A stretch of 64,000 nt of DNA from Methylocaldum szegediense (GTDB lineage: Bacteria > Pseudomonadota > Gammaproteobacteria > Methylococcales > Methylococcaceae): the NCBI RefSeq assembly GCF_949769195.1, contig NZ_OX458333.1, positions 186,001-250,000 on the forward strand, written 5' to 3'. The position numbers and the translations under genes are program-made. Below, piece after piece: positions 1 to 64,000 of this stretch (positions are counted from its first letter, which is position 1; every line of letters begins with the position of its first letter). The notes below the pieces were generated by a model. That model was not told the origin of the DNA and searched no databases. It was given only the letters and a program-made list of their open reading frames with translations.

Positions 1-183
1 GTGATGGGTGGTTTTTCCGGTCAGTGCCGTCATCGAAAGCTGAAAGGCCCGGCGCGAGCTTTCTACCGCGAGATCGACCGAAACCAGCATCGCCACCCCG
101 AGCGCGATGCCGCAAACCGCAAGTACGAGCTGTAGCGGATGGCGGTAGAAATGTCGCCGATTGGCTGTATTCAGCAGCGTCAT
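1..183 (-). CDS. FtsX-like ABC transporter permease, N-terminal fragment (runs off the window)
   Basis: The 61 visible residues start [20 protein letters not shown] and continue into a hydrophobic segment (about residues 17-35, LQLVLAVCGIALGVAMLVSV). They then enter a hydrophilic stretch, as in the first membrane helix and start of the periplasmic domain of MacB/LolC-type permeases. The ATG overlaps the stop of the upstream ATPase gene as ATGA (181-185), so the two are translationally coupled and very probably form one ABC transporter. The rest lies outside the window, so the substrate cannot be judged. Confidence 0.75.
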   Translation of the reverse strand, partial: MTLLNTANRRHFYRHPLQLVLAVCGIALGVAMLVSVDLAVESSRRAFQLSMTALTGKTTHH

Positions 184-890
184 CACGGCCTCAGCTTGCC
201 GTCGCGGATTTCCCACACGGCGTCGGCGCGTTCCGCCACTTCCCGGCTGTGGGTAGCGACCAGCAGGGTCTTTCCGCTCTTTCTGACGAGATGATCGAGG
301 AGATCCAGGATATGTTGGCCGGTCGTACTGTCCAGATTGCCGGTCGGTTCATCGGCGAGTATCAGAGCGGGGTCGTGCACTAGCGCCCGTGCCAGGGCGA
401 CCCGTTGTTGTTCTCCTCCGGAAAGCGAATCCGGATAACTGCCATGCCGGTCGGCCAGACCGACCTCGTCGAGCAGCGCAAGCGCCCGTTCTTGGGCTTC
501 CGCGGCGGAAAACCCGTTCAGCTCGGCGGGTAGAGCGACGTTTTCCAGCACCGTCAAGGTCGGCAATAGATTGAAAAACTGATAGACGAAGCCGATATGT
601 CGACGTCGAAACAACGTGCGATCCGGTTCGCGCAGGCCGTTTAGTTCGAGTCCTCGGACGATGATCGAACCGGAATCGGCTGTGTCTAGCCCCGCGATCA
701 GATTCAACAGGGTCGATTTTCCCGATCCGCTCTGGCCCAGCAGGGCCACGAAAGAGCGTTCGCCAATCTCGGCGTCGATGCCCAGAAGCACCAGACGGCG
801 TCGGTCGCCTTCGCGGTAGCTGTGCGTCACGCCGCGCAGAATCAGCAACGGCTGCTCGGGGTTGATGACAGTCGGAGTTTGAGTGTGCAA
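183..890 (-). CDS. ABC transporter ATP-binding protein, LolD/MacB-type
   Basis: This 235-residue cytoplasmic ATPase energises an FtsX-family permease. It shows Walker [11 protein letters not shown]-loop YQFFNLLP, signature LSGGEQQR, Walker [10 protein letters not shown] and the switch His in ATHS. Length and motif spelling fit the LolD/MacB/DevA subfamily, which works with FtsX-like permeases in lipoprotein or peptide export rather than uptake. It starts 28 bases after the egtD stop on the same strand and overlaps the permease start, so egtB-egtD-ATPase-permease may be one transcript. Substrate is unknown. Export of an ergothioneine-related compound is only a context-based guess. Confidence 0.9.
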
Positions 891-918
891 AACGCGCTTG
901 ACGAATGATCGGTGTCGC

Positions 919-1886
919 TTAGGACGGCACGTCGAAGTAATGGATGCTGAACAAGTTTCGGTCGTCCAGCCAACATCCCTGCACCTGGAATCCCGCTGTT
1001 CGGGCCAACGTTTGAAACTCGTGTACGGTGTATTTGTAGGAATTTTCCGTGTGCACCGATTCGCCCTCGGCGAAACTCAGAATTTCTCCAGCCAAGCGAA
1101 CATTTTGGGCGCAGCGACTGATGAGGTGCATCTCGATCCGGCTCTCCCCGGCGTTGTAGAAAGCGTAATGATAGAACCGGTTCGGATCGAAGTCGGCATC
1201 CAACTCCGCATTGAGGCGGTGTAACACGTTCAGGTTGAATTCCCGGGTCAGACCTTGTGCGTCGTTGTAGGCCCGGTGCAGCACCGCTGGATCTTTCTTG
1301 AGATCGACACCGATCAGCAGGCCGCCGTCCCGCCCGACGAGCCGTGCGACCATTCGAAGAAAAGCCAGCGCATCACGCGGTTCGAAGTTGCCAATAGTCG
1401 ATCCCGGAAAAAACACGACTTTTTTCGATCCGATCGATACCGGCGCTGCCTCGAAAGACTCGAAACCCGCGGTATAGTCCATGCACACGGCATGCACGTG
1501 CAACCATTGGTATGCGGTTCCTAGCGCCTCTACCGAGCGTTTGAGATGATCCTTGGAAATGTCGATCGGCATGTAGACAGCGGGACGCAGAGTTTCCAGC
1601 AGGATCTGGACTTTTTGGCTGTTGCCGCTGCCCGGTTCGATGAGAACGCAGTTCTGGCCGATGGTTTCCGCGATCGCCGCGGCGGAATCGTGGAGAATGC
1701 CGGTTTCCGTGCGGGTCGGGTAGTACTCCGGCGTTTCGCAGATCGCTTCGAACAGCTCGCTGCCGCGCTTATCGTAGAACAGTTTCGGCGGTAGTCGCTT
1801 TTTCGGGCTGCGAAGTCCTTTCAGCACCTCGTCGAGGATGTCCGTCGGCGCCGGCTCTCGGTCGGTGAATCGGATGCGTCCAGCGG

Positions 1887-1890
<4 letters not shown>
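919..1890 (-). CDS. egtD: L-histidine N-alpha-methyltransferase (EgtD), ergothioneine biosynthesis
   Basis: EgtD trimethylates the alpha-amino group of histidine with SAM to make hercynine, the first step of ergothioneine synthesis. The 323-residue product has the family start ([20 protein letters not shown], then YYPTRTE), the SAM-binding segment [18 protein letters not shown], and the [10 protein letters not shown] and [10 protein letters not shown] motifs seen across EgtD. A GTG start at 1890 is chosen because it overlaps the egtB stop as GTGA (1887-1890) and gives the usual family length; the frame stays open further upstream, but that part matches nothing in EgtD. Transcribed after egtB. 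Confidence 0.93.
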
Positions 1891-3182
<1,292 letters not shown>

Positions 3183-3417
3183 GTTTTGCCTCCCGGGTGC
3201 CAGGAGGCATTCTAAGACGTACAGCCGGTTATGGCTAATCGTAGTCTTACTACTGGAGGGTATGCGCGGCGAAGCGCGTTGGATTGACCTGAAAGCACTC
3301 CAACCTGCCTTTATACCTGGACTAAGAAATATCGGCCAGGTCAATCTGGGACAGGGACGCCCCGGCGCGGCGGCAAGCCGCGTGACCCTAGGCCAGGTAT
3401 CTTCAGGCTGGGCAGTG

Positions 3418-3449
3418 GCCCGTAAACACCGGAGAGGTATTTACGGGCC
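3418..3449. repeat. Inverted repeat between egtB and the GNAT/carrier operon
   Basis: The arms GGCCCGTAAA (3418-3427) and TTTACGGGCC (3440-3449) are perfect 10-base complements around a 12-base loop, just downstream of the GNAT stop at 3471. Position suits a transcription end for the 3471-8027 operon, but no T-run follows on either strand, so a Rho-independent terminator is not proven. The rest of 3183-3417 shows no gene and presumably holds the egtB promoter. Confidence 0.5.
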
Positions 3450-3470
3450 CGATTAGAAAGGCAGCCTGAA

Positions 3471-4616
3471 TCACAATTGTTCGCGAAATCCCGTCCACCA
3501 TTCGCCATCCGCCCGCGTTAGGAACGCTTGACCGGCATGGACGGCGGCGGCCAGCTCGCTCCGGCGAGCGTTCAACAGGGCCAGTGTGGACGCTCGATAA
3601 TAGCCGTGGCACCGGTTGCAGTAGAGCGGCTGGATAAGCCAGGGCTCCAGCCGGCCCATGACCGCGCCTGCGCCGCGACGTTCGGCGTCGGCGAAAAGGT
3701 ACTCGAGTACGTGGGTTTCGTGATTTTCGCTTGCGGCAATCTGCATCACCTCGGCAACGCGGTGAGGCGAAAGATAATAAAGGTACCAGCCTACCAGCTT
3801 GCCGCCCTCGGTGCGGATCTGCCGCCCAATCAGCGATCCGCGCGAGACGACGCGCGACATCTCGTCCAAAAGCCAAGCTAGATAGGTTTCGTCGTAATCG
3901 GGGCGAAGACGCCAGCGTGTCGAAAGTTGAGGCCAAGCCGAAGCCATCGCTTTCGGAGCGAGATCTTCCTCAATTAGACGTACTGGGGGCCGTGCCGAAC
4001 GTGGCCGCCTTTTTTTTACTAGAGCCCCTAACGCGCGGTCGAGGAGTATCGACAGCGGTTGGCAGATGGTCATGAGCTTCCGGAAACCGGGATACTTCCG
4101 GGCGATGTATTCGCTGGCAAATGTCGCGGGCCGGAGCAGGTGTATCCAGCCTAGGCAGTGCACGTGTACGGTTTGTCCACCGAGCCGCTCCCATAGGAAA
4201 CGCCCCTGCTCGTTCGCGCCATCGGTAATCGATAGGTCCTGGGGACCGTTAAGGAAGTGCCGAAGCAGAAATACTCCGGCGCCTTTGGCCCGAGCTTCCG
4301 GCAGGGTGGCGAACGGTCCGCTGCAGGCCATCCGCATCGGCCGGCCGTCGAACGTCATGCGCTGTACACTCACTCTCAGAAAGCCGGCAACTCGACCCTC
4401 GGCATCTTCGTAGACCAGCGATGGTATTTCGGGATCGTAGCCGGGCGTTTCCAGACACAAACGGCGAATGTAATCGGCGAGTCGGCCCGGTTCGGTGGGG
4501 CAATCGGTACGGAAGACCTGTTGAAGCACCGCCGCCGCAGCGTCGACGTCATCGGGCGTGAGCGGGCGAATGCCCTGGCGGCGGAGCGTTCTGACGCGTG
4601 CCAGCTCAAGCGACAT
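3471..4616 (-). CDS. GNAT-family N-acyltransferase (381 aa), last gene of the carrier-protein operon
   Basis: Predicted soluble acyltransferase. The N-terminal half (IRPLTPDDVDAAAAVLQQVF, then the SLVYEDAEGRVAGFLRVS strands and GPFATLPEARAKGAGVFLL) has the layout of a GNAT fold, with a second GNAT-like part in the C-terminal half (LVGWYLYYL, VLEYLFADAERRGAGAVMGR). Double-GNAT proteins of about 380 residues are often hypothetical acyltransferases in polysaccharide or natural-product loci. It overlaps the carrier-protein gene by 11 bases, so it may move an acyl or aminoacyl group from that carrier. Substrate unknown. Confidence 0.75.
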   Translation of the reverse strand: MSLELARVRTLRRQGIRPLTPDDVDAAAAVLQQVFRTDCPTEPGRLADYIRRLCLETPGYDPEIPSLVYEDAEGRVAGFLRVSVQRMTFDGRPMRMACSGPFATLPEARAKGAGVFLLRHFLNGPQDLSITDGANEQGRFLWERLGGQTVHVHCLGWIHLLRPATFASEYIARKYPGFRKLMTICQPLSILLDRALGALVKKRRPRSARPPVRLIEEDLAPKAMASAWPQLSTRWRLRPDYDETYLAWLLDEMSRVVSRGSLIGRQIRTEGGKLVGWYLYYLSPHRVAEVMQIAASENHETHVLEYLFADAERRGAGAVMGRLEPWLIQPLYCNRCHGYYRASTLALLNARRSELAAAVHAGQAFLTRADGEWWTGFREQL

Positions 4617-4875
4617 CGACGAGATTTCGCTGGCTTTCGATATAAGCGGCGATTCGGTTCACCGAGCGAAACTTTTCCAGGTTCAGATCCAAATCGTCGA
4701 GCGATACCGAGATACCGAACTCCCGCTCCAATTGAGCGATCAGATTGACGAGCAGCAGAGAATCGAGCAGTCCGCTATCCACGAGATCGGCATCGGGTTC
4801 GGAGATTTCGATATTGAGACGATCGAAAAGGATTCGAGTGACTGTTTGGGTCAGCGGTTGGATGCTTTGAGGCAT
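4606..4875 (-). CDS. Acyl/aminoacyl carrier protein (phosphopantetheine-binding)
   Basis: An 89-residue stand-alone carrier protein. The segment VDSGLLDSLLLVNLIAQLE carries the Ser of the DSL motif (Ser39), the expected 4'-phosphopantetheine attachment site. The length, the four-helix pattern and the acidic C-terminal half resemble DltC-type and NRPS-type free carriers more than the fatty-acid AcpP. It lies within overlapping genes (25-base overlap with the GNAT upstream, 11 with the one downstream) in the same operon as an adenylation enzyme, its likely loading partner. No phosphopantetheinyl transferase is present in the window. Confidence 0.88.
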   Translation of the reverse strand: MPQSIQPLTQTVTRILFDRLNIEISEPDADLVDSGLLDSLLLVNLIAQLEREFGISVSLDDLDLNLEKFRSVNRIAAYIESQRNLVDVA

Positions 4876-5384
4876 GCTGTACTCCGGTGTTCATGGGCCA
4901 ATAAATCGAATAACAGGCGATCCAGATATCGATCGCCCAACCGATGGCAGCAACGCCGGCGTCCGATCGGTCTGAATCCGACCTTTTCCAAAACCCGAAT
5001 GGACGCGACATTGATCTCCACGGCCCAGGCGGTAATCGCTTGCAGTCCCAAGCGGCCGAAGCCGTGGTCCAGGAGTTCGAGTACCGCCCGAGTGGTGTGG
5101 CCGCGAGCCAAATAGGTCTTGTCGCCGAGGACGTACCAGAGCGTGGCGGTCTTGAACCAAGGCGAGATGTCGCTCAACCCGACCAGACCGATGGGCCGCG
5201 CATTCTCTCGAGGAGCGAAAAGGCGCAAATAGTGGGTGTCCCGCTGGGCCATCACTTTCAGTAAGAGCGGCGTCAGGATCTGTGTGTCGCCGCCGAAATC
5301 GAGCCAACGGTAGTTTTCCTCGGCGGCGAGCCATTCGGCGGCGGTTGTCAGCCAATCGTCGTCAAGTTTCCGCAGAAGTGTCAT
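4851..5384 (-). CDS. GNAT-family N-acetyltransferase (177 aa)
   Basis: A typical single-domain GNAT protein of the RimJ/SpeG-like group. It has an acceptor region (YRWLDFGGDTQILTP), the strand IGLVGLSDISPWFKTATLWY, the acetyl-CoA-binding loop region YLARGHTTRAVLELLDHGF and the terminal NVASIRVLEKVGFRPIGR motif. The ATG at 5384 gives family length and overlaps the adenylation gene by 23 bases; longer in-frame extensions upstream read as antisense-type low-complexity sequence. Gene order suggests it acts on the activated or carrier-bound intermediate, but the substrate is unknown. Confidence 0.85.
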   Translation of the reverse strand: MTLLRKLDDDWLTTAAEWLAAEENYRWLDFGGDTQILTPLLLKVMAQRDTHYLRLFAPRENARPIGLVGLSDISPWFKTATLWYVLGDKTYLARGHTTRAVLELLDHGFGRLGLQAITAWAVEINVASIRVLEKVGFRPIGRRRCCHRLGDRYLDRLLFDLLAHEHRSTACLKASNR

Positions 5385-6966
5385 GCCGAAACAGATTCCG
5401 CAAGAGAGGTCGGTCGATCTTTCCGTTGGCGTTCTTCGGGAGTCGCTCCATCGCCAGCCAACGCGTCGGCAAGGCGTAGCTGGGTAGCAGCCGGGATGCC
5501 TGTCGCCGCAAGTAGGGCGGTGACACGCTCTGACCCTGGCGCGGCACATAGGCGCAGCAGATGGTGTTGCCCTCGAAGCCGTCGGTGGGCAAGGCCACCA
5601 CGGCGCATTCTTCGAGGCATTCGAGCGAATGGAAGGCCGCTTCGACTTCTCCGAGATCGATACGGTAGCCGCGGCTCTTGATCTGGGTGTCGGCGCGTCC
5701 GACGAAGTAAATGAGGCCGTCCTCGCCACGTCTCGCGAGATCGCCGGTCTTGTAAATGCGATCTTTGGGGTTGGATGCGCCAGGATAGGGTAGAAAGGCC
5801 GCCGCTGTTTTCTCAGGATCTTTCCAGTAGCCGGGACTCAGGCCCGCCCCGCGGATATATAGATCGCCGATCTCGCCGGGTGGGACTTCGTTCAGATGGG
5901 CGTCCAGGACCAGCAGCTCTTCGCCGGCGCAGGCGGTGCCGATCGGAATGGGGGTCAAAGCGTCCCGTGGACATTCGGGCACGGTGTAGTAACTGCTCGC
6001 GATCGTTGCCTCGGTCGGTCCGTAAAGATTGGTGAAACGGACATGGGGCAGTCGCTGCATGAAATGGATCAGGGTAGGCGTAGGCAAGACCTCGCCGCAC
6101 CAGAGCATCCGCTTGAGCGTAGGGAAGTCGTTCTGCATCACGACGTCGTGCTTGGCCATGAAGTTCAATACCGAAGGCACCGAGAACCACTGGGTCAATC
6201 CATTCGAGCGAATGAACTCGGCGAGCCCGTGCGGTAACAAGTTGAGCTGCGGCGGGACCATGTGCAGTTCGGCGCCCGCGGAGAGCGTGCCGTAAACGTC
6301 GAACGTAGAGAGATCGAAATGCAGGGCTGTATGCCCCGAGATCCGGTCGCCGGGTTCGAGCCTGAAATAGTTCCGTGCCCATTCTACGAAGGCGATCACG
6401 TTACGGTGAGTGATGGGCACTCCCTTGGGGACGCCGGTAGACCCGGAGGTGAACAGAATGTGGGCGATATCGTCCGCGGTGTTTTCGTACTCAGGCGGAT
6501 CCGAGGGATAGGTATCTACCTCACTCATATCGAAACAACTGGCGAATAGCCGACCCTCCAGTCGGCATCGCTCGATCGAGCCGATCTTCAAGGAGTGCTC
6601 GCCGATCTCCTTCAGGATGTCATCCAGAAGCATGACCGTGTCGGCCGAGACCAGCGCACCCCAAGGCTCGGAGATCCGGATCATTGGGGCCAGGCGTGCG
6701 GGAGGACTGGCCAGGTCGACCGGGATGTAGGCCGCATCCGCCTTGATCACCCCGAGCATGGCGACTATGGCTGCGGGCGACTTGGGTATTAACAGGCAGA
6801 TGCGGTCGCCGCGGCGGCAGCCGGCTTCGCGCAATCGCCAAGCCAATTGCGAACTGGTTGTTTCAAGCTCTCCATAGGTTAGGGAGGAACGCCCAAGAGT
6901 CACGGCGACGGCGTTAGGGCGCAGTTCGGCCTGTCGCGACGCGTAATCTTGCAGCAGCTTAGGCAC
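5362..6966 (-). CDS. Stand-alone amino-acid adenylation enzyme (NRPS A-domain / DltA-like)
   Basis: This 534-residue AMP-forming ligase probably activates an amino acid and loads it on the nearby carrier protein. Core motifs are present in order: LTYGELE (A1), LFTSGSTGVPKGV (A3), HFDLSTFDVYG (A4), NLYGPTEAT (A5), YKTGDLARR (A7), KSRGYRIDLGEVE (A8) and PKNANGKIDR with the catalytic Lys (A10). The Asp after Phe in A4 corresponds to the residue that binds the substrate alpha-amino group in GrsA-type domains, favouring an amino acid over a fatty acid. My hand reading of the specificity pocket (roughly D-L-F-S-L-C-L-I-A) matches no code I recognise. There is no fused condensation or carrier domain. 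Confidence 0.9.
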   Translation of the reverse strand: MPKLLQDYASRQAELRPNAVAVTLGRSSLTYGELETTSSQLAWRLREAGCRRGDRICLLIPKSPAAIVAMLGVIKADAAYIPVDLASPPARLAPMIRISEPWGALVSADTVMLLDDILKEIGEHSLKIGSIERCRLEGRLFASCFDMSEVDTYPSDPPEYENTADDIAHILFTSGSTGVPKGVPITHRNVIAFVEWARNYFRLEPGDRISGHTALHFDLSTFDVYGTLSAGAELHMVPPQLNLLPHGLAEFIRSNGLTQWFSVPSVLNFMAKHDVVMQNDFPTLKRMLWCGEVLPTPTLIHFMQRLPHVRFTNLYGPTEATIASSYYTVPECPRDALTPIPIGTACAGEELLVLDAHLNEVPPGEIGDLYIRGAGLSPGYWKDPEKTAAAFLPYPGASNPKDRIYKTGDLARRGEDGLIYFVGRADTQIKSRGYRIDLGEVEAAFHSLECLEECAVVALPTDGFEGNTICCAYVPRQGQSVSPPYLRRQASRLLPSYALPTRWLAMERLPKNANGKIDRPLLRNLFRHDTSAET

Positions 6967-6971
6967 AGCGC

Positions 6972-8027
6972 TTACCCTGCCAAAGCTTCCCGAAAAACGA
7001 CTGCGGTATGCTCCAGTTCCTCCTCACTGGGGGGAATATCGAGGATGAACGTGCGATAGCCGAGTCCGATATAGCCGGCGATTTCCCGGGCCACGCGTTC
7101 GTAGCTTCCTACTAGGTAAGGGCAAAACGTTCGGTAATTGTGAAAAGGCCCGAGCCAATAAGGATGATCGTAGTCCACGGCGGGGCTATGCGACGAAAGT
7201 TGTTTGTGCCATTCTGAATCGGACACTTTCATGGCCAGTTGGTGGGCCAGTTGTCCTTCGCGGGTTTCGGGAAAACGCTCGAGGGCAACCCGCCAGGCCT
7301 CCTCGGCCGAGTGGCGCGCCACGATGCCCACGCGAACGCCGCAGGGTACCCCCGCGCCTTTTTCTACGCCGCGCTCTTCATTCGGAGGCAAGGGATACTT
7401 GATCGCAGTGGCGTCTATGGCCCGAGCCGCCGCCATGCCAGCGTCCGAGGAGCCCGATATCAGGATGCCCGGCTGCAGCGAAGGCGGCAGCTGCGGAGAC
7501 ATCTTGAGATTGTGGATATGGTAAAACTTTCCTTCGAAGCTCACGCCCGACGGACTTTTCAGCAATTTCCGGATGATGAGCGTGTACTCGGTCGTACGGG
7601 CATAGCGTTCGTCATGAGGCGTATCGTCGCCTAAAGCCACCAAGTCATTGCGAAAGCCGCCGGCCAGCATGTTCAAATAGATGCGTCGCCCATAGAGAAA
7701 GCCCAGCGTCGCAACTTTCTTTGCAGCCGTGTAAGGGTGCATGTAAATCGGCTGGACGGCGACCAGAGGAGAAAGCGTGGCGGTGTGTTCCAGGATCAAT
7801 TGGCTCACCAGCCACGGGTCGGCCAGAGAATTGTCGGTGTACACCAGAATACCGCGACATCCGATGCGCTCGCTCCAGCGCGCTACCTCCACGACGCGCT
7901 GCCGGTAGGTCTTCGGATCACCGGCGGTGGATTGAGGACAGGTCGAAAAAACATCTATCGCATCGAGACCGATGCGAGTTTTTCCATAGAAATCAGCAGG
8001 TGCGCTGGTACTTTGAAGCTGCGACAT
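6972..8027 (-). CDS. Luciferase-like (LLM class) flavin-dependent monooxygenase
   Basis: A 351-residue TIM-barrel-type LLM oxidoreductase resembling the SsuD/alkanesulfonate monooxygenase branch. Visible features are VEVARWSERIGCRGILVYTD near the N-terminus, the central PYTAAKKVATLGFLYGRRIYL/NMLAGGFRND region, and PGILISGSSDAGMAAAR further on. Enzymes of this class use reduced FMN and O2. It is the first gene of a five-gene operon and lies 5 bases from the adenylation gene, so it probably oxidises the pathway intermediate (N- or C-oxygenation; type unknown). No flavin reductase gene is adjacent. Confidence 0.87.
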   Translation of the reverse strand: MSQLQSTSAPADFYGKTRIGLDAIDVFSTCPQSTAGDPKTYRQRVVEVARWSERIGCRGILVYTDNSLADPWLVSQLILEHTATLSPLVAVQPIYMHPYTAAKKVATLGFLYGRRIYLNMLAGGFRNDLVALGDDTPHDERYARTTEYTLIIRKLLKSPSGVSFEGKFYHIHNLKMSPQLPPSLQPGILISGSSDAGMAAARAIDATAIKYPLPPNEERGVEKGAGVPCGVRVGIVARHSAEEAWRVALERFPETREGQLAHQLAMKVSDSEWHKQLSSHSPAVDYDHPYWLGPFHNYRTFCPYLVGSYERVAREIAGYIGLGYRTFILDIPPSEEELEHTAVVFREALAG

Positions 8028-8248
8028 AAGGCCTTCCTTGGACTTGTCGTTTCGGATCGTTGGTTAAAGTCCGCCCGGTACGCACGGGGCGGCTATAGTT
8101 GTTATCGGCCGGGCAATCAGATCGACCGAATTACGCGCTTTCTCGATTCGGTATCCATGAATCTCGGAAAGAGCATTCGAATCGTTGCCCAAGCGGCATA
8201 TTCATATAAACGCCTGACGGTCCGATTCGCCCATTCGTACGTTTACCT

Positions 8249-8607
8249 ATGTTCCGGGACATGACCGAAAACCGGGATGGCGGGCACGCGTTCGACACCC
8301 TGTATGTCTCGCGGAGAATCGACACCCTCCACATTACGGTAAGCGGACCCGGCGACACCCGTGCGTACCGGTTTGTTTGGGACGGGCTGATCCAGGAGTC
8401 GTTTCCGATGGGCATCCGCCTGGTACTGACTGTCGACGATATCCGCGGTCGGACCGTTCCGGACAGCGTACTCGTCATCCCGCTGAACGTCCGTAAAATC
8501 ATCGGCACCGCGAACGCAGGGACCCCGACGATGCGGGGAATTACCGGTTTCAGGTCATCAACGGCTCAAAACACCAAACGGTCACCATGCCCCCAACGGG
8601 ATGGTAA
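8249..8607 (+). pseudogene. Possible frameshifted hypothetical gene between the two cluster halves
   Basis: From 8249 one frame gives a protein-like sequence (FDTLYVSRRIDTLHITVSG, then RAYRFVWDGLIQESFP) up to about 8520. The next frame continues plausibly (DDAGNYRFQVINGSKHQTVT) to a TAA at 8605. Together they look like one small protein broken by a shift near 8520-8527. I do not recognise the family, and no good ribosome site is seen. The stretch 8028-8248 holds no gene I can support and presumably contains the promoter of the minus-strand operon. Confidence 0.3.
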
Positions 8608-8631
8608 CCTCGATATCCAAGTAAATCACGT

Positions 8632-9240
8632 ATGCGAACGATCACGGTTATTTCATCGGTCACCTTGGATGGGATCATACAAGGCATGGGCGCACCGCAG
8701 GAGGATCACAGCGGCGGCTTCCGCTTCGGCGGCTGGACCAGGCCATACGGCGACGCGGTCAGTGCGGCCTTGGTCAGGGAAAAATTGGACCAGTCCTCCG
8801 ACTACTTGTTGGGCCGCCATACCTTCGAGATCTGGGAACCTTATTGGCCGCATCATGCGGACTACTGGCCCAACATCAATACCGGCCAAAAATATGTGCT
8901 GTCAAATACGCGCCGGCAATCCGATTGGGCGAACACTACGTTCATCCGTACCGTGGATGACATCCGCAGCCTGAAAGCATCGGATGGGCCGACGCTACAG
9001 GTCTGGGGCAGCGGCAAACTGGTGCAGTTGCTGCTGCGGCACGACCTGGTGGACGAATTGCACCTCCAGGTTTTCCCGCTACTGCTGGGTCAGGGCAAAA
9101 AGTTGTTCGATGATCAGTCCTCGCCCACGGCGTTCGAATTGATCGACAGCCAGGTAACCACGACGGGCGTTATCGCCAGCCACTACCGGCGGATCGGTAA
9201 TGTGGAGGCGAACCCTGAACCGGCCGGTAAGCGCCGGTAG
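8632..9240 (+). CDS. Dihydrofolate reductase / RibD C-terminal family oxidoreductase
   Basis: A 202-residue member of the DHFR-like RibD C-terminal family (YyaP/YwjB group). It starts MRTITVISSVTLDGIIQGMG, has SSDYLLGRHTFEIWEPYWP, then the nucleotide-binding LQVWGSGKLVQLLLRHDLVDELHL and VFPLLLGQGKKLF. Members bind NADPH; most have no assigned substrate. It is on the plus strand between the two minus-strand cluster halves and next to a dead permease fragment, so it may be a passenger gene rather than part of the pathway. Confidence 0.85.
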   Translation: MRTITVISSVTLDGIIQGMGAPQEDHSGGFRFGGWTRPYGDAVSAALVREKLDQSSDYLLGRHTFEIWEPYWPHHADYWPNINTGQKYVLSNTRRQSDWANTTFIRTVDDIRSLKASDGPTLQVWGSGKLVQLLLRHDLVDELHLQVFPLLLGQGKKLFDDQSSPTAFELIDSQVTTTGVIASHYRRIGNVEANPEPAGKRR

Positions 9241-9251
9241 CGCCCGCGTGG

Positions 9252-9628
9252 TTAGGCCTGTGCAGCGTGTTGGCGCAGCTTCCACGCCAGCGCCGCATAA
9301 CTCAGCAGGCTGAACACTGCGGTCAAGACTCCCGACAGCAGGATCGGTCTGACGCTATCGGACGACGTACCGCTCTGCATCAGTAGGGTCCGATAGCCGC
9401 TCAGGAAATGCGCCGGCGGAAGGATGTCTGCTGCCCGGGAACGGCCTCGGGCATCTGGCTCAACGGCCGGGTATGGCCGCTCAGCACCAAGCATGGCGTC
9501 GCCACGACCGTCAGGATTTCGGTGGCCTTCAACTGGTTGGGCACCAGAATGCCGGCGAGTATGCCCAGGAACGATGCCGAAGCCACGAACAGCCCTGCAG
9601 CCCCCAATTGCCACGGCGTCCCCCGCTG
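9252..9628 (-). pseudogene. Remnant of an ABC-2 type (YhhJ/YhgE-like) transporter permease
   Basis: Two frames together read as the C-terminal part of an ABC-2 permease: FVASASFLGILAGILVPNQL, then ATEILTVVATPCLVLSGHT and PLSQMPEAV in one frame. The next frame continues with ADILPPAHFLSGYRTLLMQS and SVRPILLSGVLTAVFSLLSYAALAWKLR. The shift is near 9430. Everything upstream of about the last 120 residues is missing, cut off at the neighbouring gene's stop (9632), so this is a dead fragment. Confidence 0.8.
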
Positions 9629-9631
9629 ACG

Positions 9632-11746
9632 TCAATCGCTAGGCGACGGTTCGGTTTTGCGCACCGTGCGAGACATCGGATTCACGGTTTTCAATCGATC
9701 CGCGAGATAACGCTGCATGAATCGCCCAGCCAGCGGCAGAAGGGCGGCGCCAAAAGATGCGTGGCCCAAACGAATTCTACGCCACGCGTTTTGCACGGCC
9801 GTCACGTCGCCTTGTTGTCTTATCCGATCTAGGTAAAGCAGGATCGCGTCCCGCGCGCGGGCGGAGTGGCCACATGCGAGATTGTCGATGGTTTGGTGGA
9901 GTTGAACGATCGTGGGGTCGATGCCGTGATGGCCAAGAATATCCGCGGCCTCCATGTAGCCGGCGCCGAGGCCGCTAAGCTCGATGGCCAGATTAAGACC
10001 CAAGAGCTCCGGGAAATAGCGATCCTTTAGCAGCCCGATAGCGAGCATGTAAACCGGGAATTCAAAGGCAGCGTCAATAAACCTCGCATCGCGGGCGAAA
10101 TCCTCGGTTTCGAACTCAGGGGTCGTCAAGCTCAAGCTTTGGAGCAGTCGCCGATAGACGTTGGCGTGATTCCGTTCGGGGTTGCCGTTTCCCACTTCGT
10201 CAGCATAGATCTGTAGTAAATGCCGTTCCACCTCCCCGAGGTTCTCGGAAGCCGTCGGAACAGCGGCCAGCCAGCACCCGTCCACCAGGATGGAAGGTGC
10301 GAGTTGTAGAGCCGCCCAGACGCAAAAATCCCGACCGACTCGGGGATTGCCGTTTGAAGGGCGATAACGCCCCGCTTCCCGGCAGTAAAGGCCCTCTACC
10401 CACTGGGTAAAGGCTATCGGATCGTAATGGCGTAAGGTACGCGGAGGCGGTTTCAACCGTTCCAACCAGCGGCTGCGCCTAAGAATGCGTTCCACGGCTA
10501 TCGTGGCCTCTGGCGGGCAATCTTCGGCGGACTCCGCATTGAGTAGGGCGGTGAAAAGCTTGCGATAGTCGACGGTAGTCCGAGAGATATTTTTTTCCGA
10601 GCGACCGTTCGAGTTAGGCCGGTGTAAATTGGCGACGCGATCGCTGACGGGTGGGTGGACCGCTCCATTCGCGCGGAGCGATTCGACCTCGGCGCTAGGG
10701 TTTTCGATCCAGCCGAGACACACCTGCCTTTCTTCCGCGGTGAACACGCCGAACATCGGGCCGCCGAAGTCCATGGCGCGGATCAGCCGGCTGGCCGCCG
10801 GACACCGGAGGTCTGTGTAGGGCGAGTTTCTTAGCGCTTCGAGCAGGGGAACGGGATCGTCCTCGGCTTGCGCGAGCCACCGGTCGAGGCTTTGCCCTTG
10901 CAGCATGACCCGGTGATGGTAGCCCACGGCGTACGGGCGCTTGGTCCTAATGATATCGGCCATGATCTCGGTGGCCGTCGGGTGCCGGGCCCGGACGGCT
11001 GCGACACCGGCTAGAAGCGATTCAAGCGAGTGGCGGTAGAGAAGCCATCCGGCGCCGATCCGTTCAGGATCGCACCGTTCCCTGAGACAGGACGCCAGCG
11101 CGGCCGAGGCCATCGGGCGTACGTCTTTCGCAAATCGCTCCCGTGCAGACATCCAAGCCGTTGCATCCTCTCTCGCCAGCGAAGCCCACCAGGCCGGATC
11201 CAAGAAGCAATGAGCGAGGGTATAGCCCAGCAGTTCGGGAAAAAAGGTACGGGGCCTGTGCATCAGGCCGAGCTGGAGGCAGGGCATGTGCAGGGCGAAA
11301 TTGGGAATACGGCGGTCGTTGAAAAAAGTTGGGCTGTAAAGAGGCGGGAGACTTATGCCCGAACAGGTCAGCAAATTCCGAAAATGCAGGGGCAAGGCCG
11401 GTGAATCGTCCTCCAGGCCGACAATCCGGCAGTAAATCGCGAACAAATGGCCGTGCGCGGACAAATGTCCCGTGGCCGGTTGGGAGACGCGCGCCAGCCA
11501 CACACCTTCAAGCAGCAGGGCGGGACTGAGCGCGAGGAGCAGGGTTCGCCGCTCGCCCCGATCGGCAAGGTCGGGTGTTCCTACCGGCTGCCAAGCCTCG
11601 AGCCGGACTTCAGGAGGGCCTCGTTGTTTCCGAGCCTCGCCGAGGGCCGCTTTCACGAAATCCTCGGCGGCTTGCAAGGTCTCTCGACCAGGAGAACCGT
11701 TCAGCAGCACCTGGCAAAGAGAACGAATGTCGGACGGCGTGCTCAT
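9632..11746 (-). CDS. Tandem heme-oxygenase-like (iron-containing redox enzyme) protein, 704 aa
   Basis: Two related halves. The C-terminal half (from about residue 390) has the pattern of the iron-containing redox enzyme family (heme-oxygenase-like diiron oxidases such as UndA, BesC, SznF): an E..H helix (EVERHLLQIYADEVGNG), YFPELLGLNLAIELSG with a Glu, and a late helix with H, D and H (QLHQTIDNLACGHSARARD). The N-terminal half repeats the scheme (SAHGHLFAIYCRIVGLEDDS; FFPELLGYTLAHCF) but lacks the corresponding Glu residues, so it may be catalytically dead. It overlaps the carbamoyltransferase stop as TAATG at 11744-11748. The reaction is unknown; N-oxygenation or oxidative C-C cleavage are known chemistries of the family. 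Confidence 0.65.
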   Translation of the reverse strand: MSTPSDIRSLCQVLLNGSPGRETLQAAEDFVKAALGEARKQRGPPEVRLEAWQPVGTPDLADRGERRTLLLALSPALLLEGVWLARVSQPATGHLSAHGHLFAIYCRIVGLEDDSPALPLHFRNLLTCSGISLPPLYSPTFFNDRRIPNFALHMPCLQLGLMHRPRTFFPELLGYTLAHCFLDPAWWASLAREDATAWMSARERFAKDVRPMASAALASCLRERCDPERIGAGWLLYRHSLESLLAGVAAVRARHPTATEIMADIIRTKRPYAVGYHHRVMLQGQSLDRWLAQAEDDPVPLLEALRNSPYTDLRCPAASRLIRAMDFGGPMFGVFTAEERQVCLGWIENPSAEVESLRANGAVHPPVSDRVANLHRPNSNGRSEKNISRTTVDYRKLFTALLNAESAEDCPPEATIAVERILRRSRWLERLKPPPRTLRHYDPIAFTQWVEGLYCREAGRYRPSNGNPRVGRDFCVWAALQLAPSILVDGCWLAAVPTASENLGEVERHLLQIYADEVGNGNPERNHANVYRRLLQSLSLTTPEFETEDFARDARFIDAAFEFPVYMLAIGLLKDRYFPELLGLNLAIELSGLGAGYMEAADILGHHGIDPTIVQLHQTIDNLACGHSARARDAILLYLDRIRQQGDVTAVQNAWRRIRLGHASFGAALLPLAGRFMQRYLADRLKTVNPMSRTVRKTEPSPSD

Positions 11747-13506
11747 TATTGGATGCCGGGTTTGGTAAATAAATGATCGCCGATGACCAGGGCGTCGAGA
11801 CCGGAGGTGAGGAACACGCTGGCGGCGTCTTCCACGCTATGCACGATGGGCTTGCCCATGACGTTGAAGCTGGTGTTGAGCAGCACCGGGACGCCCGACC
11901 GCCGGTGAAATTCGGACAGCAAGGCATGAAAACGCGGGTTCCAATCCTCTTTGAGTGTCTGCAAGCGTCCGGTACCGTCGACATGGACCACGGCGGGCAC
12001 TCGGTCGCGCACGGCTGGCTTGAAGCGCAGGGTACGGTCCATGTAGGGACTCTCCTGGTAGTTCGCGAAGAAATCCAGACCGTACTCGTGCAGAATGACC
12101 GGAGCGTAGGGTCGGAAACGTTCGCGGAATTTCACCTCGCGGTTGATGCGCTCGCCCATATCCTTCGGCCGGGGATCGGCCAGGATGGAACGGTTGCCCA
12201 ACGCACGTGGGCCGAATTCGGCGCGGCCTTGAATCCAGCCCAGGATTCTTCCCCGGGCGAGAAGATCGGCGGCAGCGGAGATCACGGCTTCGCCCGGCAA
12301 GTGTCGAACCGGCAGTTGTGCGTATCGGGCCAAGCGTTCGACCGCCTCAGGCTTGATGCGACTTCCAAGATAGGGCGAAAGGCAGCGGGGTTCTATCCTG
12401 CGTTCCGGATGGTCTTCGTGAAAGGCGAGTAGCGCCGCGCCGAGAGCGGTACCATCATCGGCGGGTGCCGGCGGTACATAAAGCGACCGGAACGGCGTAT
12501 GGGTCAACAGTTGCCCGTTGCAGACTGAATTCAACGCGCACCCGCCGGCGAAAGCCAGATGATCGGATGGGACGGCCTCATGGAGATTGGCGATCAGCTG
12601 GTTGACGGTTTCGGTGAAAAAATGCTGCCCGGTATGGGCGAGGTCGGCGGCGGTCTCGGGTGCATCATCCTTCGATCGCTTACGGGTCATTAGACGGTCG
12701 AGATATTCGAAAAATCGATCATAATCCGGAACCACTCGCAAGCCTTCGACCCGCATCGAGCTGCGCAGCCAGCTCAAAATTTCCTCGTCGATCCGCCCGT
12801 AAGAAGCGAGCCCCATGACTTTCCATTCCTCTCCGCCAATCCAGTCAAAGCCGCAGAGTTCGGTGAGCTTCATATAGTAAAATCCGAGGCTCAGCGGGCC
12901 ATGCGCTTCGAAGAGCGGTTTCAGGGCCCCGTTGCGGTAGGTGAAGAACGCCATCGAGCCCTCCTCGCCGTAGGAATCAATGACCGCGCAGACGGCCTCG
13001 TCGAACGGGCTGCCATAACAGGCCAGCGCGGCATGGGTCAGGTGATGGTCGTAATGTCGGAAGCGGACGGACGCCCCAGGGAAATCATGTCCCAGTGTCC
13101 GCGCCAGGTTGATTCCGATCCGCCTCATAGCATGGTGCTGGCACGCCAACATATGATGGATCTGATACATTTCTAACCAGGTGGTTAGTCGACGGCCTTT
13201 GCCGCGCAAGATGCCCCGGGGTGACAGCCAACCGAGGCGCTTCGCAAGCCGCTCGTAGATCGGCCGGGATTTGCGCCAGTTGCAAGCGATAACGAACTCA
13301 TCGGCATCAGCGCAGTACTCGCGCAATAGCTTCGGAATAAGGTATAGGTTGTCCGGCTCGCAGTTCAGGGCGCGCTTGTATTGAAGAGGACGCTCGGTTG
13401 CCTCGGCGAACAGGATCTCGCCCTTATCGTTCAGGATGGACAGCGCCGGGTCGTGATAGGTTACACAGAGGCCGACATAATACGTTCGGGAGTCGTGTTT
13501 CTTCAT
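11746..13506 (-). CDS. O-carbamoyltransferase, NodU/CmcH/TobZ family
   Basis: These enzymes transfer a carbamoyl group from carbamoyl phosphate via carbamoyl-AMP to a hydroxyl of a natural product. The 586-residue protein has the Kae1-like N-terminal domain (YYVGLCVTYHDPALSIL at the start; metal-binding HYDHHLTHAALA; GCALNSVCNGQL). The C-terminal domain carries ILGWIQGRAEFGPRALGNRS, ILADPR, KFRERFRPYAPVI, VPVLLNTSFNVMGKPIV and a terminal DALVIG. All are hallmarks of TobZ/CmcH. The start at 13506 is only 18 bases from the divergent AlkB-like gene. It is coupled to the downstream tandem diiron-like gene. Predicts a carbamate in the product. Confidence 0.92.
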   Translation of the reverse strand: MKKHDSRTYYVGLCVTYHDPALSILNDKGEILFAEATERPLQYKRALNCEPDNLYLIPKLLREYCADADEFVIACNWRKSRPIYERLAKRLGWLSPRGILRGKGRRLTTWLEMYQIHHMLACQHHAMRRIGINLARTLGHDFPGASVRFRHYDHHLTHAALACYGSPFDEAVCAVIDSYGEEGSMAFFTYRNGALKPLFEAHGPLSLGFYYMKLTELCGFDWIGGEEWKVMGLASYGRIDEEILSWLRSSMRVEGLRVVPDYDRFFEYLDRLMTRKRSKDDAPETAADLAHTGQHFFTETVNQLIANLHEAVPSDHLAFAGGCALNSVCNGQLLTHTPFRSLYVPPAPADDGTALGAALLAFHEDHPERRIEPRCLSPYLGSRIKPEAVERLARYAQLPVRHLPGEAVISAAADLLARGRILGWIQGRAEFGPRALGNRSILADPRPKDMGERINREVKFRERFRPYAPVILHEYGLDFFANYQESPYMDRTLRFKPAVRDRVPAVVHVDGTGRLQTLKEDWNPRFHALLSEFHRRSGVPVLLNTSFNVMGKPIVHSVEDAASVFLTSGLDALVIGDHLFTKPGIQ

Positions 13507-13524
13507 CGTCGATTCCGAAAGCCT

Positions 13525-14652
13525 ATGGACATTCTAACGACAACCGGGTCTGAAGGGATTTCGAGGGCGGTTCGTTTGCGGGAATTCTTGCCACCTTGGT
13601 GGTGTGGTTTCGGCATCAGTCTGGTCATGCCGAGCTGCGTGCTGGGCTTTTTCGCCTTTGGTCCTCATCAGGTGCTGCCGGCACTTGCCTGGACGCTACC
13701 GTTCGCCGCTCTATTCTTAGTCGATTGTTTCGGTCCTTCCGAAAGGCGGTTGGTCCCGGCAGACGCGCCCCCCTGGTTTTTCGACGGAATCCTTTACGTT
13801 CTCGTTTCGTTGCAGGCATTGAACGTTTTCGCTCTGGGCCTTTGCGTCTCGCGGCTTAAGTGGGCCGGTCCAGTAGAGGTTATGGATAGTCTCGGCAACC
13901 TCCTGGCGGTGCGAATCATGGTCGGAACCAATTTTTGCTGTGCGGCCATTTGTCCCGCGCACGAGTTCATCCACAGACATCGCCGTTGGCAGAGGATGCT
14001 GGGTCGGTTTCTACTCGTTACCGTATTTTTCGATCATTTCGCGATCGCACACAAGACGGCCCACCATGCCCGGCTAGGGAGTACCCTGGATCCATCCACA
14101 GCTGCCGCGGGTGAGAGCTATGAAGACTTTTTTCGGCGGACGGCGATTCACCAGTGGCGGATCGCTTGGGGTGTGGACCGAAAGGCTACCGCCACGGGAG
14201 TTGCGGTCGAAGCGCTATGGCTTGTTGTATACACATGGCTGTTCGGCCTCTTAGCGGCGGTGGTGTATCTACGATGCGCCTACCTCGCGGTACGCATCCT
14301 GGAGGCCGTCAACTACTTTCAACATTACGGGTTGACCGAAGGCTCCGGCCTGTCTCGCCTGACCGCCTGGCGCAACGATTCGGTCATCAGCCTATTTCTT
14401 TTTCTGGGTCTCACGCGCCATGCCGATCACCATCGCCGCCCTGGAGTGCCTTATCCTCGGCTGCGGGCATTGGACGAAGGTCCGGCCATGCCGTGCGGTT
14501 ATTGGGGAATGGCCGTGATGGTGCTGAGGCGTAATGAGAAATACCGATCTTGGATGGAGTCGCAAATCAATGCGGCTGTTCGGAGCGAGGATCGGCCCGC
14601 GATCGTTCAGTCTGCCAATACGCCGGCAAACGATCGAGCCCGCGGATGGTGA
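13525..14652 (+). CDS. AlkB-type membrane diiron oxygenase (fatty acid desaturase superfamily)
   Basis: A 375-residue integral membrane protein with several hydrophobic segments and the histidine clusters of the alkane monooxygenase/desaturase superfamily: HEFIHRH, AHKTAHH, NYFQHYGL and LTRHADHH. These correspond to AlkB motifs HELxHK, EHxxGHH, NYxEHYGL and LQRHSDHH, with Gln replacing the usual Glu of the NYxEHYGL box. Likely hydroxylates or desaturates an acyl chain or the product. The ATG at 13525 is chosen because it precedes the first hydrophobic block; the upstream frame is antisense to the carbamoyltransferase. Its last 86 bases overlap the 3' end of the convergent P450 gene. Confidence 0.85.
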   Translation: MDILTTTGSEGISRAVRLREFLPPWWCGFGISLVMPSCVLGFFAFGPHQVLPALAWTLPFAALFLVDCFGPSERRLVPADAPPWFFDGILYVLVSLQALNVFALGLCVSRLKWAGPVEVMDSLGNLLAVRIMVGTNFCCAAICPAHEFIHRHRRWQRMLGRFLLVTVFFDHFAIAHKTAHHARLGSTLDPSTAAAGESYEDFFRRTAIHQWRIAWGVDRKATATGVAVEALWLVVYTWLFGLLAAVVYLRCAYLAVRILEAVNYFQHYGLTEGSGLSRLTAWRNDSVISLFLFLGLTRHADHHRRPGVPYPRLRALDEGPAMPCGYWGMAVMVLRRNEKYRSWMESQINAAVRSEDRPAIVQSANTPANDRARGW

Positions 14653-15814
14653 TAGTGGGTTTCCACGGTGGGTCGTCGACACCCTCGAGCTGTAGCTCGG
14701 GCAGCCTGCGCAATAAACCGGCCAACGCCGTTTCGAGCTCGATGCGCGCAAGGCGGGCGCCCAGGCAATAGTGCATGCCGCCTCCGAACGACAGCGGCTT
14801 TTGCGTTTGCTCCGGGCGTTCGATCAGGAATCGCTCGGGCTGTTCGAACACAGCTGGATCGCGATTGGCCGCCGCCAGGTTGATGTAGACCGTTTCGCCT
14901 CGTTTGATCGTTACCGTGCCGATGGTGACATCCTGCATGGCGACGCGCGCAGCGATATGGACCGAGGTTTCGTAACGGAGGCACTCGTTTACCGCTCGCG
15001 GCAGCAGCGAAAGATTGGTTCGGAGCAATGCCAATTGTTCGGGATGTCGGAACAGAGTCAAGAGTGCATTGCCGATCATGTTGGCGGTAGTTTCGTGCCC
15101 GGCGAGGAACAGGAGGGCCACGTTGGCGACAATTTCATCCCGGCTCAGCCGGTCTTCGCCTTCCTCGGCTTGAAGTAAAAGAGAAATCAGGTCATGGCCG
15201 GGATTCTTGCGGCGTTCGTCGCAAATATTCCGGAAATGGCGCTCGAACGCTTGCGCGGCCCGGTTGGCAGCATCGATGTCGGACGGTCCAATGGGACTCA
15301 GTTCGAACACCTTGACAAGAGCCTGGGCATCTTCGAGATAGGGAAGACCGTCTTCAGGCGGGATATCGAGAAGCGCGCAGATGATCCGGACGGGCAGCGG
15401 ATAGGCGAACATCCTTACCAGGTCTGCGCAGCCATGGTCGATGAATTCGTCGATCAGCCGGTCGGTTTCGCGCTGGGCCAGACGGCGCAGTTCGGGAGCC
15501 TGTTTTACACTGAAAGCCTTGCCGACGAGCGCACGCAGGCGAGTGTGCTCGGGTGGATTCATGAGTAGCATGAAGCGATTCACCATCTGAAAGGCGGGTT
15601 CCTTAACTGCGCCCGCTCCGTAGCGGCGGGCGACCCCGGCCAGAAAGTCCTTGCCGAAGCGAGGATCACGGAGGATGCGGTCGGCATCCTCGTAACGGGT
15701 TGTGAGCCAAGCGCCGGGCATGAGCCGATGGAGCGGCGCCGCATTGCGCAGTTCTGCGTAAAACGGATAAGGGGTTCTCAAAAATGCTGGTGAATTGAGA
15801 TCGATACTGAGCAC
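14567..15814 (-). CDS. Cytochrome P450 (bacterial soluble class, 415 aa)
   Basis: Soluble bacterial P450, no membrane anchor. It has the I-helix AGHETTANMIG, the K-helix E-C-L-R within VNECLRYET, and the heme-binding loop FGGGMHYCLGARLAR with the axial Cys at residue 350. N-terminal YPFYAELRNAAPLHRL and NPPEHTRLRALVGKAF are typical of the CYP107/CYP102-like actinobacterial and proteobacterial types. It probably hydroxylates the product of the adjacent biosynthetic genes. No ferredoxin gene is adjacent. Its 3' end overlaps the convergent AlkB-like gene. Confidence 0.93.
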   Translation of the reverse strand: MLSIDLNSPAFLRTPYPFYAELRNAAPLHRLMPGAWLTTRYEDADRILRDPRFGKDFLAGVARRYGAGAVKEPAFQMVNRFMLLMNPPEHTRLRALVGKAFSVKQAPELRRLAQRETDRLIDEFIDHGCADLVRMFAYPLPVRIICALLDIPPEDGLPYLEDAQALVKVFELSPIGPSDIDAANRAAQAFERHFRNICDERRKNPGHDLISLLLQAEEGEDRLSRDEIVANVALLFLAGHETTANMIGNALLTLFRHPEQLALLRTNLSLLPRAVNECLRYETSVHIAARVAMQDVTIGTVTIKRGETVYINLAAANRDPAVFEQPERFLIERPEQTQKPLSFGGGMHYCLGARLARIELETALAGLLRRLPELQLEGVDDPPWKPTITIRGLDRLPAYWQTERSRADPRSEQPH

Positions 15815-16027
15815 GGTGACCGATTTGCCCGTTAGGAATGCGTGCGGAATCGAACGAAGATACCCGATTCATGACAAATCCATAAAGAGGGTCGATGGCG
15901 CCGGTTGCCCCGCTCCCCATCTTTCTGGAACGACATCCGTGTACGTCGCTGTTTTGTCGGAACTCGTCCCGGGCCGTGGCAGAGGGGGAGCGTGCCCGGC
16001 CGATTTCCCGAGTCTCCGCCGGGCGGC

Positions 16028-16067
16028 AAAAAGGGCCCGCAACCCAACGCGTTGGGTCGCGAAGCCC
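16028..16067 (-). terminator. Rho-independent terminator of the TonB-dependent receptor gene
   Basis: Read on the minus strand: a GC-rich hairpin whose core is the perfect palindrome ACCCAACGCGTTGGGT (16042-16057), extended by CGCG/TGCG and, past a bulge, GGGC/GCCC pairs. It is followed at once by five T (16028-16032). It sits 40 bases after the receptor stop at 16108. The rest of 15815-16027 shows no gene and would hold the P450 promoter. Confidence 0.8.
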
Positions 16068-16107
16068 GATTTGCTCGTGAAAGGGCCTTCAGCCGCTTCT
16101 TGCCCGG

Positions 16108-18186
16108 TTAGAATCGATATTCCACGCCGCCGTAGAAGGCTCGTCCGTCGCCGGGATAGAACTGGGACGCGGGACTACTGAGTACGGAGGCATTCGCGAT
16201 AACGCCGGTGGTTGCAGCATAGGTTTCGTCAGTCAGGTTCCTAGCTTCGAAGTAGGCGGAAAACCCTTGTTTGGTCCGATAGCCGGCGCGAAAGCCCATG
16301 AGCGCATAGGCGTCGGCGGACAGTGTGTTGGCCAGGTCGACCGGGATACGGGTCGCAGACCATTCGACATTGGGGCCGGCATAAAAGCCCGATGGATGCT
16401 CATAGAGCAGTTCCGCTCTCAAATAGTGTTCCGGAATGCCAGGTAGTCGATTGTTGCCGTAAGTCGGATCGTTGTCGAACCGGAAATCGTTCCACATGTA
16501 TGACTGACGCAGAACGATATTATCGATCGGGCGAATTTCGAGACCGAGTTCGATGCCTTGGTGTATGGTCGTGGAGTCGGCGTTTCGGGTGATCGTGGCC
16601 GTTCCGGTCGGATCCGTCGGATCACGCAGTTGCAGCAATTCATTCTCGATCCAAGCGTGATAGTAGGACAGATCCCAGTTGATCCAGCCTTCCCTGCCAC
16701 GCGTGCCGACTTCCACCGTGCTGCCCCGCTGCGCGGTCAGTTGGAGAGGAACGTTGGTGCTCGTAAGAGTAAGTTCGCCGAATGACGGCGGCTCGAAGCT
16801 GCGGCTGAAGTTCACATACGCTTGGCTATTGGCGGTAAATTCCCAGCGTGCGCCGATTTTCGGGCTGACCCCGAAGAAATCCTGATGGTCGCTTTGATCG
16901 CCATTGCTCAGGAAGCGATCGGTATATTCACGCTTAGCGTAGGACAGTTGAAGGCCAGTGACCACGGCCAATTGGTGCAAGAAATAGTGTTGGTTTTCGC
17001 CGTAGAAATCGATGTTGATGGCGTCTTGCGTGCTCTTGGCCGTTCTCGCGCCGCGGTGGCCGCCAACGTTGGCGAAACGGTCGTCATGGGTTCGGCCGCC
17101 GGTCGGATATAGACCCAGGATGAAAATATTCTTGTGACCGAACAACTCGTGTTCGTTGGTGTAACGGATGTTTACGCCGAAATCATCGGAAACCTGGTCG
17201 AGGACCTGAAAAATGGGGTGGAAAAGATCCTTGTACGACCAGAAGCTGCTGATGTCGATGCGCTGCTTGTCGTCCCAGCGCCAGGTGGTGGTATTACCGA
17301 GCCGCAACAGCCGAAAATCGCGTTTTTGCTGGCCTCTCAGGCTGCCGGGATTGGCCTGGGTCGGATCTTCTTCCAACTGCGCCTTGGTCAAGCTTCCCGG
17401 CAGATTGGATTGGGTATTGACATACGTTACGTAGAACCGGGTTTCCAGGTTTTCGCTGAAGCGATAACCGAAATTGGCGAAAATCCGCTCGTTCTCCTGT
17501 TCGCTCCACTGGCGAAAACCGTTGGTGGAAAAGAAGGTTCCAGAGATGTAGTAATCGGCATTGCCGAGCACTTGCCCGGAGCTCACTTGAGCGCGATAGG
17601 TATCGAAACTACCGGACTCGAAGCGTAGCTGGAGCGGGGAAGCGGTATATCCGGTCCGGCTCACGAAATTGATCGCTCCGCCCAGGGTGGTCGAGCCGTA
17701 CATGAGCGCGTTGGCGCCACGATAGACTTCCACGTATTCTGCGGACAGAGGTTCGACCGCTTGCATGTCGAACCCGCCGTCGGCGAGATTCAAAGGAACG
17801 CCGTCCTGAAGGAGCTTGATGCCGCGGCCGTGAAACGTGCGTTGAAGGCCCGAACCGCGGATCGAGATGCGCGACTCTTCGGCGCCGAATCTCGGCTGTA
17901 CGTACACGCCCGGAGAGTAGTCGAGAACATCCTTGAGATTGGCGGCGCGGCCTTTTTCATAACTTTCCGCGTCGATGATATCGACGCCGCCCGGAACTCG
18001 GTTGATCTGCTCACGTGCGGTTTCGATATTGGGTACCGTCAAGGCCTGTGGCATGACGGCTTCACCGGTTACGGTCAGAGTCGGCAATTCGATGGGCTTG
18101 GTGTCATGATCGGCCCATGTTTTTCCCCCAAAAGTCGTTCCGCTGCACAAGAGTGCGATTGCTGTTTTTAAGCAATGCTTGTTCAT
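16108..18186 (-). CDS. TonB-dependent outer-membrane receptor (FecA-like)
   Basis: A 692-residue outer-membrane gated porin. It has an N-terminal signal peptide (LKTAIALLCSGTTFGGKTWA), a TonB-box-like segment (ELPTLTVTGEA), and a plug domain (LKDVLDYSPGVYV; SRISIRGSGLQRTFHGRG; VEVYRGANALMYGSTTLGGA). A long barrel follows, with NLTDETYA and a terminal aromatic residue (GVEYRF). The plug resembles ferric-siderophore/citrate receptors, but the ligand cannot be told. It lies next to the P450 of the biosynthetic region on the same strand with its own terminator between, so a link to uptake of the cluster's product is possible but unproven. I see no clear Fur box or cobalamin riboswitch upstream. 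Confidence 0.93.
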   Translation of the reverse strand: MNKHCLKTAIALLCSGTTFGGKTWADHDTKPIELPTLTVTGEAVMPQALTVPNIETAREQINRVPGGVDIIDAESYEKGRAANLKDVLDYSPGVYVQPRFGAEESRISIRGSGLQRTFHGRGIKLLQDGVPLNLADGGFDMQAVEPLSAEYVEVYRGANALMYGSTTLGGAINFVSRTGYTASPLQLRFESGSFDTYRAQVSSGQVLGNADYYISGTFFSTNGFRQWSEQENERIFANFGYRFSENLETRFYVTYVNTQSNLPGSLTKAQLEEDPTQANPGSLRGQQKRDFRLLRLGNTTTWRWDDKQRIDISSFWSYKDLFHPIFQVLDQVSDDFGVNIRYTNEHELFGHKNIFILGLYPTGGRTHDDRFANVGGHRGARTAKSTQDAINIDFYGENQHYFLHQLAVVTGLQLSYAKREYTDRFLSNGDQSDHQDFFGVSPKIGARWEFTANSQAYVNFSRSFEPPSFGELTLTSTNVPLQLTAQRGSTVEVGTRGREGWINWDLSYYHAWIENELLQLRDPTDPTGTATITRNADSTTIHQGIELGLEIRPIDNIVLRQSYMWNDFRFDNDPTYGNNRLPGIPEHYLRAELLYEHPSGFYAGPNVEWSATRIPVDLANTLSADAYALMGFRAGYRTKQGFSAYFEARNLTDETYAATTGVIANASVLSSPASQFYPGDGRAFYGGVEYRF

Positions 18187-18446
18187 TTTGGCTTGTTGTT
18201 TTCAAGTTTTTGTAGATGGCTGTGATTACAAGCATTAATCGAGCCAATCCATCTTCTGCCCGAGACCGGCGCGTAGCTAGAGGGAAAGTCGAACGCGATG
18301 TGTGAAAGCACGCAATATCAATGCAGAGGTGCGGCAGATGACACACGTATGGTTGACTTCGTGTGGGTCGGGTCGGATTCGGGAGCAGTTACCAGCGTTG
18401 GTGTTTCATGATTGTTTTTATTGGACTTTTTGGAAGCGCAGAGGCA

Positions 18447-18488
18447 GCGCCTCATCCGCTCGAAAGAGCGCCTCATCCGCTCGAAAGA
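18447..18488. repeat. Perfect 21-base tandem duplication upstream of ftsH
   Basis: The unit GCGCCTCATCCGCTCGAAAGA occurs twice head to tail at 18447-18467 and 18468-18488 with no mismatch. A 21-base unit would keep a reading frame, and overlapping short frames here translate it as repeated APHPLER or SSARK-type heptads, but none has support as a gene. The interval 18187-18804 otherwise holds no recognisable gene. Confidence 0.85.
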
Positions 18489-18712
18489 AAGTTAACCGAA
18501 AGAGTCCTGCGGTGTGGGGTATTTGCCGCATTCGGTCGTCGTTCTTCGGTCCGTTCCTGCGATCGCCCGGCGATTATTCCTCGCCAGGAAGTGCTCTCGA
18601 TGCCGGGCTCCAAGGTGCGGCCTACCCGAAAATGAACCTTCTTCACTGTTTTCAGTCGAAAAGACGACAAGAGGGAGGCAGATGAAGGCTTCTATATCAC
18701 TCTTCTCGCCCG

Positions 18713-18742
18713 TTGACGGAACCATTTACACTGGGCGATATC
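18713..18742 (+). promoter_or_regulatory. Candidate sigma-70 promoter of ftsH
   Basis: A TTGACG hexamer (18713-18718) and GATATC (18737-18742) with an 18-base spacer lie about 60 bases before the ftsH start. The -35 is good and the -10 weak. In other gammaproteobacteria ftsH has a heat-shock promoter; I could not see a clear sigma-32 pair here. Confidence 0.35.
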
Positions 18743-18804
18743 CTGATAGTATTTGTAGACTATTTCAAAAAGTGGTCGGATTTATCCGACGAGGAAGTTA
18801 GGCC

Positions 18805-20736
<1,932 letters not shown>

Positions 20737-20758
20737 TTTCTCTTTCGCCTAGACGAGA

Positions 20759-20796
20759 CCCTCGGCATCGTCCTGGATGCGGGGGTTTTGCTTTTT
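20759..20796 (+). terminator. Rho-independent terminator after ftsH
   Basis: An interrupted hairpin (CCCTCGGCATC pairing with GATGCGGGGG around GTCCTG) is followed by TTTTGCTTTTT, 20 bases after the ftsH stop. It separates ftsH from glmM. A perfect 12-base palindrome CGAGTCGACTCG (20941-20952) lies further down in the glmM leader; its role is unknown. Confidence 0.65.
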
Positions 20797-21014
20797 GAGG
20801 GAACCGTGTACTAGCGAGTGAATCCGCATATTCCGGTTCGACAGGCGCCTAGATGGGGATGGGAGCGGGGGCAGGGATGATCAATGGAATTGCGTAATCT
20901 CCATGCTTCCTGCAAGGATAAGGTATTGTATTAACCTGTTCGAGTCGACTCGACGGAGTAGACTAGCGCTTGCGGCGTCGAAACCAACTCATTGAATCAG
21001 TTGAAGGACACAGA

Positions 21015-22355
21015 ATGAAAAAATCATACTTTGGCACAGACGGAATTCGCGGCAGGGTAGGGGAATATCCAATTACGGCGGATTTTATGCTGAAGCTGGG
21101 GTGGGCGGCTGGGCGCGTATTTTCGTTAGATCGCCACCCTTCCAATGTTCTGATTGGAAAGGACACCAGAATTTCGGGATACATGTTCGAGTCTGCGCTG
21201 GAGGCTGGTTTGTCGGCGGCGGGGATCAATACGCAGTTGCTCGGTCCTATGCCGACCCCAGCGATTGCATATCTGACGCGGACCTTTCGGGCTCAGGCAG
21301 GCATCGTGATCAGCGCGTCGCATAATCCGCATTATGACAATGGAATCAAATTCTTCGGACCGGATGGGATGAAGCTTCCCGATGAAGTGGAGTGCCAGAT
21401 CGAAGAGTATATCGATAAGCCGATGACGACGGTGGATTCTTCGCAGATCGGTAAGGCCGCTCGCATCGGTGATGCGGTAGGGCGTTACATCGAGTTTTGC
21501 AAGAGTACCATCCCGTCCCGTATGGAATTTAACGGAGTCAAAATCGTTGTCGATTGTGCGCATGGCTCGACCTATCACATTGCGCCGCATGTCTTCGAGG
21601 AGGTCGGTGCGAGTGTTGCGGCTATAGGTGTTCAGCCCAACGGTCTGAACATTAACGAAGGTGTCGGCGCGACTAAACCCGAGCGGCTCGCTCAAGCGGT
21701 TCTAGAAGAAGGCGCTGATTTTGGGATTGCCTTGGACGGCGATGGTGATCGCTTGATTATGGTCGACCACAAGGGGGAAATCGTCGATGGCGATGAGCTC
21801 GTTTACATCATTGCCAAATCACGCTTGGAAAGTGGCGGATTGCGAGGTCCTGTGATCGGCACCCTGATGAGCAATCTAGGGCTGGAACATGCCTTGGAAG
21901 CATTGGGCGTGGAGTTCAAGCGCGCTGCGGTAGGCGATCGCTACGTGATGGAAATGATGCTGCAGCATGACAGCGTGCTGGGAGGCGAGAGCTCAGGACA
22001 TATCATATGCCGTGACCGGATCACGACTGGCGATGGTATTGTTTCTGCACTGCAGGTGATGGCGGCAATGCACGAAACGGGAAAGTCACTGAACGAATTG
22101 AAGAGTGGTATGACGAAATACCCTCAGTGTTTGGTGAATGTCAAGGTACGGGAGAGGGTTAACTTGGACGAGTTAGAAGATGTGCAGGCGCTGAAAAGCG
22201 AAATTCAGCGTGAACTTGGCAACAAGGGGCGCGTTCTCCTTAGAGCTTCCGGAACAGAGCCCTTGATAAGGGTAATGGTGGAGGGGCAGGACGCAGACAT
22301 CGTTCGTGCAGCGGCAGATCGCCTAGCGAATGCCGTCTCTTCAGCCCTGAATTAA
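21015..22355 (+). CDS. glmM: Phosphoglucosamine mutase
   Basis: GlmM converts glucosamine-6-phosphate to glucosamine-1-phosphate for UDP-GlcNAc and thus peptidoglycan and LPS. The 446-residue product starts [16 protein letters not shown], carries the phosphoserine loop [17 protein letters not shown] with Ser102 (the same number as in E. coli), the Mg-binding [11 protein letters not shown], the sugar loop GGESSGHI and the phosphate site [12 protein letters not shown]. The ATG at 21015 is chosen over an in-frame upstream codon because the protein family begins here. Confidence 0.98.
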
Positions 22356-22427
22356 AGAGACTTTTGGGGCGAGTCCTTCGAATTGCGATCGTTTACGCAA
22401 ACATAAATAGATCGAGGTTATACGTAA

Positions 22428-22811
22428 ATGCGTATCTTGCACACGATGATCCGGGTTGGCGATCTGGACAGGTCGATTCGCTTTTACACCGAGATTCTCG
22501 GAATGAAACTTTTGAGGAAAGAAGATTATCCAGATGGAAAATTTACCCTCGCTTTCGTTGGCTATGGTGACGAACTTCACAATTCGGTCATTGAGTTGAC
22601 TTACAACTGGGGTACCGAGAAGTATAACCACGGCGATGCCTTTGGTCATATTGCGATCGAAGTGGATGATGTTTATGAGGCTGTGGAACGGATAAGGCAG
22701 GCAGGCGGCGAAATTTTGCGCGAAGCCGGTCCCATGAAGCACGGCACCACGGTAATAGCTTTCATAGCCGATCCGGATGGCTACAAAATCGAGTTAATCG
22801 GAAAAAAATGA
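22428..22811 (+). CDS. gloA: Lactoylglutathione lyase (glyoxalase I)
   Basis: Detoxifies methylglyoxal as its glutathione hemithioacetal. The 127-residue length is typical of Ni-type bacterial GlxI. Visible metal ligands are His5 ([13 protein letters not shown]), the Glu in VIELTYNWG, the His in [10 protein letters not shown] and the Glu in [11 protein letters not shown]. It follows glmM by 72 bases on the same strand. Confidence 0.97.
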
Positions 22812-22950
22812 TTCGTTTTTGTACCTATTTTTGTATGTTGTTTTTATATGTTATTGGTGAGAACTGTTACGACGCTGTGCCTGGCGAAAAAACTAGAGAT
22901 TTGTTTTAATACTGGTTGAGCGTCGGTCTTATAACAATAAGGAGAATGAG

Positions 22951-23196
22951 ATGTCAAAAGGGCAAAATTTACAAGATCCGTTCCTGAATACATTGAGAAA
23001 GGAACATGTTCCCGTTTCGATCTATCTTGTAAATGGGATCAAATTACAAGGTAAAGTGGATTCTTTCGATCAATACGTCATCATACTCAAGAACACTGTA
23101 AGCCAAATGGTTTACAAACATGCCATTTCTACGATCGTTCCAGCGCGCCAAGTCCGTCTGCCGCATGCAGCGGAAGGATTGGAAGACGAGGGCTGA
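22951..23196 (+). CDS. hfq: RNA chaperone Hfq
   Basis: Sm-like hexameric RNA chaperone that pairs small RNAs with mRNAs. The 81-residue product has the Sm1 motif ([22 protein letters not shown]), [16 protein letters not shown] and Sm2 [10 protein letters not shown], followed by a short tail. A clear ribosome site (AAGGAG) precedes the ATG. It sits directly before hflX as in most gammaproteobacteria; miaA, often upstream, is absent, and gloA lies there instead. Confidence 0.98.
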
Positions 23197-23258
23197 TCGA
23201 TAATTCTGTGTGGACGATTGGATGGTTGTATCGAAGCAAGCCGAGGAGAAAAATCTAG

Positions 23259-24551
23259 TTGTTTGAAAGGCCGAAGTCCGGTGAGCGTGCCGTGCTCGTT
23301 CATATGGCGGCTCAAGATGAGACCGACGCTCTCGAGGAACTTCAAGAACTCGCCGTATCGGCAGGCGCAGAGCCTGTAGCGATCGTGATGGGCAGAAGAC
23401 ACGCGCCGGATCCGCGGTATTACATTGGAAAAGGAAAGCTTGACGAGCTGGTTCGGACCGTTCGAGAAAATGAAGCAGAACTGGTTCTTTTCAACCATCC
23501 TTTGACGCCGAGCCAACAGCGTAATCTAGAGAAAGAACTCTCAGTCAGGGTAGTCGATCGAACCGAGTTAATTCTCGATATCTTCGCTCAACGCGCACAA
23601 TCCTTCGAAGGCAAGTTGCAGGTCGAACTGGCTCAGTTGCGGCACCTGTCGACCCGTTTGGTGCGCGGTTGGACACACTTGGAACGTCAGAAAGGCGGCA
23701 TCGGTCTGCGCGGTCCTGGAGAGACGCAGCTTGAGATGGATAAGCGTCTGATCGGTGATCGGATACGCCAGATTCAAAAGCGTTTGGAGAGAGTCGAGCG
23801 GCAGCGCGAACAGGGGCGTTCAGCGAGACGGCGGGCTGAGCTGCCGGTTGTCAGCCTAGTCGGCTATACAAACGCCGGCAAGTCGACTCTTTTCAATGCT
23901 TTGACCGGGGCTGGTGTTTATGCAGCGGACCAGTTGTTTGCCACACTCGATCCGACCTTGCGGCGCTTGCAGTTAGCGCCGAATTTGACGGTGATTCTTG
24001 CCGACACAGTGGGGTTTATCCGGCATTTGCCGCACGAGTTGATTGCCGCATTCCGTTCTACTCTGAAGGAAGCCGCCGACGCGGACTTATTGCTTCACGT
24101 CATTGATGTAAGCGACGAACGGGCGGACGAGACGGTCTCGGAAGTCAATCGCGTCCTTTGTGAAATCGGAGCGGACCACGTCAAGCAAATTCAAATTTTC
24201 AATAAGATCGACCGAATCGGTGATGTGTCACCGCGAGTCGAGAAGGACGAAAACGGTGAGGTCAAAAAGATCTGGCTGTCTGCCCAGACCGGTTGGGGAG
24301 TGCCGTTGCTTCGGCAAGCGCTAGAATCGTATCTTGGTGGCGGAGTGATTCGCCGCAGAGTTCGTTTGAACCCGGCAAATGCCGGGTTGAGGGCACGGTT
24401 GTACGAGGCGGCGAGAATTTTGAGGGAAGAGCCGGACGGCTCGGGAGGGTGGAATTTAGATGTAGAGCTTTTGGGGAGGAACGTGAAGTTATTGCGTGAA
24501 CTCGACAATCTTATCGCTCCGACACCTAGGCAGGAATCAATTTCAGAATGA
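23259..24551 (+). CDS. hflX: Ribosome-associated GTPase HflX
   Basis: GTPase that binds the 50S subunit and splits stalled or heat-damaged ribosomes. The 430-residue product shows the N-terminal HflX domain (RRHAPDPRYYIGKGKLDEL; VVDRTELILDIFAQRA; GIGLRGPGETQLE). The G domain has G1 GYTNAGKST (about residues 202-210), the G3 region DTVGFIRHLPHELI and G4 NKID. The start is TTG at 23259 with GAGGAG upstream. It is 62 bases after hfq, so cotranscription is likely. Confidence 0.96.
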   Translation: MFERPKSGERAVLVHMAAQDETDALEELQELAVSAGAEPVAIVMGRRHAPDPRYYIGKGKLDELVRTVRENEAELVLFNHPLTPSQQRNLEKELSVRVVDRTELILDIFAQRAQSFEGKLQVELAQLRHLSTRLVRGWTHLERQKGGIGLRGPGETQLEMDKRLIGDRIRQIQKRLERVERQREQGRSARRRAELPVVSLVGYTNAGKSTLFNALTGAGVYAADQLFATLDPTLRRLQLAPNLTVILADTVGFIRHLPHELIAAFRSTLKEAADADLLLHVIDVSDERADETVSEVNRVLCEIGADHVKQIQIFNKIDRIGDVSPRVEKDENGEVKKIWLSAQTGWGVPLLRQALESYLGGGVIRRRVRLNPANAGLRARLYEAARILREEPDGSGGWNLDVELLGRNVKLLRELDNLIAPTPRQESISE

Positions 24552-24716
24552 GGATGCCAATGCCCGAGCGTGCTTCTTGCGCGACACGGCGTACCATGCT
24601 TTTCAAACACCGGTGAGGTACTAGAGCGCGCTCGGATCGGTCAGTAACCGGACTCGTTCGGGCCGCAGCGATAGGCTGCAGTAAGCGTTCGACGGGCGCC
24701 TCTTAGATGCTCGTTT

Positions 24717-24745
24717 TTGTATATCCAACCGTTTTCCTAGATAAT
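24717..24745 (+). promoter_or_regulatory. Candidate sigma-70 promoter of hflKC
   Basis: TTGTAT (24717-24722) and GATAAT (24740-24745) are separated by exactly 17 bases, placing a start of transcription about 70 bases before hflK. This lies in the 272-base gap between hflX and hflK, which has no gene, and would give hflKC expression independent of hfq-hflX. Confidence 0.6.
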
Positions 24746-24823
24746 TCTAAAGTTCACGCCGTAGTAGCGGCTTTGTTATTGCTCTAATGAGGGCATCAAG
24801 TTCTCTATCATAGGAGTCATCCA

Positions 24824-25999
24824 ATGTCCTGGAACGAACCGGGCGGTAATAAAAAAGATCCGTGGAGCGGGCGCGATCAGCAAGACACACCTCCGGATTT
24901 GGAAGAGGTCATGCGCGGATTACATGAAAAGATCGGCAGGTTTTTCGGTGGCGGTGAAAATGCGCCTTATAAGACGATCGGCTTCTTTCTAGTGATTGCC
25001 TTGGTTATATGGGGGCTGACCGGTATTTATCTCGTTGATGAAGGAAGTCGCGGCGTCGTGACCCGTTTCGGCCGGTACACCGAGACCACCATGCCCGGAT
25101 TGCATTGGCACATCCCCGCGCCGATCGAGCAGGTTCAAGTCGTTAACATGGAACAGCAGCGCTTCTTGGAAGTGGGTTATCGGTCAGGAGGGCGTCAGCA
25201 ATCCCTGGGTTCTGTGCCTAGAGAAGCCCTTATGCTCACACAAGACGAGAATATCATCGATATTCGATTGGCCGTGCAGTATCAGATCAAGGATGCAAAG
25301 GACTATCTCTTCAACGTTGCTGATCCGGACGAAACGTTGAAACAGGTTATCGAGAGTGCGGAGCGTGCCGTGATCGGTAAAAGTACGATGGATTTTGTTT
25401 TGACCGAGGGACGGGGTAAGGTTGCGGATGAGATCAAGAGCGAGATTCAGCAAACCCTGGACCAATACCAAACCGGGATTCGGATAAGTAATGTAAGCTT
25501 AGTGGATGCGCAAGCTCCGGAAGAGGTTCAGGCGGCGTTCATGGATGCGATCAAGGCACGGGAAGATGAGCAGCGGCTGAAAAACGAGGCGGAAGCTTAC
25601 GCGAACGAAGTCGTCCCGAAAGCGCGAGGCGCCGCGGCGCGTGTCTTGGAGGAATCGGAAGCCTATAAGCAGCGCGTCATTGCTAGAGCGGAAGGTGACG
25701 CAAGCCGATTCAAACAGTTACTAGCGGAGTACGAGAAGGCTCCGGAAGTTACTCGGAAGCGCCTCTACCTCGATGCAATGGAAGACGTTCTTGCTCGTAC
25801 CGGCACGTTGCTAATCGATGTTAAGCACAGCAATAATCTGCTTTATTTGCCAATAGACAAACTTCAAAAGAGTGCATCACCGTTGATGCCGTCAAGAGAT
25901 ACCGAAAACACCAACATTACCACTCCGGATATATCCGATAGCGGGACTCCTAGGAGTGTCCGCTCGACGACTCGAGGTCGCGAAGGAAGGGGACAATAA
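24824..25999 (+). CDS. hflK: FtsH protease regulator HflK
   Basis: Inner-membrane SPFH/prohibitin-type protein that forms the HflKC cage around FtsH. The 391-residue protein has a Gly/Asp-rich N-terminus (MSWNEPGGNKKDPWSGRDQ), one membrane helix (about residues 52-70), an SPFH domain (VDEGSRGVVTRFGRYTE) and a long Ala/Glu-rich coiled coil. The ribosome site TAGGAG precedes the ATG. The stop overlaps hflC (TAATG). Confidence 0.97.
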   Translation: MSWNEPGGNKKDPWSGRDQQDTPPDLEEVMRGLHEKIGRFFGGGENAPYKTIGFFLVIALVIWGLTGIYLVDEGSRGVVTRFGRYTETTMPGLHWHIPAPIEQVQVVNMEQQRFLEVGYRSGGRQQSLGSVPREALMLTQDENIIDIRLAVQYQIKDAKDYLFNVADPDETLKQVIESAERAVIGKSTMDFVLTEGRGKVADEIKSEIQQTLDQYQTGIRISNVSLVDAQAPEEVQAAFMDAIKAREDEQRLKNEAEAYANEVVPKARGAAARVLEESEAYKQRVIARAEGDASRFKQLLAEYEKAPEVTRKRLYLDAMEDVLARTGTLLIDVKHSNNLLYLPIDKLQKSASPLMPSRDTENTNITTPDISDSGTPRSVRSTTRGREGRGQ

Positions 26000-26859
26000 T
26001 GATTAGTAAAAACACCCTGATTCTTGCCCTTGTTTTTATTTTGGTGTTATTGAGTGCTACCTCGATATTCACAGTATCGGAGACGGAAAGGGCATTATTG
26101 TTGGAGTTTAAGAAAATCGTTCGGACAGATTTCGAACCGGGATTGCACTTCAAGCTTCCGTATCAGGAGGTAAAGAAATACGACAACCGTATCCTGACTT
26201 TGGAATCCAAGCCGGAACGGTTTCTTACCTCTGAAAAGAAAAATGTTATCGTTACTTGGTTCGTAAAATGGCGAATCGAAGATTCCACGAAGTTTTATAA
26301 GGCAGTCGGCGGCGACAAGGCAGCGGCGAACATTCGTCTTGATCAGATAACCAAAGACGCATTGCGAAACGAGTTCAGCAAGCGAACGATTCGCGAGGTG
26401 GTGTCCATAGAGCGGAGTCAAATCCGTGACCTGCTGATCAAGACGGTCAATCCAGTGGTGGACGGCCTGGGCGTTGAGGTCATCGATATTCGTGTGAAAG
26501 GGATCGATTTGCCGGAGGAGGTCAGTTCATCGGTATACCGCCGTATGGAAGCCGAGCGGGCGCGTGTTGCGAGAGATTTTCGCTCTCGGGGCGCGGAAGC
26601 CGCCGAGCGTATCCGCGCCGAAGCCGATCGTCAGCGGGAAGTGATACTTGCAGACGCCTATCGGGATTCCGAAATCAGGCGCGGTGAGGGCGATGCCACT
26701 GCGTCGGAGATTTATGCTCAGGCGTATGCCAAAAACCCGGAGTTCTTCGAGTTTTATCGGAGCTTGGGCGCTTATAGGCAGGTGTTCAAGAACGAGAACG
26801 ATATGATCGTGTTGGACCCCGATTCGGAATTCTTCCGATATTTCAAGAAACCAAAATAA
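25999..26859 (+). CDS. hflC: FtsH protease modulator HflC
   Basis: Partner of HflK in the FtsH-holding membrane cage. The 286-residue product has an N-terminal signal-anchor (TLILALVFILVLLSATSIFTV), the SPFH segment (VSETERALLLEFKKIVRTDF), the conserved GLGVEVIDIRVKGIDLPEEV and a coiled coil (RMEAERARVARDFRSRGAEAAE). The one-base overlap with hflK implies translational coupling. Confidence 0.97.
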   Translation: MISKNTLILALVFILVLLSATSIFTVSETERALLLEFKKIVRTDFEPGLHFKLPYQEVKKYDNRILTLESKPERFLTSEKKNVIVTWFVKWRIEDSTKFYKAVGGDKAAANIRLDQITKDALRNEFSKRTIREVVSIERSQIRDLLIKTVNPVVDGLGVEVIDIRVKGIDLPEEVSSSVYRRMEAERARVARDFRSRGAEAAERIRAEADRQREVILADAYRDSEIRRGEGDATASEIYAQAYAKNPEFFEFYRSLGAYRQVFKNENDMIVLDPDSEFFRYFKKPK

Positions 26860-26889
26860 CGGGATCATCACTCCTCGTGTTTTCTGTTT

Positions 26890-26919
26890 CCCCTTGGTCC
26901 GGTTGGCGCGACCAAGGGG
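26890..26919. repeat. Strong inverted repeat after hflC
   Basis: Perfect 10-base arms CCCCTTGGTC (26890-26899) and GACCAAGGGG (26910-26919) around a 10-base loop lie 30 bases after the hflC stop. No T-run follows on either strand, so it is an incomplete terminator or a processing hairpin. Confidence 0.6.
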
Positions 26920-27054
26920 TGGCAGGTGCCGCCGTGAATACATGAACATCACCACGGCACAAGGTGCCGGCATAAATTTCGCGGCAACAGGTCCGTCGTT
27001 GCCAAAGCCTAATCCATTCAGATCTGTTTCCCTTTGCTGAGCGTACCGAATTCG

Positions 27055-28248
27055 ATGCGAACCGAAGATAATTGGCTGCTGCCCGAAGGTATTGACGAAG
27101 TTTTTCCGGAAGAGGCCGAGCGCCTGGAGCAACTGCGTCGGAAGATCATCGACTTGTTCGCTAGCTGGGGCTACCGTTTGGTCATGCCGCCGCTAATCGA
27201 ATTTATCGAATCGCTCTTGACCGGTTCCGGCAACGATCTCGATTTGCAGACATTTAAAATCATTGATCAAATCAGCGGTCGGCTGATGGGAATACGCGCC
27301 GATATGACACCTCAGGTTGCGCGCATCGATGCTCGCAATCTCGGTCGCGATGCACCGACACGGCTGTGTTACATAGGGACGGTTCTGCGCACGCAGTCGG
27401 ATCATCTCGAAAAATCCCGCAGTCCGCTACAGGTCGGGGCTGAATTATATGGGCACGCGGGCAATGCCAGTGACTTAGAGGTCATCCGCCTGATGTTGGA
27501 GATGCTTGCCATTGCAGGTATTCAAAGCGTCCACCTCGATCTGGGGCATGTCGGTATCTACCGCGAGCTGGCGCGTCAAGCGGGTTTGGATGCACGGCAG
27601 GAAGCAGAGCTATTCGAGATTCTTCAGCGGAAAGATTATCCAGAATTGGCGGCGCAGTTGCGTGCACTGACGGTCAGCAATTCCGCCGCGGAAATGTTGA
27701 AGGCGCTCATCGATCTAAATGGGCATGAGGGCGTCATAGAGGAAGCTAGGAGGCGATTGGCTGCTGCTAACGAGCCGGTCCATTCGGCTTTGGCCGATTT
27801 AGAGTCCATCGCGAGCGGCCTGTCACGTTTGTTTCCTGCGTTGCGCATTAATTTTGATCTTGCGGAATTGCGGGGTTACCACTACAAGACCGGCGTGGTA
27901 TTCGCCGCCTTTGTACCGGGTTACGGTAGGGAAATCGCGCGTGGCGGTCGTTATGACGAGATAGGAAGAATTTTCGGGCGTGCACGCCCCGCAACGGGTT
28001 TTAGTGCCGATTTGAAGGTTCTGGCACGCTTGGGTAGCAGGCCAGACGACAGTTTGGCCGGTACGCGTATTTTCGCGCCTGCCGTAGACGATCCCGATCT
28101 GCATGAGAAGGTGCGAGATTTGCGTAGCGCGGGGAAAACGGTTATTCAGGAGTTGGCAGGCCAAATCGGCGGCGCTCGTGAGATGGCCTGTTCGCACTGT
28201 CTTCGAAAGCAGGGAGTGAACTGGGAAATTTTTCCCGTTGGCGACTGA
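27055..28248 (+). CDS. hisZ: ATP phosphoribosyltransferase regulatory subunit HisZ
   Basis: HisS-like protein without tRNA-charging activity that is needed by short-form HisG in the first step of histidine synthesis. The 397-residue product begins MRTEDNWLLPEGIDEVFPEE. It has class II synthetase-like motifs (MGIRADMTPQVARIDARNL, QVGAELYGH) and RGGRYDEIGRIFGRARPATGFS. It lacks the HisS anticodon domain, which fits HisZ. The ATG at 27055 matches the family start; a TTG seven codons upstream is possible. It precedes purA by 42 bases, the usual gammaproteobacterial hisZ-purA order. HisG is not in the window. Confidence 0.93.
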   Translation: MRTEDNWLLPEGIDEVFPEEAERLEQLRRKIIDLFASWGYRLVMPPLIEFIESLLTGSGNDLDLQTFKIIDQISGRLMGIRADMTPQVARIDARNLGRDAPTRLCYIGTVLRTQSDHLEKSRSPLQVGAELYGHAGNASDLEVIRLMLEMLAIAGIQSVHLDLGHVGIYRELARQAGLDARQEAELFEILQRKDYPELAAQLRALTVSNSAAEMLKALIDLNGHEGVIEEARRRLAAANEPVHSALADLESIASGLSRLFPALRINFDLAELRGYHYKTGVVFAAFVPGYGREIARGGRYDEIGRIFGRARPATGFSADLKVLARLGSRPDDSLAGTRIFAPAVDDPDLHEKVRDLRSAGKTVIQELAGQIGGAREMACSHCLRKQGVNWEIFPVGD

Positions 28249-29583
<1,335 letters not shown>

Positions 29584-29593
29584 AGGGTAAGGA

Positions 29594-29678
29594 TGGTGCC
29601 GAGGAGAGGACTTGAACCTCCACGGGTCTCCCCACATGAACCTGAATCATGCGTGTCTACCAATTTCACCACCTCGGC
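29594..29678 (-). tRNA. tRNA-Leu (anticodon CAG)
   Basis: An 85-base cloverleaf on the minus strand. The acceptor GCCGAGG (29678-29672) pairs with CCTCGGC before A-CCA, and the 3' CCA is encoded (29596-29594). The D-loop is of AATTGGTAGAC type. The anticodon stem CATGA/TCATG holds loop TTCAGGT, giving anticodon CAG. There is a long variable arm, as in class II tRNAs, and a T-loop GGTTCAAGTCC. It sits antisense between purA and rnr. Confidence 0.96.
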
Positions 29679-29841
29679 AGCGGTGAGCCAAACGACTCAA
29701 TTGGAAGTACCAATTCTGCTACTTCTCGATTGAGCTGTCAATATCAAGGGTTTTGAACCGAATTGTTCGCCTCGCGGGAGCTTGGCGGACTTAGGGCTGT
29801 TCGAAGGCACAAATCGAAACGCAAAGATAGGAAAGTTATCG

Positions 29842-32082
29842 ATGATCAAATCCGCCCCTACGAAAGTTAGTGGGTTTAGGTTGGAGGATCCCTTCGCCGA
29901 GAGGGAGGCGGCAAAGTACGAACGCCCCATTCCGAGTCGGGAATTGATTTTGGAAGTGATGAAAGCTCAGGGCGTTCCTTTGAGAGTGGAGGATCTTGCC
30001 GCGATCTTGGGCATAGAAGAAGAACACGATCTCGAATCGCTGCGTCGCCGCCTCAACGCCATGGAGCGGGATGGGCAGATACTGAGGAACCGTCGCAATC
30101 ACTACTGCGTTGTAAATCGCAGGGACCTCATTGCCGGGCGTGTTATCGGCCATCCAGATGGCTTCGGTTTTCTTCGGCCCGACGATGGCGGCGACGATTT
30201 GTTTCTCTCGCCCAAGGAAATGCGTGCGCTCATGCACGATGACCGGGCTGTGGTGTGCGTTCGCGGTGTCGACCGTCGCGGGCGGAGGGAGGCGGCTGTC
30301 GTCGAGGTGCTTGAGCGGAATACGCACCACATTGTGGGCCGGCTATACCTCGAACAGGGCATCTCCTTCGTCGTCCCGGATAACAAGCATATCGCTCACG
30401 ACGTTCTGATTCCTGAGGAACATAGAAACGGCGCGCTTCCCGGGCAGATCGTGGTCGCCGAGATCATCGAGCAGCCGACCCGGCAGCGCGATCCCATCGG
30501 ACGCATTAAGGAAGTCCTGGGCGATCACATGGCGCCCGGGATGGAGATCGAGGTGGCGATTCGCAGCTTCGATCTACCGTCCGAGTGGCCGGAGGCCGTG
30601 TTGAAGGAAGTTACGGGCTTGAGCACGGAGGTCGCAGAGGAGGATAAGGCCGGCCGCGTCGATTTGCGACATCTACCACTGGTGACGATCGACGGCGAGG
30701 ATGCGCGGGACTTCGACGATGCCGTGTACTGCGAACGAACCCCCAAAGGGTGGAAGCTGTACGTCGCCATTGCCGATGTGTCCCATTACGTTCGGCCCGG
30801 AACCGCGCTGGACGCTGAAGCGAGAAACCGCGGCAACTCGGTATATTTTCCCGATCGGGTCATTCCCATGCTGCCGGAGGTGCTCTCAAACGGTTTGTGC
30901 TCGCTCAATCCGGAGCAGGACCGGCTGTGCATGGTTTGCGAAATGTATATCAACACCGAGGGCGCGATCGTCCGTTCGCGTTTCTATTCCGGGCTGATGT
31001 TTTCCCATGCGCGGCTCACTTATACGGAAGTCGCCCGTATGATTGTCGACGGCGATAAGGTATTGAGGAAAAAATATCGCGCACTGGTGCCTCACCTGGA
31101 GGAACTGCACGCGCTTTACAAAGTCCTGCGCCGGGCAAGAGAGGCGCGCGGGGCGATGGATTTCGATACCCAGGAATCTTACATCGTCTTCGGAGAAGGC
31201 AAGAAGATTTCGCAGATTCTGCCGCGGGAGCGCAACGATGCCCATCGTCTGATCGAGGAGTGCATGATTACCGCCAACATCGCGGCAGCGCGCTTTTTGG
31301 CTCGTCACAAGCTTCCTCATGTGTTGCGGATTCACGAAGGGCCTACCGCCGAGCGACTGGCCGATCTGCGGGCTTTTCTCGGAAAGGTCGGGTTGCAACT
31401 CGGGGGCGGCGACAACCCGGGACCTAAAGACTATTTCGAGGTGCTGGACGAGATCACCGGGCGGCCCGATGAACACCTGATTCAGACCGTACTGCTACGT
31501 TCACTGCCTCAAGCAGTTTATAGCCCGGAGAAAAAGGGCCATTTCGGACTGGCTCTGGACGCCTACACGCATTTCACCTCGCCCATTCGGCGCTACCCGG
31601 ATTTGCTGGTGCATCGGGCGATTCGTCACGCGCTCGAAAACAAGAAAAAAGAAGAGTTCTACTATTCCCATAACGATATGGTGTTGATCGGTGAGCATTG
31701 TTCGTACACCGAGCGGCGCGCCGATGAGGCCACCCGTGATGTCATTGCCTGGCTCAAGTGCGAGTACATGCTGGATAAGTTGGGAGAGGAGTTCGACGGG
31801 GTGATTTCGGCCGTGACTCCCTTCGGTTTTTTTGTGGAATTAAAAGATATTTTCGTCGAGGGACTGGTTCACGTTTCGACTTTGGATAAGGATTTCTTCC
31901 ATTACGACCCTATCGGTTATCGTTTGGAAGGGCAGCGTAGCGGTGTGACGTACAGGCTGGGCGACAGCGTTCGGGTTATCGTGGCTCGCGTGAATCTGGA
32001 TGAGCGGAAAATCGACCTTGAGCTGGTGAAGCGCACCGCGTCTCAGGCGCGCCGGTCTCGGAAAAAAAGACGCCGTTTATGA
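29842..32082 (+). CDS. rnr: Ribonuclease R (3'-5' exoribonuclease)
   Basis: Degrades structured RNA and takes part in rRNA and tmRNA quality control. The 746-residue product has an N-terminal helix-turn-helix (LRVEDLAAILGIEEEHDLES) and cold-shock domains (GRVIGHPDGFGFLRPDDG). The RNB catalytic core follows, with the Asp cluster DGEDARDFDDAVY (about residues 284-296), LDAEARNRGNSVYFPDRVIPMLPE and HFTSPIRRYPDLLVHR. An S1 domain (EFDGVISAVTPFGFFVELKD) and a basic tail end the protein. The ATG at 29842 is preferred: it has AGGAAAG upstream and the family usually starts shortly before DPFAEREAAKYE. A TTG at 29782 is less likely. Confidence 0.95.
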   Translation: MIKSAPTKVSGFRLEDPFAEREAAKYERPIPSRELILEVMKAQGVPLRVEDLAAILGIEEEHDLESLRRRLNAMERDGQILRNRRNHYCVVNRRDLIAGRVIGHPDGFGFLRPDDGGDDLFLSPKEMRALMHDDRAVVCVRGVDRRGRREAAVVEVLERNTHHIVGRLYLEQGISFVVPDNKHIAHDVLIPEEHRNGALPGQIVVAEIIEQPTRQRDPIGRIKEVLGDHMAPGMEIEVAIRSFDLPSEWPEAVLKEVTGLSTEVAEEDKAGRVDLRHLPLVTIDGEDARDFDDAVYCERTPKGWKLYVAIADVSHYVRPGTALDAEARNRGNSVYFPDRVIPMLPEVLSNGLCSLNPEQDRLCMVCEMYINTEGAIVRSRFYSGLMFSHARLTYTEVARMIVDGDKVLRKKYRALVPHLEELHALYKVLRRAREARGAMDFDTQESYIVFGEGKKISQILPRERNDAHRLIEECMITANIAAARFLARHKLPHVLRIHEGPTAERLADLRAFLGKVGLQLGGGDNPGPKDYFEVLDEITGRPDEHLIQTVLLRSLPQAVYSPEKKGHFGLALDAYTHFTSPIRRYPDLLVHRAIRHALENKKKEEFYYSHNDMVLIGEHCSYTERRADEATRDVIAWLKCEYMLDKLGEEFDGVISAVTPFGFFVELKDIFVEGLVHVSTLDKDFFHYDPIGYRLEGQRSGVTYRLGDSVRVIVARVNLDERKIDLELVKRTASQARRSRKKRRRL

Positions 32083-32888
32083 AGCGCCGGCGTCGTGTCG
32101 CAGGTTTGCACGCGGTGGAAGCCGCGCTCGAAAATGCCCCGGACAGGATCATCACCGCTTGGATCGATCCACAACGGGAAGATGGACGAATCACGGCCAT
32201 CGAGCGAAAGTTGGCGTCACTGGGTATTCCGGTTCAGCCTGCCGGAAGACCGCGACTCGATGCTCTGGCGGAAAGCCGCAAGCACCAAGGTATCGTCCTG
32301 GAGTTAAAACCGGCCTCAGAACTCGGAGAATCAGAGCTTAGAGACGCTTTGGCGAGCCTCTCAGAGCAGCCGTTTTTCCTGGTCTTGGACCACGTGCAAG
32401 ATCCTCATAACCTCGGTGCTTGCCTGCGCAGCGCCGATGCCGCGGGCGTTCACGGCGTCATTATTACGAAGGACCAGTCCGCGGGATTGACGCCGACCGT
32501 CGCCAAAGTCGCCTCCGGCGCGGCTGAAACCGTGCCGGTTTATCGCGTGACGAATTTGAACCGAGTCCTTGGCTGGCTAAAGGATGCAGGTTTATGGGTC
32601 GTAGGGGCTGCAGGCGAGGCTGAGCAATCGCTGTATGAAGTCGATTTCTCGGTTCCGTTGGCGTTGGTGGTCGGAGCCGAAGGAAGAGGTTTGCGCCGTT
32701 TGACGCGTGAATCCTGCGACTTCTTGGTCAAAATTCCAATGTTCGGTCACGTCGAAAGCCTCAACTTGTCAGTTGCGACAGGCGTATTGCTTTTCGAGAC
32801 CGTACGTCAACGTACTCAGCCGAGTCTGTCTAATGCTGCGAGTCGTGCTCGCCGACCTGAATCGTCAAGCTCGGAGCCGAAGGCTTAA
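32079..32888 (+). CDS. rlmB: 23S rRNA (guanosine-2'-O)-methyltransferase RlmB
   Basis: SpoU-type methyltransferase modifying Gm2251 in the 23S rRNA P-loop. The 269-residue product has the N-terminal substrate-binding domain (VAGLHAVEAAL). The SPOUT motifs are LDHVQDPHNLGACLRSADA, VVGAEGRGLRRLTRESCD and IPMFGHVESLNLSVATGV. The ATG overlaps the rnr stop (ATGA), so rnr-rlmB are coupled, a widespread pairing. The C-terminal tail (SRARRPESSSSEPKA) is longer than in E. coli. Confidence 0.97.
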   Translation: MKRRRRVAGLHAVEAALENAPDRIITAWIDPQREDGRITAIERKLASLGIPVQPAGRPRLDALAESRKHQGIVLELKPASELGESELRDALASLSEQPFFLVLDHVQDPHNLGACLRSADAAGVHGVIITKDQSAGLTPTVAKVASGAAETVPVYRVTNLNRVLGWLKDAGLWVVGAAGEAEQSLYEVDFSVPLALVVGAEGRGLRRLTRESCDFLVKIPMFGHVESLNLSVATGVLLFETVRQRTQPSLSNAASRARRPESSSSEPKA

Positions 32889-33278
32889 ATCCTTGCCGGC
32901 TGATGTCGAGGTTGACATAGATTAATGGAGCCAATGCGAAAATTGCTAGGCAGAAAAGTCTTGCCCCTCTCTTTGCTGCGTAACGCGGTTCCAGGTGCAT
33001 CCAACACCAGAGGTAGATTTCGAGTACCATAGTCGGGCCTCTATAGGTTGGTAGCCATGACGAATTCTGAACTACTGTGATTAAGACCATCCTATAACCG
33101 GGAATAGCCGTTCGAATCCTGCGGCAAAAAAGCGCACTTTTTGAACTCGAGCCCCCTCAAAGGGTGTGCCTTTCCAACGGTTATCGGCGAGATCCGTGAG
33201 TAGGTGCGAGTTCTTTGTTTAGCTACCGGACCATTTTAAAATGCCCGTCGTGTGTTGCCGCAATCCGACTGGTCTAAC

Positions 33279-33302
33279 AATACCCGTGAGGCGGGTGTTT
33301 TT
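33279..33302 (+). terminator. Terminator-like hairpin in the mtnA leader
   Basis: An eight-base stem (AATACCCG with CGGGTGTT, including one G-T pair) around TGAGG is followed by a T-run (33298-33302). It lies 26 bases before the mtnA start and 390 bases after rlmB. It may end rnr-rlmB transcription or act as an attenuator of mtnA. The rest of 32889-33328 holds no gene I can support; a minus-strand frame at 32830-33090 has one hydrophobic stretch but nothing else. Confidence 0.45.
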
Positions 33303-33328
33303 CCATTTTCCCGTTGTTGATTATCTAA

Positions 33329-34387
33329 ATGCTCTCGTCGTCTTCGTCCATGTCATTTCAAGATACCGTCCGCGCCCTAGAGTGGTGCGAGCAAGGACTC
33401 CGTGTGCTAGATCAGCGTCGGCTTCCGAGTGCCGTTGAATACCAGACGTTCGGCAGTGTCCGGGGCGTGGCCGAAGCCATTTCCTCGATGCGCGTACGCG
33501 GAGCCCCTGCGATCGGTATCGCTGCCGCTTACGGCGTGGTTTTGGCAGCGCGCCAGCGCTATCGCGAAAATCCGGATACCTGGAAGGAGACGATTGAAGC
33601 GGACCTGGCCGAACTCGCCGGCTCGCGCCCAACCGCTGTGAATCTTTTCTGGGCGCTCGACCGCATGCGGTCCGAGATCCGGGCGATAGATGGCAACCCC
33701 GAGCCTCGTCTATTGCAAACCGCGCGTATCATCCATGACGAGGATATCGCGGCCAATCGGAAGATGGGCGAGCTCGGTGCTTCCGTGCTTGTCGGCGCCA
33801 ACGGCGTATTGACTCACTGCAACACGGGTTCTCTCGCGACCGGTGGTTACGGCACGGCGCTCGGGGTGGTTCGGAGCGCCTACCGACAGGGCGTTACGAG
33901 AATTTTCGCGACGGAAACCCGTCCTTGGTTACAGGGTGCTCGATTGACCGTTTGGGAATTGGAACAGGATGGTATACCCGCAACCCTGGTCGCTGATTCC
34001 GCGGCAGCCTATTTGATGAAAACGGGGGCGATTCAATGGATCGCCGTCGGAGCTGATCGCATTGCGGCGAACGGCGACACCGCCAACAAGATCGGTACCT
34101 ATGCCTTGGCCGTCGCAGCCCGCCATCACGGGGTGAAATTCATGGTGGTCGCACCGACGTCGACAATAGATTGGCGGACAGAAACGGGCGCAAGTATCAA
34201 GATCGAGGAGCGGGAGCAGAGGGAGTTGTTGAACGACTACTTTTTGAGGCCCGATAGCGTTATTACGGCCTGGAATCCGGTGTTCGACGTGACTCCGGCC
34301 GAATTGATCGATTGCATTGTGACCGAGCGAGGCGTTGTTTGGAATCCTGATCGGCAGGCCATGATGGCATTGGCGGATGCGAGGTGA
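33329..34387 (+). CDS. mtnA: Methylthioribose-1-phosphate isomerase
   Basis: Converts 5-methylthioribose-1-phosphate to methylthioribulose-1-phosphate in the methionine salvage pathway. The 352-residue product has [20 protein letters not shown], the catalytic Cys in [19 protein letters not shown], the catalytic Asp in [19 protein letters not shown] and the C-terminal [19 protein letters not shown]. The start is uncertain: an ATG at 33350 ([12 protein letters not shown]) is equally plausible and neither has a strong ribosome site. No other salvage gene is nearby. Confidence 0.95.
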
Positions 34388-34429
34388 GCCCGCGTTACGC
34401 GCCCGTGTATTGATCGGAGGCGGAGCTGA

Positions 34430-35863
<1,434 letters not shown>

Positions 35864-35927
35864 TCGAAAATGGGTTCGCTCTCGCGGTGATCTTCCGCCG
35901 GTGCCGTCGACCGGCGAACCCTTTCGA
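35864..35927. repeat. Long inverted repeat directly after serS
   Basis: TCGAAAATGGGTTCGC (35864-35879) and GCGAACCCTTTCGA (35914-35927) are complementary apart from a two-base bulge, with an inner GCCGG/CCGGC stem. It begins at the base after the serS stop. No T-run is visible, so it is a candidate 3'-end-stabilising or Rho-associated structure. The remainder of 35928-36224 contains no gene. Confidence 0.5.
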
Positions 35928-36224
35928 AGAGTGCGTTCTATATCCAAGGTCGCCGTTTCTGTTATTCCTATGGCACAGCTGGTCTATCAGCTCGATCGCA
36001 CGCGAACCGTCTCGGCTGTTCCGTACTCTTCGCGTCACATCGTCTCTTGTACCCGTCGAAACAGCCCTCTCTAACCGCATCCGGGAAAAGCCTCAGCCAA
36101 AGTGTGAACCGTATCGAAGAAAGAACACGAGATATAACTATTCTTTGTACGAATTTGGTCATTCTAGAAGCTTCGGTTATCATGCGGCGGCAACGTTCTC
36201 AAGTAACCAATAAGGAGGTGAAAG

Positions 36225-36629
36225 ATGCGGAGTTTTCGACTGGTTGCCAATTCCCTTCTGTCGATCTATCTGGCGTCTTCCTGTACCGTTGGTCATGCCA
36301 GAACGGCAAGTTCAAAGAATCTGTCAAGCGTTCAAAAGGGCATTGCCTCCTACTATAGCGACCGTTTTCACGGTCGGCGAACGGCTAGCGGGGAGCGTTA
36401 CGACCGGAACGGATTAACGGCGATGCATCGGTCTCTGCCGTTCGGGACCCGGATTCGTGTCACCAATCTGAGCAATAACCGCAGCGTAGAAGTTCGCGTG
36501 AACGACCGTGGCGCCCCGACAAATAAACGTTTGCTCGACCTTTCGCGGCGTGCGGCTCAAAAACTCGGATTCATCAAGCAGGGACTCGCTCAGGTGAAGC
36601 TCGAGGTGATCCAACCGGGCGATGGTTGA
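36225..36629 (+). CDS. RlpA-like septal ring protein with double-psi beta-barrel domain
   Basis: A short (134-residue) secreted RlpA-family protein; full-length RlpA cleaves naked glycan strands at the septum and has an extra SPOR domain, which is missing here. There is an N-terminal signal sequence (LVANSLLSIYLASSCTVGHA). The domain motifs are GIASYYSDRFHGRRTASGE, ERYDRNGLTAMHRSLPFGT, VRVNDRGAP and LDLSRRAAQKLGF. The Cys in LASSC could be a lipid attachment site, but the lipobox is imperfect. A strong ribosome site (AAGGAGGTG) precedes the ATG. Confidence 0.88.
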   Translation: MRSFRLVANSLLSIYLASSCTVGHARTASSKNLSSVQKGIASYYSDRFHGRRTASGERYDRNGLTAMHRSLPFGTRIRVTNLSNNRSVEVRVNDRGAPTNKRLLDLSRRAAQKLGFIKQGLAQVKLEVIQPGDG

Positions 36630-36806
36630 TTTGCGCTTTAACCGTTAAGGAAGCTCTGAGCAAGCGGATTCCGTTCATGCCCCTCGACTAGATTCTCAGG
36701 TGGGCGCTCGGCATGCCTGTCTTGAGCAGGCGGAAGGACATGAACGGAATCGACTCGATCGGAGCTTCGTCAAGGGCGGTGACTGTATGGAGTTTAGCCC
36801 CACGAA

Positions 36807-37130
36807 TTACCGGCTGTAGCCTAAGGATTGAATGTCCACTAGGCGGCCATTCTCGAATCGAAACAGTTGCACGAATCGATTACGACCGAAGTCGTAAACC
36901 CATTCGTCGATCATGACCGGTACGTATTGCCCGAATTCCATACCTGTACCGAAAACCTTGGTATATCTAAGCTCGATGCGGGAGTCCGCGAATACCGGCT
37001 CGCCGCACTTTTGCAGCACTTCTACCTTGTAATCGCCCGCGTTTACCAGTGAGGAACCGCAACGGAGCGCCCAAGTAGACGGTGCGTACAGGCACAGGCA
37101 TAAGCTGAGAAGATAAATCCTTTTTTTCAT
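36807..37130 (-). CDS. Secreted DUF2845-family protein
   Basis: A 107-residue periplasmic protein of unknown function. It has a signal peptide (KRIYLLSLCLCLYAPSTWA), then LRCGSSLVNAGDYKVEVLQKCGEP with two Cys that may form a disulfide, and WVYDFGRNRFVQLFRFENGRLVDI. This is the standard DUF2845 layout seen in many gammaproteobacteria, sometimes in tandem copies. It is divergent from erpA with about 100 bases between the starts. Confidence 0.85.
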   Translation of the reverse strand: MKKRIYLLSLCLCLYAPSTWALRCGSSLVNAGDYKVEVLQKCGEPVFADSRIELRYTKVFGTGMEFGQYVPVMIDEWVYDFGRNRFVQLFRFENGRLVDIQSLGYSR

Positions 37131-37163
37131 GAGTGACCGTGGGCTTGTGGAGACCGGTTATTC

Positions 37164-37194
37164 TTGATCAAATTTCTCGGAAAAATCATATAAT
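37164..37194 (+). promoter_or_regulatory. Candidate promoter of erpA
   Basis: A perfect TATAAT (37189-37194) with an upstream TTGATC (37164-37169), spacer 19. The -10 overlaps the ATG at 37193, so transcription would begin near 37201. This argues that translation starts at the second ATG, 37232. Confidence 0.5.
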
Positions 37195-37231
37195 GGCTAC
37201 CGATTCGATAAGTTCCCAGGTTACGATTTGT

Positions 37232-37567
37232 ATGAGCGAAGAGCCCATTAAATTTACTGACAGCGCAGCGGCGAAGGTGAGAGAACTCATCGCCGAGGAA
37301 GGCAATACCGACCTAAAGCTGCGGGTTTACATTACCGGCGGCGGATGTTCGGGTTTTCAGTACGGATTCACCTTCGACGAAACGATTAACGAAGACGATA
37401 CGCAAATCGTGAAAGATGGTGTCACCGTCTTGATCGATTCGATGAGCATCCAATATCTAACCGGTGCTGAAATCGACTATACTGAGGACCTATCCGGATC
37501 GCAATTCGTTATCCGCAATCCCAATGCCACGACGACGTGCGGTTGTGGATCATCCTTCTCGATCTGA
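37232..37567 (+). CDS. erpA: Iron-sulfur cluster insertion protein ErpA
   Basis: A-type carrier that delivers Fe-S clusters to apoproteins, including isoprenoid-synthesis enzymes. The 111-residue form starting [20 protein letters not shown] matches family length and keeps all three cluster-binding Cys ([10 protein letters not shown] and [11 protein letters not shown]). An in-frame ATG at 37193 would add 13 residues but sits inside the apparent -10 box. Confidence 0.95.
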
Positions 37568-37646
37568 ATCGAAAGGTTCGCAAAGGGTGCGTCGATCCGA
37601 TTAGGTTCGACGCACGCTGCCACGGCGAAGAACGATCGGGTCGCGC

Positions 37647-38012
37647 CTAGCAGATCGGCACCAGCATGACCGGAAATGTCACCCATAGGATTGCCAGCAG
37701 TGCGAGCCCTCCGAAGGAGATAGTCATCCAATTGATGAACGCGGCAGTCGCCGTCCGCGGGCCGTCCCGATAAAGACTCCTCCATGCGGGGATGATTATC
37801 ATCGAGATCCCCGCAATCGCCGTTACTGTGGCAATGGCTACCATCCACGCCACGATTCCGATCCCCAGCCAACTTGAATTCTGAAACCCGCGGGCACAGA
37901 CCAGGGCGGTGGCAATGTAGACGATCCCGAAGTGGGTTGCCCAGATCAAGACGCCCGAAACCATTCGCAGCGTGGTTGTCACGAATTGGAGCGCGGCAGC
38001 CATGTCGCTCAC
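37647..38012 (-). CDS. Small membrane protein at the end of the oxidase operon
   Basis: A 121-residue hydrophobic protein with three to four predicted membrane helices (about residues 15-40, 48-72, 92-118). It overlaps the fused oxidase gene by four bases (ATGA), so it is translated with it. By position it may be an accessory subunit or assembly factor of the terminal oxidase, in place of a separate subunit III/IV. I recognise no catalytic motif. Confidence 0.7.
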   Translation of the reverse strand: MSDMAAALQFVTTTLRMVSGVLIWATHFGIVYIATALVCARGFQNSSWLGIGIVAWMVAIATVTAIAGISMIIIPAWRSLYRDGPRTATAAFINWMTISFGGLALLAILWVTFPVMLVPIC

Positions 38013-40531
38013 CCCAGGAAGCGTGGAGACAGATGGACCACGGCCAGCGCAATCAGGCCCTGAACCACGGTGTAGTGCCAGAACACCATGGTGTTGTCGA
38101 ACGTGGCTCGACGTTCACGGTTTATGAGCCCGCACACCGAGCGGGCAAACGTATAAAGGCCCATGATGGCCACTACGGTAATGAAAAAGCCCTGAATCGC
38201 GACGACGGCATAAACGATTGCGGCATAGCCGGAATCGGTCGGTCTCAGGCCCGTTAGCCAGTGGCCCCAGAGCTCGGTCAAAAGAGCAGCGACGAGCAGC
38301 GGCACGGCCAAAAGCAGGGCGAGGCGTACCGTCCAGAACCGATTTGACTTCAATGCGCGGCTGGCATAGGCAATAACAGCGCTGCTGAATGCCCAGAGTC
38401 CTCCCGCCACAGCCGGATATGTCACTCCCGGCAGCGATTCGCCTCCCTTTGGCCAGAACCCCGGCGCCACCGTCCACAGGAAGTAATAAGAGAAGATGAG
38501 GCATGTGAAAAGGGAGGCTGAGACGATGATCAGCACGACCATCGCCCAACGGGAATGTGACATGGGGCCAGTCACGTAGACCGGCAGCTTGATGCCGCCG
38601 CCGATATCCACGGGAGGATGCGTAGGACCTGGGTCGGTGCCCCAAACCCACCGGATAATCATGGCGATCGCGAACACGCCGAAGAGAAGGGCGGGAACTA
38701 CCTGTTTCACGGTCAAGAGCAGGAAAAACGCCGCCGTGCCGAAGGCGCCCAACACCGGGTACCAACTTCCCGCTGGCATCTGCAAGATGTACAGGGGCCG
38801 AGCGTCGATCGGGCTGGTGACGAGGGTTTCGCGCCCACCGGTCGGCGCACCCGGCAGATAATACCGGCCCGCATCGACGTCCTGCGCCAGATTCGGCTGA
38901 TCCCAGAGTGGCTCGCGACTCTTGACGATAGGAATGCTGCGCATGGCATAGTCGCCACCGGGCAGCCATTCTAGGGTGCCGGCGTCCCAGATATTGCCGG
39001 CTTTTTGTTCGCGGAAAGGCCGGAAGTTGAGTGCGAGATCGATCAGGAACACCAGGACCCCCGCGGCGATGAGGAAAGCACCGAAGGTAGAGACCAGGTT
39101 GAGGGTGTCCCAGCCGAGTTCTGCCGAATAGGTATAGACCCGCCGCAGCATACCTAGCAGGCCGGTGACGTGCATCGGGAAGAATGCCGTGTTGAAGCCG
39201 ATGAACATCAATCCGCACACCCAGCGGCCGAGTTTTTCCGAGAGAGGTCTGGCGCTCACGTAGGGCGCCCAGTAATAGAACACCCCGAACAGCGGGAACA
39301 CCATGCCGCCGAACAGTACATAGTGCAGATGCGCCACTACGAAATAGGTGTCGTGCACCTGCCAGTCGAAGGGTACTACCGCCACCATCACACCGGTGAG
39401 TCCGCCCAACACGAAAATGAACAAGAAGCCTAGGGTGAACAGCGCCGGCACCGTGAGTTTCAAGCGTCCGGCGGCAATGGTGGCGATCCAGGCAAAGACC
39501 TGTATGCCGCTCGGTACCGACACCGCCATGCTGGCCGCTGAGAAATAGCTCATGGAAATTTGCGGCAGCCCTACGGCGAACATGTGGTGCACCCATAGGG
39601 CGAAGCTCAGAAAACCCGTGCCCACTAGGGCCAGCACCACCAACCGGTACCCCACCAAGTGCTTGCGCGCCATCGTGGGGATGATCATCGACACGATTCC
39701 CGCAGCGGGGAGAAAGATAATGTAAACCTCGGGATGGCCGAAAAACCAGAAAAGATGTTGCCAGAGCAGGGGATCGCCGCCCTTCTCGGCCACAAAGAAC
39801 GGCCACTCGAAGCTTCGCTCCAACTCCAGGAGTGCGGTGCACAGGATGACCGCTGGAAAGGCGACCATGATCATTCCAGCGAACACCAGCATGGCCCAGC
39901 AATAGATCGGCATCTTATCGAGGCTCATGCCAGGCGCGCGGTTGAGCAGCACTCCCACCACGATCTCAATGGCCGCGGCGATGGCCGTGATTTCGATAAA
40001 GCCGATGCCGAGCAGCCAGAAATCGGAGTTGTCGCCGGGCGAGAACTGATAACTGGTCAGCGGTGGGTACATGAACCAGCCACCCTTGGGCGCTAAATCG
40101 AAGAAAAGACTACAGAAGAACGCGAGTCCGCCTGCGAAATAAGCCCAAAAGGCGTAGGCCGATAGCCTGGGGAAAGGTAGATCGCGCGCCGCTTGCATGT
40201 TGGGCAGAATGAGCACCCCGAGCGCCTCTACCGCCGGTACGGCGAACAGGAACATCATGATGGTGCCGTGCATCGTGAAGATCTGGTTATAGGTATCCTG
40301 ACCCAGGAGATCGTTTTCCGGCACCGCGAGTTGGGTGCGCATCAAGAGCGCCAGCACGCCGGCCAGCAAGAAGAACAGGAAGGCCGTGCCTACATAGAGG
40401 ATGCCGATGTACTCGTTATTGACGACGGTGATGAAATTCCAGCCCGAGGGAGGCCGCCAAATCTTTTGGAGTAGGGGAAGTTCCTCTACCGGGCGGGGAA
40501 CGGGGTTCGGAAATTCCTGATTCCGGTCCAT
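38009..40531 (-). CDS. Fused cytochrome c oxidase subunit I-III (aa3-type heme-copper oxidase)
   Basis: Membrane-embedded O2-reducing subunit. The first about 540 residues are subunit I: heme ligand in FTMHGTIMMF, WFFGHPEVYI with the CuB His and cross-linked Tyr, CuB pair WVHHMF, and VVAHLHYVLFGG with the two heme His. The remainder is a subunit III-like multi-helix domain (GPMSHSRWAMVVLIIVSASL; ending FWHYTVVQGLIALAVVHLSP). Relative to standard A1 oxidases, PTGIKVFSW reads PSGIQVFAW (K-channel Lys to Gln) and PRMNNISFW reads PRLSAYAFW (D-channel Asn lost), though the Asp in ARDLPFPR is kept. It resembles the CoxN-type alternative oxidases. Confidence 0.93.
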   Translation of the reverse strand: MDRNQEFPNPVPRPVEELPLLQKIWRPPSGWNFITVVNNEYIGILYVGTAFLFFLLAGVLALLMRTQLAVPENDLLGQDTYNQIFTMHGTIMMFLFAVPAVEALGVLILPNMQAARDLPFPRLSAYAFWAYFAGGLAFFCSLFFDLAPKGGWFMYPPLTSYQFSPGDNSDFWLLGIGFIEITAIAAAIEIVVGVLLNRAPGMSLDKMPIYCWAMLVFAGMIMVAFPAVILCTALLELERSFEWPFFVAEKGGDPLLWQHLFWFFGHPEVYIIFLPAAGIVSMIIPTMARKHLVGYRLVVLALVGTGFLSFALWVHHMFAVGLPQISMSYFSAASMAVSVPSGIQVFAWIATIAAGRLKLTVPALFTLGFLFIFVLGGLTGVMVAVVPFDWQVHDTYFVVAHLHYVLFGGMVFPLFGVFYYWAPYVSARPLSEKLGRWVCGLMFIGFNTAFFPMHVTGLLGMLRRVYTYSAELGWDTLNLVSTFGAFLIAAGVLVFLIDLALNFRPFREQKAGNIWDAGTLEWLPGGDYAMRSIPIVKSREPLWDQPNLAQDVDAGRYYLPGAPTGGRETLVTSPIDARPLYILQMPAGSWYPVLGAFGTAAFFLLLTVKQVVPALLFGVFAIAMIIRWVWGTDPGPTHPPVDIGGGIKLPVYVTGPMSHSRWAMVVLIIVSASLFTCLIFSYYFLWTVAPGFWPKGGESLPGVTYPAVAGGLWAFSSAVIAYASRALKSNRFWTVRLALLLAVPLLVAALLTELWGHWLTGLRPTDSGYAAIVYAVVAIQGFFITVVAIMGLYTFARSVCGLINRERRATFDNTMVFWHYTVVQGLIALAVVHLSPRFLG

Positions 40532-40541
40532 CCATGTCTCC

Positions 40542-41594
40542 TCAGCGCATCCGATACAGCAAGATCATCCCGCCGAAATACGTTGCGAGAACGGCCAGCG
40601 AGTCATAGCCCATGCGCAGGATCGTTCGATCTCGGCGCTCGACCAGCCCGGCGATGTACAACGTGGTCACCGTGATTCCCAATAAGGCGGCCACAAGAGC
40701 GAAGCGTCCGACCTCGTTCAGCGCAGGCTCTCCGCGATGGACGGCGTCCGCCAGGAAAATCAGCGGCGGGCTGAACAGATTGTTGCCGAAGATATCCGAT
40801 ACGGCCATCTCGTAGCGGTGCAGACGCACCGCCGCAAGTACGGAACTGACTTGTGGTAGCGAGGTGGATATCGCGACAAGAAAGACGCCGACGAAACTTG
40901 CTCCGAGGCCGGTCTTGACCGCGATGGCATCGCCGGTTTCCGAAAGCAGATAGCCGGCGACCAGGATGGCGACGCTGGCGAGCACTGTTCGAGCCACGAT
41001 GCCGGAAAGTGGGGTATGCGCGGTCTGCTGGCTTTCTCCCTCGGGCGGACTGTGATCTTCCTCGGGTTGTATCGACTCGTCCGGACGCCAGGCAAAGCGT
41101 CCTTGGGATCTATGAGTCATCCACACCGAGAAGAGATACACGATCAAAACACTCCAGCACCAGCCGCCGACCCCAAACCAGGCTACATCGCCTACTGCGA
41201 TGCCTGCGGCAAGCAGCGCGAGCAGCAGGATCGACATGCTGCCTTGCAGCATGACTACGGGATTGGGAACGACCGAGGTCAGCGCATCCCGTCCGATAGC
41301 GGCATCGGCTGCCGCGAGAACGGCGAGTCCGAAAGCGGTCCCGCCCAGCGAATTGTTTACCGCCAAAGGCAGATTGCCTTCGGCAGAAGCGACCACGGTA
41401 ACCGCCGCCTCCGGCAGCGAAGTGATGATCCCGAGTATGATCAAGCCGGCCAAGGCGTGGCCAAGTCCGGTGCGTTCGGCGATGGCATCGGCGTAATGGG
41501 TGAGGCGTGTGCCGGAAAACCAGACGACGATCGACGAAACGACAAACACCGCGATGCCGACCCAAAGCGGTGCGGCTATGAAATCAGGCAGCAT
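40542..41594 (-). CDS. Ca2+/cation antiporter family protein inside the oxidase operon
   Basis: A 350-residue membrane protein of the Na+/Ca2+ exchanger (CaCA) family. Two inverted alpha repeats are clear: GLIILGIITSLPEAAVTVVAS with NNSLGGTAFG, and FLVAISTSLPQVSSVLAAVR with SDIFGNNLF. The acidic residue of repeat 1 (LPEA) is present; repeat 2 has Gln (LPQV). The ATG at 41594 has AGGGG upstream; an in-frame extension overlaps coxB. It lies between the CuA subunit and the catalytic subunit, 22 and 10 bases from each, so it is cotranscribed. Why an antiporter-like protein is here is unknown. Confidence 0.82.
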   Translation of the reverse strand: MLPDFIAAPLWVGIAVFVVSSIVVWFSGTRLTHYADAIAERTGLGHALAGLIILGIITSLPEAAVTVVASAEGNLPLAVNNSLGGTAFGLAVLAAADAAIGRDALTSVVPNPVVMLQGSMSILLLALLAAGIAVGDVAWFGVGGWCWSVLIVYLFSVWMTHRSQGRFAWRPDESIQPEEDHSPPEGESQQTAHTPLSGIVARTVLASVAILVAGYLLSETGDAIAVKTGLGASFVGVFLVAISTSLPQVSSVLAAVRLHRYEMAVSDIFGNNLFSPPLIFLADAVHRGEPALNEVGRFALVAALLGITVTTLYIAGLVERRDRTILRMGYDSLAVLATYFGGMILLYRMR

Positions 41595-41616
41595 CGGCTT
41601 AACCCCTGGGCGGTGT

Positions 41617-42348
41617 TCATTCTCGGATCTCCGAATAAGCCGCCGGTGGACGCGCGGGTTGACGCTGGGCGGTAAGCCAGACATCGAAATCCTCCGGCGT
41701 CTCGACCACTACGAGAAAAGCCATGTTGGCATGCTGGGCGCCGCAATACTCGGCGCACTGCCCGCGCCACACGCCCGGCTGATCGGGGCGGACGCGCAGC
41801 GTGGTGATGCGACCGGGAATCATGTCGACTTTTCCCGCCAGATTGGGCACCCAGAAACTGTGGATCACGTCGGCCGTGCGTAATCTGAATTCCACGAGCT
41901 GGCCGGCCGGAAGATGGATCTCGTTGGCGGTGGCGACATCGACGTGGCCTGCCTCGGTCAGATAATTCACCCGCCACCAAAACTTCTCGCCGACGACTTC
42001 GATGCGCAAAGCGGGCGGTTCCGTGGGCGTGACGATATCCCCGGCGACTCTCAGGGTATAGATCAACAGCGCCGATAGCACAGCCACGGGAAACGCGAAG
42101 CCGCCGATCAGGATCGCTCGGCGGTGGCCCAGCAAGCGGCCGGCGCGTTTCGATCCGGACATCGAAAAAACGGTCAGCGCCATGACCAGCACGAAGATAA
42201 CCGTGGCTCCCCAGAACACCAGCCAGGCAATGGCGGCGATATCGGATGCGGTCGGTGAATGAGGTTGGAGAGCGGACTGAAGCCCTGCGTGTGCGGCCGG
42301 CTGCAGCAGCAGTGCCGGAAGCAGAGCCGAAAGGCGATGGGCGGTCAT
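41617..42348 (-). CDS. Cytochrome c oxidase subunit II (CuA domain)
   Basis: Accepts electrons from cytochrome c. The 243-residue product has a signal peptide (HRLSALLPALLLQPAAHA), two membrane helices (about residues 36-60 and 76-98) and the cupredoxin domain. The CuA ligands are visible: His in VIHSFWVP, and Cys, Cys, His and Met in CAEYCGAQHANM. The ATG at 42348 is chosen for the signal peptide; a TTG 14 codons upstream is in frame. First gene of the oxidase operon, divergent from two cytochrome c genes. No cytochrome domain is fused. Confidence 0.93.
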   Translation of the reverse strand: MTAHRLSALLPALLLQPAAHAGLQSALQPHSPTASDIAAIAWLVFWGATVIFVLVMALTVFSMSGSKRAGRLLGHRRAILIGGFAFPVAVLSALLIYTLRVAGDIVTPTEPPALRIEVVGEKFWWRVNYLTEAGHVDVATANEIHLPAGQLVEFRLRTADVIHSFWVPNLAGKVDMIPGRITTLRVRPDQPGVWRGQCAEYCGAQHANMAFLVVVETPEDFDVWLTAQRQPARPPAAYSEIRE

Positions 42349-42537
42349 GGCGAGGTGACGCGCGGACCATCCGGACCAAGGTATCGGCAACCGGCACTAA
42401 GCTCGAGCCGGAGGGTCGAATACTGTGTAGCGTCGGAAAGCGTTCCATTCCGGAGGATCATCGGTCATTTCCTCGGCCGATCGTCGCAAGAACAGCTGGA
42501 GCCGGTCCCGCGAATTTTGGAGCGTACTCAAGAGACC

Positions 42538-43074
42538 ATGTCACCGTTCCGAAAGTTTCTGATCCACGCGGCCATAACACTCGTCATCCTAGTGGGAGTC
42601 GGAATCCTGGGCGCGGCTATCGTCGTGGTCGCCGGCGTGTACAACGTCGCCGCCATCTACCAACATACCTGGCCGGTTTACGAAATCCTCGATTTCGCGT
42701 TGGAGCGGTCGGTTTCGGCTCGCCTCGGCGGCATCACCGCACCGGCGCTGGACGATGCCTCGCTGGCCGAACGCGGTTTCCGCATCTACCGTGACAAATG
42801 CGTGCAGTGTCATGGCGCGCCGGGCGTGCCTCCCGACGATGCCGGCAAAGGCATGCTGCCCTTGCCCAACAACCTGGCACAAACGGCGCGAGAACAATCA
42901 GCCGAATACATCTATTGGGTGGTAGCGAACGGAATTCGCATGACCGGTATGCCCGCCTGGCAATTTCGTCTCGATAAAGACGATCTGTGGGCGGTTGTAG
43001 CTTTCGTGGAACGATTGCCGGAGCTTTCTCCAAGGGAGTACGCGGAATGGGACCAAAAGGTTGGGAGGCGATAA
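42538..43074 (+). CDS. Membrane-anchored monoheme cytochrome c
   Basis: A 178-residue protein with an N-terminal membrane helix (FLIHAAITLVILVGVGILGA, about residues 7-35). It has one heme site CVQCHGAPG and a likely Met ligand in NGIRMTGMPAW. The position, divergent from the oxidase operon, suggests it carries electrons to the CuA subunit. It overlaps the next cytochrome gene by 28 bases. Confidence 0.9.
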   Translation: MSPFRKFLIHAAITLVILVGVGILGAAIVVVAGVYNVAAIYQHTWPVYEILDFALERSVSARLGGITAPALDDASLAERGFRIYRDKCVQCHGAPGVPPDDAGKGMLPLPNNLAQTAREQSAEYIYWVVANGIRMTGMPAWQFRLDKDDLWAVVAFVERLPELSPREYAEWDQKVGRR

Positions 43075-43442
43075 GGAGAATCAAAGGAGTGGGCAGCCTC
43101 TTCGCGGCGCTGGTTTTGCTGAATGCCTGCGGCCGATCTGATATTCCTGCGAGGCTTCCCGGCGGTGATCCGGAACGTGGCCGAATTGCCTTTCAGCAGT
43201 ATGCCTGTGCGACCTGCCACATCATCCCCGGCATCGTTGGCGCCAAAGGTTTGGCCGGGCCTCCTCTGACCGCCTGGGCCAATCGCCTCTACATCGCCGG
43301 CGTTCTACCCAATACACCGGACGACTTGGTCCTGTGGCTTCAGGATCCGCCGCGTATATCGCCCGGCACCGCCATGCCGGACTTGGGCGTGACCGAGCGC
43401 GACGCCTGGGACATGGCGTCGTATCTCTTCCGCCTGAAATGA
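43047..43442 (+). CDS. Cytochrome c lipoprotein
   Basis: A 131-residue class I cytochrome c with a lipobox (ALVLLNAC), heme site CATCHIIPG, AGPPLTAWANR and a C-terminal Met ligand (GTAMPDLGVTERDAWDMASYL). Similar CtaC-type C-terminal cytochrome domains are often fused to subunit II in caa3 oxidases. Here it is a separate lipid-anchored protein, probably serving the neighbouring oxidase. The ATG at 43047 is used; upstream in-frame extension lies inside the preceding gene. Confidence 0.9.
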   Translation: MGPKGWEAIRRIKGVGSLFAALVLLNACGRSDIPARLPGGDPERGRIAFQQYACATCHIIPGIVGAKGLAGPPLTAWANRLYIAGVLPNTPDDLVLWLQDPPRISPGTAMPDLGVTERDAWDMASYLFRLK

Positions 43443-43582
43443 GACCTCGGTCGACTCTTTTGAGACCGAAAATCAGTGACATATGGATCGGCGGGATAGG
43501 GGACATCGCACCAGAACTTTCCCGATACCGAACGACCTAAACAGAGACATCCCGACTCGAGCAGCACACACGGGAGGAACCT

Positions 43583-44707
43583 ATGGAACGGTTTAGCCGA
43601 CTTTACGCGCTTGGCGCCGTTCTGATCACGATATTGGCCGGATGTGAGCCTGTGCCTGCGCCAAAGCTTGCTCAAACGCCGGATACAGCCTACCAGTCGT
43701 CCCGGCCGGGCGCCGCCCAAAACGGCCGGCCGACCCTGGCGCCGATGCTGGAAGCCGTGCTGCCGGCTGTCGTCAATATTTCAACTACGTCGGCCGGAAA
43801 CATGCGCGACAGCCCGATGCTAAAAGAGCCGCCTTCCCCCGGAGGGTTCGATGAGTCGGGCATACCGCGGCACGGAATGTCACAGCAGAGTCTCGGTTCC
43901 GGCGTGATCGTAAATGGCGAGAACGGACTGATCCTCACCAGCCATCACGTCATCGCCAACGGCGAGCGCGTGATCGTGACCTTGCAGGATGGAAGGAATT
44001 TCGAGGCCAAAGTGGTGGGGGCCGATCCCGAGACCGATGTCGCCGTCGTCAAGATCGAGGCGAAAAACCTCAAGGCCCTACGGTTCGGTGACTCGCGATC
44101 TTTGCGGGTGGGCGATTTTGTCGTGGCTATCGGTAGTCCCTTTGGTCTGAGCCAAACCGTGACCTCCGGCATTGTCAGCGCATTGGGGCGTTCCGGTCTG
44201 GGCATCAAGCGCTACGAAGACTACATACAGACCGATGCCTCGATCAATCCCGGCAGTTCCGGCGGCGCCCTAGTTGACCTAAACGGGGATTTGATCGGGA
44301 TCAATACCGCCATAGTCGGCCCGGCGGGCGGTAATGTGGGTATCGGTTTCGCTATCCCGAGCCACCTCGCCCAATCCGTCATGCAGCAACTCGTCGAGAA
44401 CGGCGAGGTTCATCGCGGCCATCTCGGGGTCAATCTGCGGGATCTGCCCCCGGAATTGGCCAAAGTTTTGGGACTGGAGCCGGGTAAGGGCGTGTTGATC
44501 ATCCAGGTCCAGCCGAATTCGCCCGCTGCCAAGGCCGGACTGCATCCGGGGGATGTAGTGGTCTCGATCGACAACGCTCCCGTGGACAGCGCCGGCAGCC
44601 TGAGTAACACGGTCCGCCTGCTCCGGGCCGGTTCCGAGATCAAGCTGGACATCCTGAGAGAGGGAAAAAGACGTACGGTGACCGCCCGTATCGACCAGGC
44701 AGGCTAG
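43583..44707 (+). CDS. HtrA/DegP-family serine protease with one PDZ domain, predicted lipoprotein
   Basis: Periplasmic quality-control protease. The 374-residue product has a lipobox (ITILAGC) and a trypsin-like domain with catalytic His in TSHHVIANG, Asp in ETDVAVVKI and Ser in NPGSSGGALVDL. One PDZ domain follows (LGVNLRDLPPELAKVLGL; SPAAKAGLHPGDVVVSIDN). A single PDZ and length near 370 resemble DegS/HhoA more than DegP. It follows the cytochromes by 140 bases. Confidence 0.93.
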   Translation: MERFSRLYALGAVLITILAGCEPVPAPKLAQTPDTAYQSSRPGAAQNGRPTLAPMLEAVLPAVVNISTTSAGNMRDSPMLKEPPSPGGFDESGIPRHGMSQQSLGSGVIVNGENGLILTSHHVIANGERVIVTLQDGRNFEAKVVGADPETDVAVVKIEAKNLKALRFGDSRSLRVGDFVVAIGSPFGLSQTVTSGIVSALGRSGLGIKRYEDYIQTDASINPGSSGGALVDLNGDLIGINTAIVGPAGGNVGIGFAIPSHLAQSVMQQLVENGEVHRGHLGVNLRDLPPELAKVLGLEPGKGVLIIQVQPNSPAAKAGLHPGDVVVSIDNAPVDSAGSLSNTVRLLRAGSEIKLDILREGKRRTVTARIDQAG

Positions 44708-44782
44708 TAGCCGTGCCGAAGCATCGGATCGACTGTCTTAATGCTATAGACGACATCTGATTTCAACCGCGGAGATGGGGAC

Positions 44783-44878
44783 ATGGGCAGTATCTTGCGA
44801 TTCCTGGACGGTGCGATCGCCATCATTTTCTTAATTGGCTTGTTGGTAGAGATCGGGCTCTTCATGCTCTTTTTCTGA
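44783..44878 (+). CDS. Predicted 31-residue membrane peptide
   Basis: Reads MGSILRFLDGAIAIIFLIGL plus LVEIGLFMLFF, then TGA. After a short polar start it is almost wholly hydrophobic, enough for one membrane helix. A ribosome site (GGAG at 44771) is suitably spaced before the ATG. It lies 75 bases after the HtrA-like gene. No relative is known to me; it could be a small regulatory peptide of the protease or an oxidase accessory peptide. Confidence 0.5.
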   Translation: MGSILRFLDGAIAIIFLIGLLVEIGLFMLFF

Positions 44879-45389
44879 CGGAAACCCGTGCAGAGTTCTG
44901 GCGCCTCGGATTCGGGGTTGTGGTGGGTCTGTCGCGCGGCGTGCCAGGCTTGACCATGATGGTCGAAGAGATGGTCCTTCCTGCGGCGCCTGATACTGGC
45001 GCCCAGCCGCCGTTGACAGAGGAACCCAGCGTTTTGCTTATGATTCCGGCCGTTTCAGTATCGTTCAGTGCCGAGTGGGTCGCCGATGGCTGTTGGGCGC
45101 CGTTCTACACGGGCGATGGTTTTATCGGAGTTCAACCGAGTGTTGCCGGCTCGGCCGAAATGCGCTCGTTGCAAGGCCCGATGGGTGTCCGCTGGACTGG
45201 CCTCGAAACCGCCTTGGTCGGACCACGTGCCGGAGTGCCGGCGCTCGGCGAGGAAGATCACAGTCATATTCGCGAACCGAGTCAACAAGCTTTGGATGCG
45301 GAGGAGCGTCGGGGAAGCCGCTGGTTTGGAATTTGCCAAGACTTCAAGTCGCTGCCGGTGACTTGTTGGCCGCGCCGTTGATCCGGCGC
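44879..45389. other. Gene-poor interval before the RND efflux operon
   Basis: About 510 bases with open frames on both strands (for example 44920-45381 plus and 45055-45339 minus). None has a recognisable family, a convincing start or consistent composition. It presumably holds the promoter of the efflux operon and may include decayed coding sequence. Confidence 0.4.
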
Positions 45390-46631
45390 ATGGCTCAGCG
45401 TTTGGCGCATGAAAAGGAAAGCGTGTTTGGAGGCGTGTTCCGGTGGCGGATCTTGGCCGGTTTCGCCGTTCTTGCCGTTTTGGCCTTGGTCGGTTACTGG
45501 ATCTGGTCTCGGATGGCTGGGGAACGGGGTTCCGAGGAACCGCCCGAGATGCCTCCCGTCACGGTGACGGCCGCGCGCGCCGAGGTGGAGGTCTGGCGGA
45601 CCGAGCTGGACGCCATCGGCCACCTCGGCGCCGTGCAGGGCGTGCAAGTGACCACCGAAGTGGCGGGCATGGTTGAAGCCATCGGCTTCGAATCGGGCGC
45701 CGAGGTGGAGCAGGGTTCAACCCTGGTGCAACTCAATACCGATATCGACCGGGCACGGTTGGCGCGCCTGGAAGCGGAGGCCGAACAGGCGCGCCGCGAT
45801 CTGGCACGAATCCGCGAACTGGCGCAGCGGCGCTTCGTATCGGAGTCCGAGCGGGAGCAGGCAGCCACCCGGGTGGAGACGTTGGAAGCGCAGGTCCGCG
45901 AGCAGCGGGTGCTGATCGGCAAGAAGCGAATCGAGGCGCCTTTCTCCGGGGTACTCGGGCTCCGCTACGTCAATCTCGGGCAATATCTAGAACCAGGGCA
46001 GGCCGTGGTCGATTTGCAGTCGATCGCCCCCATCTATGCGGATTTCACCTTGCCTGCGCGTCACTACGGCGTAGTCGGACCGGGTCTGCCGATCCGGGTA
46101 CAGGTTGATGCCTATCCCGATCGGCCGTTCGAGGGCGAAATCAGCGCGGTGAGTCCTGGGGTTGAACAGGAAACCCATAATTTCAATGTACGCGCGACCC
46201 TCCCCAACTCGGACCGCCTGCTCCGGCCGGGTATGTTTGCCGATGTCATCGTGACGCTTCCCGACCGGCGCCGGGTGGTGACGGTTCCCGCCACGGCAGT
46301 CAGCTACAGCCCGTATGGCGATGTCGTATTTTTGATCCGCGAGGAAGAAGATGGCGCTACACCGCCCGGCGACCATGCGGGCAGGCGTGAAAATCGCGTC
46401 GATCCGGCAACTTCTTCCGCCTCGGCTTCGGGTCAGCGTATCTATCGGGTTCAAAGAGTCTTCGTCACCGCCGGCGAACGGCGGGGCATTCGGGTGGAAA
46501 TTCGAAAGGGCATCGAGCCCGGCGACAGGGTGGTTACCTCGGGCCAGCTCAAGCTCAGCGACGGAGCGCGGGTGCTTATTTCCGACGAGGACGTACTGCC
46601 GGAAGTGGACCCCATACCCAAGGGGCCTTAG
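45390..46631 (+). CDS. RND efflux pump periplasmic adaptor (membrane fusion protein)
   Basis: A 413-residue HlyD/AcrA-family adaptor that bridges an RND pump to an outer-membrane channel. It has an N-terminal membrane anchor (about residues 19-38), then the lipoyl half-motifs (VTTEVAGMVEAIGFESGAEV; RIEAPFSGVLGLRYVNLGQY) around an alpha-hairpin coiled coil rich in Glu, Ala and Arg. A beta-barrel domain and VVTSGQLKLSDGARV follow. The ATG at 45390 begins just before the anchor. Its stop is directly followed by the pump ATG at 46632. No TolC-type channel gene is nearby. Confidence 0.93.
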   Translation: MAQRLAHEKESVFGGVFRWRILAGFAVLAVLALVGYWIWSRMAGERGSEEPPEMPPVTVTAARAEVEVWRTELDAIGHLGAVQGVQVTTEVAGMVEAIGFESGAEVEQGSTLVQLNTDIDRARLARLEAEAEQARRDLARIRELAQRRFVSESEREQAATRVETLEAQVREQRVLIGKKRIEAPFSGVLGLRYVNLGQYLEPGQAVVDLQSIAPIYADFTLPARHYGVVGPGLPIRVQVDAYPDRPFEGEISAVSPGVEQETHNFNVRATLPNSDRLLRPGMFADVIVTLPDRRRVVTVPATAVSYSPYGDVVFLIREEEDGATPPGDHAGRRENRVDPATSSASASGQRIYRVQRVFVTAGERRGIRVEIRKGIEPGDRVVTSGQLKLSDGARVLISDEDVLPEVDPIPKGP

Positions 46632-49600
46632 ATGGGCGGTTTTACCGATCTCTTTATCAAGCGGCCGGTTCTGGCCTCGGTGGTCAGCTTGGTGATTCTG
46701 ATTCTGGGGTTGCGGGCGATTCAGTCCCTCAATGTCCGCGAGTATCCCGAGACCTACTCCACGGTCATCACCATCTCGACCCCGTATTTCGGCGCCGACG
46801 CAGAACTCGTCAGGGGATTCATCACCACGCCCCTGGAACAGGCCATCGCCACCGCCGAGGGCATCGACTATCTCGAATCCACCAGCGTCCAGGGGACCAG
46901 CACCATCCGTGCGCGGCTCCTGCTCAATTACGATCCCAACGCCGCGGTCGCCCAGATCATCACCAAAATCAACCAGGTGCGGAACCGATTGCCGCCGGGG
47001 AGCGAGGACCCAATCGTCACCGTCACTCCGGGCGAGCCGACCGCCGCCATGTACATCGCCTTTTACAGCGAGGTGCTGGAACGCAACCAGGTGACCGATT
47101 ATCTCAATCGCGCCGTTCGGCCCCGGCTGGAAACCCTGATTGGCGTGCAGGAGGCGCCGGTTCTGGGTGGGCAGACGGTCGCCATGCGCATCTGGCTGGA
47201 CCCGAAGCGCATGGCGGCGTTCCGGGTCACGTCGACCGACGTCCGCGCGGCGCTCGAAGCCAACAACTTCATCGCGGCGGTAGGATCGACCAAGGGACCG
47301 ATGCTCTCCATCTCGCTGGACGCCGCGACCAACCTGCATTCGGTGGAGGAGTTCGAGCGGCTGGTGGTACGTGAGGACAACGGCGCGCTGATCCGGTTGC
47401 GGGATGTGGCGGACGTGTCCCTGGGCGCGGAATCCTACAACACCTCGGTGTATTTCGACGGCGTTCCGGGGGTGTTCATCGCCGTGGAGGCGGCGCCCAC
47501 GGCCAATACGCTAGATGTCGCGGCGAGCGTGCGCGAAGTCTTTCCCGACATCCAGCGGCAACTGCCCGCGGGCATCCGGGGTGTCATCGTCTACGACAGC
47601 ACCGACTTCATCCGCGACTCGATGCGCGAGGTGCTGGTTTCGCTGGCCGAGGCGCTGACCATCGTGACCGGCGTCATCTATCTATTCCTGGGGTCGGCCC
47701 GCGCCGCGCTGGTGCCCGCCGTGGCCATGCCGCTATCGCTGGTGGGCTCGCTGTTCCTAATCCTGGTCATGGGATTCACCATCAATCTCCTGACCCTCTT
47801 GGCGCTGATCCTTGCCATCGGCATGGTCGTGGACGACGGCATCGTCATCGTGGAGAACGTCCACCGCCACATGGAGGAGGGCAAGAGCCGGTTCGAGGCG
47901 GCCCTCGAAAGCGGACGCGAACTGGCAGCGCCCATCGTCGCCATGAACATCGTGGTGGTGGCGGTGTACGCGCCCATAGGCTTCATGACTGGACTTACCG
48001 GGAATCTCTTCACCGAGTTCGCCTTTACCGTGGTGGGGGCGACGCTGATCTCGGGCGTCGTCGGCCTGACCTTGTCGTTCATGCTGTGCTCCAAGCTGCT
48101 CAGGCGGGAAACCGAAAAACACGGGCTCAGCCGGCGGCTGGAGGCAGGTTTCGGATGGGTAGCCGAGCACTACGGTCGCCTCCTCCACACCGCCTTGGAT
48201 CAGCGCTGGCAGGTGCTGCTGTTCGGCGGCGTGGTGCTGATCGCCTGCTTTTTTCTCTATACCGCTGCCGAGGACGAGCTGGCGCCGACCGAAGACCAAG
48301 GCTTTCTCATCGTGCAGGCCACGGCCGATCCCAACGTCTCCATCGACTACCTGGAACGCTGGACGAAGCGGGTCGGCGAGATCATCGAGGGTTTCAACGC
48401 CACTGACCATTCGTTCGTTATCAACGGCGTGATGCCGGGCGGAGGGGGCGTGGGCAGCGCTTATCAGGCTTTCGCCGGCATGTCCATGCGAGATTGGGAA
48501 AAGCGGGAGCAAACGCAATTCGACGTTATGCCCGAATTGCAGAATCGGGTGAATGGCATCGCCGGCCTGCAGAGCGCGGTGTTTCCTCCGCCTGCGCTGC
48601 CGGGCGCCGGCGGCGGCACCCCGGTGCAATGGGTCATCGGCACCACCGAAGAAACCGAGGCACTTTACGATGTGGTACAGCGGGTGCTGGAAAGGGCACG
48701 GCAAAGCGGCAAATTCGACTACATCGAAACCGATCTCCACTACGACCGGCTCCAGGTACAGGTGGAAATCGACCGTGCCAAGGCGGCCGATCTCGGTATC
48801 GACATGCAGCAATTGGGCGGCGACCTTTCCACGCTGCTGAGCGAAGGCTATGTCAATTATTTCAGCGTTCGGGACCGCAGCTACCGGGTCATTCCGCAGG
48901 TGGAGCGGGTTTATCGGCTGCACCCCAAACAGCTCGAAAACTATTATCTCCGCGCCCGGAATGGCAGCCTGATTCCCGCCTCGACCGTCATCCGTCTGAC
49001 ACAAACGGTGGAGCCGCGGGAACTGGCCCGGTTCAACCAGCTCAACGCGGCCACCTTATCCGGAGTTCCGGCGCCTGGGGTGACGCTCGGCGAAGCGGTG
49101 GATTTTCTGAGGACGACCGTGGCGGAAACCTTGCCCGCTGGATACGTCACCGACTGGAAAGGGCAGTCGCGGCAGTACGTGCAGGAGAGCACGGAGCTGG
49201 TCACGGCGTTTTTCCTGGCGGTGATCCTCATTTATCTGGTGTTGGCCGCACAATTCGAGAGCTTCCGCGATCCCGCCATCATGCTGGTCAGCGTGCCCAT
49301 GTCGCTGGCCGGGGCTCTTTTGTTCATGGCGCTGGGAGTGGTCACCGTCAACATCTACACCCAGGTAGGCCTTCTGACCCTGATCGGCTCCATCATTCGC
49401 CACGGCATTCTGCTGGTGGAATTCGCCAACGAGGTCCAGAAGCGCGAAGGGCTAGATCGGCGCCGGGCGATGGAGACCGCGGCGGCGATACGCCTCCGCC
49501 CCATTCTGATGACCACAATCGCGACTCTGGTCGGCATGATTCCGCTCTGGTTCGCTTCCGGGCCCGGCGCCGAAAGCCGCTTCGCTATCGGCTTCGTGTT

Positions 49601-49703
49601 GGGCGCCGGGATGGCGATCGGCACGCTCTTCACTCTGTTCGTGGTGCCGGCCTTTTATAGCGTCATCGCCAGTGAGCGCGTTGGCTTACGAGCAGAAGGT
49701 TAG
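46632..49703 (+). CDS. RND multidrug efflux transporter permease (AcrB/MexF-like)
   Basis: Inner-membrane proton-driven pump of 1023 residues. It has FIKRPVLASVVSLVILILG in helix 1, the proton-relay Asp pair in AIGMVVDDGIVIVENVHRH (helix 4), duplicated periplasmic loops and the C-terminal LLTLIGSIIRHGILLVEFAN. The last motif usually has Lys; here Arg (IIRHG). Substrate is unknown, but the HAE1-type layout favours organic compounds over metal ions. Confidence 0.95.
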   Translation: MGGFTDLFIKRPVLASVVSLVILILGLRAIQSLNVREYPETYSTVITISTPYFGADAELVRGFITTPLEQAIATAEGIDYLESTSVQGTSTIRARLLLNYDPNAAVAQIITKINQVRNRLPPGSEDPIVTVTPGEPTAAMYIAFYSEVLERNQVTDYLNRAVRPRLETLIGVQEAPVLGGQTVAMRIWLDPKRMAAFRVTSTDVRAALEANNFIAAVGSTKGPMLSISLDAATNLHSVEEFERLVVREDNGALIRLRDVADVSLGAESYNTSVYFDGVPGVFIAVEAAPTANTLDVAASVREVFPDIQRQLPAGIRGVIVYDSTDFIRDSMREVLVSLAEALTIVTGVIYLFLGSARAALVPAVAMPLSLVGSLFLILVMGFTINLLTLLALILAIGMVVDDGIVIVENVHRHMEEGKSRFEAALESGRELAAPIVAMNIVVVAVYAPIGFMTGLTGNLFTEFAFTVVGATLISGVVGLTLSFMLCSKLLRRETEKHGLSRRLEAGFGWVAEHYGRLLHTALDQRWQVLLFGGVVLIACFFLYTAAEDELAPTEDQGFLIVQATADPNVSIDYLERWTKRVGEIIEGFNATDHSFVINGVMPGGGGVGSAYQAFAGMSMRDWEKREQTQFDVMPELQNRVNGIAGLQSAVFPPPALPGAGGGTPVQWVIGTTEETEALYDVVQRVLERARQSGKFDYIETDLHYDRLQVQVEIDRAKAADLGIDMQQLGGDLSTLLSEGYVNYFSVRDRSYRVIPQVERVYRLHPKQLENYYLRARNGSLIPASTVIRLTQTVEPRELARFNQLNAATLSGVPAPGVTLGEAVDFLRTTVAETLPAGYVTDWKGQSRQYVQESTELVTAFFLAVILIYLVLAAQFESFRDPAIMLVSVPMSLAGALLFMALGVVTVNIYTQVGLLTLIGSIIRHGILLVEFANEVQKREGLDRRRAMETAAAIRLRPILMTTIATLVGMIPLWFASGPGAESRFAIGFVLGAGMAIGTLFTLFVVPAFYSVIASERVGLRAEG

Positions 49704-49734
49704 AGCGGTTCTCAGGTCTACCCTCCGCGGACGC

Positions 49735-51297
49735 TTAGCGCCCGGCGCCGCTGGCAACCTCGTTCATCTTCGCTAGGGCCTGGTCGATGGTGAAGCTGGC
49801 CGCCTTCTGGCGCGGCGGGAAGTCCTTGAACGTCGCTGCGAACTCGGCCGCAATCTTTTGCGCTGCAAAGACGATGTAGTCGTGGTCGAGGAACCAGTCG
49901 TAGTAAGTGTTCGAGGTGATGTCGGCGCGCTCGAACGGATCGGTCCTGAGGTTGTAGAGCTTGGGAAGCCGCAGCGGTACGAACGGCTCGGCCCAGATGC
50001 GCAGGGTCCCTTCGACGCGCTGCTCCATGAAGACCACCTTCCAGTTGTCGTAGCGCAAAGCGACCAGATCGCCGTCGTCGTTGAAATAGATGAACCCCTG
50101 CCGGGGACTCTTCTTTTCCTGCCCGGTCAGGTAGGGCAGCAGGTTGTAGCCGTCGATATGGACCCTGAAGGTCTTACCCGCTGCCTGGTAGCCCTGCTTG
50201 CACTTTTCCACGATATCGGGCTCGCCCGCCGCCGCGAGAAACGTCGGCAGCCAATCATGGTGGTGGACGATTTCGTTGGAAACGACGCCCGCCGGGATCT
50301 TGCCGGGCCAGCGTAGCAGCAGCGGGATGCGGAAGGCGCCCTCCCAGTTGGAGTTCTTCTCGTTGCGGAAGGGCGTCATAGCGCCGTCCGGCCAGGTATT
50401 CATGTGCGGACCGTTGTCGGTCGAGTACATGACGATGGTGTTGTCCGCGATGCCCAGTTCGTCCAGGAGGTTCAGCATCTCGCCCACCAGCTTGTCATGG
50501 TCGATCATGGTATCGTGGTAAGGGGATTGCCAGCGGCCAGCCTGTCCGATGCTCTCGGGCTTGGGATGGGTGCGGAGATGCATATGGGTCGTGTTGAGCC
50601 AGCAGAACCAGGGTTTGCCGGCCCTATGCTGGCGCTTGATCCAATCCTTGGCAGCGGCGCAGAACTCGCCGTCGCAGGTCTCCATGCGCTTTTTAGTTAA
50701 CGGGCCGGTGTCCTCGATCTTCTGCTTGCCAACCTTGCCGAAGCGAGGGTCCACCGTCTCATCCTCCCGGTCGGTCGCCCAGCAGTGCAGAACCCCACGG
50801 GGGCCGAATCGCTCACGGAAATGCGGGAAGTCTTTCGGGTTCGGAAAATCGGGCAATTCCGGTTCCTCTTCGGCATTCAGGTGATAGAGGTTGCCGAAAA
50901 ACTCGTCGAAGCCATGAACGGTGGGCAGATACTCGTTGCGGTCGCCGAGGTGGTTTTTGCCGAACTGGCCCGTGGCATAGCCTTGATTCTTAAGCAGTTC
51001 GGCGATGGTCGGGTCTTCCGCCTGGAGACCCACGGTGGCGCCCGGAACCCCGACCTTGGAGAGGCCGGTACGGAAGACGCTCTGCCCGGTGATGAAGGAG
51101 GCGCGCCCCGCCGTGCAGCTCTGCTCGCCATAGGCGTCGGTGAAGCGCATGCCTTCGTTCGCGATCCGGTCGATGTTGGGCGTGCGGTAGCCCATCAGTC
51201 CGTCGCTGTAGCAGCTGAGATTGGTGATGCCGATGTCATCCCCCCAGATGACCAGAATGTTCGGTCTGTCCTTTGCGGGTGTGCCTTGATTTGCCAT
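49735..51297 (-). CDS. Arylsulfatase (Cys-type, intact)
   Basis: Alkaline-phosphatase-fold sulfohydrolase of 520 residues. The metal-site start is ILVIWGDDIGITNLSCYSDG, and the formylglycine site is CTAGR with Cys61. Further motifs are YATGQFGKNHLGD, MYSTDNGPHMNTWPDG and FRIPLLLRWPGKIPAG. The Cys must be oxidised to formylglycine by a maturase; the only FGE-type gene in the window (52319-52956) is broken. No signal peptide is evident from the ATG at 51297, which has a strong AGGAGGT site. Confidence 0.92.
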   Translation of the reverse strand: MANQGTPAKDRPNILVIWGDDIGITNLSCYSDGLMGYRTPNIDRIANEGMRFTDAYGEQSCTAGRASFITGQSVFRTGLSKVGVPGATVGLQAEDPTIAELLKNQGYATGQFGKNHLGDRNEYLPTVHGFDEFFGNLYHLNAEEEPELPDFPNPKDFPHFRERFGPRGVLHCWATDREDETVDPRFGKVGKQKIEDTGPLTKKRMETCDGEFCAAAKDWIKRQHRAGKPWFCWLNTTHMHLRTHPKPESIGQAGRWQSPYHDTMIDHDKLVGEMLNLLDELGIADNTIVMYSTDNGPHMNTWPDGAMTPFRNEKNSNWEGAFRIPLLLRWPGKIPAGVVSNEIVHHHDWLPTFLAAAGEPDIVEKCKQGYQAAGKTFRVHIDGYNLLPYLTGQEKKSPRQGFIYFNDDGDLVALRYDNWKVVFMEQRVEGTLRIWAEPFVPLRLPKLYNLRTDPFERADITSNTYYDWFLDHDYIVFAAQKIAAEFAATFKDFPPRQKAASFTIDQALAKMNEVASGAGR

Positions 51298-51432
51298 TTG
51301 TACCTCCTTTAATGGCAGACGATTGTCATGGGACGCGCACGGCGCCGGATCATTCAGCCCGGGCAACCCCAACCTTGGCCGCGCGGCCTCGGATTGCACC
51401 GGTTATACCGGTTCAAGCGCAGCGCCGAGCCA

Positions 51433-52175
51433 TTAGACCTTGAGCAGGGCTTTCAGCCACCTGTCTCCTTTCAGCCGGAACCGAGCCTGATCTTCGGCCG
51501 GATGGACAACGACGAACCCTTCGCCTTGAAAGAACATCTGAAAGGGTTCGTGCTCTCCATGCCGGAACACCGAGCGCCAACTCAGATCCATTTTCAACTC
51601 CGGTACCAGCTCGCCCGACCAGGCCAGGGTGGCGTGCGGATCGGTGCTTACCGGATTTGCTGGAGTCACCGGCAGCGTCAGCGGACTGCCGTGGACGCCG
51701 AACGCCATGGCACCGGTTCCGGAGAACATTATCCCGAATAGACCCCCCGCGGCGACGCCGATTCCCTTGCCAACCAGAAATATCTCGTGTTCGAGGGTCT
51801 CCTCGAAAGCCAGAATTTCTTCCGCCGAAACACACAGGGCTTCGCCCGCAAGATGAAGGACCCGAAGATGCCACCCATGGTGCGCGCAGTAGAGCCGCCC
51901 TCGACCAACCGCGCGCACCAAGGGCACCAGCTTCGCGCTGGATCATGTCTTTCAGGTTCCGGGCTTGGAGCGTGGGCAGCCGTTCGAAGCGAAGATCGCC
52001 GCGGTAAGCGATGGCGGCGCCCGGCTTGAGCCAGACACCGCCGTCCACTTCGATCCTGAGTATGCGCTTCGATTCCTGTTAAAATGTCCCCGTGGTCACT
52101 TCTTCCTCGCCGCTCTCGCGCAGGAGCTCGGCCAGCGAGTAGACCGGCAATGGGCGCCGTGAGGGAATGCGGTCA
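51433..52175 (-). pseudogene. Broken AIM24-family gene
   Basis: Pieces of one AIM24-like protein lie in different frames. An N-terminal stretch (VYSLAELLRESGEEEVTTGT) ends at a TAA near 52081. Then comes ILRIEVDGGVWLKPGAAIAYRG with LPTLQARNLKDMIQREAGAL. After a shift near 51925 the rest is VRAVGRGRLYCAHHGWHLRV, LAFEETLEHEIFLVGKGIGV and LAWSGELVPELKMDLSWRS, ending in FVVVHPAED. The family's function in bacteria is unclear. The upper boundary is approximate. Confidence 0.7.
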
Positions 52176-52318
52176 TGCGTGTACTCCTGCGTGTCCGGAC
52201 CGGGCGAACGGTTCGATGGGCTCGAAGAGTTCGAAACTGCGAGTTCCTTCGAGAGGGAACCGCTTCGGCATAGCTCACAACTCCTTGTCCTCCTTCATCT
52301 TGCTGCATTTCGCCCGGT

Positions 52319-52956
52319 TCACGGCGTGGGCCCGGCGCCGCGGATGACGCAACGGAATCCGACGTGGCTCGTTGAAGTATCGACTGGTTGCGGATGGCGT
52401 GCGGCGGGCCGATAGCGACGGCAATAGTTTGGCGCACAGAGGTGAGAGCCGCCCTTCAGCACCTTGCGCGGAATGCGAACATCCGGTTGGCAAGCATCGT
52501 AGCTCGCTTCCTCGCTGCCGCCACGGGGATCATGCACGGCACAGCAGGGGCGCGACGCGTCGAACTCGTGCCCGGGCGAATACCAGTCAGCGGTCCATTC
52601 CCAGACGTTGCCGATCATGTCGTGCAGACCATAGCCGTTGGGCGGAAACGCCGTGACCGGCGAGGTGCGCTCGTAACCGTCGGTCTTCAGGTTCTCATGC
52701 GGAAACGCGCCCTGCCAGGTGTTCGCCATCTGACGGTTGCCCGGCGTGAATTCAAGGTGATGTAGCCGGTGGCGTTCACGAACTCTCGGAACTTGCGGTT
52801 TGTGACCGGTGTGCGGTCGATCCAAAACCCGTCCACCGTCACGCGGTGTCCCGGTGCCTCCTCCGGGTAGTGCCGGTCCGAACCCATGAGGAAGGTGCCG
52901 CCGGGTATCCAGACCATGCCCGGCCGGTGCTGCGGCCGGAACATCAGGGAAACCAC
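52319..52956 (-). pseudogene. Broken formylglycine-generating enzyme (SUMF1-family) gene
   Basis: The N-terminal part ([51 protein letters not shown]) is in one frame. The C-terminal part ([65 protein letters not shown]) is in another. Compared with typical family members, roughly 100 residues between ATGYIT and [13 protein letters not shown] are missing. It would have matured the adjacent sulfatases. The copper-binding Cys region (LCAPNYC) is still present in the C-terminal piece. Confidence 0.82.
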
Positions 52957-53064
52957 TCATGTCTTGTACCTCCTAAAGTGTGTCGACGAACGGCTTGTCC
53001 AACGAGTTGGCCTTGACCGCCGACGCTCGCCCCAGCCAATGCAGTGACTGCCTGTCGCGCGCTT

Positions 53065-55251
53065 CTACTGGCGGGCGAGGTACATCCGCATCTTCGCCTC
53101 CATGTCCTCGATCGGCTCGCCCGAGATGTCCACCAGGACTTTCTTCACCGTGCCGGTGAACGCGAACGGAGGCTGGTAGTCGGTCATGACCGGCGAGCCC
53201 GCGTCGACGCCGACGGAAAAGCCCGCCGCCAGCCCCAGCGACAGCGGAATGGTCACCGGCAGATCGCCGCTGCCGACCGGCTTGCCATCGACAAACAGCT
53301 TGACGTTCGCCAGGACACCCTTGCCCGTGGGGATGTCGGGCTCCCCCGTCGGCGCGAACTCAAAGCTGAAGATTTGGTCGCCTTCGGGAATTACGGTGTC
53401 CGACCGCACCTTGAAGCGCTGGTCGGCGAGGTAGTTGTAGCCGTAGGTGAGCTTGCCGTTCTGAACATAGAACGCGAAGCCGCCGTCGTTGCCGCCCATG
53501 GAAAACAGCACGCCCTCCGCGCCGCCCTTGGGCACGTTCGCGTGTACCGACACGGAATGCGGCACATTGACCAGGTGTGGCGCAGCGTTGGTCGGCACCA
53601 TTTGTGTGCCCCGGGTAATACACGTACTTTTCGCGATCGACGGCGATCTGCGGCCGCTCATCCGCTAACCGCGCGACACCGCGGCTGTCGATCGGCAGCA
53701 CGTTGTACTTTCCGGCCTCGACGTACCACATGCCGATCATGGCGATCAGCCGATCGCGCTCTTTCTCGGCTAGGTTGTCGGTCTCGGCGAAATCCTCCCT
53801 GACGTTGTAGAGCTCCCACCCCTTGACATCGAGCTCGATGAGCTTGGCGTAATCGACGGGGGCACCGAAGGACAGGCCGGACTCGGTAAACGAGGTGCCC
53901 GGCCACGGGCACGCCGCCCGCCAGCCGTCATGGTAGAGCGAGCGGTGGCAGAACATTTTGAAATATTGAGTGACGTGCAAGGCGGGCGCCTTGGCATCAT
54001 CGAAGGACGACTTGAGGCTGAATCCCTGGATCGGCGACTGGGTGACGCCGCGAATGTGCGTGGGCGGCTCGATATCCAGTGCATCCAACACCGTCGGCAC
54101 CAGGTCGATCACGTGACAATACTGCTCGCGGATCTCGCCCTTGGCCTTGATGCCCTTGGGCCAGCAGACGATGAACGGATCCGAGGCGCCGCCGCGGTAG
54201 GTCTTGCGCTTCCAGCGGCGGAACGGTGTGTTGCCGACGCGGGTCCAGCCCCAGGGATAGTGGTTGAAGTATTTCGGTCCGCCGATGTCGTCGATCGCCG
54301 CCAGATTCTTCTGGAGGTCGTCGGGCACGTTGTTGAAGAACTTGCCTTCGTTGACCGAGCCGTTCGGCCCGCCCTCGGCGCTGGCGCCGTTATCCGAGAT
54401 TACCATGATCAGGGTGTTCTCGTATTCGCCCAGATCCTTGAGAAACGCGATCAGCTCGCCGATATAGTGGTCGGTGTGCTCCAGGAAACCGGCGAAGACC
54501 TCCATCATGCGCGCATACAGGCGCCGCTCGTCGCCCGAGAGCGTGTTCCAGTCCTGCACGTCGGGATCGTGCGGCGACAGCTTCGTGTTCGCGGGCACGA
54601 GACCTAGTGCCTTCTGCTTTTCGAACACCTGCTGGCGGTACGCGTCCCAGCCGGCGTCGAACTTGCCCTTGTACTTGTCGGCCCAGAATTATCGCGCACG
54701 AGTTCGGGATAGTACTGGTGCGTGTCGCCGCCGAGAAAGCCGTAGTAGCGCTCGAAGCCGCGACCCAAAGGCCAGCGGTCGAAGGGGCCGGCCGCCGACG
54801 TGGCTTCCGCAGGCGTCAGATGCCATTTGCCGATGGCGTAGGTGTTGTACCCATGCTGCAGCAGGATTTCCGACAGCATCCCGTTCTCAAACGGAATGTA
54901 GCCATTGCCGCCGGGATAGCCTGTCGAACCTTCGGTGATGCAGGCCATTCCATTGGAATGATGATTGCGCCCGGTCAGTATGCACGAGCGCGACGGCGAA
55001 CACAGCGCGGTGGTGTGCATGTTGTTATAGCGCAGTCCGTCGGCGGCCAGCGCATCCAGGTGGGGCGTGTTGATCGGACTGCCGTAGCAACCGAGCTGGC
55101 CGAAGCCGGTGTCGTCCAGCACGATGAACAACACGTTCGGCGCGCCTTCTCGCGCCCGGTCGGGTGCGGGCCATGCCGGCTGGGAGACGTCGAAGGTGCG
55201 GCCTATCACGTCGGAAAAGGCCTGGCCGGATTTGTATTCCTTGAGTGCCAT
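53065..55251 (-). pseudogene. Broken second arylsulfatase gene
   Basis: N-terminal part (54690-55251) has NVLFIVLDDTGFGQLGCYGS, the sulfatase site CSPSR with Cys84 and AIGKWHLTP. It runs to QYYPELVRDN, where a deletion plus frame change joins it to DKYKGKFDAGWDAYRQQVFE, apparently losing about 60 residues. The middle part (about 53595-54690) has IMVISDNGASAEGGPNGSVN and CWPKGIKAKGEI. A second shift near 53600 leads to the C-terminal beta-rich part (53065-53595; HANVPKGGAEGVLFSMGGND). Intact relatives are near 780 residues. A good start (MALKEYKSGQ) remains. Confidence 0.85.
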
Positions 55252-55592
55252 TAGGCTCTCCTTGTGAATTGCGGTTGGTCGTGATTGATCTCTTCCCGAT
55301 CAATAGACCTGTTCGAAATCGCCGGGCCTTCGGTCCAGAGGACTTCTTACCGATCCCATTCCGGCTTTGGCCATCCCTGTACCCCTTAATTCTTTGTTTT
55401 GCATCCCTCTTGAGTGCCACGGCTAAGCCCGGCATCCGCCTCTACCGGACTTTGGTGCTGTAAGGCAAGCCGTACCCAACTCGATACGCCCGAACACGGC
55501 TTTTTGACCTCGGTTCAGGCCTTGAATGCGTGCGCATCGAACGCTTGTTCAAAAGCGCATTCAACCTTTCAACGGGGAATCAACTTTGTAGT

Positions 55593-55745
55593 GTGGGTTA
55601 GGCTGCGAGGCCGTAACTCACCGAGCGGCCTTCAATCGGTGGGTTAGGTGGAGCCTGTCCTGAGTCCGTCGAAGGGCCTGTCCTGAGCGGAACCGAGGGG
55701 CTAATCCACCATCGATGGGTTTCGCTTCGCTCTACCCATCCTACG
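55593..55745. repeat. Cluster of intergenic inverted repeats (REP/MITE-like)
   Basis: Three nested elements: GTGGGTTA (55593-55600) against TAACTCAC (55614-55621); GGTGGGTTAG (55638-55647) against CTAATCCACC (55701-55710); and a hairpin GATGGGT...ACCCATC (55714-55740). The middle element contains GCCTGTCCTGAG twice. Such motifs are familiar as dispersed non-coding repeats in many proteobacterial genomes. No gene is seen in 55252-55783. Confidence 0.65.
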
Positions 55746-55783
55746 ATTAATGTCCACTCGAATGCCGAATGGAATTACTCGGA

Positions 55784-56806
<1,023 letters not shown>

Positions 56807-56881
56807 CGGTGAGGTCTCCAATGTGTTTTCAGCCCATCCGTGTTGGACACAAGTGCATGCCCAAACTACACATCTCGATGT

Positions 56882-57710
56882 CTACCAATAACCCGTCAGT
56901 CCGAGGAACGAACCGCTCAGGGTCACATCGGTGTCAATGATGCGCCTGCTCGAATCCAGGCGTAGGGCTCTGTACCCGGCTTCCAGCGAGGCGGGCATGC
57001 CGAACAGGGTGGTGCGGTAGCCAACCAGTCCCAGAATGGACCTGGCGAAGTCGATGTCGTCCACACCAAAGCCGCCACGGTTACCGTCCACCAGGACGAA
57101 CCATTCCGGGCTGAATTCCACCGTGAACCGCACCAATGACCGGACTGGTGAGGCTCTTACTGGCCGAGGCGCTGCCGATGCCCCTGAACTCGACCTGATT
57201 GTCCAGCCAGAGGGTGCGTCCGCCGGCATAGAGCTCGAGCGCGTTGGAGCGTGGTTTCTCGCCCCAGCGGGCGATGCGTTCCGACGCGGCCGAGCCGAAC
57301 ACGCGGTACATGGCACTATACTCCAGGACACCCAACTGGCTTGACAAGCCTCTGCTGATGCCGCGCGCGAACCGGGGCTCGAAATCCAGATCCACGTAAT
57401 TGCCGTCCAGATAGAACCCCAGCCGCTCGTAATGCGCTTCGAGCCGTCCCATAAAGGCCCGCGGGAAGTTCCTGAGTTCTTCAGAGATGTCGATGAAGGT
57501 GGCTTCGACCGACTTGCTGAACTGCCCCGGGGAAAATCGGCCGTCCACGCCGGGCAGCCAAGCGTAGAGTGTGAGGTTGACCGCCCAGGGATTTCGGCTA
57601 GCATCGCTGTCCGCCGCCGCCGCCGCGTTGTCGAAGCCAGGGGCCGCTGCCAAGGCTGCTACAAGCAGGAGGGGTTTGAAAGACGAGAAAAAGCCCGGGT
57701 TGACGGTCAT
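56882..57710 (-). pseudogene. Frameshifted outer-membrane protein gene
   Basis: It starts with a good ribosome site (GGAG) and a signal peptide (FKPLLLVAALAAAPGFDNAA), then barrel-like alternating sequence (WAVNLTLYAWLPGVDGRF; RLGFYLDGNYVDLDFEPRF; LELYAGGRTLWLDNQVEFRG). Near 57130-57140 the frame changes and the protein continues as VRFTVEFSPEWFVLVDGNRG to FLGLTGYW with an aromatic C-terminus. A single indel would restore about 275 residues. A sequencing error cannot be excluded. Confidence 0.75.
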
Positions 57711-58008
57711 GCAGGATCTCCCTATCCGGTTGTGTCGAGTAGTTCGACGGTTAAATCAGTTCCCTCGGAGAGCAATACACAAAAAACAGCACGATCAGTC
57801 GAATCCGAGGGAACCGAAATCAGGGTGTGTCCACTGCCCCTTAGGGTTATATCGCATCAGTCCGAATATCCTTGTCGACAGTGCAGTCAAGGTATATCCA
57901 ATTGCGCTGGATATTGGTTTCGCTCTTGTGCCCTAACCGCTTTAAGTTGACAATCGAACGGAGTTCGTGTGAGGTCATGGTTTTACCTTATGTACCGGAG
58001 ATCACGCC

Positions 58009-58923
58009 ATGCCCCGTTATGTGGGTTCGCCTGACCGAAGCCGAACCGCCAACGCTTAGAAGAATTGTTGTCCAAAGGCCGCCATGCGTCGACCACGGCC
58101 ACCCGAGCCCGCATTCTCTTGAAAGCGGACGAAAGCGAAGCGGGGCCGGGCTGGAAGGATGGAGCGATCATACAGACTTTGGACACGAGTCTGTCAACCG
58201 TGCACCGGTGTGGCAAGAGTTTGTGGAATCCGGCTTGGAGGCGGCCTTGTACCGCCGCAAGCCCACCCGACCGGCGTCCCGCAAGCTGGATGGTGCCCAG
58301 GAAGCCCGACTGATCGCGCTGGCCTGTGGTCCTGCGCCGGAGGGTCGCACACGGTGAACACTGAAACTGTTGGCGCAACGCATGGTGGAACTGGACGTGG
58401 TGCCGCCCCTGAGTGCCGAGTGCGTACGAACCACGCTCGAAAAAACGAACTCAAGCCTTGGCTAAGGAAGCAATGGGTCATTCCGCCCGAGGCCAACGTG
58501 GAATTCGTCTGCGCGATGGAGGGACCCCCTGGAAGTCTATGCCCGCCCCTACGATCCTTTGCGGCCCCAGGTCTGCCTGGACGAGTGCAGATCGTCTTGG
58601 TCATGGACAACCTCAATACGCACAAACTGGCCTCGCTCTACCAAGCCTTTCCACCGGACGAGCCGCGTCGGCTGATCGCGCGCCTGGAAATCCATCACAC
58701 GCCCAAACACGGCAGTTGGCTGAACATGGCGGAAATCGAATTGAGCGCCCTGGCGAGCCAATGCCTCGACCGCTGCATCGCCGACCTGGATACCCGGACC
58801 CGGGAGGTCGCGGCCTGGCAGAACTCACGCAACGCAGCGAGCGACACGGTGAACTGGCGCTTTACAACCGGCGATGCGCGGATCAAGCTCCAACGACTCT
58901 ATCCGTCAATTCAGCGCGGTTAG
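58009..58923 (+). pseudogene. IS630-family transposase remnant
   Basis: Several frames together resemble an IS630 transposase: VRLTEAEPPTLRRIVVQ; then KLDGAQEARLIALACGPAPE; KNELKPWLRKQWVIPPEANV with EFVCAME; a deleted middle; and VLVMDNLNTHKLASLYQAFP with IHHTPKHGSWLNMAEIELS in the C-terminal catalytic part. Part of the DDE core is missing between EFVCAME and the LVMDNLNTH segment. Terminal inverted repeats are not clear. The region 57711-58008 shows no gene. Confidence 0.8.
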
Positions 58924-60134
58924 GGTACTCGTTATACAGTTAACTTGACACCCCCATTGTCAATGCCTGCCATCCAGTTGTCCCTTTCTTATCCTTGCTC
59001 ATCTTTGCCCGACATACGACCCGGGTTCCCGGCACGATGGCGGCTTGCCTGATCAAATTCGGGTGGACAAAGATCCGGTATTTGTCGTCGGTAACGATAA
59101 ATCCGAACAATTGTCCTTGGCGCTGGGTTAGCTCACCAGAAAACTGCTGACAGAAGCCGGGAATCCCATTCGCCGTGGACTTCCGCCATCTAACGGCGCG
59201 CTGCCCATCGTCCTCCAACGCCACCTCAACTAGATCTCCTACTTTCATCTCCGAGATCCCTTTAAACCGCGTGTATTGCAGGATAATGCCTTCGTCCACG
59301 GAAAACGCCACGTGCGCTAAAGACCTCTGGACATTCTGGTTGTCTATTACTCCTAACCTGTAGGAAAGTCTTCTCAACTGATCGCCAAAAGCGATGGCGT
59401 CGGCAGCGTCACTTACGTCGGGCTCACTTGGCAAATCAGTTCGACTCGCCCGCGAGCGAAACCAACTGGCTCTAGCCATCTGCAAAAGCGGTTGAGGGAT
59501 CGAGAAATTGTTCTGAGAGCGATACTCCAACGCCTTGCGCACCTGAATGGTTGCTTCCTCAAATCGTTTTTCCGCGGCAAGTAAACGCGCCAACGCAATC
59601 CGAGTCCTTGCTAATTCCTGCGGACGTTTAGCCGTTTGAACAGCGCGGAAGTAGCAGGTTATCGCTTTGTCCACGTCGTCGGGCCCGAATGTTCTACCCA
59701 AGAAATCCCGCACCCATGATGCCCGTTCGTGCCGCCGAACCACCGGTATAAACCAGTCACGGGCCTCAGCCCTTCTCCCCTTATCGAGTAGCAGCTTACT
59801 CTTGTAGTAGCGAAGCCACGGGTCGTCCGGAGCGAGTTTCAGACCGACATGCAATTGATTCTCTGCCCAAGCCAGTAGGTCAATCGGTAGAGCATCCGCA
59901 CGATGAGATACTTCCCGATCAATAGCATGGAAGAGCCGCATCTCCAAACTAGGTAGAAGCCTTCCATCATCGGCTCGATAAGGCTGTTTGTCTTCTGGCC
60001 GACAATATTCCGGCCCCCACCAACGCGCAAACGCGAGAAAACCTGGCCAAACTCGACTAACCTTGAGCACCTGAGCTAGCAACAGTGAGTGCAGCATGCC
60101 AGGTCTTTCATTAGCTTCCAGGCGCCGATACTCG

Positions 60135-60140
60135 GCAAGC
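60135..60140. repeat. Left copy of the 6-base target-site duplication
   Basis: GCAAGC directly outside the left inverted repeat of the IS21-family element, identical to the copy at 62105-62110. Removing one copy with the element restores the host reading frame. Confidence 0.85.
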
Positions 60141-60216
60141 TGTCAACGCCGACTGAAAAGTGACCCCTTTTGAGGGTTTATCGCCGAAGTAAAATTGACC
60201 CCTTGAGGCCCAAAAG

Positions 60217-62018
<1,802 letters not shown>

Positions 62019-62104
62019 TTCCGCGGCTCAAAAAAGCCGCCATTTTCCCCCAAGGGGTCAAATTTACTTCGGTGTCAGGGGTCATTTTTACATCGGCGGT
62101 GACA

Positions 62105-62110
62105 GCAAGC
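62105..62110. repeat. Right copy of the 6-base target-site duplication
   Basis: GCAAGC directly outside the right end of the IS21-family element, matching 60135-60140. Confidence 0.85.
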
Positions 62111-62321
62111 CATTCCTCCAACCGGACGACAACCTTGCCCGGCGAGAGCTTACCTTGTTCAAACAGTTGTATCTCCTGTTTTAGCAGGTCATAAATCACC
62201 CACCCATATGCTCGTTGCAAAAACAGGTCGTTACCATTCGCTTTGAATCCTTCCCGAGCCCTTGCTAAGGCTTCTGAAAGTCGCCCCGCCTTACGGAATT
62301 AGGAGACTTCCGTTGACCAAT

Positions 62322-64000
62322 TCACCTGATGACCGTCCCCAAAATTTCGCGTAGCCGTCCGAAAAGACCACCGCTCGCCCCCACGCCACCCACCTCCTCG
62401 GCACGAGTCCATTTCGGAGTGCTGTCGTATAGGAAGTCGATGCTCCGATGTTTACCCTCGAACTCGAATACCATGCGCAAGCGATATTGCATCGGCGTTG
62501 CCGATAGCAGGCGGATATCCGTACCTCGGAGGGAGTCTTTGATGTAGTCACAAAACGGCCGCAAAAATGGATCCGTTAATTCAACGTCTTTCGCGGGCTC
62601 TGATCGCAATATGGCCTCCATGATTTGCAATGCCTCTGAAACGACATTTGAATCTGCCCCGTCACAGGGCCCAGCATCGCAACGCGATACTTTCCACATT
62701 TTGTTGTACACATACTCGACGACTGCGATCTTCCCTGCCCGACTCAAAAAATAGCGCTCGCGGAAGTTCAAGTGATCAAGACGATCCACGGAGATGCCAA
62801 CAGTCTCCCACGCTTCGCGTAAGCGCACATGATAAGCAAACAACTTCTCTTGCCCGTCACTGAAAGACAGGCGACTCCAATCTTCATCGACGATACAGTC
62901 CTCCTGGTTGCTCCGTGATGTTGTCGTCGCTAGATCGTTGCCCCAGACGATGGACGATTTATCGTCAAAACGTGGCGCGTTCACCGTAACCAGACATTGT
63001 TTGGCGCGAGTCACCGCTGTATAGGCCCACCGGAAAAAACCCTCATTCCGCTGCCCTCGCCTGTGGTCAAAGACAACTACCGCAGTATCCCACTCACCAC
63101 CCTGTGCCTTGTGACAGGTCAAGGCATAACCGTATTTCACTTGCAGTGCGTTGAAGTACTCGTCATGCAGGATCGCGAGCTTGAATTCAGACGTTTTCGG
63201 CTTGAGACTAGGGTTACGCTGGCGAAAATCGACGAGCAAAGCCCGTTGCTCCAAGGGTGATAACTCTCGCTTGGGTGAATTCAGGAGATTTTCGAGAATT
63301 TTGCAGTTAAAGATAATCTCGTGACCCATCTCGCGGTAGGCGAAGGAAACTCCACGGAACACCAGATCAACAGGTTCCCCAACTCCCTTGATTCTCACAG
63401 ACCTGTGTTCCGGCTGCTCGGCCACATGCACGACGCTTACGAGATCGCCATTGTATAGACCAGTCATCAAGGAATTCTTGTTGACTAACAATACGTCCCC
63501 AGCCTGCGGTCCTATGCTTTCGTTTCCCCAAAGGCGGCCACGTACTGCCCGGTTCAGATCCAATGCTTGGGCATTGGAGTACGTGATCAAAACGCAGTCG
63601 GATTTCGCTCTAATCGCTTGTTCGGAAAGCTTAACTGCTTCAGTTACCGAAACAGCGCGGATTTCCTCGTCGTTAGGCGATAGATCAAAAGTGTTGAAGG
63701 TCTCGGAAAATATGGCGTTACGCAGCGTCGTTGCCCGACCCAAAATGGCGCTACCTTTCCGCTGACGCATCACTTCGTTTAGCTCGTATTCTTCACATTC
63801 AAGTCCGAACGTTCGCCGAAGGTAGCTTGCGGAAAGTGCCGGCGAGAAAGTCTCACCCACTGGCGGCAACTGAGCGGGATCCCCCACGAATAAAATCTTC
63901 GCACCATGTCTTGCACCCCACTTGGGACATGCAAGCCCCGCATACTCAATTAAGTCTGCAAGAAGGCGTCCCGATCCGAACCGAAAGATGTCACCACTCG
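62322..64000 (-). CDS. SF1 DNA helicase (RecD/Pif1-like), N-terminus outside the window
   Basis: The frame is open to the window edge, giving at least 559 residues. Motifs are FVGDPAQLPPVGE (motif III, SF1B/RecD style), LNEVMRQRKGS, CVLITYSNAQALDLN, YGYALTCHKAQGGEW (motif V) and RWAYTAVTRAKQCLV (motif VI). Walker A would lie beyond the window. About 220 residues follow motif VI (from SSIVWGNDLATTT to ILGTVIR) and are not part of a standard helicase core. Its stop overlaps the GTG of the TPR/OB gene, so the two were made together. Host role is unknown. Confidence 0.88.
   Translation of the reverse strand, partial: SGDIFRFGSGRLLADLIEYAGLACPKWGARHGAKILFVGDPAQLPPVGETFSPALSASYLRRTFGLECEEYELNEVMRQRKGSAILGRATTLRNAIFSETFNTFDLSPNDEEIRAVSVTEAVKLSEQAIRAKSDCVLITYSNAQALDLNRAVRGRLWGNESIGPQAGDVLLVNKNSLMTGLYNGDLVSVVHVAEQPEHRSVRIKGVGEPVDLVFRGVSFAYREMGHEIIFNCKILENLLNSPKRELSPLEQRALLVDFRQRNPSLKPKTSEFKLAILHDEYFNALQVKYGYALTCHKAQGGEWDTAVVVFDHRRGQRNEGFFRWAYTAVTRAKQCLVTVNAPRFDDKSSIVWGNDLATTTSRSNQEDCIVDEDWSRLSFSDGQEKLFAYHVRLREAWETVGISVDRLDHLNFRERYFLSRAGKIAVVEYVYNKMWKVSRCDAGPCDGADSNVVSEALQIMEAILRSEPAKDVELTDPFLRPFCDYIKDSLRGTDIRLLSATPMQYRLRMVFEFEGKHRSIDFLYDSTPKWTRAEEVGGVGASGGLFGRLREILGTVIR

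Follow-up and report, generated by a model that had tools for sequence, protein, structure and literature searches.

A conserved carbamoyltransferase, diiron oxidase and AlkB-type gene triad of Methylococcales and the genus-specific block behind it in Methylocaldum szegediense

Layout of the locus

Within about 12 kb, Methylocaldum szegediense carries genes for activation, carrier tethering, oxidation and carbamoyl transfer, which raises the question of whether they serve one pathway. In the window (the whole 64,000-nucleotide stretch of DNA that was analysed, to which all positions refer), the nine genes listed by the original prediction, an A domain, a carrier, two GNATs, an LLM monooxygenase, a carbamoyltransferase, a tandem diiron-like protein, an AlkB-type enzyme and a P450, are all found in place as open frames spanning 3471-15814, and domain matches support the biosynthetic parts that it had named. 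The set splits into two layers: an older triad, composed of a tandem heme-oxygenase-like diiron oxidase (HDO), an O-carbamoyltransferase (CT) and an AlkB-type membrane diiron hydroxylase (DES), and a younger block, LLM-A-GNAT2-ACP-GNAT1.

The block lies on the minus strand. Its SsuD-like flavin monooxygenase LLM (6972..8027; PF00296, E 5.3e-32) is followed by the stand-alone amino-acid adenylation (A) domain (5362..6966; 534 aa; TIGR01733, 375 bits against a cut-off of 317), the acetyltransferase GNAT2 (4851..5384; 177 aa; PF13302, E 5.7e-15), the stand-alone carrier protein ACP (4606..4875; 89 aa, motif DSL; PF00550, E 1.2e-12) and GNAT1 (3471..4616; 381 aa), in which two GNAT-like regions match PF13527 and PF00583. 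These last four genes overlap, GNAT2 with both the A and ACP genes and ACP with GNAT1. (The GNAT2 start at 5384 and the DES start at 13525 were set by the analyst's choice.) NRPS-type parts are therefore present, given an A domain over its cut-off together with a PF00550 carrier, and the best PDB matches of the A domain are NRPS A domains; its substrate code, as read by eye, has to our knowledge no nameable match. A structure model of GNAT1, built from four sequences, has a pLDDT of 36. A minus-strand hairpin 3' of GNAT1 (3405..3470; folding energy -32.1 kcal/mol, z -5.5 relative to 200 shuffled sequences), which has no visible T-run, is a possible transcript end.

The triad begins with HDO (9632..11746, minus strand; 704 aa; PF14518), whose frame overlaps at TAATG with that of CT (11746..13506, minus strand; PF02543 and PF16861). 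DES (13525..14652, plus strand; profile match to AlkB) is divergent from CT and convergent with the cytochrome P450 gene (14567..15814, minus strand; 415 aa; PF00067, E 1.4e-38). The two halves do not adjoin each other here: a strain-specific insertion of about 1.4 kb (8253..9634), seen as an alignment gap against three other Methylocaldum genomes (G052, G061 and G077), separates LLM from HDO; it holds a RibD_C-domain gene (8632-9240; PF01872, E 3.6e-19) and an open frame that has no family match (9252-9635). No condensation or release domain is found in the ten locus proteins scanned, and the triad itself includes no exporter, ligase or condensation enzyme.

The triad across Methylococcales

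Among 301 Methylococcales genomes, HDO is found in 100, CT in 98 and DES in 97; HDO occurs with CT in 93 and with DES in 94, and all three are present in 89 of the 106 genomes that have any of them, counts that are not phylogenetically independent and that use a separate cut-off chosen for each query. The joint presence of three O2- or carbamoyl-using enzymes in so many of these genomes argues for a shared product. One or two members are missing in the remaining 17 genomes, and in 6 of the 93 that have both HDO and CT the two genes are split between contigs. A contig break inside CT explains the split in one of these (G103). In G067, CT and DES lie together on one contig (C37), and the 20 kb around HDO on another (C39) has no CT; in G160, the 5.7 kb before HDO is likewise free of CT. 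Presence also varies within genera: in g24 all three genes occur in G157 and G220 and none in G028, and in g26 all three occur in G113 and G174 and none in G020, while the sole triad match in G280 and G290, also of g26, is CT-like (45-50%). HDO relatives at six loci (L116, L135, L140, L147, L150 and L161) have neither CT nor DES in the locus. Taken together, these surveys of gene content show that the CT, HDO and AlkB-type genes travel together across Methylococcales and that the triad is a conserved unit. The triad does not serve as a marker of methanotrophy, since the pmoA family PF02461 is present in 236 of the 301 genomes compared with 100 for HDO; methane oxidation does not require the triad, since PF02461 also occurs in genomes with no triad gene, G008 and G028 among them.

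The adenylation block and its link to the triad

The block has a much narrower range. LLM-A-GNAT2-ACP-GNAT1 stands behind HDO in all four Methylocaldum genomes examined, with GNAT1 copies at 72-82% and LLM copies at 84-90% in the other three. The other 297 Methylococcales genomes contain no LLM orthologue, the next-best match among the 301 being at E 1.6e-34 and 32%. Of 40 neighbourhoods examined, 37 lack the A/LLM block; LLM, ACP and GNAT have no match in the 37 from other genera, some of which lie on short contigs, and in 35 of these 37 the triad is seen without the block (the exceptions being L058 and the cut contig L065). The co-occurrence proposed for the two halves holds within the genus but not in these neighbourhoods from other genera, and what is conserved is the triad rather than one 12-kb cluster. 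The P450 gene adjoins DES in the three other Methylocaldum genomes; in two genomes of genus g5 its counterpart, at 62-64%, is separated from DES by 1.7 kb.

A domains lie near all seven LLM relatives outside the M. szegediense genome, five of which belong to one genus, and near LLM relatives on the three plasmids examined of seven matched; this recurrence suggests, at the sequence level, that A and LLM form one module. Outside the order, the nearest relatives of LLM belong to other clusters with A domains, in which HDO and CT have neither match nor annotation.

These data bear on whether two unrelated pathways are simply adjacent, the triad being shared across the order and an aminoacyl-carrier pathway, specific to the genus, having landed behind it. 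The triad without the block in other genera and the LLM and A relatives that lack HDO or CT fit such an arrangement, as does synteny across the whole region, which also keeps unrelated genes: collinearity around both layers extends for 39-58 kb in G052 and G077 and for about 31 kb in G061, all three retain an ABC gene, and G052 and G061 retain the ergothioneine genes, whereas EgtB is mostly lost in G077. Against it, the layers are on the same strand, the distance from the HDO frame to LLM is only 224-260 bp in the three relatives that lack the insertion, and both layers are O2-dependent tailoring sets. The link between triad and block is one of adjacency, in a region that is itself collinear, and we consider separate pathways a serious possibility that falls somewhat short of an even chance.

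Predicted chemistry and comparison with known systems

The tandem diiron-like protein of the original prediction is indeed a tandem, but a second diiron site is not supported. HDO is an internal duplication whose halves align with a probability of 99.9 (hhalign). Of the ligand set, the first half keeps only Glu E171 (24 of 25 sequences), and for lack of this set the prediction is a single diiron site instead of two; the C-terminal half (catalytic region at about residues 388-690) has eight ligand-type residues that are invariant in 25 of 25 sequences. The structure model (pLDDT 85.3) has the heme-oxygenase-like helical fold, and its residues 391-704 superpose on 9pfx with Z 22.4 and rmsd 3.4 over 265 aligned residues. 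In VIA-align, the fold of the modelled C-terminal half comes nearest to those of the amine N-oxygenases RohS (Z 22.4), SznF (21.9) and HrmI (21.5), with all others at or below 17; Foldseek with the same model gives no match under E 0.001. The best sequence matches are again RohS, SznF and HrmI, all below significance (E 0.015 to 0.7), and these non-significant alignments to RohS and SznF have DE-x-G-x-G-x5-H in common. By hand count in such a match, E517 and H527 align to SznF E215 and H225, and D489 to E189, within a SznF ligand set, which includes an extra Glu, of E189, E215, H225, E281, H311, D315 and H318. E580/E589, H617, D621 and H627 are invariant in the HDO set and are not aligned to SznF by sequence; their spacing, H617-x3-D621-x5-H627, differs from the H-x3-D-x2-H of SznF. 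Identity with the guanitoxin enzyme GntB is rejected, as its score is only 23 bits where the cut-off is 380.

The partners of HDO are more easily placed. CT has the Carbam_trans_N and Carbam_trans_C domains (E 2.4e-31 and 7.1e-68) of the NodU/TobZ/GdmN/NovN family, and its profile (A4) matches 9s2t at E 9.3e-120, with positions of about 150-583 aligned to solved O-carbamoyltransferases. The DES profile (A2) matches AlkB 8f6t at E 1.5e-54, with positions 110-326 and 10-325 aligned to two AlkB structures; nine His residues aligned to AlkB, corresponding to the nine-histidine diiron site of AlkB-type monooxygenases, are invariant in 27 of 27 sequences, and no NCBIfam model reaches its cut-off.

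On this basis there is about an even chance that the triad serves gammaproteobacterial methanotrophs as an O2-dependent tailoring cassette of three enzymes, which would N-oxygenate, C-hydroxylate and O-carbamoylate a nitrogen compound, with the Methylocaldum block adding to its product. The C-terminal half of HDO would bind two irons and oxygenate a substrate nitrogen (amine or guanidine), the first half being perhaps structural or substrate-binding; DES would place a hydroxyl on an alkyl carbon; and CT would cap a hydroxyl (on C or N) with carbamoyl from carbamoyl phosphate. In Methylocaldum, the A domain would load an amino acid onto the stand-alone carrier, LLM and perhaps also the P450 would oxidise it there, and the two GNATs may transfer an aminoacyl or acyl group to give a genus-specific derivative. 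Several points weigh against this cassette: the layers may be mere neighbours in a collinear region, the HDO spacing and D489 deviate from SznF and Foldseek finds no such match, the triad has no exporter, ligase or condensation enzyme of its own, the co-occurrence counts lack phylogenetic independence, and both HDO relatives lacking CT or DES and genomes with an incomplete triad exist.

The AlkB-type enzyme also suggests a hydrophobic substrate, a poor fit to a small amino acid. Both the A domain and an HDO resembling N-oxygenases agree with the proposed amino-acid product, but with DES a lipid-like substrate is also conceivable. AlkB-type enzymes act in the membrane on hydrophobic chains, and the triad, widespread in Methylococcales, might modify a membrane lipid such as an amino-bacteriohopanepolyol, rather than a secreted product, by chain hydroxylation, amine N-oxidation and O-carbamoylation of a hydroxyl. 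Type I methanotrophs make amino-BHPs, according to PMC5100885. For the special case of a methylcarbamate-BHP, the same paper reports MC-pentol as absent in M. capsulatus, although M. capsulatus Texas has the triad (L084) and strains may differ; M. methanica is reported with MC-BHPs, and the 80 HDO loci kept, out of 97, include those of four MAGs titled Methylomonas sp. The methylcarbamate-hopanoid idea is set aside rather than rejected, strain data counting only partly against it, and lipid modification in general appears improbable. A 'heme oxygenase' and an ornithine carbamoyltransferase of Methylomonas LW13 are figure labels in PMC11072679, not shown to be the triad locus. A defence system is also rejected (no PADLOC match for five proteins tested).

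A diazeniumdiolate-type signal or metallophore pathway (of the fragin, valdiazen or leudiazen kind) is brought to mind by the proximity of an A domain and a carrier to an HDO that resembles N-oxygenases. The ham/mgo/pvf pathways have a multidomain NRPS with a reductase beside the HDO; here the 534-aa A domain, the 89-aa carrier and HDO are separate genes, no thioester reductase domain is found in the ten proteins scanned, the block is missing from most neighbourhoods, and the fold agrees less well with HamA (9vwb; Z 14.1). Such a pathway is highly improbable.

Returning to the tailoring cassette, its fullest form, a dedicated N-oxidised, O-carbamoylated metabolite shared by the methanotroph lineage as metal chelator, signal or lipid, with HDO as a new subclass (tandem, Asp-for-Glu ligand) and a carrier-bound amino acid decorating it in Methylocaldum, appears rather unlikely. 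The triad suggests that these bacteria, which limit the release of methane, have a product in common; neither this product nor CT, HDO and AlkB together in methanotrophs, nor any pathway with the whole set, as had been claimed, is described among the literature matches listed. HDO would add a new architecture to an enzyme family that is expanding quickly; for knock-out and metabolomics work in culturable strains, the triad supplies well-defined target genes.

Known systems share parts of the locus. The JamABC-type alkyne pathway combines a fatty-acyl ligase, a desaturase and a carrier, and is rejected here on account of the amino-acid type of the A domain. Tritonibacter and Rhizobium clusters have an LLM at 48-49% with separate AMP ligases, a carrier and a P450 nearby, but the stretches examined carry no annotated HDO, CT or AlkB-type gene. 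DES has its nine aligned histidines in common with the alkane 1-monooxygenase AlkB, but is tied to CT and HDO and falls below the NCBIfam cut-offs. The fold of the C-terminal half of HDO is like that of SznF, HrmI and RohS, yet HDO is a 704-aa tandem whose first copy lacks the ligand set, has Asp489 where SznF has Glu189 in the alignment, and is partnered by a carbamoyltransferase and an AlkB-type enzyme. Finally, CT has both Pfam domains in common with NovN, GdmN, TobZ and NodU, but differs from them in that its regular partners are HDO and an AlkB-type hydroxylase.

Distribution of the triad

Three genes persist together across Methylococcales, which is the surprising aspect of this locus. 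They encode a tandem heme-oxygenase-like diiron oxidase (HDO; 704 aa, window 9632-11746, minus strand), a NodU/TobZ-type O-carbamoyltransferase (CT; 11746-13506, minus) and an AlkB-type membrane diiron hydroxylase (DES; 13525-14652, plus). Among 301 genomes of the order, HDO is found in 100 (E <= 1e-10), CT in 98 (E <= 1e-100) and DES in 97 (E <= 1e-35). At least one of the three is present in 106 genomes, of which 89 have the complete triad; HDO + CT, HDO + DES and CT + DES occur together in 93, 94 and 91 genomes, respectively (co-occurrence P values of ~1e-60, which ignore the relatedness of the genomes). HDO and CT share a contig in 87 of the 93 genomes with both. In one of the six exceptions, G103, a contig break falls inside CT, with the other CT piece in locus L065; in G118, G138, G160 and G240 it is CT that lies apart from an HDO-DES pair, and in G067 it is HDO that lies apart from CT and DES. 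In the HDO neighbourhoods fetched from 40 of the 100 HDO genomes, CT lies near HDO in 39 and DES is inside the stretch in 38 (in L074 more than 4 kb away). Neither CT nor DES is found in the fetched neighbourhood of G067 (L058), nor DES in that of L065, where the contig ends.

Because gene order varies, with DES either divergent from CT or behind HDO, the triad is not a frozen stretch. Genera g24 and g26 each contain some genomes with all three genes and others with none, a pattern that points to gain or loss of the triad as a unit; G280 and G290 (g26) have a CT-like match only. A scan of named genomes, which overlaps the order set and includes several loci on cut contigs, found 97 loci, of which 80 were kept: 57 with CT and DES, 8 with CT only, 6 with DES only and 9 with neither.

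Several side observations concern CT and the HDO relatives. CT and DES are divergent, and their start codons are 18 bp apart in the window (13506-13525) and 5 bp apart in five Methylococcus-type loci (L066, L067, L071-L073; starts picked mechanically), so that promoters would fall inside coding sequence. CT is preceded by a gene of one related kind in 10 of 80 loci (L096, L097, L104, L111, L115, L117, L118, L127, L130, L133); in L127, the one scanned, this gene encodes a DUF4070-containing radical SAM protein and ends 5 bp short of CT. Tandem HDO relatives in L155, L156 and L159 are near a different carbamoyltransferase (31-33%); by eye, L155 and L156 also have sulfotransferase-like genes, and L156 and L159 SGNH-like ones. 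CT and DES matches are absent from the loci of HDO relatives L116, L150, L158 (contig cut) and L161, whose contigs are labelled Planctomycetota, Thermoanaerobaculia, Nitrosomonas marina and Nocardia, respectively.

Predicted activities of the triad proteins

The two halves of HDO can be aligned to one another (hhalign probability 99.9, E 4e-31). Eight residues, all in the second half, are invariant in 25/25 HDO sequences (D489, E517, H527, E580, E589, H617, D621, H627); the first half retains only E171 (24/25), at the place of E580. The HDO model (pLDDT 85, pTM 0.80) matches the N-oxygenases RohS (Z 22.4), SznF (21.9) and HrmI (21.5) over residues ~381-704, followed by 3bjd (17.1), FlcD (16.7), CADD (15.2) and BesC/UndA (~14). 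Foldseek with the whole protein gives nothing under E 0.001, its top rows again being RohS, SznF and HrmI; these are also the best sequence matches, below significance (E 0.015 to 0.7). In the non-significant SznF match, with positions counted by hand, E517 and H527 align to E215 and H225 and D489 to E189, all three of them ligand positions in SznF. From sequence and model, the chemistry of HDO is most likely N-oxygenation.

DES resembles AlkB at the profile level (structures 8f6t, E 1.5e-54, and 8sbb, 4.7e-45), and nine His residues aligned to AlkB are invariant in 27/27 DES sequences. For CT, profile matches include the solved O-carbamoyltransferases 9s2t (E 9.3e-120), GdmN and TobZ.

The genus block and its possible link to the triad

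The original prediction had described an unassigned natural-product cluster at 3471-15814 of the window, which spans positions 186001-250000 of contig C1 in a 4.9-Mb genome, and every gene that it listed is found there as an open frame. Beside the triad lie a P450 gene (14567-15814, minus) and a minus-strand block encoding a flavin monooxygenase (LLM; 6972-8027), an adenylation domain (A), GNAT2, a carrier protein (ACP) and GNAT1 (3471-4616). The minus-strand genes are likely arranged as two tight operon pieces, since gene ends overlap at A/GNAT2, GNAT2/ACP, ACP/GNAT1 and CT/HDO and a stable hairpin (z -5.5) lies 3' of GNAT1. The ~1.4 kb between HDO and LLM (8253-9634) is missing in the three other Methylocaldum genomes of the set (G052, G061, G077), where the gap from the HDO frame to LLM is 224-260 bp. 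This strain-specific insertion holds a RibD_C-domain gene and one ORF, by eye like an ABC-2 permease remnant and without a match in a family search.

Of the 301 order genomes, four, each belonging to this genus, carry LLM at 84-90%, and the best match beyond them is at 32% (E 1.6e-34); GNAT1 is present in all four genus genomes, to which its search was limited. LLM, ACP and GNAT have no match (E <= 1e-6) in 37 neighbourhoods from other genera, some on short contigs; an AMP ligase (27-28%) is encoded on the opposite strand in the Methylococcus-type loci L042, L066 and L067. In a phylum sample, LLM is present in 8/398 genomes (E <= 1e-45, own genome counted), and A domains are close to it in all seven non-self genomes, five of them one genus. 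On the three plasmids examined, of seven matched, the LLM gene accompanies AMP ligases or NRPS, a carrier and a P450. LLM relatives elsewhere thus adjoin A domains or AMP ligases and a carrier, so LLM, A and carrier probably form a single module. The clusters on Tritonibacter and Rhizobium plasmids (L186, L187) contain a PPTase as well as AMP ligases, carrier, P450 and LLM, and seem to represent another, unfamiliar pathway.

The link between block and triad has less support than this module, because the surrounding region is collinear in the relatives as well: in G052 and G077 collinearity continues far past either end, and in G061 it runs from about -15 kb to the P450 gene, where it stops. 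Ergothioneine genes adjoin the block (EgtB, 601 bits; EgtD, 402 bits) and are retained in G052 and G061; in G077 (L062) EgtB is mostly missing and EgtD matches in broken pieces. The strongest rival reading is that triad and block are two neighbouring pathways.

As side observations, EgtD and EgtB lie at 919-3344 (minus), after the GNAT1 hairpin, and a TonB-dependent receptor gene beyond P450 (16108-18186, minus) is present in G052 and G077. A MAG titled Methyloversatilis universalis (L085) is probably mislabelled, as its locus is Methylocaldum-like.

Our preferred reading is a joint pathway, in which one substrate would most likely be N-oxygenated, hydroxylated and carbamoylated by the triad, with the block in Methylocaldum most likely contributing an aminoacyl-derived part. 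All reactions and their order in this scheme are putative, set beside observed gene content, conservation, residues and predicted folds. The component enzyme families are known; the gene set is novel in combination.
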